Shown here: positions 1 to 34,503 of the stretch, in pieces | How positions within the stretch are numbered: the first letter of the stretch is position 1 | How the letters are laid out: each line of letters opens with the position of its first letter | Source of the DNA: Cryomorphaceae bacterium | GTDB taxonomy: Bacteria; Bacteroidota; Bacteroidia; Flavobacteriales_D; Crocinitomicaceae | Direction: 5' to 3' | Assembly (NCBI GenBank): GCA_021299335.1 | Contig: JAJTGF010000010.1 | Location: 1 to 34,503 of the forward strand | DNA: 34,503 nucleotides | Position numbers and translations under genes: made by a program | The notes under the pieces: model-generated | The model's database searches: none | What the model was told of the DNA's origin: nothing | What the model saw: the letters and a program-made list of their open reading frames with translations, nothing else

Positions 1-1
1 T

Positions 2-307
2 CGCAAGCTGGTGTTGTCTGCCATTTGGAATTCCAAATTACCTTTCGATGCGCACTTGCCATTTTTTGTGATGTTGGCTTCTCAGGGTGATTACCTCGAA
101 GCACTCGATTGCCTCACTATTATTGAAAATATGTCTGGTCCTTTTGATGAGTCTCAGTTACTTGAATCCCAACTTTTGCTCAAAGAATACATTGAAGAAC
201 GCGCTCCGCAAACAGATCAGAAGGCGCAAATCATGAGTGAAATTGCGTGGTTTGTCAAAGAACAAAATGAGGGCATCGATGCTGACTTACTAATCGATAA
301 CGACTAA
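2..307 (+). CDS. Hypothetical protein, 5' end outside window
   Basis: An open frame runs from the first complete codon at position 2 to the TAA at 305-307. A GTG at 11 could start it, but the frame stays open to the window edge with plausible protein sequence (R-K-L before the GTG), so I think the gene begins upstream and only its last ~100 residues are seen. The visible part is acidic and probably helical, with many Leu, Glu and Gln and no cysteine or membrane segment. I do not recognise a family. It ends 2 nt before yicC, so it is probably the first visible gene of the yicC-gmk-nadD operon. That position gives no functional clue beyond co-transcription. Confidence 0.7.
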   Translation, partial: RKLVLSAIWNSKLPFDAHLPFFVMLASQGDYLEALDCLTIIENMSGPFDESQLLESQLLLKEYIEERAPQTDQKAQIMSEIAWFVKEQNEGIDADLLIDND

Positions 308-309
308 AA

Positions 310-1188
310 ATGGACCAAGTTGCACTGCAATCAATGACTGGTTTTGGCAAAGCCAACGGACAGTTCCAGGATAAAAAAATATCTGTTGAGGTGCGTTCGC
401 TCAACTCAAAGGGCCTCGACCTCAACCTCAAAATACCTTCAAGTTACCGCGACCTCGAAACACCAGTTCGCAAATTGGTCACAGATGCATTGATGCGTGG
501 TAAAATGGATCTCGGTATCTACATCGAGAGTCAACAACACCAAGTATCTGGGCTGATCAATGAGTCGGTCGCTACAGCATACTTCGAAAAACTCAAAGCA
601 CTCAACGATACATGGGGCACCAACACCCAAGATTATCTTTCGATCGTCTTGCGTATGCCCGATGTGCTCAATAGTCAATTAGAGGCGCTTTCCGATCAAG
701 AAGCACAATTTGTCTTGGATTTGGTTCAAGAAGCATGCGCGCAACTCCAAAAGTTTCGCAAACAAGAGGGCCAAGGACTTGCCCAAGATCTCAAGTCCAA
801 TCTGGCACATATTCAAAACGAACTTCAGGCAATCGTGCCCTTTGAGCAAGAACGCGTAGCACAGGTCAAAGAACGCATTCAAAAAGGCTTGGCCTCTATC
901 GACGAATCTAGAATTGATGCCAATCGTTTGGAACAAGAAATGATCTATTATGTCGAGAAACTCGACATTTCTGAGGAGAAACAAAGGTTGCAACAGCACC
1001 TCAATTACTTCACAGAGACGCTCAACCAAGAGGCATCCGGCAAAAAACTCGGTTTCATAGCGCAAGAAATGGGCCGTGAAATCAACACGCTCGGTAGCAA
1101 GTGCAACCATTCCGAAATCCAAAGAAGAGTCGTGATCATGAAAGACCACCTCGAAAAAATCAAAGAACAAGTTCTCAACGCCTTGTAA
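310..1188 (+). CDS. yicC: YicC/YloC family endoribonuclease
   Basis: 292 residues, the usual length of the family. The N-terminus carries the family hallmark S-M-T-G-F-G (residues 8-13). The C-terminus has the DUF1732-type block with N-T-L-G-S-K followed by a V-x-M-K-D-x-L-E-K-I-x-E-Q-V tail. Family members are reported to be RNA endonucleases linked to RNA turnover and stationary-phase survival; that is family knowledge. ATG at 310 lies 2 nt after the preceding gene, and gmk follows after a 3-nt gap. Adjacency of yicC and gmk is common in many bacteria and supports the call. I see no odd features; two long antisense frames across it are codon-usage shadows. Confidence 0.95.
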   Translation: MDQVALQSMTGFGKANGQFQDKKISVEVRSLNSKGLDLNLKIPSSYRDLETPVRKLVTDALMRGKMDLGIYIESQQHQVSGLINESVATAYFEKLKALNDTWGTNTQDYLSIVLRMPDVLNSQLEALSDQEAQFVLDLVQEACAQLQKFRKQEGQGLAQDLKSNLAHIQNELQAIVPFEQERVAQVKERIQKGLASIDESRIDANRLEQEMIYYVEKLDISEEKQRLQQHLNYFTETLNQEASGKKLGFIAQEMGREINTLGSKCNHSEIQRRVVIMKDHLEKIKEQVLNAL

Positions 1189-1191
1189 CCA

Positions 1192-1761
1192 ATGAAGACC
1201 CCACGCAGCATTGTCATTTCTGCACCCTCTGGCGCTGGTAAATCTACCATTGTTGGGGCCTTACTGGCTAAATTCCCGCAATTAGCCTTTTCCATTTCTG
1301 CTTGTTCACGGCCGCCAAGGGGTCAAGAACAAAATGGCGTCCATTATTATTTTTTGCAACCCGAACAATTCAAGCAAAAAATCGAGGAGGGCGCATTTTT
1401 TGAGTGGGAAGAGGTCTATACGGGAATGTATTACGGCACCCTCCAAGCAGAACTCGAACGCATCTGGTCTGCGGGAAAAGTAGTGGTATTTGATGTAGAT
1501 GTCATCGGCGGCATAAAAATCAAACAGAAACTCCAAGACGCAGCACTCTCCATCTTTATTCAACCACCAAGTATTGCTGTCTTAGAAGAAAGGCTGCGCA
1601 AACGCCAAACAGATTCAGAAGAAAAAATACAGTTGCGCATCGCCAAAGCAGCCGAAGAGATGAGCCATTCTAGTGCTTTTGATCATGTCGTAGTGAACGA
1701 CGACCGCACAGTCGCAATTGAGCCAATAGAGCAACTCATTTTAGCATTTATTGAGCCATGA
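1192..1761 (+). CDS. gmk: Guanylate kinase
   Basis: 189 residues. It phosphorylates GMP (or dGMP) to the diphosphate with ATP, a cytosolic step of guanine-nucleotide synthesis. The P-loop is P-S-G-A-G-K-S-T at residues 12-19. The GMP-binding region has S-R-P-P-R-G-Q-E, then G-x-x-Y-Y-F and Y-Y-G-T. The lid carries R-L-R-K-R-x-T-D. All functional motifs expected of the family are present. The ATG at 1192 is 3 nt after yicC. The stop overlaps the nadD start as ATGA, suggesting translational coupling with the next gene. Confidence 0.97.
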   Translation: MKTPRSIVISAPSGAGKSTIVGALLAKFPQLAFSISACSRPPRGQEQNGVHYYFLQPEQFKQKIEEGAFFEWEEVYTGMYYGTLQAELERIWSAGKVVVFDVDVIGGIKIKQKLQDAALSIFIQPPSIAVLEERLRKRQTDSEEKIQLRIAKAAEEMSHSSAFDHVVVNDDRTVAIEPIEQLILAFIEP

Positions 1762-2354
1762 AAATAGGTTTGTTTTTTGGAACCTTTAACCCCATTCATG
1801 TTGGGCACCTGATCATTGCCAATCATATGGCTCAACTCCAACAACTAGATCAAGTTTGGTTGGTTGTGACCCCGCATAATCCACACAAAGAGAAATCAAC
1901 CTTACTTGCTGATCATTTGCGCTTAGACATGGTCAGAGACGCTATTTACGACAGCCCTCTTTTAAAAGCTAGTGACATTGAATTTCACTTGCCAAAACCC
2001 AATTATACGATTTCTACACTCACGCATCTGCAAGAAAAGTACCCACAAGATGAATTTAGTTTATTGATTGGTGCAGATAATTTGCGAACCTTTCACAAGT
2101 GGTATAACTGGGAGCAAATCTTAGCCTACCATCGCCTTTTTGTATATCCTAGAATTGCCGAAGATGAAATAGATCATGAAATCAATCCTGAATTATTAGC
2201 CCATCCAAATATTGAAATAGTCAAAGACGTCCCAATTTTGGGAATCAGCGCAAGTCATATACGTGCGCGCTTAGCTGAAGGAAAGGATTGTTCGTTTCTA
2301 GTGACAGAGCCCGTTGCTAAGTATATCGCAGAACGCGGATTGTATCAAAAATAA
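1758..2354 (+). CDS. nadD: Nicotinate-nucleotide adenylyltransferase
   Basis: 198 residues, normal for the family. It joins ATP and nicotinate mononucleotide to give deamido-NAD in NAD synthesis. The nucleotidyltransferase signature G-T-F-N-P-I-H-x-G-H is at residues 8-17, and the second ATP-binding motif S-A-S-H-I-R (I-S-x-S-x-I-R type) is at 164-169. The start codon overlaps the gmk stop by four bases (ATGA). It is the last gene of the operon; the terminator at 2366-2385 follows directly. The gmk-nadD pairing after yicC is an arrangement I associate with Bacteroidota, which is recalled rather than checked. Confidence 0.97.
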   Translation: MKIGLFFGTFNPIHVGHLIIANHMAQLQQLDQVWLVVTPHNPHKEKSTLLADHLRLDMVRDAIYDSPLLKASDIEFHLPKPNYTISTLTHLQEKYPQDEFSLLIGADNLRTFHKWYNWEQILAYHRLFVYPRIAEDEIDHEINPELLAHPNIEIVKDVPILGISASHIRARLAEGKDCSFLVTEPVAKYIAERGLYQK

Positions 2355-2365
2355 GGTCATAAAAA

Positions 2366-2385
2366 AAGGGGAGTTTCCTCCCCTT
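2366..2385. terminator. Bidirectional intrinsic terminator between convergent genes
   Basis: Perfect 8-bp inverted repeat AAGGGGAG / CTCCCCTT with a TTTC loop. On the minus strand it is followed by a run of seven T (the A-run 2361-2367 on plus), giving a strong terminator for the gene at 2406-3152. On the plus strand the tail is weaker (TTCATTTGTT) but probably also serves nadD. Confidence 0.88.
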
Positions 2386-2405
2386 CATTTGTTATGTTGT
2401 TTGGC

Positions 2406-3152
2406 TTAAAGCTTCACAAATTTTTGTAGTTGTGTGCCAAAGTTATCTGTTAGTTCAATGAGGTAACTTCCGCTAGAAAGTTTGCTCAAGTCAAAGCTAG
2501 TTGTACTTGCATTGGTTTGTTGAACTTCTATCACTTTTCCAGTGAGGTCGCGCAGTGTGATGGTAGAAGTACCACCATTGTATAAGCCAGTCACTTCAAT
2601 TGATGTACTGGCCGGATTCGGCTGCAGGCTCAATGGATTGATTACCTGATCAATGACACCTCCTGAACCAACTACAATTTTGTAACCGTCAAAAGACACT
2701 GTCTGGGTAACAGGAGTGGGAGGCAAACCCGGGAAAAGCACCACCAAAACAGTTGCTGTGACGTCTACGGTAACCGGGAAGACGGCAATTGAGTCTGTGG
2801 TTCCAAAGATATTTGCGCAACCGTTGGCGCCTCCGACGTATGTACAGCTAGAGATATTACATGCGTAGTCAAAACCTGGAGGCAAGCCTTGGAGTGCATC
2901 TATTGTAAATTGTTGGATAACTGAACCCACAAATTGACCACTTGGGTCGATTTCAGCAGTAACAGTAGATGGCACTTTGAAGTTGATGTCTGTTGAGTAA
3001 GCCACATTAGGTAGTGCGGGCGGAAGGTTTTGGGTGGTGTCTGGCCAAATGCCGTAAGTGGAGTCCACAAAATTGGCGCCAGGCGTACAAGACTGACCCC
3101 AAGAAAGGGCATAAGTCATTGTAAATAAAGTAGAAAGTAAGAGTTTTTTCAT
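2406..3152 (-). CDS. Small secreted protein with T9SS type A sorting domain
   Basis: 248 residues. A signal peptide covers about residues 1-19 (M-K-K-L-L-L..., ending W-G-Q). The last ~75 residues form a type A T9SS C-terminal domain: Q-P-N-P-A-S near residue 177, R-D-L-T-G-K-V, F-D-L-S-x-L-x-S-G-x-Y, and the closing K-F-V-K-L. The mature body is only ~155 residues, contains G-L-P-P-G-F followed by a cluster of cysteines (Y-A-C-N, S-S-C-T-Y, G-C-A-N), and is probably a beta-sandwich. I believe similar G-L-P-x-G-F / C-x-x-x-x-C bodies occur in other Bacteroidota cargo, but cannot confirm it here. Substrate or role is unknown; cell surface or extracellular location follows from the sorting domain. 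Confidence 0.88.
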   Translation of the reverse strand: MKKLLLSTLFTMTYALSWGQSCTPGANFVDSTYGIWPDTTQNLPPALPNVAYSTDINFKVPSTVTAEIDPSGQFVGSVIQQFTIDALQGLPPGFDYACNISSCTYVGGANGCANIFGTTDSIAVFPVTVDVTATVLVVLFPGLPPTPVTQTVSFDGYKIVVGSGGVIDQVINPLSLQPNPASTSIEVTGLYNGGTSTITLRDLTGKVIEVQQTNASTTSFDLSKLSSGSYLIELTDNFGTQLQKFVKL

Positions 3153-3236
3153 GGTATGAGTTTATTGATTCTTGGTTAAAAGTAATATAATTTTTGTTTA
3201 AAATCTACAGTAGAAATACTTAAGACCTTTCAATTT

Positions 3237-3265
3237 TTTGCAGTCCGCAGCTTTGGCTACCTTTG
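3237..3265 (+). promoter_or_regulatory. Bacteroidota-type promoter for DUF4286-rsmA
   Basis: TTTG at 3237-3240, a 17-nt spacer, then TACCTTTG at 3258-3265, a perfect match to TAnnTTTG. The -7 box ends 4 nt before the ATG at 3270, so transcription is expected to begin at or next to the start codon. Confidence 0.65.
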
Positions 3266-3269
3266 TGTT

Positions 3270-3584
3270 ATGGTTATTTACAATGTAACGGTCAGTATTG
3301 ACCAAGCAGTGGAGCACGAATGGTTGGCTTATATGAGAGGCTCTCACATCCAAGACGTATTGAAGACGGGTTGCTTTTTAGAATGCCGTCTCTCTCGGGT
3401 AAATGGAGAAGAAGATGGGGGCTGTACCTATTCTGTCATGTATTTAGCCAAAGATCAAGAAACACTTGATCGGTATCAAGCGAATTACGCCCCTGCGTTG
3501 CAACAAGATCATTCCTCGCATTTTCAAGGAAAATTTGCTGCCTTTCGCACCACGCTCAATGTCATTGAAGCATTCATCCCATGA
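3270..3584 (+). CDS. DUF4286 family protein
   Basis: 104 residues. It begins M-V-I-Y-N-V-T-V and contains H-I-x-D-V-L-x-T-G-x-F, the block G-x-T-Y-S-V-x-Y, L-D-R-Y-Q, and the closing F-A-A-F-R-T-x-L-x-V. These match what I recall of the DUF4286 family, a small ferredoxin-like/dimeric-barrel-type protein common in Bacteroidota whose function is unknown. It has no signal peptide and is expected in the cytosol. Its stop overlaps the rsmA start as ATGA, so it is translationally coupled to the rRNA methyltransferase gene; this neighbourhood is typical. Transcription probably starts right at the ATG (see promoter 3237-3265). Confidence 0.85.
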   Translation: MVIYNVTVSIDQAVEHEWLAYMRGSHIQDVLKTGCFLECRLSRVNGEEDGGCTYSVMYLAKDQETLDRYQANYAPALQQDHSSHFQGKFAAFRTTLNVIEAFIP

Positions 3585-4237
3585 GCGTTAAACCAAAAAA
3601 GCAACTCGGACAGCACTTTTTAAAAGATGCTGGTACTTGTCAAAAAATTGCCAAGCAAGTCATCTGGACAGACAACACCCGAAAAGTGTTGGAAATTGGC
3701 CCTGGCATGGGTGCTCTCAGTAAATATCTCTGGGAAATTCCCGAAATTGATTTGTGGTTACTCGATGTAGATATTGAATCTATCGATTATTTGCGTCTTT
3801 TCAAGTGCCTTGAACACCGCAATCAGGTGCCTCAAATTATGGGCATGTTTCAAAAAGAAGTCGCGGTGAGGGTTGCCCAAAAGCCTGGTTCCAAAGAATA
3901 TGGCATCATCAGTGTGCTGTTGCAAACCTATTACGATATCCATTATTGTTTTACCGTAGATGAGCACGTGTTTATTCCGCCGCCAAAGGTAAAAAGTGGT
4001 GTGATTCGTTGTGTGCGCAATGAGCGCGATGCGCTCCCTTGTGACGAAAAATTATACTTTCAAGTGGTTAAGGTAGCTTTTAATCAAAGGCGAAAAACGC
4101 TGAGAAACTCTTTGCGTGTTTTATTAAAAGATGCGCCACTACCCGAAAAATTTGAACAACAGCGACCAGAGCGCCTTAGTGTAGACGATTTTATCGAACT
4201 CACTTGCTTTATCGAGACCTTGATCAATAAGGACTAA
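3581..4237 (+). CDS. rsmA: 16S rRNA dimethyladenosine transferase with internal deletion
   Basis: RsmA/KsgA normally dimethylates two adjacent adenines near the 3' end of 16S rRNA. This copy has 218 residues, while Bacteroidota homologues are about 255-265. Present: the N-terminal Q-L-G-Q-H-F-L-K-D block (8-16), SAM motif I E-I-G-P-G-M-G (38-44), the acidic pair L-D-V-D (61-64), G-M-F-Q-K-E-V (88-94), F-I-P-P-P-K-V (131-137) and F-N-Q-R-R-K-T-L-R-N-S-L (168-179). Missing: everything expected between S-I-D-Y-L (67-71) and the helix beginning L-F-K-C-L-E-H-R (73-80), roughly 43 residues carrying the motif III acidic residue and the catalytic N-F-P-Y motif IV. The frame is intact across the junction near 3791-3797. 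Both flanks look well conserved, so the loss is recent or an assembly artefact. It ends in a 14-nt convergent overlap with the MORN-repeat gene. Confidence 0.9.
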   Translation: MSVKPKKQLGQHFLKDAGTCQKIAKQVIWTDNTRKVLEIGPGMGALSKYLWEIPEIDLWLLDVDIESIDYLRLFKCLEHRNQVPQIMGMFQKEVAVRVAQKPGSKEYGIISVLLQTYYDIHYCFTVDEHVFIPPPKVKSGVIRCVRNERDALPCDEKLYFQVVKVAFNQRRKTLRNSLRVLLKDAPLPEKFEQQRPERLSVDDFIELTCFIETLINKD

Positions 4238-5933
4238 AGCCTTCTTGGCTTTGTGCCCCAAGTTCAACTCCTTTTTTGAATTGCTTCTTACTAACGAGTT
4301 GACCATTTTCGTTGTAGGCATAGAACGGACCATCTTTGAGCCCATTTTTGTAGTGGATTTCATAAACGAGTCTGCCATAGCGGTCATACTGCTTGAACAC
4401 ACCGTGTAGTCTACCATATCGGTATTGTGCGATGATTGTCGGGACAACCCCGCCCGGATAGTAGTTGGTCCAGGTGCCGTGTTTGAGACCGTGGTAGTAT
4501 TTTCCCGTTTCTTTGATTTGAAAATCGGCTTGTGAATAGGCCTCGTAAGAACCATGAAAATCGCTGACGGTTTCTTTCAAGCCCATAATAGCCATGCCGT
4601 CGGCGACATTTTTTTGCGTGAAAACTTTGTAATGTTGCTTTTCTTTGAGTCGGCCATTGTTGTAGTAACTCGTCCATTCCCCCACTTTATACCCTGCTTT
4701 GTAGGTGCCTTTTACCTTGAGAACGGATTCTGGTGAATAAGATTCCCAAAGACCATCTAGATTGCCATCTCGAAAAGATGATTTGTCTTTGATTCGGCCA
4801 TTTTCCCAGTAATTGAACCATTCGCCTTCTTCTTTACCGTTGAGGTACTTTCCTGACATGAGTAGGGTAGAGTCTTCGTACCAAGTTTGCCATTGGCCCG
4901 TGCGCAAGTCATTTTGGTAGCTACCTGTTCGATACAACGCGCCATTTGGATAGTAATAAGTCCAGTTTCCGGTGCGGAGGTCTTCTTTATAGTGTGCGAT
5001 GTAGGAGAGTTGCCCATTTGAAAAATAATAATGCCAAATGCTATCTTGTTTTCCTTTAGAAAAATAACCTTCCATATCGAGTTTACCTTCGGGTGTAAAC
5101 CACTTCCATTTTCCTGTCTTTAATCCTAACTCGTAAGCACCATGTGTGAGGGTATCAGTTTCGTTGCGCATCACAAGGTAATTGCCGTCGAGTGAATCTG
5201 CTTTGTAACCCACTTGTTTTTCTAACACACCGTCAAAACGGTAAAATTCCCAAAGACCATCTTTTTTTCCTTGATCGAATGCACCCGCAACTGAAAGTAC
5301 ACCATTGGCAGTTCTTTCTTCAAATGGCCCGGTTTTAAGTCCATTTTTAAACGTGTAGCGTTCTTTGACAACACCCCCCAAATAATAATTGACAATTTGC
5401 CCATTGCCATCTTTAATAGTTTGAGTGTGTAAGCTGTCGGGTTTCCAAAATGCCATTAGAAAGACGGTGTCGTTTACGACGTTTTCAATCGATTTTTCTC
5501 GGCCGTCTGTGTAAAAGTATTCCCATAAACCTACAGGACTACCCAGTTCAAACTGCCCTCGAACTAGTATTTTCCCATCGGGCGCAAACTCCCTGTAAAT
5601 GGAGTCTGGCACATTAAATTTATAATAGGATTCCTGTTTAACGCGCTTTTGCTCGTCGTAAAAAACGCGCTTCCCGTGCAAGCGTCCGCGGTAGTAGTTG
5701 GCCTCTTCTTCTAATATACCATCATAGGAATAAAAAAGCCATTTGCCGTGTTTTTCAGTGGTGTTTGGACTGGCCTCACTGCGAAAATAGCAACCAACTC
5801 CTTGTACATGTTTGTTGGATGCATCCCAATAAATGCGTGTTTTTGGACTCAGGTTTTCTTTAAGTACCTTCACTTCTTGTCCAAAAATGCTTCCGAACAC
5901 ACAAATAAAAATGAGGAGTATTCTGCTGCGCAT
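4224..5933 (-). CDS. Secreted MORN-repeat (YwqK-like) protein
   Basis: 569 residues from the ATG at 5933, which directly precedes a signal peptide (M-R-S-R-I-L-L-I-F-I-C..., cleaved near residue 19). Upstream in-frame codons lie inside the neighbouring LysE gene and are not used. From about residue 60 to the end the protein consists of roughly fifteen MORN_2-type repeats of 22-24 residues, with patterns such as G-L-W-E-F-Y, G-N-W-T-Y-Y-Y-P-N-G and G-x-Y-x-x-G-x-x-x-G. Such proteins are often annotated as YwqK antitoxins from similarity to short Bacillus proteins, but size and export make an antitoxin role unlikely. It probably forms an elongated beta-hairpin solenoid in the periplasm or on the surface. 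Only 7 nt separate it from the upstream exporter gene, so the two are co-transcribed. Function unknown. Confidence 0.85.
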   Translation of the reverse strand: MRSRILLIFICVFGSIFGQEVKVLKENLSPKTRIYWDASNKHVQGVGCYFRSEASPNTTEKHGKWLFYSYDGILEEEANYYRGRLHGKRVFYDEQKRVKQESYYKFNVPDSIYREFAPDGKILVRGQFELGSPVGLWEYFYTDGREKSIENVVNDTVFLMAFWKPDSLHTQTIKDGNGQIVNYYLGGVVKERYTFKNGLKTGPFEERTANGVLSVAGAFDQGKKDGLWEFYRFDGVLEKQVGYKADSLDGNYLVMRNETDTLTHGAYELGLKTGKWKWFTPEGKLDMEGYFSKGKQDSIWHYYFSNGQLSYIAHYKEDLRTGNWTYYYPNGALYRTGSYQNDLRTGQWQTWYEDSTLLMSGKYLNGKEEGEWFNYWENGRIKDKSSFRDGNLDGLWESYSPESVLKVKGTYKAGYKVGEWTSYYNNGRLKEKQHYKVFTQKNVADGMAIMGLKETVSDFHGSYEAYSQADFQIKETGKYYHGLKHGTWTNYYPGGVVPTIIAQYRYGRLHGVFKQYDRYGRLVYEIHYKNGLKDGPFYAYNENGQLVSKKQFKKGVELGAQSQEGFSPY

Positions 5934-5940
5934 AGCGATC

Positions 5941-6603
5941 TTAAAAAATGACTCGGAAAATGAAGAACAGGCCAAAAGCAATAAAAACACTTCCAATGAA
6001 TTTATTGAGAAGGTTCAATAATTGAACAGTCACGAGATTTCTGATTTTCTTAGCAGTAATGATCTTAATGACGTCAAAAGTAAAAAAGGTGACGAGAATG
6101 GTACCTAGAAAGAGAAACAAGAATCCGTTGCTGTCATCGGGGCTATCGTGTTTGGCCACTGAGGCCACACTCAGCCAATAAAAAATAACAAGCGGATTGG
6201 CGAAGTTGAGAAGAAACCCTTTAGCGATCATGAGCCCAAAGTTTTTTTTTGGGTTGCTGCTTTCTTGTAAATGGTATCTCTCTGTGACCTCTTCTAATTC
6301 TTGATCGCCGTCGTGTATTTTAGATTTCTTGAACAAATTGACAATTCCAAAAGCGATAAAGATGAGCCCACCCAGCACATCAAAGAGTTCTTTGTTTTTT
6401 CCCGAAAGGAGCGAATTGATTTGCTCGACAAAAAGGACCGACAGTAGGATATAAACGATATCGCTGAGCATCACGCCGAAGTCTATAGCTAATGCGCTTC
6501 TGATGCCTTTTGTGATGCTATTTTCTAGCAAAACAAAAAACACTGGCCCGGGGATGATCGAGAGGATCAGGCCAATTGTGAACGCGTGGAAAATCATATC
6601 CAT
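5941..6603 (-). CDS. LysE family amino-acid exporter
   Basis: 220 residues with about six hydrophobic segments. The N-terminal G-L-I-L-S-I-I-P-G-P-V-F-F-V-L-L contains the P-G-P motif typical of the LysE/RhtB family, followed by G-x-R-x-A-L-A-I-D-F-G. A charged cytosolic loop lies around residues 90-120, and N-F-A-N-P-L-V-I-F-Y-W near residue 132 matches the conserved N-P-K/L-x-x-x-F block. Family members export amino acids or related small molecules; the substrate here cannot be told. The start is the ATG at 6603; a second ATG lies two codons later. A TAnnTTTG box ends 4 nt before the first ATG. It is the first gene of a two-gene operon with the MORN-repeat protein. Confidence 0.88.
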   Translation of the reverse strand: MDMIFHAFTIGLILSIIPGPVFFVLLENSITKGIRSALAIDFGVMLSDIVYILLSVLFVEQINSLLSGKNKELFDVLGGLIFIAFGIVNLFKKSKIHDGDQELEEVTERYHLQESSNPKKNFGLMIAKGFLLNFANPLVIFYWLSVASVAKHDSPDDSNGFLFLFLGTILVTFFTFDVIKIITAKKIRNLVTVQLLNLLNKFIGSVFIAFGLFFIFRVIF

Positions 6604-6607
6604 ATAA

Positions 6608-6615
6608 CAAAAATA
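6608..6615 (-). promoter_or_regulatory. -7 promoter box for the LysE operon
   Basis: TATTTTTG on the minus strand, a perfect TAnnTTTG, ending 4 nt before the ATG at 6603. No clear TTTG lies at the expected -33 position. The spacing suggests a leaderless transcript. Confidence 0.5.
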
Positions 6616-6689
6616 GCTTTAAAAGAGCTAGAAATGCTTTTAGGAGATTAATGTTACGGACAGCGCGATGTTTATTTCAGGAAATGCAC

Positions 6690-6697
6690 TAAATTTG
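6690..6697 (+). promoter_or_regulatory. -7 promoter box for gene 6716-7075
   Basis: TAAATTTG, a perfect TAnnTTTG, 18 nt before the ATG at 6716. I see no convincing -33 TTTG at 17-20 nt spacing, so the assignment rests on the -7 box and its position only. Confidence 0.5.
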
Positions 6698-6715
6698 CTT
6701 CTCAATTAAGACAAC

Positions 6716-7075
6716 ATGAAAACTTTGCGTGCCAATCAAAAACTTGAACAAATCATTGCCAATGTAGAGAAAAAGGGCCTCGAGGCTCCGAAACTCATCG
6801 AAGACCTCAAAGAGCTACGAGAAATGGCATTGCTCGAACAAGACCCATTGGTCGTCAAATCTTTGCGCCTCACTTATGAGTTTCTTCAAGAGAATGAATG
6901 TTTCGACGTAGAAGCGCAATACGAAGAAGATGAAGAAGGCAACGAATACCCGATTGAAATTGAAGACAAAGAAAACTTACTTTATTTCTTGAATCTTCTC
7001 AAGAACGCCGATCACAAAATCAATCGCGAAGAAATTAAAGATTACCGTTCGGCGCTCAAATTAGAATTATACTAA
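6716..7075 (+). CDS. Small acidic protein of unknown function
   Basis: 119 residues, no signal peptide or membrane segment, no cysteine except one near the middle (N-E-C-F). It is predicted mostly helical with a very acidic central stretch (Q-Y-E-E-D-E-E-G-N-E-Y, about residues 69-79). The ends are lysine/glutamate-rich, and the C-terminal part I-N-R-E-E-I-K-D-Y-R could be a helix-turn-helix-like or coiled segment. I believe related proteins occur widely in Flavobacteriales, but cannot name a family. It is a single-gene unit: own -7 box upstream, an imperfect hairpin right after the stop, and a strong terminator at 7156-7178. The well-formed regulation says it is a real gene. Confidence 0.75.
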   Translation: MKTLRANQKLEQIIANVEKKGLEAPKLIEDLKELREMALLEQDPLVVKSLRLTYEFLQENECFDVEAQYEEDEEGNEYPIEIEDKENLLYFLNLLKNADHKINREEIKDYRSALKLELY

Positions 7076-7077
7076 GC

Positions 7078-7136
7078 AACCAAAACCGAACAACACTCGT
7101 CTCGATAAAAAGAGCAAGTCATTGTTCATTTTGGTT
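7078..7136 (+). other. Long imperfect inverted repeat after gene 6716-7075
   Basis: Arms AACCAAAA-CC-GAACAA (7078-7093) and TTGTTC-A-TTTTGGTT (7122-7136) pair over 8 + 6 bp with one small internal loop, around a 28-nt apical region. It begins 2 nt after the stop codon and lies before the strong terminator at 7156, so the mRNA would carry two consecutive 3' structures. It may be an mRNA-stabilising hairpin or a 3'-UTR-derived small RNA; neither is shown. Confidence 0.5.
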
Positions 7137-7155
7137 TTAATTATCTTGCAGAAGA

Positions 7156-7183
7156 ACCTGGAATTCCGTTCCAGGTTTTTTTA
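7156..7183 (+). terminator. Strong intrinsic terminator
   Basis: Perfect 9-bp stem AACCTGGAA (7156-7164) / TTCCAGGTT (7170-7178) with a 5-nt loop, followed by TTTTT. It ends transcription from gene 6716-7075. The T-tract overlaps the stop codon of the convergent nuclease gene (TTA 7181-7183). Confidence 0.9.
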
Positions 7184-9979
7184 TGTACAAAACTGACAGT
7201 AATTCGATTTTGGAGTATGCGTAAAGGGTACCTGTTCATCGAGTAAATCTTCTACAAGTGTCTGAACACCGTTATCGAATATACTCGGCACAATAGATAA
7301 ATCCGTGCTTTTATCCATGCAGAGCGCAAAATTGTCGTCTCGATTGATCAATGATTCTATGCGTGATTCGGCGGGTAAGTGACCGAAAGTTTCCTGAAAA
7401 AATAAAGAATAAAGACAAAGCTGGAGTGCATGCTTGGGCTTGGTCAGATTGGTATAGGCATCTTGCTTTTGGGACATTTTTACGTCGCTTTCAATGACTT
7501 TCCCCGATTTGTAATCAATGACACGGTATTGAGCAGCGCCAATCCTGTCGATGCGATCGATATAACCTACAAAGTGAATTGGAATTTGCTCTGGACCTAC
7601 TTGCACGGTGCGCGTGAGCTCAAAACGACCTTCTAATTGAATGATATAAAGCGGCTCAGAAAGTCCTTTGACAAACGCAAGTTCTTTGAGGAGCATTTGT
7701 TGGGTAAGGTCTAATGCCATTTCAAAACTCAATAGATTTTTACCGCGTTGAAAAAGCGCTTCGTTGTGATCAAAATACTTCATAAAATACTTGCGCAGTA
7801 CGTCAGGGAAGTCAGTGAGCATTTTGGCGATGTGTTGTTCATTTATGGGCCCAGGCGCGGGGGTGACCAACTTGCCTTCTTTGTCGCGGTGGGCATATGG
7901 AGTGAAGAGTTCTTCTAAGCAACTATGGATAAGCGAGCCAAACGTACTAGTAGCAATGTCTTCTTCAACCTCTTCTTCTTCGCCAAATTCAACCACATAC
8001 CGATAGTAAAAATCAAGTGGGCAATTGACATACTTGCGCAATGCAGATGCCGAAACATTTCCGGCTAGGTAAGTTTTAATACGGTTTTGTATGGCAGCCG
8101 TTTTCGGGATGAGGTTTTGATCGTTTTGTTGTTTGGCCGCAGGAATTTGATAGAAGTATTCTTTCCAGTTGACATTAGGATTTTGCTGTAGCCACTCCAT
8201 TTTGAGCTGCAATAGGTAGCGACTGCGCTCATGGCTACCCAAGACCTCGCTCGTAGAGGTGTAGGTAAAGATGAGTTCGCGCGCATGATGGAGCAACCGA
8301 TAGAAGTGCTGGGCAAAAAGACCTTGTTTGTCTCTGTTGTTGGGCATGCCAAAAGCGGCGCGAAGGTCCATTGGGATGATACTCTGAATGGGATTAGTGG
8401 GCGGTAATTTACCTTCATTCATGCCGAGTATGTAAATGCGCTGAAAGTCGAGTAGGCGTGTTTCTAAAAGTCCTGTGATTTGTAAACCATTGGTAGGGCT
8501 CCCCAAATAGGCCAGATTGGTGCGGGTCCAGTGCTGATAAAACAATTTTTTGAAACTGCTCAGCGCCATTTTTGGAAAGTCCGCGTCGAGGTAAACTTCA
8601 AACTGACGGCAAGCTTGTTCAAAGGAAAGTAAGGCCGTGCGTTCAAAATCGTTTGATTCGGGAATGAGACTGAGCAATTGTCGGTTCAGTTGGCGCAGTT
8701 GCTGAAGCGCTTTTTGCCAGTTGCCCTCCCAATTCAGAGAGAGGTTTTGCAGGAATATCAGCGTGGTGCTCTCTAATTTCAATTGGCCGACATTTTGAAA
8801 AACGCGGTTATTTTTGATCGTTTCGTATTCTACCGCAGCGAGCTGGCTTTGCTGTTCTTGGTTAAATGCCAGCGTGGTAAATGCGTGGTGGCAAAAGCGC
8901 TGAAGGTCTTTGTAGTAGAGCGCCTTGGTTTTGAATTTGAGTTGGTTTTCTTGGAGCTGAAAACAGAGATCTACCCAAGTGCGCACTGGTGTTTGGTCGA
9001 GCGGTAGCCCCAACGTAATATTGGCCTGCCCAACAATTTTGGGAATGTTGCGAATAGCAGCATGAACCAAAGCTTCGTCCGCGAGCAACACAAGTACTTC
9101 GCTCCAGTCTTGAACAGGATTTTCGAGGAGTTCTGTAGCTAAAACCTTTACCTGACCAATGTGCTGAGCACACTCAATCACTTTTACGTCGTAAGGAGCT
9201 GTTTGGAGTGATTTGGGCAGGTTCTCGGGAATTTTTTGTCCAAATTCCTGTAGATTTTTGCGTTGAAAATGCCCCGCTTCGTGGAATTTATTTTCGAGAT
9301 AATAATGGTCGGAGTCGATGATGAATTCAGCCTGCTTTTTGTCGATTAAATAGCTGATGATCCGCTGTTCTGCGGCGGAAAGTGCATTGAACCCAACAAA
9401 CATATAATGCATTTGCGCATCAAAATACTGTGCAGGATTTTCTGCGAGTTGCCGGTAGGCCTGTGCTTTGCTACAAGACTTGCGCGCTTTTAAAATTTCT
9501 TGCAGTCCGGCATGTAATTTGGGAATCAGTTCCCAAAATTGCATGAATTTTTTTTGTGATGCCGAGTAGCCTTCTTCGTCGATTTGCCAGCTTTCGAGTG
9601 CTTTGATGGAGGCTAAGTTTTGATAGAGTTGCCGATGATCGACTAAATAGCGATCGACGTCGTCAAAATCGGAAAGTAAGATTGGCCCCCAAGTCAGGTA
9701 ATCTTCAAATGGCAGCGCCTCCTCTTTTAAAACCTCTTGATAAACTCGGTAGAGCTGTAGTAATAATTGGGTAGGGTGCACGATGATTTTGTCGCTCAAA
9801 GAGCCAACCCATTGGTCGATAGTAAAGAGGTGAGGCGAAATCAGAGGCCCGCCGTTTGCTCGGTATAAAGCATTGGTGAGGTAGCGTTTGGCCCGATCAG
9901 ATGGCAGTAAAATAGTGAGGTTTTTCGGTGAAATCCCTTTAGAAAGAATTTGTTGCGCCAGTTGATCAAGGAATTTCAT
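7181..9979 (-). CDS. AddB-like PD-(D/E)XK nuclease protein
   Basis: 932 residues from the ATG at 9979; the upstream in-frame TTG at 10003 would overlap the previous gene and is less likely. The N-terminal half resembles an inactivated helicase core (no Walker A; P-S-D-R-A-K-R-Y-L at 25-33). The C-terminal nuclease domain has S-A-S-A-L-R-K-Y-V-N-C-P (643-654), the conserved His in F-G-S-L-I-H (685), G-Y-I-D-R-I-D (805-811), the catalytic I-D-Y-K-S-G-K (D822, K824), and Q-L-C-L-Y (853-857). This is the RecB/AddB nuclease layout, so a role in double-strand-break processing is likely. Cys653, Cys928 and Cys931 could bind an Fe-S cluster, but the protein ends one residue after the last of these, so a fourth Cys is not in the AddB position. 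It is downstream of TraB and hutI on the same strand, 16 nt after the TraB stop. Confidence 0.88.
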   Translation of the reverse strand: MKFLDQLAQQILSKGISPKNLTILLPSDRAKRYLTNALYRANGGPLISPHLFTIDQWVGSLSDKIIVHPTQLLLQLYRVYQEVLKEEALPFEDYLTWGPILLSDFDDVDRYLVDHRQLYQNLASIKALESWQIDEEGYSASQKKFMQFWELIPKLHAGLQEILKARKSCSKAQAYRQLAENPAQYFDAQMHYMFVGFNALSAAEQRIISYLIDKKQAEFIIDSDHYYLENKFHEAGHFQRKNLQEFGQKIPENLPKSLQTAPYDVKVIECAQHIGQVKVLATELLENPVQDWSEVLVLLADEALVHAAIRNIPKIVGQANITLGLPLDQTPVRTWVDLCFQLQENQLKFKTKALYYKDLQRFCHHAFTTLAFNQEQQSQLAAVEYETIKNNRVFQNVGQLKLESTTLIFLQNLSLNWEGNWQKALQQLRQLNRQLLSLIPESNDFERTALLSFEQACRQFEVYLDADFPKMALSSFKKLFYQHWTRTNLAYLGSPTNGLQITGLLETRLLDFQRIYILGMNEGKLPPTNPIQSIIPMDLRAAFGMPNNRDKQGLFAQHFYRLLHHARELIFTYTSTSEVLGSHERSRYLLQLKMEWLQQNPNVNWKEYFYQIPAAKQQNDQNLIPKTAAIQNRIKTYLAGNVSASALRKYVNCPLDFYYRYVVEFGEEEEVEEDIATSTFGSLIHSCLEELFTPYAHRDKEGKLVTPAPGPINEQHIAKMLTDFPDVLRKYFMKYFDHNEALFQRGKNLLSFEMALDLTQQMLLKELAFVKGLSEPLYIIQLEGRFELTRTVQVGPEQIPIHFVGYIDRIDRIGAAQYRVIDYKSGKVIESDVKMSQKQDAYTNLTKPKHALQLCLYSLFFQETFGHLPAESRIESLINRDDNFALCMDKSTDLSIVPSIFDNGVQTLVEDLLDEQVPFTHTPKSNYCQFCT

Positions 9980-9995
9980 AGACCTACTTGAATAG

Positions 9996-11216
9996 TTAAT
10001 CAAACCATACGTTCCCGAAAAAAACCGTTGGTCTATCGGAATGCATGAATTTGTGCCCGCCGTAGCATTTGATCACAGCAAAATAGTTGGTGCCAAATTG
10101 AATTTGAACGTAGTTCAAACCTTCGGGATAGGTATCTGATAAACCCTGGAAAACAACAGTCCCTCCGTCCAGAGATTTTTTAGTGATGGCAGCCCCTGCC
10201 GGCGGATTGATATAAATACTCGCGATTTCCTCTGCCGAAACTGTGGAATCTCTGAGCTGAATCGTGATTTCGAAGGTATTGCCCTGACCTAATTCTCTGT
10301 AGATGAGTACTTGAGAGCCATCCGGGAGTTTTTGTACATAAGGTTTGCCTGGGAATTTAGCGACCAAGCCAGAAATAGGATCGACCTGAATATATTCGGT
10401 TTGCTTCTTGAGAAATGCTTTGCTTTTTGGCGCTGGTTGGCTGAAAGTCCAGCGGACAGGTCTTACTTTAAAGCCACGGCCGCGAAGCAATTGTAACAAA
10501 CCTTCTTCGCCGCCTAGATGACCCGCACCAACCGCACAGAAAAAGGATTCTGGGGTTTTGAGCAGACCAATTAGTTTATCGAGCATTTGTTGATTGCGCT
10601 TGACAATCACCTCATTGTAGAGGCTGTCTTGCACCGAAAGGTATGATTTCATGAAGCGTTGCAAGGCATCGAGGTCTCCGCGGAGGTAGAGTTCGAGTAA
10701 TTTTTCTTGCGTAAATGCATTGATTTGGTTGTCGAGAATGCGGCGTTCACTGAGTTTGAATTCATTGGATAACGCATATTGATCTTCGAGTTTTTCGAGC
10801 GCTATGGTTTCTTTATCCAGTTGCAAACCAAGGATTTGAAAATAGGCATCTAGAAATTGAGGCATGCCGTCTTCGGAACCGTAAAGTGTTTGCGAGGTCT
10901 GAATCATGCTAGTGTAGGGCTTTCCTTTGTCGTCGATGCGGGTTTCAGGGAGTGTTTTGCGGGTATCCATAGTTGCAAAAAGACTATAGATGTCGGTTTC
11001 AAGAACAATTTTTTTGGCCTGTTCAAAGGCAACATAGACGCTATCCGAGAGCTCAAAGAGTTCGCGGTCATTGGCGTGGAGCGTACCGAACAAATAGGAT
11101 TTGACACCTAGTTTGGGGTTGCTGACTTCCCACAGTAATTCTTTGTCGAGTTCAATGAGTTGTGTCCGACCTAAATTGGAGCCAAAAAGTACAAGAAAAA
11201 GGAGAGCCAAACGCAT
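9996..11216 (-). CDS. TraB/GumN family protein
   Basis: 406 residues from the ATG at 11216, which opens a signal peptide (M-R-L-A-L-L-F-L-V-L-F-G...). The TraB domain shows Y-L-F-G-T-L-H (41-47), then R-N-x-x-M and V-G-A-G-H-L-G-G, with the two histidine/glycine motifs conserved in this metalloprotease-like superfamily. Activity has been suggested for eukaryotic relatives (TIKI); the bacterial role is unknown. After the domain there is an extra ~140-residue C-terminal region, probably beta-rich, that I cannot assign. It lies 14 nt after hutI, and within that gap is a perfect TAnnTTTG box 5 nt before the ATG, so it may have its own leaderless transcript in addition to read-through. Confidence 0.85.
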   Translation of the reverse strand: MRLALLFLVLFGSNLGRTQLIELDKELLWEVSNPKLGVKSYLFGTLHANDRELFELSDSVYVAFEQAKKIVLETDIYSLFATMDTRKTLPETRIDDKGKPYTSMIQTSQTLYGSEDGMPQFLDAYFQILGLQLDKETIALEKLEDQYALSNEFKLSERRILDNQINAFTQEKLLELYLRGDLDALQRFMKSYLSVQDSLYNEVIVKRNQQMLDKLIGLLKTPESFFCAVGAGHLGGEEGLLQLLRGRGFKVRPVRWTFSQPAPKSKAFLKKQTEYIQVDPISGLVAKFPGKPYVQKLPDGSQVLIYRELGQGNTFEITIQLRDSTVSAEEIASIYINPPAGAAITKKSLDGGTVVFQGLSDTYPEGLNYVQIQFGTNYFAVIKCYGGHKFMHSDRPTVFFGNVWFD

Positions 11217-11221
11217 GTACT

Positions 11222-11229
11222 CAAAGTTA
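11222..11229 (-). promoter_or_regulatory. Possible -7 box for the TraB/GumN gene
   Basis: TAACTTTG on the minus strand (TAnnTTTG) lies between the hutI stop and the ATG at 11216, ending 5 nt before the ATG. No good -33 TTTG is visible, so it could be chance. Confidence 0.4.
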
Positions 11230-11230
11230 A

Positions 11231-12463
11231 TCAAATAAAAATACGCTGAATGTGTTTTTCTGTATAGGCATAGGCTAAATAGGCCAAAGAAGGGATTTCG
11301 TGTGTCAGTAAGATGGGCGACTTTCTACCCAATGAGATTTTTCCGTGGGTTTCTTGCAATTCAAGCGCAGCGGCTGCATTGATGGTAAGTGCATTGATGG
11401 CGGCTTCTGGTGTCATTTTCATTTTGATGCAGGCCAAGGAAAGTACATTGAGAAGGTCATAACTTGGCGACGACCCCGGATTGAAGTCGCTTGCTAGCGC
11501 CACAACTGCCCCTGCCGCAATGAGTTCATTGGCTGCGCCATAAGGGATGGATAAAAAGTGAGAACAACCCGGCAGCAGGGTAGCCACGCAATTGCTATTG
11601 GCCAATGCGTCGAGGTCATTAGCAGCGATTTCTTCGAGGTGATCTACGGAGATGGCGCCTTTTGCAATAGCAGCGGGGACTCCACCGAGTACTGAAAATT
11701 GATTGACATGTACTTTTGGTTTGAGCCCGTATTTGGCTCCTGCATCCAAGATTTGTTCCATCTCGGCGGTGCTGAAGTAATTGCGTTCGCAGAAAACATC
11801 GATGTAGTCGGCGAGCTTCTCTTTGCCTATGATTGGCAGCATATCATGGATAATGCTATCGATATAACCTTGTCTATTCTCTTTAAATTGACTTGGAATG
11901 GCGTGTGCGCCTAGAAAAGTAGCCTTAATGGAAATGCCTGCATGTTGTTTGAGGCGTTGAATGACGCGCAACATTTTAAGTTCACCCTCCGTACTCAGCC
12001 CATACCCAGACTTTATTTCTAAAGCGCCTGTTCCGGCTGCTTTGATTTTTTGAACACGTGAAAGTGCTGCAGTGAAAAGCTCATCTTCAGATTGCAACTG
12101 TAATTTTTGTGCTGAATTGAGAATACCGCCACCTTTGGCAGCAATTTCTTCGTAGGTGAGGCCATTGATGCGGTCTACAAATTCTTCTTCTCGACTTGCT
12201 GCAAAAACGGTGTGTGTATGCGAATCGATGAATGCCGGCAAAACAAAGCAATTGGTAGCGTCAATGACTTCTACGTCGCGCCAATCGGTAATGCCTGGCC
12301 ATTCATCCATTGGGCCGTAGGCGATGACTTCGTTGTCTTCTAAGGCTAGGTAGGCATTTTCAATGACCGGAAGTTGGTTCATTTGCGCTCCACGCAGCTG
12401 ATCAGGTAGGTTTTCTCCGACCTGAACCAACCCTTTGATATTCTTGATAAATTGTTTGCGCAT
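11231..12463 (-). CDS. hutI: Imidazolonepropionase
   Basis: 410 residues from the ATG at 12463 (a GTG at 12475 would add four). HutI hydrolyses imidazolone-5-propionate to formiminoglutamate in histidine degradation. Metal-binding H-T-H is at 82-84. Further motifs are G-L-T-Y-E-E-I-A-A-K-G-G-G, K-S-G-Y-G-L, F-L-G-A-H-A-I-P, H-V-N-Q-F, S-V-D-H-L-E-E and L-A-S-D-F-N-P-G-S, all of the amidohydrolase fold. No hutH, hutU or hutG is in the window, so the pathway genes are dispersed here or lie elsewhere. It heads a minus-strand cluster with the TraB protein and the nuclease, an association with no obvious metabolic logic. The promoter region is shared divergently with yraN. Confidence 0.95.
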   Translation of the reverse strand: MRKQFIKNIKGLVQVGENLPDQLRGAQMNQLPVIENAYLALEDNEVIAYGPMDEWPGITDWRDVEVIDATNCFVLPAFIDSHTHTVFAASREEEFVDRINGLTYEEIAAKGGGILNSAQKLQLQSEDELFTAALSRVQKIKAAGTGALEIKSGYGLSTEGELKMLRVIQRLKQHAGISIKATFLGAHAIPSQFKENRQGYIDSIIHDMLPIIGKEKLADYIDVFCERNYFSTAEMEQILDAGAKYGLKPKVHVNQFSVLGGVPAAIAKGAISVDHLEEIAANDLDALANSNCVATLLPGCSHFLSIPYGAANELIAAGAVVALASDFNPGSSPSYDLLNVLSLACIKMKMTPEAAINALTINAAAALELQETHGKISLGRKSPILLTHEIPSLAYLAYAYTEKHIQRIFI

Positions 12464-12477
12464 ACGTATTTTCACTG

Positions 12478-12485
12478 TAAAGATA
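12478..12485 (-). promoter_or_regulatory. -7-like box for hutI
   Basis: TATCTTTA on the minus strand, one mismatch from TAnnTTTG, 14 nt before the ATG at 12463. It lies back to back with the yraN box; the region between the two ATGs is only 50 nt. Confidence 0.4.
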
Positions 12486-12500
12486 AGTGCAATTTCGACT

Positions 12501-12508
12501 TAATTTCG
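12501..12508 (+). promoter_or_regulatory. -7-like box for yraN
   Basis: TAATTTCG, one mismatch from TAnnTTTG, ends 5 nt before the ATG at 12514. If the start at 12535 is used instead, the leader would be about 22 nt. Confidence 0.4.
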
Positions 12509-12513
12509 TGCCA

Positions 12514-12894
12514 ATGGAAGAAAGAAATGCAGATATGAAGCACGATATCTTAGGCAAATGGGGCGAGGCCTATGCTTTAAAGCATTTGCTAGGTATTGGT
12601 TACGTACTCAAAGCCAGAAATTATAAATTCAACCGCATGGAGATCGATTTAGTCATGACCGATGAACAGACTTTGGTGGTGGTAGAGGTCAAGACGCGTC
12701 ACAGCGCAGAATTAGGCGAGCCCTGGCGAGCCGTCAATTTGGCAAAGCAAAAACAAATTATCCGCGTTGCCAATTACTTTACAAAAGCGATCCAATGGCC
12801 TGACGAAGTCCGATTTGATGTCATATCGATCGTGCACAACAGCAACCATACCGACCTCACACATATCCGAGATGCATTTGGCCCTAGGCCTTGA
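12514..12894 (+). CDS. YraN family endonuclease-like protein
   Basis: 126 residues from the ATG at 12514, or 119 from the ATG at 12535, which fits the usual family start just ahead of G-K-W-G-E better; I cannot decide between them. A GTG at 12487 lies inside the promoter region and is unlikely. Motifs: L-G-K-W-G-E-A-Y-A, A-R-N-Y-K-F...M-E-I-D-L-V, V-V-V-E-V-K-T-R (the D...ExK nuclease-like core) and V-R-F-D-V-I-S-I-V. UPF0102/YraN proteins have the Holliday-junction-resolvase-like restriction-endonuclease fold; their cellular role is not established. Divergent from hutI and convergent with lpdA, from which it is separated by only 2 nt. Confidence 0.9.
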   Translation: MEERNADMKHDILGKWGEAYALKHLLGIGYVLKARNYKFNRMEIDLVMTDEQTLVVVEVKTRHSAELGEPWRAVNLAKQKQIIRVANYFTKAIQWPDEVRFDVISIVHNSNHTDLTHIRDAFGPRP

Positions 12895-12896
12895 GC

Positions 12897-14294
12897 TTAA
12901 ACGTGTAACGCGCGGTCTGCAGTGGCGGCAAGCGCTGCTTCTTTGATGGCCTCAGAGTAGGTCGGGTGCCCATGACAAATGCGTGCAATATCTTCGGCCG
13001 AAGCACGGTATTCCATTGCGGTAACGGCCTCCATAATGAGGTCTGCAGCTCTTGGCGCAATCATGTGTACACCTAGAATTTCATCTGTCTCTTGATCAGC
13101 TAGAATCTTGACAAAACCGCTGGTGTCCATACTGGCTCTGGCTCGGCCCAATGCTTTAATTGGGAAAGAACCTGCTTTGTAGGCGCGTCCGGCTGTTTTG
13201 AGTTCTTCTTCGGTTTGCCCAACAGCGGCAATTTCTGGCCAAGTGTACACAACACCTGGGATCAGGTTGTAATTGATGTGTGGTTTTTGGCCGGCAATTT
13301 GTTCGGCAACAAAAACGCCTTCTTCTTCAGCTTTGTGAGCGAGCATGGCGCCGCGCACGACATCGCCAATGGCGTAAATGTGAGACACCACAGTTTGCAG
13401 GTGCTCATTGACTTCAATTTGTCCTCTTTGATTGATTTGCAAACCGGCTTTGTCTAAATTCAGGCCTTCGGTATAGGCCTTGCGACCAACTGCAACCAAG
13501 CAGTAGTCTGCTTCAAGTGTAATTTGCTCGCCTTTTTTGTTTTCTGCTGTAAGTACTACTTGTTTGCCGTTATTGACAACACCCAGTACTTTGTGCTCCA
13601 TATGGAACTTGAATCCTTCTTTTTTCAAGATTTTGGTGAATTCTTTCCCGATGCCCGCATCCATGGTTGGTAGGATACTTGGCGCAAATTCGACAACTTC
13701 AACGGCAGTGCCTAATCTAGCGTAAACCGAGCCTAATTCGAGGCCAATTACACCTCCGCCAATAACCAACATTTTCTTTGGTATTTCGCTCATGTTGAGC
13801 GCTTCTGTGGAGGTGATGATGCGCTTTTTATCGGGTTCCATGCCGGGGAAGTAATTGGGCTTGCTTCCGGTTGCAATGATGATGTTTTTACCGCTAATTT
13901 GGATGCTTTGCTCGCCTTTGATTTCAATGGTGTGGGCATCAATGAAGCTCCCGACACCTTGATAAACGGCAATCTTATTTTTATCCATCAAGAACTTGAC
14001 ACCTGCACAGGTTTGAGACACTACTTCGTTTTTTCTAGTAATCATTTGGGCAAGATTTGCCTTGAGACCCTTCACCTCGATGCCATGCGCCGAAAAATTG
14101 TGTTGGGCATTGTAAAAATGCTCAGATGAATCGAGTAATGCTTTGGAGGGAATACAGCCTACATTGAGGCATGTTCCGCCCAAAGTGCTGTATTTTTCAA
14201 TCAAAGCTGTTCTGAGCCCAAGCTGAGCACAACGCAAAGCAGAGACGTATCCGCCAGGTCCAGAACCAATTACTACCACATCAAAAGTTTCCAT
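12897..14294 (-). CDS. lpdA: Dihydrolipoyl dehydrogenase
   Basis: 465 residues. E3 flavoenzyme that reoxidises dihydrolipoamide in the 2-oxo-acid dehydrogenase and glycine-cleavage complexes. FAD-binding G-S-G-P-G-G is at 10-15. The redox-active disulfide is Cys42/Cys47 in G-G-T-C-L-N-V-G-C-I-P-S-K. The NAD site is V-I-G-G-G-V-I-G-L-E, and the catalytic dyad is His443/Glu448 in H-P-T-Y-S-E. All catalytic residues are present. No E1 or E2 genes are nearby, which is common in Bacteroidota. It has the best-formed promoter of the window (14310-14340), consistent with a well-expressed monocistronic gene. Confidence 0.97.
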   Translation of the reverse strand: METFDVVVIGSGPGGYVSALRCAQLGLRTALIEKYSTLGGTCLNVGCIPSKALLDSSEHFYNAQHNFSAHGIEVKGLKANLAQMITRKNEVVSQTCAGVKFLMDKNKIAVYQGVGSFIDAHTIEIKGEQSIQISGKNIIIATGSKPNYFPGMEPDKKRIITSTEALNMSEIPKKMLVIGGGVIGLELGSVYARLGTAVEVVEFAPSILPTMDAGIGKEFTKILKKEGFKFHMEHKVLGVVNNGKQVVLTAENKKGEQITLEADYCLVAVGRKAYTEGLNLDKAGLQINQRGQIEVNEHLQTVVSHIYAIGDVVRGAMLAHKAEEEGVFVAEQIAGQKPHINYNLIPGVVYTWPEIAAVGQTEEELKTAGRAYKAGSFPIKALGRARASMDTSGFVKILADQETDEILGVHMIAPRAADLIMEAVTAMEYRASAEDIARICHGHPTYSEAIKEAALAATADRALHV

Positions 14295-14309
14295 CTGTCT
14301 ATTTTTTTA

Positions 14310-14340
14310 CAAATTTACTGTTTGTACACGAACAACCAAA
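14310..14340 (-). promoter_or_regulatory. Consensus promoter for lpdA
   Basis: On the minus strand TTTG (14337-14340), exactly 19 nt, then TAAATTTG (14310-14317): a perfect Bacteroidota -33/-7 promoter. The -7 box ends 15 nt before the ATG at 14294. It interleaves with the divergent promoter at 14321-14352. Confidence 0.8.
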
Positions 14341-14352
14341 GCCTTAATTTTG
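14321..14352 (+). promoter_or_regulatory. Promoter for the PKD/T9SS gene
   Basis: TTTG (14321-14324), a 20-nt spacer, then TAATTTTG (14345-14352), a perfect TAnnTTTG. It ends 12 nt before the GTG at 14365. It physically overlaps the lpdA promoter on the other strand. Confidence 0.65.
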
Positions 14353-14364
14353 CGTTGTAACGCT

Positions 14365-17031
14365 GTGCACAAGTTAAAAACACTCTTCTTTGCTCTTTCT
14401 TTGCTGCTTTCTCAGTGGTGTGTGGCCTCGCATATCATCGGCGGCGACATCTACTACAACTATCTTGGCAACAATCAATATCGCTTTTTCATTACCCTTT
14501 ACCGAGATTGCGCCTCAACTGGGGCTCAATACGACGACCCATTATATCTTTCGATATTCACGCAAGGAAACAACCATTATCAGACGGTGCAGGTTCCCTT
14601 TCCCGGTTCGGTCATCTTGCCAATTAATTTCAATAACCCTTGTGCCACCCAGCCGAACGGAATTTGTGTCGAGCGGGCCATCTATCAAGTTGTACTGACG
14701 TTGCCGCCAATTCCAGGTGGCTACATCGTTTCCTATCAACGCTGTTGTAGGGGCCCGAACATCACCAATCTGCAATTCCCCGATGACACCGGGCTTACCC
14801 TAGTTGCTCAAATACCAGGTTCCAACACCGGAGCAAGCAACAACAGCAGTCCGCGCTTCACCAATTATCCACCTGTGTTACTTTGCAATAATGACCAATT
14901 GGTTTTTGATCATTCTGCAACAGACCCCGACGGTGATCAGCTCGTTTATTCTTTAGTGACACCATATGCTGGCGCCAATTCTGGCAATCCGCAACCGTTG
15001 CAAATGCCACCGCCACCCTATTTTCCAGTTACTTGGCAGTCTAACTTCAATGCGTCGCTGCCATTAGGTCCAGGCTCCTCCACAATTATTCATCCGAATA
15101 CAGGTCTTTTGACCGTTAACCCGAACCTCATTGGTTTATTTGTTGTCGGTGTGCGCGTACAAGAATACCGCAATGGCCAGCTCATCGGAGAAACCATTCG
15201 CGATTTTCTATTTCGCGTTTTCGATTGCAATATTCAATTAGCGGCTATACTTCCCCTTCAATCACAGTTACCAAACTTTAATGGGTATTGCGATGGCTTG
15301 ACTGTTCAGTTTGACAATCTTTCTTATGGTGGCACAAACTATATTTGGAATTTTGGCGTACCGGGCACCAATGCTGATGTGAGCTCTCTATTTGAGCCTA
15401 CTTATACTTATCCATCTTCAGGCACTTACACTGCTCAATTAATTGTCAATCCAGGTCAAAACTGTACCGACACCGCTTATATTGAAATCATTGTCAATGA
15501 CTCATTAGGGGTCTCTTGGCAAACCCAAGATTCATTGTGCCTAACAGGTAATTCCCACGATTTTGTCGCGCAAGTTTCAGATCCGTCAGCTACCTTGAGT
15601 TGGTCTTTTCCGCCAAGTGCATCTATCTCATCGGCATCTGGGACAATTGTACCGAATGTCGTTTTTGATACAGCAGGTTATCACCCTGTATTACTAGAAG
15701 CCACAACGACTTACTGTCAGCAAACGTTCTTAGATTCTATATATATATTCGGTGAGGCAACGGCTGTGATTGTTGTACCACCACAAGTTGAATGTTTAGG
15801 CTATACCATCCAATTTGGAAACGCATCTCAAAATGCGATCCTTTACGACTGGGACTTTGGAAACGGACAGGCAAGTTCTCAAATGCTGCCTACGGTTACT
15901 TTTCCAGGTCCAGGCATTTACCCTGTTACGCTGATTGCAGGATCGGCGCCAAATTGCTTGGATACTTCAACGGTAAACGTAACTATCAACGAACCAATTG
16001 TACTCAACCTGACTCATTCTGATTCGTTGTGCATCGATGATTTATTTGATTTTTCAGCACAGGTAAGCGGCCCACCTGGCACTACTTATTCTTGGGATTT
16101 CGGACCACATGCCACGCCTGCTACAAGCACCCAATTGACCGGTAACAGCGTGCTTTTCAATCAAAATGGCAACCAACAAATCTTGTTGATGGGTCAAAAT
16201 GCGCTTTGCGCCGATACCCTGGCTACCGTTGTTCGCGTTTTTGGTCATCCATCCATCAATTTTATGTTTTTGAATGCGCTGCAGTGTGCACCATCCCAAG
16301 CGCAATTTGTCAATCTGAGCCAGAGCGAGGTGCCTACAACCTATATTTGGGATCTTGGCGACGGCACGCAAGTGTCTGCAACAAGCGTAGTGCATACTTA
16401 TACGCAACCCGGCAACTACACGGTCACCCTGACACTCATCGAGCAATTTGGCTGCCTAGACACCTTATTCATGGCCCAGCAAGATGTCGTGACGGTGCAT
16501 CCGTCGCCCCAAGCCGGATTTTCGATCAGTCCGGACCGCGTAGATGTCTGTCAGAACGAGGCGGTCTTTACCGATCTATCCATAGATGCCGTAACTTACC
16601 AATATTTTGTCGAGGACCGCAGCGTGCAATACACTACTCCTAATTTTGTTCACGCCTATCAAACCGGCGGAACAGATTATCCGATGCAGGTTGTGGCCAA
16701 TAATTTTGGTTGTACCGATACCGCTTATGCCCGCATTGAGGTGGAGCCCTTCAGTATTTACGCACCAAATACCTTCATTCCCGATGGAAATGGCCGCAAT
16801 GAAGTTTTCAAGGTAGTGACAGATTTTGGTGTTACGGATTGGTCCTTAGAGATCTTCAATCGTTGGGGAGAGCGCGTTTTTGTGAGTCAAAATGCAGCTG
16901 AAGGCTGGGACGGTACTTACAATGGCTTGCCGTGTCAGGATGGCCAATACAATTACGTGCTCAAATTCAGACCGTGTCATGAACCGTATATCCGAAGACA
17001 GCGCGAAGGAATCATTCATTTATTGCGCTAG
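14365..17031 (+). CDS. Large PKD-repeat surface protein with T9SS type B sorting domain
   Basis: 888 residues from the GTG at 14365, which opens a signal peptide (M-H-K-L-K-T-L-F-F-A-L-S-L-L-L-S..., ending V-A-S). A TTG at 14350 lies within the promoter. Residues ~18-300 form a module seen in many Bacteroidota surface proteins: S-H-I-I-G-G-D-I-Y-Y, L-Y-R-D-C, Y-Q-R-C-C-R-G, N-S-S-P-R-F, A-T-D-P-D-G-D-Q-L-V-Y-S-L, E-Y-R-N-G-Q and R-D-F-L-F. About five or six PKD-like domains follow (W-N-F-G, W-D-F-G-N-G, W-D-F-G, W-D-L-G-D-G, each with Y-T-x-x-G-x-Y). The last ~85 residues are the gliding-motility-type (CHU_C, type B) sorting domain: Y-A-P-N-T-F-I-P-D-G-N-G, I-F-N-R-W-G-E-R-V-F, W-D-G-T-Y-N-G. 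It is likely a secreted adhesin or matrix protein; the ligand is unknown. Confidence 0.92.
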   Translation: MHKLKTLFFALSLLLSQWCVASHIIGGDIYYNYLGNNQYRFFITLYRDCASTGAQYDDPLYLSIFTQGNNHYQTVQVPFPGSVILPINFNNPCATQPNGICVERAIYQVVLTLPPIPGGYIVSYQRCCRGPNITNLQFPDDTGLTLVAQIPGSNTGASNNSSPRFTNYPPVLLCNNDQLVFDHSATDPDGDQLVYSLVTPYAGANSGNPQPLQMPPPPYFPVTWQSNFNASLPLGPGSSTIIHPNTGLLTVNPNLIGLFVVGVRVQEYRNGQLIGETIRDFLFRVFDCNIQLAAILPLQSQLPNFNGYCDGLTVQFDNLSYGGTNYIWNFGVPGTNADVSSLFEPTYTYPSSGTYTAQLIVNPGQNCTDTAYIEIIVNDSLGVSWQTQDSLCLTGNSHDFVAQVSDPSATLSWSFPPSASISSASGTIVPNVVFDTAGYHPVLLEATTTYCQQTFLDSIYIFGEATAVIVVPPQVECLGYTIQFGNASQNAILYDWDFGNGQASSQMLPTVTFPGPGIYPVTLIAGSAPNCLDTSTVNVTINEPIVLNLTHSDSLCIDDLFDFSAQVSGPPGTTYSWDFGPHATPATSTQLTGNSVLFNQNGNQQILLMGQNALCADTLATVVRVFGHPSINFMFLNALQCAPSQAQFVNLSQSEVPTTYIWDLGDGTQVSATSVVHTYTQPGNYTVTLTLIEQFGCLDTLFMAQQDVVTVHPSPQAGFSISPDRVDVCQNEAVFTDLSIDAVTYQYFVEDRSVQYTTPNFVHAYQTGGTDYPMQVVANNFGCTDTAYARIEVEPFSIYAPNTFIPDGNGRNEVFKVVTDFGVTDWSLEIFNRWGERVFVSQNAAEGWDGTYNGLPCQDGQYNYVLKFRPCHEPYIRRQREGIIHLLR

Positions 17032-17037
17032 GCAATC

Positions 17038-17766
17038 TTAGGATTTTCTCAGGACAAAATTTTGACCAAGGTATACTTTCCTGACTTGCTCGTCTGCAGC
17101 GAGTTCTTCGGCTGTTCCTGATTTGAGTATTTTTCCTTCAAACAGTAAGTAAGCGCGGTCGGTGATGGAAAGTGTTTCTTGAACGTTATGGTCGGTTATC
17201 AAAATGCCGATATTGCGCTTTTTGAGCTCGGAAACAATGGCTTGGATATCTTCTACAGCAATCGGATCCACACCTGCAAATGGTTCGTCTAACAACACAA
17301 ATTTAGGATCCGTGGCCAGTGCGCGTGCAATTTCAGTTCGGCGTTTTTCACCACCAGAGAGTCTGTCTCCGAGATTTTTACGGACGTGTGTAAGGCTAAA
17401 TTCTTCTAAAAGCCGCTCCAGCTTTGCTTCGCGATCGGTTTTATTCAATGGTCCCATTTCGAGGATGGCCATGATGTTGTCTTCAACGCTTAGTTTGCGA
17501 AAAACGGAAACCTCTTGAGGCAAGTAACCGAGCCCGAGTTGGGCGCGCTTATACATGGGTAATTTCGTGATTTCGGTGTCGTCCAAAAAGACTTGTCCAG
17601 CATCTGGCTTGACCAAACCCACCATCATGTAGAACGAGGTAGTTTTACCTGCGCCATTTGGCCCGAGTAAACCCACTATTTCTCCTTGATTAACCTCTAC
17701 GCTAACGCCATTCACAACCGCACGGCCGCGATAACTTTTGCAAATATTTAATGTGCTCAGTTTCAT
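17038..17766 (-). CDS. lptB: LPS export ABC transporter ATP-binding protein
   Basis: 242 residues from the ATG at 17766; upstream in-frame codons lie within tatC. LptB powers transfer of lipopolysaccharide from the inner membrane to the Lpt bridge. Walker [10 protein letters not shown] is at 35-43, Q-loop Gln84 in L-P-Q-E, signature L-S-G-G-E at 136-140, Walker B V-L-L-D-E at 157-161 followed by P-F-A-G-V-D-P, and the H-loop His193 in T-D-H-N-V. The F-A-G-V-D-P block is characteristic of LptB over other ABC ATPases. It lies 7 nt downstream of tatC in one operon and converges with the PKD gene at a 6-nt gap without a visible hairpin terminator. Confidence 0.96.
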
Positions 17767-17773
17767 TATTTCA

Positions 17774-18553
17774 TTAGCTTTTTTCACCTTTATCGACGCG
17801 CTTAGCGACCAAAACGCTGATTTCAAAAAGTAGATAGATAGGGATGGTGACGATGACCTGCGAGATGACATCTGGAGGGGTAATCACAGCCGCTAGAATC
17901 AAAATGATGACAATGGCATGTTTGCGGTATTTGATTAAAAATTCGGGGGTGAATAGCCCGATTTTAACCAATAAGAAGGTCACGATAGGGAAGAGAAAGA
18001 AAAGTCCTGTGTAAAAAACCGTAGACAGAATGGTGCTCATGTAAGACGCGATGGTGACATCTGTTTTGATTTCAGGAGTAATTTGGAAGGCGCCAAAGAA
18101 CTGGACACTCAACGGGGCCACTACATAATAGCCAAATAAAATACCGGTAAAAAACAGCAGGCTCACATAAAAGACAATGCCTTTAGCCATTTGTTTCTCA
18201 TTGCCCTTGAGCCCCGGTTTAACAAAAGCCCAGAGTTGATAAAAGATGTAGGGGAAGGAGAGCACTACGCCTCCCATGATACTCATCATGAGGGCATACG
18301 AGAACTGACCCGCAAGTGTTGTGCTTTGAAAATCAACGTGGATTTGTTCTACACAAACACCGAGGTATTGACATAGGAGTTTGAAAGTGATGAAGTCGGG
18401 ATCAACCATGTTGAGGAAGACATTTTCCATGATTTCACGTTGGTAAATCCAGATGACAACCGAAAAGATGATCACCGCAATTGCGGCCCTTAACAAGCGC
18501 CAGCGGAGCTCTTCGAGGTGATCTAGAAATGACATTGGCTGATCCTCAGACAT
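17774..18553 (-). CDS. tatC: Sec-independent (Tat) translocase subunit TatC
   Basis: 259 residues with about six membrane segments. TatC binds twin-arginine signal peptides and forms the core of the Tat pore. The N-terminus [13 protein letters not shown] is the family signature. The periplasmic/cytosolic block [11 protein letters not shown] (F-V-x-P-G-L-x-x-x-E) is intact. TatA/TatB are not in the window, which is usual. A TAnnTTTA box lies 4 nt before the ATG at 18553. Co-transcribed with lptB. Confidence 0.96.
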
Positions 18554-18557
18554 GCTG

Positions 18558-18565
18558 TAAAATTA
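18558..18565 (-). promoter_or_regulatory. -7-like box for tatC-lptB
   Basis: TAATTTTA on the minus strand, one mismatch from TAnnTTTG, ending 4 nt before the tatC ATG; again a leaderless-type spacing. No -33 TTTG is visible at the usual distance. Confidence 0.4.
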
Positions 18566-18601
18566 AGGATTTATTCTGGAAATGAGCGATGAAAAGAAGA
18601 A

Positions 18602-18616
18602 CGTAAATCGTTTACG
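18602..18616. promoter_or_regulatory. Perfect inverted repeat between tatC and gene 18656
   Basis: CGTAAA-TCG-TTTACG: 6-bp arms with a 3-nt centre, in the 102-nt divergent region. It ends 11 nt before the -7-like CAACTTTG (18628-18635) of the rightward gene, where a -33 element would be. This makes it a candidate regulator-binding site; the regulator is unknown. Confidence 0.4.
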
Positions 18617-18655
18617 ATGTACTGTCTCAACTTTGTATCATCAAAACAAAACGCC

Positions 18656-18967
18656 ATGAATAAAAAATTTGCTATCCAACACATTTGGTTTAATAATCAA
18701 GACGCTGAAGTAACAATAGCCGGTCAAATGAAAGACGATGTACTGGTCTATGAAACCAAGTTGGTCGTTAAGATGTCAGCGTTGAACGGAATTGTTTCAA
18801 AACTTCAGCAGGCTGCGGATATTGAGGTGAGTGAATATATGTGCCGCTTTGAATTCGGATTTATCACCGAATACGAAATCAGTTTTCCGATCAGCGTTCA
18901 ACAGTACCTCGACCTAGATGCGATTCTAGGCAGCGAGCAGAAAGTGCTCAGAAAGATTGTAGCGTAA
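18656..18967 (+). CDS. Small protein of unknown function
   Basis: 103 residues from the ATG at 18656 (M-N-K-K-F-A-I-Q-H-I-W). An earlier in-frame ATG at 18617 lies upstream of the likely promoter and is rejected. No signal peptide, no membrane segment; one cysteine (Y-M-C-R-F-E-F). Predicted mixed alpha/beta with alternating hydrophobic strands, perhaps a small dimeric fold. I do not recognise a family. A -7-like box CAACTTTG (18628-18635) is 20 nt before the ATG and an inverted repeat lies further upstream. It converges with the lipoprotein cluster with a 5-nt gap. Confidence 0.65.
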   Translation: MNKKFAIQHIWFNNQDAEVTIAGQMKDDVLVYETKLVVKMSALNGIVSKLQQAADIEVSEYMCRFEFGFITEYEISFPISVQQYLDLDAILGSEQKVLRKIVA

Positions 18968-18972
18968 GGTGC

Positions 18973-19341
18973 TTAAGGCTGGATATAAACGGTTTCCTCG
19001 TTTACTTTCTCTGCCTCAATCTTGATAATGCCTTGACCGGTTTTGTTGCCTTTCTGTGCTTTGATATCCAAAACGGCAACACCTGCTTGCCCAAGCTGGT
19101 AGAGCTCGTTGTAGTTGAAAGTGGCCAAACCATTGACGTTAGTGTAAGCCGTATCAAAAACTGCAACTTGTTGAGGCGTACTTTGTGTGTTGGTACCGTA
19201 CAAAACAACCATTGCATTGGAAACACTTGCGTTGGTCTCGTCTTTGACATAGATGTGCGCAACGGTATCCATTTTTTTACGACAAGCGCTGAGTGATACC
19301 AAAGTAGTAGCTGCAACAGCAAATAGAAGGATCTTTTTCAT
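18973..19341 (-). CDS. Small lipoprotein, tandem paralogue 3
   Basis: 122 residues. Lipoprotein signal peptide: M-K-K-I-L-L-F-A-V-A..., lipobox L-S-A-C with Cys at about residue 20. The mature part (~100 residues) looks like a single Ig/transthyretin-like beta domain: A-H-I-Y-V-K-D-E-T, then V-V-L-Y-G, then D-T-A-Y-T-N-V-N-G-L-A-T-F-N, and a final strand D-I-K-A-Q-K-G. The D-T-A/T-Y-T-N-x-x-G-x-x-x-F motif recurs in the next two genes, so these are paralogues despite low overall identity. Anchored probably in the outer membrane. It follows the middle paralogue by 5 nt, so they share a transcript. Function unknown. Confidence 0.82.
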   Translation of the reverse strand: MKKILLFAVAATTLVSLSACRKKMDTVAHIYVKDETNASVSNAMVVLYGTNTQSTPQQVAVFDTAYTNVNGLATFNYNELYQLGQAGVAVLDIKAQKGNKTGQGIIKIEAEKVNEETVYIQP

Positions 19342-19346
19342 GGTGT

Positions 19347-19718
19347 TTAGTTGGGTAAGTAGATGGTCTCGACGGCTGTAGTATGCACTTTTGCACGTGT
19401 GTATCCGTAGGCTGTCTTGTTGTTGTATTTGACAATAATATCGAAATAGCCAGTTTTATTGCTTTCACCAGCTAAAGAAAAGTAAGGATCCATATCGAAC
19501 GAGGTGAACCCTGAAGAATTGGTGTAGGTGGTGTCTACGTAGGCTAAAGTAGCAGGCGTGGATTGTTGATCGCCAACAATAATGACCTTAGCGCCATCGA
19601 TGAGTTGGTTAGAAGACGAACGCACAAAGACTTTAATAATTGCGGGTTCTGTTGGTTCACAGCCACCCAAAATGAAGAGCAGCGACAGTGCAAAAAAGCT
19701 GGTAAGTATAGTTTTCAT
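19347..19718 (-). CDS. Small lipoprotein, tandem paralogue 2
   Basis: 123 residues from the ATG at 19718; the TTG at 19736 lies within the -7 box and is rejected. Signal peptide M-K-T-I-L-T-S-F-F-A... with lipobox L-G-G-C. The mature part is one Ig/carboxypeptidase-regulatory-like beta domain containing K-V-F-V-R, A-K-V-I-I-V-G, and V-D-T-T-Y-T-N-S-S-G-F-T-S-F-D, the motif shared with its neighbours. It ends E-T-I-Y-L-P-N, close to the E-T-V-Y-I-Q-P end of paralogue 3. It has a perfect promoter (19734-19764), so paralogues 2 and 3 form their own transcription unit. Function unknown. Confidence 0.82.
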   Translation of the reverse strand: MKTILTSFFALSLLFILGGCEPTEPAIIKVFVRSSSNQLIDGAKVIIVGDQQSTPATLAYVDTTYTNSSGFTSFDMDPYFSLAGESNKTGYFDIIVKYNNKTAYGYTRAKVHTTAVETIYLPN

Positions 19719-19733
19719 AGGTTTTGAATGTCT

Positions 19734-19764
19734 CAAATTTACGTTTTAATTTTAAAACTTCAAA
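19734..19764 (-). promoter_or_regulatory. Consensus promoter for lipoprotein paralogues 2 and 3
   Basis: On the minus strand TTTG (19761-19764), exactly 19 nt, TAAATTTG (19734-19741): a perfect -33/-7 pair. The -7 box ends 15 nt before the ATG at 19718, the same geometry as lpdA. Confidence 0.8.
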
Positions 19765-19772
19765 AACAGCGT

Positions 19773-20162
19773 TTATTGTATTTGAAGTAGGACCTGATTG
19801 CGTTGCTCTTCCGTAATTTCTGCAAGGGCCTCTCCAGTCAGTCCAAAATAGAAGCCTTTTACTTTGATTTGCATGACGCCAATCTGCCCCGGTTTGTAGA
19901 ACGAAGACAGATTAAAATAAGCTTTTCCGCTGGCATCAGTAAGTGCACTATCCTTAACTGCAATAGGGTTGTGAGCGGTATCTGTGGGTTCTGCTACGAG
20001 CCATACTTTGGCGTCTGAAAGAATTGTTCCGTTCACATTAACGACAGTCACCTCCAAGGTTGTGTCTGGTGTCTCTTTGCAAGATGTGATTAAAAACACC
20101 GATAAAATCATCGATAGAAATGCGACGGCAGCAATAGGCTTCAGCTTTTTTTTCTTGTACAT
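19773..20162 (-). CDS. Small lipoprotein, tandem paralogue 1
   Basis: 129 residues from the ATG at 20162, or 134 from an ATG at 20177; the shorter form gives a normal lipoprotein signal (M-Y-K-K-K-K-L-K-P-I-A..., lipobox I-T-S-C). The mature domain is again a single Ig-like unit: L-E-V-T-V-V-N, A-K-V-W-L-V-A, and K-D-S-A-L-T-D-A-S-G-K-A-Y-F-N, then Q-I-G-V-M-Q-I-K-V-K. The D-S-A-L-T-D-x-x-G-x-x-x-F motif corresponds to that in paralogues 2 and 3. It is 54 nt upstream of paralogue 2, with the stop just before the -33 element of that gene's promoter. Divergent from pheS. Function unknown. Confidence 0.8.
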   Translation of the reverse strand: MYKKKKLKPIAAVAFLSMILSVFLITSCKETPDTTLEVTVVNVNGTILSDAKVWLVAEPTDTAHNPIAVKDSALTDASGKAYFNLSSFYKPGQIGVMQIKVKGFYFGLTGEALAEITEEQRNQVLLQIQ

Positions 20163-20185
20163 TTGCACGGATACCATGATTTTTC

Positions 20186-20198
20186 GTTGTTAAACAAC
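20186..20198. promoter_or_regulatory. Inverted repeat between lipoprotein gene and pheS
   Basis: GTTGTT-A-AACAAC, 6-bp perfect arms with a 1-nt centre, in the 73-nt divergent region. It sits 23 nt upstream of the ATG at 20162 and 37 nt upstream of pheS. It could be an operator for either gene; no classical TAnnTTTG is visible here. Chance occurrence cannot be excluded. Confidence 0.3.
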
Positions 20199-20235
20199 AA
20201 GAAGGGTCAAAAGGTTACAATAGAACCGTTTAAAA

Positions 20236-21255
20236 ATGAACATAGCAGATTTATCTCTCGAATTAAGCCAAGTCCAAATTCAAGACGAACATGCGCTCGA
20301 ACAGTTTCGCATTCGCTTTTTGGGTTCGAAAAACGTCCTCAAAGATTTGTACGCGGCCATTAAAGATATTCCCAATGATCAAAAGCGGGCATATGGTCAG
20401 CAGGTCAATGCCTTAAAAGAGCGCGCCGAACAAATTTTCCACGAGAAGAAAGCTGCGCTCGCCCAAGTTCAACAAGTAGGTGCTCAACAAGATCATTCGA
20501 GGCCCGCAGGCGACCCGAAAGTAGGTGCACATCATCCGCTTTCATTGATCCGAAGAGAAATCATCGAAATCTTTAACCGCATTGGTTTTGTGGTGTCAGA
20601 AGGGCCAGAAATCGAAGACGACTGGCACAACTTCAGCGCCTTGAACTTTCCGCCTGAGCACCCAGCTCGCGATATGCAAGATACTTTCTTCATCGAAAAA
20701 GGCGCTCAGGAAATTGCTTTGCGCACGCACACAAGTAGCGTGCAAGTTCGCGTTATGGAAAGCCAAGCGCCTCCAATTCGCACCATTTCGCCCGGACGCG
20801 TTTACCGCAACGAGGCTATTTCAGCGCGCGCACACTGTTTCTTTCATCAGGTCGAAGGTCTCTACATCGACAAAGATGTTTCCTTTGCCGACCTCAAACA
20901 AACTTTACTTTATTTTGCGCAGGCACTTTTTGGCCCCGAGACTCAAATCCGTTTGCGCCCATCTTATTTTCCATTTACTGAGCCAAGTGCCGAGGTCGAT
21001 GTCTCGTGCTCTTTGTGCAATGCAAAAGGTTGCAATGTCTGCAAGTATACGGGCTGGTTAGAAATCATGGGCTGTGGTATGGTTGATCCAAATGTTCTAG
21101 AAGCCTGCGGTATCGATGCGCAAACTTATTCAGGCTTTGCCTTTGGAATGGGGGTAGAGCGCATTGCACAACTCAAGTACCGCGTTACCGATTTGCGTTT
21201 GTACTCCGAAAACGACGTACGATTCTTGCGCCAGTTTAAATCCGGTATGGCATGA
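20236..21255 (+). CDS. pheS: Phenylalanine-tRNA ligase alpha subunit
   Basis: 339 residues, normal length. Charges tRNA-Phe together with PheT. An N-terminal coiled-coil region (about 1-85) is followed by the class II catalytic core: H-P-L-S-L-I-R-R-E-I, S-E-G-P-E-I-E-D-D-W-H-N-F, A-R-D-M-Q-D-T-F, L-R-T-H-T-S, motif 2 with F-H-Q-V-E-G-L, and motif 3 G-M-G-V-E-R-I-A-Q-L-K-Y. All motifs are present. Zinc-like cysteines C-S-L-C...C-N-V-C occur near residue 258-269, as in several bacterial PheS. pheT is not adjacent, as is common in Bacteroidota. It heads an operon: the next two genes overlap by ATGA. Confidence 0.97.
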   Translation: MNIADLSLELSQVQIQDEHALEQFRIRFLGSKNVLKDLYAAIKDIPNDQKRAYGQQVNALKERAEQIFHEKKAALAQVQQVGAQQDHSRPAGDPKVGAHHPLSLIRREIIEIFNRIGFVVSEGPEIEDDWHNFSALNFPPEHPARDMQDTFFIEKGAQEIALRTHTSSVQVRVMESQAPPIRTISPGRVYRNEAISARAHCFFHQVEGLYIDKDVSFADLKQTLLYFAQALFGPETQIRLRPSYFPFTEPSAEVDVSCSLCNAKGCNVCKYTGWLEIMGCGMVDPNVLEACGIDAQTYSGFAFGMGVERIAQLKYRVTDLRLYSENDVRFLRQFKSGMA

Positions 21256-21593
21256 GTTGGAAAAATATTTCGGAACCCACACATTGGCAAGAGCTCCTTT
21301 CTGCCTCGCAAACAGCACCTCAATTGGTGTTCAAACACAGCACGCGTTGTTCGATTTCATCTATGGTGCTCAATCGCTTTGAATCAAGTGCGCTTTTCCA
21401 GCACAACGCCATCGATTCTTGGTATCTTGATTTGATCGCTTTTCGCGATCTTTCGAATCTTGTTGCAACCGACACACAAGTTTGGCATGAGTCTCCACAA
21501 TGCATCGTTATCGACAAAAACAATGTGATTTATGCAGAGAGCCACGGCTCTATTGATGCAAATGCTATTGAAAAATTGATCCTCGACAAATGA
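21252..21593 (+). CDS. ytxJ: YtxJ-like monothiol bacilliredoxin
   Basis: 113 residues. Thioredoxin-fold protein of the YtxJ (DUF2847) family, proposed to reduce mixed disulfides formed with bacillithiol. The active-site block is F-K-H-S-T-R-C-S-I-S with a single Cys33, and the family core W-Y-L-D-L-I-A-F-R-D-L-S and E-S-P-Q-C-I-V-I follows, including the cis-Pro-type E-S-P-Q. It has no signal peptide. Start and stop both overlap neighbours by four bases (ATGA), embedding it between pheS and the cyclotransferase gene. Its presence suggests the organism makes bacillithiol or a similar thiol; that is inference. Confidence 0.88.
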   Translation: MSWKNISEPTHWQELLSASQTAPQLVFKHSTRCSISSMVLNRFESSALFQHNAIDSWYLDLIAFRDLSNLVATDTQVWHESPQCIVIDKNNVIYAESHGSIDANAIEKLILDK

Positions 21594-22669
21594 AAAAAAT
21601 AATCATCTGGGTATTGGTATTGGGCCTATTAGTTGGCTTTTTAGCACCATTCTTCAATTCTTCGAGCGACAGCGCTCCACAAGCGGCTACTTTTGGTTTC
21701 AAAGAAAATTTGGCCACTACCTACGGAAAAACGATAGCTATCCCGCTGAAAGTGGCCGAAGAAAGCTCCAAACTGGTATTAAAAATTGCCGACTCAGTGG
21801 TGTTGCAAATCGCCCAACCCAAAAAGAAGGAAATCTATTTTCTAGATACCAAATCATTCAAACCTGGGGCTTATTTGCTCGATTTACAAGTGAGCGATGC
21901 CGACGGCAATCTTTACACGGAGCAACGCAACTTGCGCATTTTATCCGATATCAAACCAGAGCGTTGGTCGCTCCAATTAGGTGCTTCGTATCCACATGAC
22001 TCCAAAAATTATACACAAGGCTTGACATTTTGGAAAGGGGAGCTCTACGAAGCAACCGGCGACCCCAATCAAAACGGCAGTTCGATGGTTTCAAAAATCA
22101 ATTTATCCACTGGCCAACCCGTCAAAGAAGGAGCGCTCACCTATAAGCAACAGCTCGACGCCAGTAAATTTGGTGAAGGCATCGCTATTATTGGAGAAGA
22201 ACTTTTTCAGCTCACCTGGAAAAATCAGCAGTGTTTTGTCTACGACCTCAAAACTTTCCAACTCAAGCGCGAACTCGCTTATACGGGTGAAGGTTGGGGA
22301 CTTTGCTCAGATGGCAAACAACTCATTATGTCCGACGGAACCGAGCGCCTGACCTTTAAAGACCCCAAAACTTTTCAGACCTTACGCACCTTGGAAGTAT
22401 ATTCAGATCAAGGTCCTTTGCCTCAACTCAACGAACTCGAATACATAGACGGGCTCATCTACGCCAATATCTACACCACAAATTTTGTTGCGGTAATTGA
22501 ACCCACTCTAGGCCGCGTCATTGCACTTATCGATGCGGGCAATTTAGTTGCTGCGGGCAAAGGAAACGGAGAAGTCCTAAATGGAATAGCCTTCAATGCT
22601 ACGAACCGAAAAATATACATGACAGGAAAATATTGGCCTCAGCTTTTCGAGGTCAATATCATCAAATAA
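21590..22669 (+). CDS. Glutaminyl-peptide cyclotransferase
   Basis: 359 residues. The enzyme cyclises N-terminal glutamine to pyroglutamate. A signal/anchor segment covers residues 4-21. Residues ~30-120 form a beta-rich extension without a clear family. The catalytic five-bladed propeller domain (Glu_cyclase_2 type) runs from about 125: Y-T-Q-G-L-T-F-W, L-Y-E-A-T-G, F-G-E-G-I-A, L-F-Q-L-T-W-K, G-E-G-W-G-L-C, M-S-D-G-T, N-E-L-E-Y-I-D-G-L-I-Y-A-N-I-Y, L-N-G-I-A-F and F-E-V-N-I. All hallmark blocks are present. Bacteroidota place this enzyme in the periplasm, where it modifies new N-terminal glutamines of exported proteins after signal cleavage. The ATG overlaps the ytxJ stop by ATGA. Confidence 0.92.
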   Translation: MKKIIIWVLVLGLLVGFLAPFFNSSSDSAPQAATFGFKENLATTYGKTIAIPLKVAEESSKLVLKIADSVVLQIAQPKKKEIYFLDTKSFKPGAYLLDLQVSDADGNLYTEQRNLRILSDIKPERWSLQLGASYPHDSKNYTQGLTFWKGELYEATGDPNQNGSSMVSKINLSTGQPVKEGALTYKQQLDASKFGEGIAIIGEELFQLTWKNQQCFVYDLKTFQLKRELAYTGEGWGLCSDGKQLIMSDGTERLTFKDPKTFQTLRTLEVYSDQGPLPQLNELEYIDGLIYANIYTTNFVAVIEPTLGRVIALIDAGNLVAAGKGNGEVLNGIAFNATNRKIYMTGKYWPQLFEVNIIK

Positions 22670-22674
22670 TTCAC

Positions 22675-23355
22675 ATGGAAAACCTACGCAAAGATTGGTC
22701 CGAGATCAAGAGCAACGACAGCTGGTCTATTTTTAAAATTATGGCTGAGTTTGTGGAAGCCTACGACAAAATGGCAAAAGCAGGGCCCTGTATCTCCATC
22801 TTCGGCTCTGCTCGAACCAAATCTGAGCACCACTATTACACGCAAACGGTAGAACTCGCCGAGAAGATCGCAAGAGCTGGCTATGGTGTAATCACCGGCG
22901 GAGGGCCAGGCATCATGGAAGCTGGAAATAAAGGCGCAAAGCAGGGTGGAGGCACTTCAGTGGGGCTCAACATAGATTTACCTTTCGAGCAATTTCACAA
23001 CCAGTACATTGATCGCGATCATTTTTTGGAGTTCGATTATTTCTTTGTCAGAAAGGTGATTTTTGTGAAATATGCCCAAGCATTTGTGATTATGCCCGGA
23101 GGTTTTGGCACTCTTGATGAACTCTTTGAAGCCATTACGCTCATCCAAACCCGCAAAATTGCAAGGAGGCCAATTGTGTTGTTTGGCAGCGCATTTTGGC
23201 AGGGTTTATTCGATTGGGTCAAGCATGTTCAACTGGCAGAAGGGTACATTTCTGAGTCCGATCTCGAGTTGTTTAAAATCACCGACTCTACCGACGAAGC
23301 ATTGCAGTTTATCGAGGACTTCTTCAGTTCTCACGCACTATCTCCAAATTTCTAA
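22675..23355 (+). CDS. LOG family (TIGR00730-type) nucleotide phosphoribohydrolase-like protein
   Basis: 226 residues from the ATG at 22675, 5 nt after the previous stop; an upstream in-frame ATG at 22633 lies inside the cyclotransferase gene. Rossmann-fold LOG protein with I-S-I-F-G-S-A-R (40-47), G-G-G-P-G-I-M-E-A (75-83) and the signature P-G-G-F-G-T-L-D-E (141-149). Family members hydrolyse nucleoside monophosphates to base and ribose phosphate; plant and some bacterial ones release cytokinins. The physiological substrate here is unknown. Last gene of the pheS operon, by spacing. Confidence 0.9.
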   Translation: MENLRKDWSEIKSNDSWSIFKIMAEFVEAYDKMAKAGPCISIFGSARTKSEHHYYTQTVELAEKIARAGYGVITGGGPGIMEAGNKGAKQGGGTSVGLNIDLPFEQFHNQYIDRDHFLEFDYFFVRKVIFVKYAQAFVIMPGGFGTLDELFEAITLIQTRKIARRPIVLFGSAFWQGLFDWVKHVQLAEGYISESDLELFKITDSTDEALQFIEDFFSSHALSPNF

Positions 23356-23385
23356 GCATCTTTGTAATACCTATACCATTTCTTT

Positions 23386-24207
23386 ATGTTGGATAAAATC
23401 AAAAGTACGCTTAGACTGGTGCTTCCATTTATGAAGACCAAACACTTCTGGAAACACTTTGGCTTGGTGATTTTATTTTATTTGGTGATGGTTTTTGCCA
23501 CCATCCTTTACCTCGATTTTGCCACTAACCACGGCGAGAAAATCGCCGTCCCTAATCTAGTGGGTATGTCTGGTGAAAAAGCCAAAAAACGCATCGAAAG
23601 TTTGGACCTCACCTACCAAATTCTGGACAGCATATACGACCCCAAATTGCCTGAGGGCACTGTTGTCGAACAACTCGTCGAACCTACCTCACTTTCGCAG
23701 GTGTATGTCAAGTCTGGCCGCATCATCGGGCTCCGACTCTCCAAGAAAAGTCAGTTGGTCGAGATGCCAAGTTTGTTGCACAAACAAATTCAGTTTGCCC
23801 AAAGTATTCTAGAACAGCGCGGTTTGCGTTTCATTATTCAGTATCAACCTACGGCAGAAGCCAATGGATCTGTTCTAGACCAACGCTACAAAGGCCGACG
23901 CATCAAAGAGGGCGAGCGCCTTCCAATTGGGGCAGTCGTTACTTTAATTGTGGGTCAGAACGACGAAGGCGAACCAATTGCCTTGCCTAATTTATTGGGT
24001 CTGACTATGTCTGAAGCACGTTACATTTTTGATACGCTAGGGGTGAGTAGTTATTCTTTTATTTGCCCAGATTGCTTGACTAGTCAAGATTCTGCAGTGG
24101 CCCGAATTTTTTCACAATCTCCAGAATATATTGAAGGAACTACCGTTTTTAAGTCCACACAGTTTATCCTTTCGATGGAAAAAGGAGGAGACGGACAAAA
24201 CCCCTAA
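23386..24207 (+). CDS. PASTA-domain membrane protein
   Basis: 273 residues from the ATG at 23386; an internal ATG at residue 16 (M-K-T-K-H-F-W) is a possible alternative. One membrane segment is at about residues 25-45 (L-V-I-L-F-Y-L-V-M-V). Three PASTA-like repeats follow: I-A-V-P-N-L-V-G-M-S-G-E-K-A (near 53), V-E-M-P-S-L-L-H-K-Q (near 124) and I-A-L-P-N-L-L-G-L-T (near 197). PASTA domains bind peptidoglycan fragments or stems; here there is no kinase or transpeptidase domain, as in other Bacteroidota proteins of this kind. A CATCTTTG (-7-like) box at 23357-23364 suggests a new transcript. Three nt separate it from the following T9SS cargo gene. Confidence 0.88.
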   Translation: MLDKIKSTLRLVLPFMKTKHFWKHFGLVILFYLVMVFATILYLDFATNHGEKIAVPNLVGMSGEKAKKRIESLDLTYQILDSIYDPKLPEGTVVEQLVEPTSLSQVYVKSGRIIGLRLSKKSQLVEMPSLLHKQIQFAQSILEQRGLRFIIQYQPTAEANGSVLDQRYKGRRIKEGERLPIGAVVTLIVGQNDEGEPIALPNLLGLTMSEARYIFDTLGVSSYSFICPDCLTSQDSAVARIFSQSPEYIEGTTVFKSTQFILSMEKGGDGQNP

Positions 24208-24210
24208 ACT

Positions 24211-26433
24211 ATGATGCGCTACGTTTTTACGCTATTTTTTAGTCTGGCTATATCAGCTCTGTGGTCACAAGGGCTTGAATTAGGGCCAATAAGTCGGAAC
24301 TTTGAGCTTTCAAAATCAGAAGGCCAACTAAAAAGTACAGTGAATACCATTGACAGCACCTTTTATTATACTTCAGATACACTAGACCTTCCCTTTTTTG
24401 ACGAATTTTCTACCGATAAATTTCAAAAATACAACGCCCAATTCAACGACCCAGGAGTCAGCTCTACGCTCTATTATCAGCTGCTTGACCCCAATACTTT
24501 GGTTCCTTTTGCAGCCGCACAAACTTTCACTGATCAGGCGACTTTCCGACGCACATTCGATCAGACTACGAGCACATTCACCGACTCTGTTTTCCCGGTT
24601 ACACCTGTTAAAGTCACCGATTTTACAGCCTTCCCCTTGACGTATCAGACCCTCGATCTTTATCCGCCGTATTATATCTACGACACCATCGGTGTGGTCG
24701 ATACGCCAGATACCGTTTGGGTCCAAAATCCCAGTTTTGTACAAGATTCTGCCCGCATCTTTTTTGCAACACTCAATGACCCAACGGCGCTTTGGCTCGA
24801 CGACAACGCTTACCTGAATCGACGGTTTGGCGTTTCGCCCCGTTCGCTGGGTGTTGTTACTTTTGATGGCCTAGATGCCAATGGGTATCCATATGCCATC
24901 GGAACCACCCTTACCAACAACGCAGATTTCTTGCATTCGAAGCCCTTAGATTTGAGTGGTCTCAATGCAGCTGATTCTTTGTATTTCTCCTTTTTGGTTC
25001 AGTCAGAAGGTTGGGGAGATATTCCCGAGGCAACCGACTCCCTGCGCTTAGAATTTTACGCCAAAGACCTCGACCAATGGTTTCACATTTGGGCAATTGC
25101 CGGCGATACCACCGCCCCGTTTAAAGTTATACATATTCCTGTCAAGGATGCCAAGTATTTTAAGAAAGGTTTCCAATTCCGGTTCAGTAATTATGGGGCC
25201 CTATCCGGAGCCCTTGATCATTTTCATATCGACTACGTCCATTTGCGAGCGCAGTCTACAATTGCCGATACATTATTCAAAGATTTTGCTTGGGTATATC
25301 CCATGACTTCGCTCTTACAAGACTACACTGCTGTTCCTTGGGATCATTACAAGAACACCCCCAAGCCCTTCCGCAACGACTTCCCCGTTGCACTGCACAA
25401 CGGCAGCCCAACACCAGAAAACAACCAATTTGCAGGACAGTTTACAATTGATCAAGCAGGAACACAGCTCAATCAATTTTCAATTGCAGGTAGTCAATTA
25501 TCCAATGGCGATTTGAACTATGCGCCCACCACCACCTATTTTTCTACCCACAACATCAGTACCTTCGGCTCTTTTCCGATAAACGGTGGAGGAGACGAGC
25601 AAGCATTCCGAGTCAAAGGTAACCTCAGCGTGCAGTTTCCAAATTTGACGCTCAATGACACCACAAGCTTTTATCAACCCTTTTTCAATTTCTACAGCTA
25701 TGATGACGGTAGCGCCGAAGCAGCGTTTGGTCCAACAGGTGTCCAGTCGCGCTTGGCGGTCGAATACAACGCTTACGAAGCTGATTCGCTTGTTGGCGTT
25801 GCGTTTCATTTTGTGCCTTCCGTCATAGATGTCAGTTCAAAACTATTTTTGATCAGTGTTTGGTCTAATGAAAACGGACACCCCGGCACATTGCTTTACG
25901 AAGACGACGTTTTCTTTCCGAGATCTCCGCTCTATGGCGATGAGCGAGGCATTTTTGTGCCGTACTACTTTGCTGACACGCAAAAAGTAAGTGTCCCGAC
26001 CTCATTTTTTATTGGATGGCGCCAACTCGATGCGGAGCGACTCAACTTAGGACTCGACCGCAATATTGACCATTCAGACAAGGTTCAATATAGCGTTGAC
26101 GGTGGTTTCACATGGTATACCTCCCCGTTTGAAGGATCTGCAATGATACACCCTATTTTTTCAACAGCGCTCGATGCCAGTTTAGGCATAGCAGATCAAG
26201 CAGTGGAGCAAGAAACTTGGGCTGTTTATCCGAATCCAGCTCAGCAAGAATTCGAGGTTGTACTCCCCAAGTCTTATCAAGGCAAACAAATCATCTTATT
26301 TGATGCACTTGGTCAAATCCAAAACACACAGACCAATCCAACATTTGATATCAGCACCTTGCCAAACGGAGTATATTTCTTGCGTTGTGCGCAAAGTAAC
26401 TTGGAAACATTAAAGCTGGTCATCAATCACTAA
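24211..26433 (+). CDS. Large T9SS type A secreted protein
   Basis: 740 residues. Tandem ATG at 24211/24214; either gives a signal peptide (M-R-Y-V-F-T-L-F-F-S-L-A..., ending L-W-S-Q). The middle (~20-660) is beta-rich and aromatic-rich, with a D-L-P-F-F-D-E-F near residue 60. I recognise no enzyme or binding domain. The last ~75 residues are a type A T9SS sorting domain: V-Y-P-N-P-A-Q-Q-E-F, I-I-L-F-D-A-L-G-Q, F-D-I-S-T-L-P-N-G-V-Y-F-L-R, closing K-L-V-I. Its stop overlaps the rluD start by one base (TAATG), and it follows the PASTA gene by 3 nt, so a secreted protein is translationally linked to two housekeeping genes. Function unknown. Confidence 0.88.
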   Translation: MMRYVFTLFFSLAISALWSQGLELGPISRNFELSKSEGQLKSTVNTIDSTFYYTSDTLDLPFFDEFSTDKFQKYNAQFNDPGVSSTLYYQLLDPNTLVPFAAAQTFTDQATFRRTFDQTTSTFTDSVFPVTPVKVTDFTAFPLTYQTLDLYPPYYIYDTIGVVDTPDTVWVQNPSFVQDSARIFFATLNDPTALWLDDNAYLNRRFGVSPRSLGVVTFDGLDANGYPYAIGTTLTNNADFLHSKPLDLSGLNAADSLYFSFLVQSEGWGDIPEATDSLRLEFYAKDLDQWFHIWAIAGDTTAPFKVIHIPVKDAKYFKKGFQFRFSNYGALSGALDHFHIDYVHLRAQSTIADTLFKDFAWVYPMTSLLQDYTAVPWDHYKNTPKPFRNDFPVALHNGSPTPENNQFAGQFTIDQAGTQLNQFSIAGSQLSNGDLNYAPTTTYFSTHNISTFGSFPINGGGDEQAFRVKGNLSVQFPNLTLNDTTSFYQPFFNFYSYDDGSAEAAFGPTGVQSRLAVEYNAYEADSLVGVAFHFVPSVIDVSSKLFLISVWSNENGHPGTLLYEDDVFFPRSPLYGDERGIFVPYYFADTQKVSVPTSFFIGWRQLDAERLNLGLDRNIDHSDKVQYSVDGGFTWYTSPFEGSAMIHPIFSTALDASLGIADQAVEQETWAVYPNPAQQEFEVVLPKSYQGKQIILFDALGQIQNTQTNPTFDISTLPNGVYFLRCAQSNLETLKLVINH

Positions 26434-27467
26434 TGAGCGAAGAAAATCTAGAAATTGAAGTAGAAGAGGCCGACCTTTTTGAACACCATCGGTTCAAGGC
26501 AGATCCAGGTCAGGAAGTTATTCGCATCGATAAATTTTTATTGGATCGAATGGCTGACACCTCTCGCAACAAAATTCAGGTGGCTGCCAAAAATGGCAAT
26601 ATTCATGTGAATGGGCAGGCGGTTAAACAAAATTACCGCGTCAAACCCGGCGACGAAGTTGCCATTGTATTGCCTTATCCAGTTCGAGAAATTGAATTGA
26701 TTGCCCAAGACATTCCCATCGAAATTGCCTACGAAGACGAAGATTTATTGGTGGTCAACAAGCCTTCAAATATGGTTGTTCACCCAGGCTACGGCAATTA
26801 TTCCGGAACGCTTGTCAATGCTTTAGTCTTTCATTTTGATCACCTCCCGACGCGCCCTAAAGATTATTTTGGTCGTCCGGGTTTGGTACATCGCATAGAC
26901 AAACACACCACCGGTTTGTTGGTCATTGCCAAAACGGAAAACGCACTCAACGATCTCGCCAAACAATTTTATGATCGCTCTACTGAAAGGCGCTATTACG
27001 CACTCGTTTGGGGAGATCTCAGCGAAGATGGCACCATTACCGGGCACATAGGCAGATCCCTCAAGAACCGCAAAGTGATGACTGTTTTCCCAGACGGCGC
27101 CTATGGAAAACCGGCAATTACACACTACAAAGTTTTGGAGCGTTTTGGCTACGTAACTTTAGTTGAATGCAAACTTGAGACGGGCCGTACCCATCAAATT
27201 CGAGCGCACATGCAATACATTGGACATCCTTTGTTCAATGATTTAGAATACGGCGGAGACCGCATCCTCAAGGGGACTAAATCAACGGCCTATGAAAAAT
27301 TTATGACCAATAATTTTGCATTGCTTCCCGGCCAAGCGCTTCACGCTAAAACACTTGGTTTTGTTCAGCCTCGAACCAAAGAGTATTTGGAGTTTGATTC
27401 TGAGCTACCCCAAGGTTTTCAACGCTTATTAGAACGCTGGAGAACCTATTGTTCGGATTTTAAATAA
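26433..27467 (+). CDS. rluD: RluA-family 23S rRNA pseudouridine synthase, RluD-like
   Basis: 344 residues. Converts uridines to pseudouridine in 23S rRNA (RluD sites 1911/1915/1917 in E. coli; the target here is inferred). An S4 RNA-binding domain is at about 28-90 (R-I-D-K-F-L...I-H-V-N-G). The catalytic core has G-L-V-H-R-I-D-K-H-T-T-G-L-L-V with the nucleophile Asp156, then L-E-T-G-R-T-H-Q-I-R-A-H and Q-A-L-H-A. All hallmark residues are present. The acidic N-terminal ~25 residues are an extension before S4. Translationally coupled (TAATG) to the T9SS cargo. Confidence 0.93.
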   Translation: MSEENLEIEVEEADLFEHHRFKADPGQEVIRIDKFLLDRMADTSRNKIQVAAKNGNIHVNGQAVKQNYRVKPGDEVAIVLPYPVREIELIAQDIPIEIAYEDEDLLVVNKPSNMVVHPGYGNYSGTLVNALVFHFDHLPTRPKDYFGRPGLVHRIDKHTTGLLVIAKTENALNDLAKQFYDRSTERRYYALVWGDLSEDGTITGHIGRSLKNRKVMTVFPDGAYGKPAITHYKVLERFGYVTLVECKLETGRTHQIRAHMQYIGHPLFNDLEYGGDRILKGTKSTAYEKFMTNNFALLPGQALHAKTLGFVQPRTKEYLEFDSELPQGFQRLLERWRTYCSDFK

Positions 27468-27475
27468 AATTTCTC

Positions 27476-27483
27476 TATTTTTG
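27476..27483 (+). promoter_or_regulatory. -7 promoter box for the PorE-like gene
   Basis: TATTTTTG, a perfect TAnnTTTG, 37 nt before the ATG at 27521. It is one of the longer leaders in the window. No TTTG is visible at the expected -33 distance. Confidence 0.45.
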
Positions 27484-27520
27484 CTTTCCTTAGTATGGTA
27501 CCAAGCTAAAACTACGCTTT

Positions 27521-29662
27521 ATGAAACACCTATTCATCGCTGCTATTTTAACAATTTGCTCGGCATCGGTCAGCTTTTCACAAACCGCCCCCGATCCAAA
27601 ATTTGTGCGTGAAGCCAACGAAGTCTTTATCTCAGGAAACTATTTTGAAGCAATCAATGTTTGTCAAGATGCCTACAAAAAACTAGGCGCCCGCGGCTCA
27701 TTGCGTCAAAAAGGGGACATGGCCTTTAAAGTGGCAGAATCTTATCGCTCACTTGAAATCTACGACAAAGCAAACGATTGGTACGGCACTTGTATCGAAC
27801 TCAAATATTTTGATGTAGTCCCTGAAGTATATTACTACAAAGGCGACATGCAACGCATGATGAAAGACTTCGACAACGCCATTAAAAGCTACCGCGAGTA
27901 CAAGCGTATTGCTCCCAAATCGCGCACTACTGAAGTAGATGGTGCCATCATGGCATGTGAAAAATACAAAGATTTCGACGAGTTTGAAACTTCTAAATTG
28001 GTCGTCAAACCAGAGGCAAAAATCAATACCAAGCAAATGGACATGGCGCCTTCTTTCATGGACAAAAAAGGCAAAGTCATTGTGTTTAGTTCTTCTCGCG
28101 ACGAGAGCACTGGCGCACAAAGAGACCCTATCTCAGGTGAAAAATACATGGACCTCTACATCGCCGAATACGACGTCAATGGCAACCCAACAAACGTAAA
28201 GTCTTTAGATACAAAAGGCGTGGTCAATACCACTCAAAACGAAGGTTCAGCCGTTTTTGACTCAAAGCGCAAAGCCATATACTTCACGCGTTGCCCCAAT
28301 GCCGAAAAAATGGACCTTGGTTGCGAGATATGGACAGCCAGCATGAGCGGTCAAGATTTCGATGATCCTCGCAAAATTTCATTGACCGTTTCCGATACCA
28401 TTTCAGTTGGTCATCCATGTCTGTCTCCAGACGACCAAATGCTCATTTTTGCCTCAGACATGCGCGTGAGCCCGAACGGCGAGAAATCATTCGGAGGCCG
28501 CGACCTCTGGTATGTCAACTTCGACAAGCGCAGCAAAACTTGGGATTCCATCCCACACAACATGGGCGCAATGTTTAATACAGCTGGTAACGAACTGTTC
28601 CCATCTATCGGACCAAATGGCCAACTCTATTTTGCATCTGACGGCTTGCCAGGAATCGGAGGTCTTGACCTCTTTGTTGCGGAGCAAGTTGCGGGTGAAA
28701 ACAAATGGACTGCCGTTAAAAATATGGGCTACCCGTTCAACTCACAAGGAAACGATTACGCAATGGCTGACTTCGATGGCAAGTCAGGTTTCTTTACTTC
28801 AGAGCGCAAAACCACCAGCAATCAGGAATACGCACCCGAAATTTGGAGCTTTACAACGCCTCCAAACCTTTTCGATTTGCGCGTAACTATTTATGAGTCT
28901 GGTAAAAAATCGAAAAAAATCGAAGGTGCTAAAGTTTACGTGACCGTTTCTGACGGCACGAGCTGGGAAGGCGTAACCGACGCGAAAGGAAAAATTATCT
29001 GGAAAGAGCGTCCGGACAAAAAAGGTCGTTACATTCTAGCAGGTAAAGAATACACGCTCAAAGCTGAGAAAGAAGGCTACTACGAAGACAAAAAAGGAGC
29101 AAAGATCTCGACCTTAGGTTTGGAGCAAAGCCAAAGCTTTTTAATCGAGATGCCTTTATTGCCAGTTGGTATCATCCGCACCCCAGAAGTGCGTTACGTA
29201 TTCGACCAGTGGGTGTTCATCAACGACGCCACTTGTATGTCCCTAGACTCCTTGAAGTTCTTGGACAGCATGCTCAAAGAATACCCTAACATCACCATCG
29301 ACCTCTTCTCTCATACAGATGCGCGCGGTGGAGACGTTCGCAATCAAATGTTGTCTGAAAACCGTGCAAAAGCTGTATACAAGCATTTGGTCGAAACTTG
29401 TGGCATTGACCCAAGACGTATTCGCCCTATTGGTCGTGGTGAGTCAGAACCAGCTACTTGGGTAGACGAAACAGGAAAAACAGTCTTGCTCACACCAGAA
29501 TACATCGAGCAATTTAAAACCACAGACAAAGCGAAGTACGAAATGCTTCATACGATCAACCGCCGTACTACTGCTAAAATCACCAGTACAACCTTTGATC
29601 CCAATACAGCCCCACCGGCTGATCCAGAATACCGCAAGTTTAAACAACTTCCAAGATTATAG
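27521..29662 (+). CDS. PorE-like TPR/PD40/OmpA-domain envelope protein
   Basis: 713 residues. Signal peptide ends near residue 20 (S-F-S-Q). Domain order: TPR-type helices (~25-150); PD40/WD40-like propeller (~170-450) with blades such as A-P-S-F-M, G-S-A-V-F, H-P-C-L-S-P-D-D-Q-M-L-I-F-A-S-D, F-P-S-I-G-P-N-G-Q-L-Y-F-A-S-D and G-G-R-D-L-W; a carboxypeptidase-regulatory-like beta domain (~452-545); and a C-terminal OmpA domain (~555-690) with S-H-T-D-A-R-G (Asp600) and L-S-E-N-R-A (Arg615), the residues that bind diaminopimelate in peptidoglycan. This order matches PorE of the type IX secretion system. There is no proper lipobox (L-T-I-C), so it is probably a soluble or OM-associated periplasmic protein. 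Several paralogues of this architecture exist in Bacteroidota, so PorE itself is not proven. Codon use looks biased to C-ending codons, suggesting high expression. Confidence 0.85.
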   Translation: MKHLFIAAILTICSASVSFSQTAPDPKFVREANEVFISGNYFEAINVCQDAYKKLGARGSLRQKGDMAFKVAESYRSLEIYDKANDWYGTCIELKYFDVVPEVYYYKGDMQRMMKDFDNAIKSYREYKRIAPKSRTTEVDGAIMACEKYKDFDEFETSKLVVKPEAKINTKQMDMAPSFMDKKGKVIVFSSSRDESTGAQRDPISGEKYMDLYIAEYDVNGNPTNVKSLDTKGVVNTTQNEGSAVFDSKRKAIYFTRCPNAEKMDLGCEIWTASMSGQDFDDPRKISLTVSDTISVGHPCLSPDDQMLIFASDMRVSPNGEKSFGGRDLWYVNFDKRSKTWDSIPHNMGAMFNTAGNELFPSIGPNGQLYFASDGLPGIGGLDLFVAEQVAGENKWTAVKNMGYPFNSQGNDYAMADFDGKSGFFTSERKTTSNQEYAPEIWSFTTPPNLFDLRVTIYESGKKSKKIEGAKVYVTVSDGTSWEGVTDAKGKIIWKERPDKKGRYILAGKEYTLKAEKEGYYEDKKGAKISTLGLEQSQSFLIEMPLLPVGIIRTPEVRYVFDQWVFINDATCMSLDSLKFLDSMLKEYPNITIDLFSHTDARGGDVRNQMLSENRAKAVYKHLVETCGIDPRRIRPIGRGESEPATWVDETGKTVLLTPEYIEQFKTTDKAKYEMLHTINRRTTAKITSTTFDPNTAPPADPEYRKFKQLPRL

Positions 29663-29666
29663 AAAG

Positions 29667-29694
29667 AAAGGCGTCGGAAGGCGCCTTTTGTTTT
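29667..29694 (+). terminator. Intrinsic terminator after the PorE-like gene
   Basis: Stem AAAGGCG (29667-29673) / CGCCTTT (29682-29688), 8-nt loop, followed by a T-rich TGTTTT. It starts 4 nt after the stop codon. Its T-tract also forms TTGTTTTG, a near -7 box, 4 nt before the next ATG. Confidence 0.8.
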
Positions 29695-29699
29695 GAGCC

Positions 29700-29939
29700 A
29701 TGAGACGACTTCTCCAAAAAATAGTATTCTTCTTTGAACTCCAATCTTTTGGCGTATGCGAGTGGTGGGCGCGCCGCTTGGGTATCCGAACCAACAAAGT
29801 GAGACTCGGGTTCATTTACCTCAGTTTTATTGGCTTGGGTTCGCCGGTTTTACTTTACCTCATCATGGCCTGGATCCTCGAACACAAACATTATTTTAAA
29901 TTTCAAGCCAAGCGCAAACAATCTATCTGGGATTTATGA
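29700..29939 (+). CDS. PspC-domain small membrane protein
   Basis: 79 residues. It matches the short Bacteroidota PspC-type proteins: G-V-C-E-W-W-A-R-R-L-G-I-R-T-N-K-V-R-L-G-F-I-Y-L-S-F, then a membrane segment G-L-G-S-P-V-L-L-Y-L-I-M-A-W-I-L, then a basic tail. PspC proteins take part in envelope-stress responses in Proteobacteria; the Bacteroidota role is not established. It follows the terminator by a few nt, so its own transcript probably starts near the ATG. The stop overlaps the next gene by ATGA. Confidence 0.88.
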   Translation: MRRLLQKIVFFFELQSFGVCEWWARRLGIRTNKVRLGFIYLSFIGLGSPVLLYLIMAWILEHKHYFKFQAKRKQSIWDL

Positions 29940-30820
29940 AAGTGCTCATTACCGGCAGCAATGGTCTTTTGGGCCAAAAATTAGTCGATCTCTGCCTGCT
30001 CAATCAAATCGATTTTTTAGCAACTTCAAGCGGAGCAAAACGCTATTCTAAGTGCCCGAATTCGGCTTATGCAACGTTAGATATCACCGACGAACAGAAC
30101 ATTATTGAAGTGCTGGATGCCTATCAACCAACGCACCTCATTCACACCGCTGCCATGACCAACGTCGATCAGTGCGAGCTGCACCCGGAGGCCTGTGATT
30201 TAGTGAACCGACAGGCCGTCCTGATGTTGGCTAAATACTGTCAGCAGCATCAAATTCATTTTCAGTTGCTATCGACTGATTTTGTGTTTGATGGCTTAGC
30301 GGGGCCGTATTCTGAAGAAGACCAACCCAATCCGTTGAGTGTCTACGCGCGCTCCAAAGTCGAGGCTGAGCAGATCGTTAAATCACTTCAGGGCCTGAGT
30401 TATTCGATTGTCAGAACCATAATTGTGTACGGCCAAGGAGAAAACCTCTCTCGCTCAAATCTGATCCTTTGGGCAAAACAAGCACTTGAAAGAGGAACCC
30501 CTTTACAACTAGTCGATGATCAGTTTCGCGCCCCCACATGGGCCGACGACCTCGCGTGGGCCTGTTTGCGCATCTGTGAATTGGCTAAGGAGGGCATCTT
30601 TCATATTTGTGGTCCGGAAGTCCTTGCCATCGATCAGATCGTTGCCCGCGTGGCTGCTTTTTACAATCTTCCCATGCATGAGGTCACTAAGCTCAGTAGT
30701 GAAAGTTTGCAGCAGCCTGCTCAACGCCCCCCTCGCACAGGCTTTGTACTAGACAAAGCCAGGACAGTTCTCGGCTATGAACCGCATACCCTCGAGCAAA
30801 CATTTGCGCTTTTGCAATAG
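29936..30820 (+). CDS. RmlD-like dTDP-4-dehydrorhamnose reductase family protein (SDR)
   Basis: 294 residues. Extended SDR with NAD(P)-binding G-S-N-G-L-L-G-Q-K-L (residues 7-16), H-T-A-A-M-T-N-V-D-Q-C-E, L-S-T-D-F-V-F-D-G (135-143), the catalytic Y-A-R-S-K (Tyr-x-x-x-Lys) and the C-terminal R-P-P-R-T-G-F-V-L-D. Resembles RmlD, the last enzyme of dTDP-L-rhamnose synthesis, but rmlA, rmlB and rmlC are not present, so its substrate is uncertain; Bacteroidota encode many similar stand-alone reductases. ATG overlaps the PspC gene stop (ATGA). Confidence 0.85.
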   Translation: MKVLITGSNGLLGQKLVDLCLLNQIDFLATSSGAKRYSKCPNSAYATLDITDEQNIIEVLDAYQPTHLIHTAAMTNVDQCELHPEACDLVNRQAVLMLAKYCQQHQIHFQLLSTDFVFDGLAGPYSEEDQPNPLSVYARSKVEAEQIVKSLQGLSYSIVRTIIVYGQGENLSRSNLILWAKQALERGTPLQLVDDQFRAPTWADDLAWACLRICELAKEGIFHICGPEVLAIDQIVARVAAFYNLPMHEVTKLSSESLQQPAQRPPRTGFVLDKARTVLGYEPHTLEQTFALLQ

Positions 30821-30839
30821 AGAAAAAAATTTATCTTTA
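30811..30839 (+). promoter_or_regulatory. Promoter for the permease pair
   Basis: TTTG (30811-30814, within the end of the reductase gene), 17-nt spacer, then TATCTTTA (30832-30839), one mismatch from TAnnTTTG. The -7 box ends 21 nt before the ATG at 30861. Confidence 0.5.
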
Positions 30840-30860
30840 CCTACCTAAAAAAAACGAACT

Positions 30861-32372
30861 ATGAGTGTTTGGAGAAAAAAACCAGTGAGTCACTTTGAAC
30901 GTGACATGAAAAAAAATGAATTGAATCGCGTTCTTGGCCGTTGGGGTCTAACTTCCCTCGGAATTGGCGCTATCATTGGAGGTGGTATTTTTACACTTAC
31001 GGGTATTGCTGCCCATGATCACGCTGGCCCCGCGCTTGCCTTGTCTTTTGTCATTGCTGGAGTAGGGTGTTTATTTGCGTCGCTTTGTTACGCAGAATTC
31101 GCCTCAATATTACCGGTTGAAGGTTCGGCTTATGCTTATTCTTACGGCACAATGGGTGAGCTTTTCGCTTGGATCATTGGCTGGAACCTCATTTTGGAAT
31201 ACATGATGGGTGCTACTACGGTGGCTGTTGCCTGGAGCGGCTATTTTGAAAAGCTGCTGCATCAGTTTGATATACATCCGCCTATGTGGCTCATGAATGA
31301 CGCAGTAACAGCTGCAACCAAAGCCAAAGAAGCGGGGATGGCCGCGCCTGAATTCGCATTTAACTTACCGGCTTTTTTAATCACTTGGGTGGTAACGGCC
31401 ATCTTGATCAAAGGCATCAAAGAAGCTGCCAAAACCAATAACCTGATTGTTATCCTGAAGGTAGCAGTAGTCTTGTTTGTGATCTTTGTGGGCTTCTTTT
31501 TCATCGATACCGACAACTACGTTCCTTTTATTCCTGAAACGGTTCACAACGCCGATGGGTCCTCCTCTTTTGGTTGGTCTGGTGTGGTCACTGCTGCTAC
31601 TATTGTCTTCTTTGCTTATATTGGTTTTGATGCAGTTTCAACGCAAGCGGGTGAAGCGATTAACCCGAAAAAAGATGTGCCATTTGCCATTATTATGTCT
31701 TTGGTCATCTGTACCATCTTGTATATCGTCGTTTCATTGGTTTTAACCGGAATGGTTCCTTACAATGAGTTAGATATCAAGGCGCCTGTAGCTTCTGCTT
31801 TTGAGGGTGTCGGAATGCCATGGGCAACAGTCCTCATCACCATTGCTGCCGTCGCGGGCCTCACCTCTGTGATGTTGGTCATGATGCTTGGTCAAACACG
31901 TATTTTCTTAGGGATGGCCAAAGATGGTCTGATACCGTTCAATATTTTTGGTAAAATTCACGAAACCTATAAAACACCTTTTAGAAGCACGATCTTGGTA
32001 GGTGCCGTTGTGTCTATTGTAGCGGCAACTACCCCAATTAACAAAGTATCTGAAATGTGCTCCATGGGAACACTTCTCGCGTTTGCCATGATTTCAATTG
32101 CGGTTCTGATCATGCGCATTCGCCAACCAGAATTAGAGCGTCCGTTCAAAACGCCTGCAGTTTGGTTTGTGGCCATTGCAGGTGCGGCATTTAACTTTGG
32201 CCTGATGTATTTTGTACGTCCTGATACTTGGGTGGCATTTATTGTTTGGTCCACACTAGGAATTATTGTTTACTTCTTGTATTCGCGCAAGCACAGCAAT
32301 CTCAACAATTATGCTTTTGAGGAGTCACTCAAAGGTCATGATGCGATTGTAAATGCTTCAGAAGAAGATTGA
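30861..32372 (+). CDS. APC-family amino-acid permease (CAT-like)
   Basis: 503 residues with about 12-13 membrane segments. The first helix has the APC substrate motif G-I-G-A-I-I-G-G-G-I-F-T-L-T-G. The F-F-A-Y-I-G-F-D-A-V-S-T-Q-A-G-E-A-I-N-P-K-K-D signature is that of the cationic amino-acid transporter (CAT) subfamily, as in GkApcT. The long periplasmic loop after helix 3/4 (P-P-M-W-L-M-N-D-A-V-T-A-A-T-K-A-K-E) is specific to this clade. Likely a proton-coupled amino-acid importer; substrate not deducible. A 1-nt stop/start overlap (TGATG) couples it to the second permease. Confidence 0.92.
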   Translation: MSVWRKKPVSHFERDMKKNELNRVLGRWGLTSLGIGAIIGGGIFTLTGIAAHDHAGPALALSFVIAGVGCLFASLCYAEFASILPVEGSAYAYSYGTMGELFAWIIGWNLILEYMMGATTVAVAWSGYFEKLLHQFDIHPPMWLMNDAVTAATKAKEAGMAAPEFAFNLPAFLITWVVTAILIKGIKEAAKTNNLIVILKVAVVLFVIFVGFFFIDTDNYVPFIPETVHNADGSSSFGWSGVVTAATIVFFAYIGFDAVSTQAGEAINPKKDVPFAIIMSLVICTILYIVVSLVLTGMVPYNELDIKAPVASAFEGVGMPWATVLITIAAVAGLTSVMLVMMLGQTRIFLGMAKDGLIPFNIFGKIHETYKTPFRSTILVGAVVSIVAATTPINKVSEMCSMGTLLAFAMISIAVLIMRIRQPELERPFKTPAVWFVAIAGAAFNFGLMYFVRPDTWVAFIVWSTLGIIVYFLYSRKHSNLNNYAFEESLKGHDAIVNASEED

Positions 32373-33814
32373 TGCAATCCGACGCTAAAAAATCACTCGG
32401 CCTGCTCGATGCCACGTTGTTGGTTTCGGGTTCTATGATCGGTTCGGGAATTTTCATTGTTTCAACGCTCATGCTGCGCGATATCGGTTCGCCAGCTTGG
32501 TTGTTGGTCCTTTGGATACTTACGGGTCTCATTACCGTTTTTGCGGCGCTCAGTTACGGCGAACTAGCTGGCATGATGCCAAATGCAGGTGGCCAGTATG
32601 TTTATATTCAACGCGCTTACGGTAAAATGGCCTCGTTTTTATACGGCTGGACGGTCTTTACTGTCATTCAGACAGGGGTAATTGCCGCGGTTGCGGTCGC
32701 TTTTGCAAAGTATACGGCTGTATTCTTCCCTGGATTGAATGCAAGTATTTTAGAGACCTCTTTCTTAAACGTTACCTGGGCTCAGGTTCTTGCCATCGCC
32801 TCGGTTGTTTTACTCACTTATTCAAATGCACAAGGTGTACAGAACGGGAAAATTATTCAGTTCATTTTTACTTCTGCCAAGCTTTTTGCCCTCGGTGCTT
32901 TGATTGTTTTGGGGATCTATTTTGGCCTGCAAACAGACGTTTTTTCCTTGAACTTCGCAGATGCCTGGAAAGCCACCAAAACAGTTGTTTCCGATGGAGG
33001 AAGTATTTCTCAAATCTCACTTACGGGTTGGGCTTTGGTGGGCGCTTTGGGCGCTACCATTATCAACTCTTTGTTTTCGGCAGATGCCTGGAATAACGTG
33101 ACTTTCATAGCTGGTGAAATCAAAGACCCAAAAAAGAATATTCCCAAAAGCTTGTTTTTTGGAACCGTAATTGTCACGGTAATTTACGTACTTGCCAATA
33201 TCGCTTACCTTGCGTTGCTAACTGTAAATGGCAGCCCAGAGGGACTTACTCCCATAGACCAAGGGATGTTGTTTGCGAGCAATGATCGCGTGGGTGCTTC
33301 TGCAGCGTATGTCATTTTTGGCGACGCGGGCATCTTGTTAATGGCTGGCCTTATTATGGTTTCCACTTTTGGTTGTAACAATGGTTTGGTACTAGCTGGG
33401 TCGCGATTGTTTTATGCGATGTCCAAGGACGGTTTGTTTTTCAAGCGAGCGGCTGCACTCAATGCAAAAGGAGTTCCTGCTCAGGCACTCTGGATTCAGT
33501 GTGCATGGGCGAGTGTCTTGTGCCTCTCTGGTAAATACGGTGATTTGCTCACGTATAGCACCTTTGCCAGTTTGTTATTTTACATGCTGACCATCTACGG
33601 TATTTTCAGGTTGCGCAAACTAGAGCCTGATACGCCTCGCCCATACAAAGCTTGGGGTTATCCATTTATTCCAGCATTGTATATCATTCTGACGTTAGCT
33701 ATTTGTATCGATCTTTTGATTTATGATTTCCGCAATGCGGGAATGGGCTTATTTATTGTTTTGCTTGGCATACCGGTTTATTACTTAATTGAATCGAAAA
33801 GAACGCCTCATTAA
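32372..33814 (+). CDS. APC-family amino-acid permease (LAT/SteT-like)
   Basis: 480 residues from the ATG at 32372, which shares its first base with the preceding stop; a TTG at 32369 is not needed. About 12 membrane segments. Helix 1 has G-S-M-I-G-S-G-I-F-I-V-S. The P-N-A-G-G-Q-Y-V-Y-I-Q-R-A-Y-G block and the F-S-A-D-A-W-N-N-V-T-F-I-A-G-E-I-K-D-P-K-K-N-I-P stretch are typical of LAT-like transporters (SteT, AdiC relatives), a different subfamily from the upstream permease. It is probably an exchanger or importer of neutral amino acids. The two genes are not recent duplicates. Confidence 0.92.
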   Translation: MQSDAKKSLGLLDATLLVSGSMIGSGIFIVSTLMLRDIGSPAWLLVLWILTGLITVFAALSYGELAGMMPNAGGQYVYIQRAYGKMASFLYGWTVFTVIQTGVIAAVAVAFAKYTAVFFPGLNASILETSFLNVTWAQVLAIASVVLLTYSNAQGVQNGKIIQFIFTSAKLFALGALIVLGIYFGLQTDVFSLNFADAWKATKTVVSDGGSISQISLTGWALVGALGATIINSLFSADAWNNVTFIAGEIKDPKKNIPKSLFFGTVIVTVIYVLANIAYLALLTVNGSPEGLTPIDQGMLFASNDRVGASAAYVIFGDAGILLMAGLIMVSTFGCNNGLVLAGSRLFYAMSKDGLFFKRAAALNAKGVPAQALWIQCAWASVLCLSGKYGDLLTYSTFASLLFYMLTIYGIFRLRKLEPDTPRPYKAWGYPFIPALYIILTLAICIDLLIYDFRNAGMGLFIVLLGIPVYYLIESKRTPH

Positions 33815-33849
33815 GCCAATTTCATGGGTGAGTTCTCGTTGTACCGCTC

Positions 33850-34503
33850 ATGAAGAAACCCTTTGTTATTTTCTCGAAGCGCCTAGAAAGAGGTACGCTT
33901 ATCTGGTTGCTGATTTGTGTGCTTGTGGTGTTTTTACCTCGAATCGAGGCATACTTTTATCCGTCGACTATTTCTTACACCTGGAGCTATACCCAAGAAC
34001 GCGAAGCCCTCAAGCGATTTGAAACTGTCGACAAGGCACGTTTGAGCCGTTTTAAGCCGCTTTGGAAGCGTTGTGCTCCCGAATCCCTCAATGCTGCAGA
34101 TTGGCAGCGCTTGGGGCTGAGTCCGAAACAAAGTGCTGCACTGATTCGCTACAGAGATAAATATGGTCTGCACTCGCTGGCGCAAATGCAACGCATACGC
34201 GTATTGCCAACCGCATTGCTAAACCTCATAGCCGATTCATTGCTTTTCGAACATTTAGCTCAAGAAGAAAATAGTCCGGGATGGATAAACAACAAGAAAA
34301 CAACAATAGATCAAAAAGAACAAAACCCAACCCAAATCAAAAAACTAGATTTGAATACAGCTTCAGAGGCGCATTTGGTGGCCTTGCCCGGAATTGGCCA
34401 ATATACCGCTGCTAAAATTATCGCTTACCGTTCGCGCCTGGGCGGATTTTTATCTTTAGATCAGCTTCGAGAAATTCGTGGACTCGAGCCCGAAATACTG
34501 CAA
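33850..34503 (+). CDS. Helix-hairpin-helix (ComEA-like) protein, 3' end outside window
   Basis: The open frame from the ATG at 33850 runs 218 codons to the window edge. A membrane or signal-anchor segment is at ~17-30 (T-L-I-W-L-L-I-C-V-L-V-V-F-L). Two HhH regions follow: a degenerate one at ~80-120 (S-L-N-A-A-D-W-Q-R-L-G-L-S...A-L-I-R-Y-R) and a clear ComEA-type one from ~166 (L-D-L-N-T-A-S-E-A-H-L-V-A-L-P-G-I-G, A-A-K-I-I-A-Y-R, G-G-F, L-D-Q-L-R-E-I-R-G-L). HhH proteins of this kind bind DNA non-specifically; a role in DNA uptake is possible but not shown. The end of the gene is missing. Confidence 0.85.
   Translation, partial: MKKPFVIFSKRLERGTLIWLLICVLVVFLPRIEAYFYPSTISYTWSYTQEREALKRFETVDKARLSRFKPLWKRCAPESLNAADWQRLGLSPKQSAALIRYRDKYGLHSLAQMQRIRVLPTALLNLIADSLLFEHLAQEENSPGWINNKKTTIDQKEQNPTQIKKLDLNTASEAHLVALPGIGQYTAAKIIAYRSRLGGFLSLDQLREIRGLEPEILQ

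Follow-up and report, generated by a model that had tools for sequence, protein, structure and literature searches.

The rsmA Locus and Its Internal Gap

The window, i.e., the whole 34.5-kb stretch of DNA analysed here, carries an rsmA/ksgA open reading frame (ORF) that is interrupted by an internal gap (Table 1). The ORF scores 171.6 bits against TIGR00755, which is over the curated cut-off of 171, and 112.6 bits against PF00398, and both matches fall into two stretches with a hole between them. Alignment with relatives gives a gap of 129 nt, i.e., 43 codons, in agreement with the sequence-only reading, which had estimated an internal loss of ~43 residues and ~130 bases and a reading frame preserved across the junction. 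Codon 72 (3794–3796) is joined directly to Leu73 (3797 onward), about one base being assignable to either side. The lost residues are 73–115 in the numbering of the relative copy L045, and residue 72 of the window protein abuts L045 residue 116.

The missing segment holds GDFL (85–88) and N106-F-P-Y109 (L045 numbering), the motif III acidic residue and the catalytic motif, respectively, and both had been proposed to lie there. GDFL is missing from the window RsmA since it falls inside the gap. Likewise, N-F/L-P-Y is found nowhere in this protein in the alignment, so that the motif has not simply been placed elsewhere, and NFPYNIS is kept by 29 of 29 relatives. The remaining blocks are intact, as anticipated: EIGPGMG (residues 38–44; SAM-binding motif I), FIPPPKVKSG, and QRRKTLRNSL are all aligned.

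The neighboring genes (2406–3584 and 4224–5996) encode a Por_Secre_tail sorting-domain protein, a DUF4286 protein, whose gene shares four bases with the start of rsmA, and a MORN_2-repeat protein in convergent orientation. A BLASTN comparison of the window with the related genome G022 yielded two colinear alignments with the rsmA gap as the sole break, and no gap inside these alignments exceeds 8 nt. Because the whole window is colinear with this single break, the rsmA gap is not a chance resemblance.

Table 1. The rsmA feature of the window and the further losses in the same draft genome.
Feature	Position	Strand	Basis or remark
rsmA/ksgA ORF with internal gap, 218 aa	3581..4237	+	ORF list; TIGR00755 and PF00398 matches, each in two stretches
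Junction where 129 nt of relatives are absent	3795..3797	+	Alignments with relatives
Retained N-terminal part, residues 1–72, with EIGPGMG and LLDVD	3581..3796	+	96% identity to G022 over residues 1–72
Retained C-terminal part, residues 73–218, with FIPPPKVKSG and QRRKTLRNSL	3797..4234	+	97% identity to G022 residues 116–258
Six further losses, 58–179 nt relative to G022 (contigs 12, 22, 24, 28)	L086:4123; L116:10451; L118:2790 and 7937; L122:4461 and 8045		
serA-like dehydrogenase			106 nt lost, frame-shifted; flanking parts 95% and 93% identical to those of G022
VTT-domain protein			179 nt lost, frame-shifted
Family III CoA-transferase			174 nt lost, in phase
DUF349 gene			93 nt lost at its start
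Lipoprotein-like gene			58 nt lost, frame-shifted; compared with G022 only
ORF end of G022			58-nt spot lost; compared with G022 only

Conservation of rsmA in Relatives

The lost segment is kept in all 29 aligned related copies and in all 18 copies taken from named MAG records (whose titles give MAGs of Flavobacteriales, Crocinitomicaceae, and Cryomorphaceae, among other labels), every one of which retains NFPY. When 40 genomes of relatives were searched, the window protein was split (about 1–72 and 72–218) around extra subject sequence in all 39 other genomes, including G039, whose rsmA copy is fragmented at contig ends. A genus-wide search covered 86 genomes, of which 80 reached the ksgA cut-off, namely, the window’s own genome (171.3 bits as the sum of its pieces) and 79 of the 85 others, which match essentially the whole profile. 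In G052, a contig end truncates the copy; G040, G059, G083, G084, and G086 gave only weak matches, none of them over the cut-off. No further genome of this species was found: the best mean DNA identity is ~77% among the compared loci, and the collection may omit the genome itself or one very near to it. Hence, the expectation that close relatives carry the full-length gene holds at the genus level (79/85), while its same-species form found no genome to apply to.

The genomes lacking a full match were also searched for neighboring genes. The DUF4286 neighbor was not found in G040, G052, G059, G083, G084, or G086, in a search run without a positive control. The nadD-like neighbor, queried in four genomes, is present in G084, partial in G086, and was not found in G040 and G059. 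In G084, which is 99% complete, the nadD-like gene is followed by a hisH-like gene and polysaccharide-like genes, which replace the DUF4286–rsmA pair (L074 = G084:C5:70000-86000, ~6367–9621). G084 may represent a real loss or move of rsmA within the genus. G001 has two full-length rsmA copies (G001:C322 and G001:C165), which are 63% and 54% identical to the window protein over its C-terminal part; this genome shows 5% contamination, and its second copy may be foreign.

Search for a Second Copy

The draft genome comprises 1,805,076 bases in 107 contigs and is 81.6% complete. With a full-length relative as the query, no second rsmA was found in it, only the two halves at 3581–4225 being matched even at E up to 10, and at the same threshold the missing residues had no separate match. 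The check for a second copy, which the sequence-only reading had called for, therefore came out negative for this draft. One candidate on contig C59 was rejected: it scores 117 bits (ornithine-lipid methyltransferase) and 89 bits with lipid N-methyltransferase models versus 33 bits with ksgA, all below the cut-offs. A gap that is real in this copy and compensated by an intact second rsmA in the unassembled part of the genome is scarcely credible. The incompleteness of the draft leaves room for it, but the copy at hand is the sole one found, the C59 match resembles lipid N-methyltransferases more than ksgA, and among the same-genus genomes only the contaminated G001 listed two full copies. Two further searches were made. 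There is no 16S match in the draft in which helix 45 could be inspected; among 14 control genomes, 16S likewise escaped this search in 5. The exact junction 27-mer had no match in viral contigs, which says little.

Same-Sized Losses across the Draft

The draft was sampled as the window plus stretches of 32 more contigs (numbers 1–32, picked by number; 321,811 bases) and compared with about 1.12 Mb of G022. Losses were counted if they measured 40–400 nt and left no more than 12 nt unaligned on the opposite side, these limits being fixed after the first examples had been seen. Larger differences, which are present in both directions, were left out, as were gaps of 15–39 nt, of which the draft has five and G022 one. 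Within 176,883 aligned bases, seven pieces of 58–179 nt are absent from the draft and present in G022, and none is missing in the reverse direction. For comparison, six other relatives aligned with G022 over 184,473 bases of this locus’s neighborhood show no loss of this size class in either direction. If such losses were equally frequent everywhere, the chance that the draft receives all seven and the controls receive none would be ~0.007; this figure is rough, since one reference serves all the sequences and the controls come from one neighborhood.

The phases of the seven losses are 0, 0, 2, 1, 1, 0, and 1. In a separate alignment of these sites, the rsmA gap is drawn by the aligner as 78 + 51 nt. 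Because only three of the seven lengths are divisible by three, as expected for about one in three such events, the kept frame of rsmA is no sign of selection. A gene-wise count points in the same direction: 4 of 118 G022 genes are in pieces in the draft, and 0 of 116 in the reverse comparison, where the four include one small frameshift outside the seven losses and the list omits rsmA, the DUF349 gene, and the CoA-transferase. This small frameshift lies on contig 22 (L116:7201) in a 621-aa gene. Beside the rsmA junction, 3–9 mismatches occur in 45 nt, i.e., no error excess, and this 45-nt count does not set the seven loss sites apart from ordinary divergence.

Several of the affected genes are otherwise conserved. 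The serA-like gene is nearly full length in 24 of 26 genomes, the exceptions being the draft and G006, whose only relative of the gene is 30% identical. Just left of its junction, four residues in a stretch of about fifteen differ from G022, which could match what poor read ends might give, although the 45-nt mismatch count shows no excess at this site. The gene for the VTT-domain protein (DedA-type) is nearly whole in nine of nine other same-genus genomes and had no match in the five genomes searched from the rest of the order. Of 14 other genomes, 12 have the CoA-transferase as a single piece, including G006, where the match stops at residue 324 of 356; G028 has it in two pieces, and G029 gave no match. 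In the draft, the DUF349 match begins at residue 35. It begins at residues 1–5 in 15 of the 16 other genomes of the genus, and G010 yielded no match; elsewhere in the order, the matches are weak, and most have later starts. Further genes of this draft that look truncated or broken are likewise suspect.

Constraint on the Retained Codons

Over the 215 codons shared by nine close sequences, the window rsmA has no private substitution where the eight others agree. Of the columns invariant in 29 relatives, the 56 that are kept are all unchanged in the window RsmA, and the gap takes out twelve more (the 44 deleted columns of this count include one C-terminal column; the gap itself is 43). Pairs with the window give pN/pS values of 0.04–0.14, versus 0.02–0.14 for pairs without it. 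As judged from these comparisons, the retained codons are under no loosened constraint and what is left of the gene is not decaying. Since the purely catalytic residues of a long-kept pseudo-enzyme should have drifted and show no sign of it, the gap is either very young or absent from the organism.

Origin of the Gap

In all likelihood, the missing 129 nt were deleted locally during assembly of this Flavobacteriales draft genome, and a normal full-length rsmA is most likely present in the organism. The gap is most likely an assembly error because the draft has similar gaps in conserved genes that relatives keep whole. Indeed, faults of the same kind recur in this assembly and on neither side of the control comparisons, and they occur without regard for the reading frame. 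Where coverage was thin, the ends of two reads or contigs might have been joined with little or no true overlap; such joins would drop the 58–179 nt between the ends, and the rsmA frame would have survived by chance, 129 being divisible by three. Counted against this explanation are the lack of an error excess beside the rsmA junction and the fact that two other losses are also divisible by three; in addition, real genome erosion could also yield several deletions. Misassembly, which the sequence-only reading had kept as a fallback, is thus the best-supported explanation of the locus.

The foremost alternative, a genuine, very recent deletion by which RsmA activity was lost and a non-functional, probably misfolded remnant was left, is improbable. 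The exact single junction within otherwise clean colinear sequence over 34.5 kb would fit it, as would the near-complete relative G084, which has no ksgA match over the cut-off. In its favor, too, Escherichia coli and Staphylococcus aureus survive the knockout of ksgA and are then kasugamycin resistant (PMC3534330). Yet, the six further losses of the same class lie in one draft, three of them frame-shifting conserved genes, and a strain in which so many genes erode would be expected to show private changes in the remainder of rsmA. The earlier suggestion of a strain without the modification finds no support, such losses recurring in the draft and being absent from G022 and six relatives. The natural absence of the modification does have a precedent, since Nanoarchaeum equitans lacks it, as mentioned in PMC7897474. 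Among literature titles and the beginnings of abstracts, no natural internally deleted bacterial RsmA was seen; such a report may still exist in print. A genuine loss would be a modest finding because laboratory strains tolerate losing KsgA and become resistant to kasugamycin (PMC3534330).

Less probable still, and by a wide step, is a shortened RsmA kept as a non-catalytic factor in ribosome assembly, which the sequence-only reading had proposed as a pseudo-enzyme. The kept frame and the intact SAM motif I and C-terminal blocks speak for it. However, the gap does not appear to be a loop: with modest confidence, the full-length model would lose two strands and the stretch up to and including NFPY. 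The lost stretch holds strands 82–84 and 102–106 of the full-length model, and strands 82–84, 102–106, and 132–134 are absent from the shortened one; these models (mean pLDDT 72 and 70, shallow alignments) were used only to see which strands go. Moreover, the purely catalytic residues show no drift, contrary to long idleness, and overexpressed catalytically inactive KsgA is described as harmful in E. coli (PMC3534330). The pattern of the other draft losses, three of them frame-shifting and none seen in G022 and six relatives, does not bear out the pseudo-enzyme either. It would be most surprising if a free-living Flavobacteriales lineage had kept an RsmA shortened by its catalytic motif and two core strands as an assembly factor, with A1518/A1519 dimethylation lost. 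If the deletion were real, the models suggest that a dead, probably unstable protein would be likelier than a binding-competent pseudo-enzyme.

Collectively, these observations indicate that the locus most likely reflects an error of the draft assembly and not a new kind of enzyme. As this case shows, a catalytically dead enzyme can be mimicked by an in-frame gap in a draft genome, and a cheap test exposes such a gap, namely, counting same-sized gaps in the draft and a close relative in both directions, together with their phase. A true deletion would mean that a nearly universal rRNA modification has been lost naturally.

Comparison with Known Systems

The locus resembles that of an RsmA/KsgA 16S rRNA (A1518/A1519) dimethyltransferase (TIGR00755, PF00398): both retained parts are 96–97% identical to the G022 protein, and the gene order in the window is the same as in G022. 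It differs in that the window protein lacks the relatives’ residues 73–115, including GDFL and NFPY. Local assembly errors have been described in the curation of metagenome-derived genomes, with 13 in one 1.13-Mb genome before curation (PMC7111523). There, the errors are detected by a lack of read support, whereas the losses in the present draft are known from sequence comparison. The likeness between the two lies in several short, frame-blind faults within one draft, in genes that are whole in relatives.
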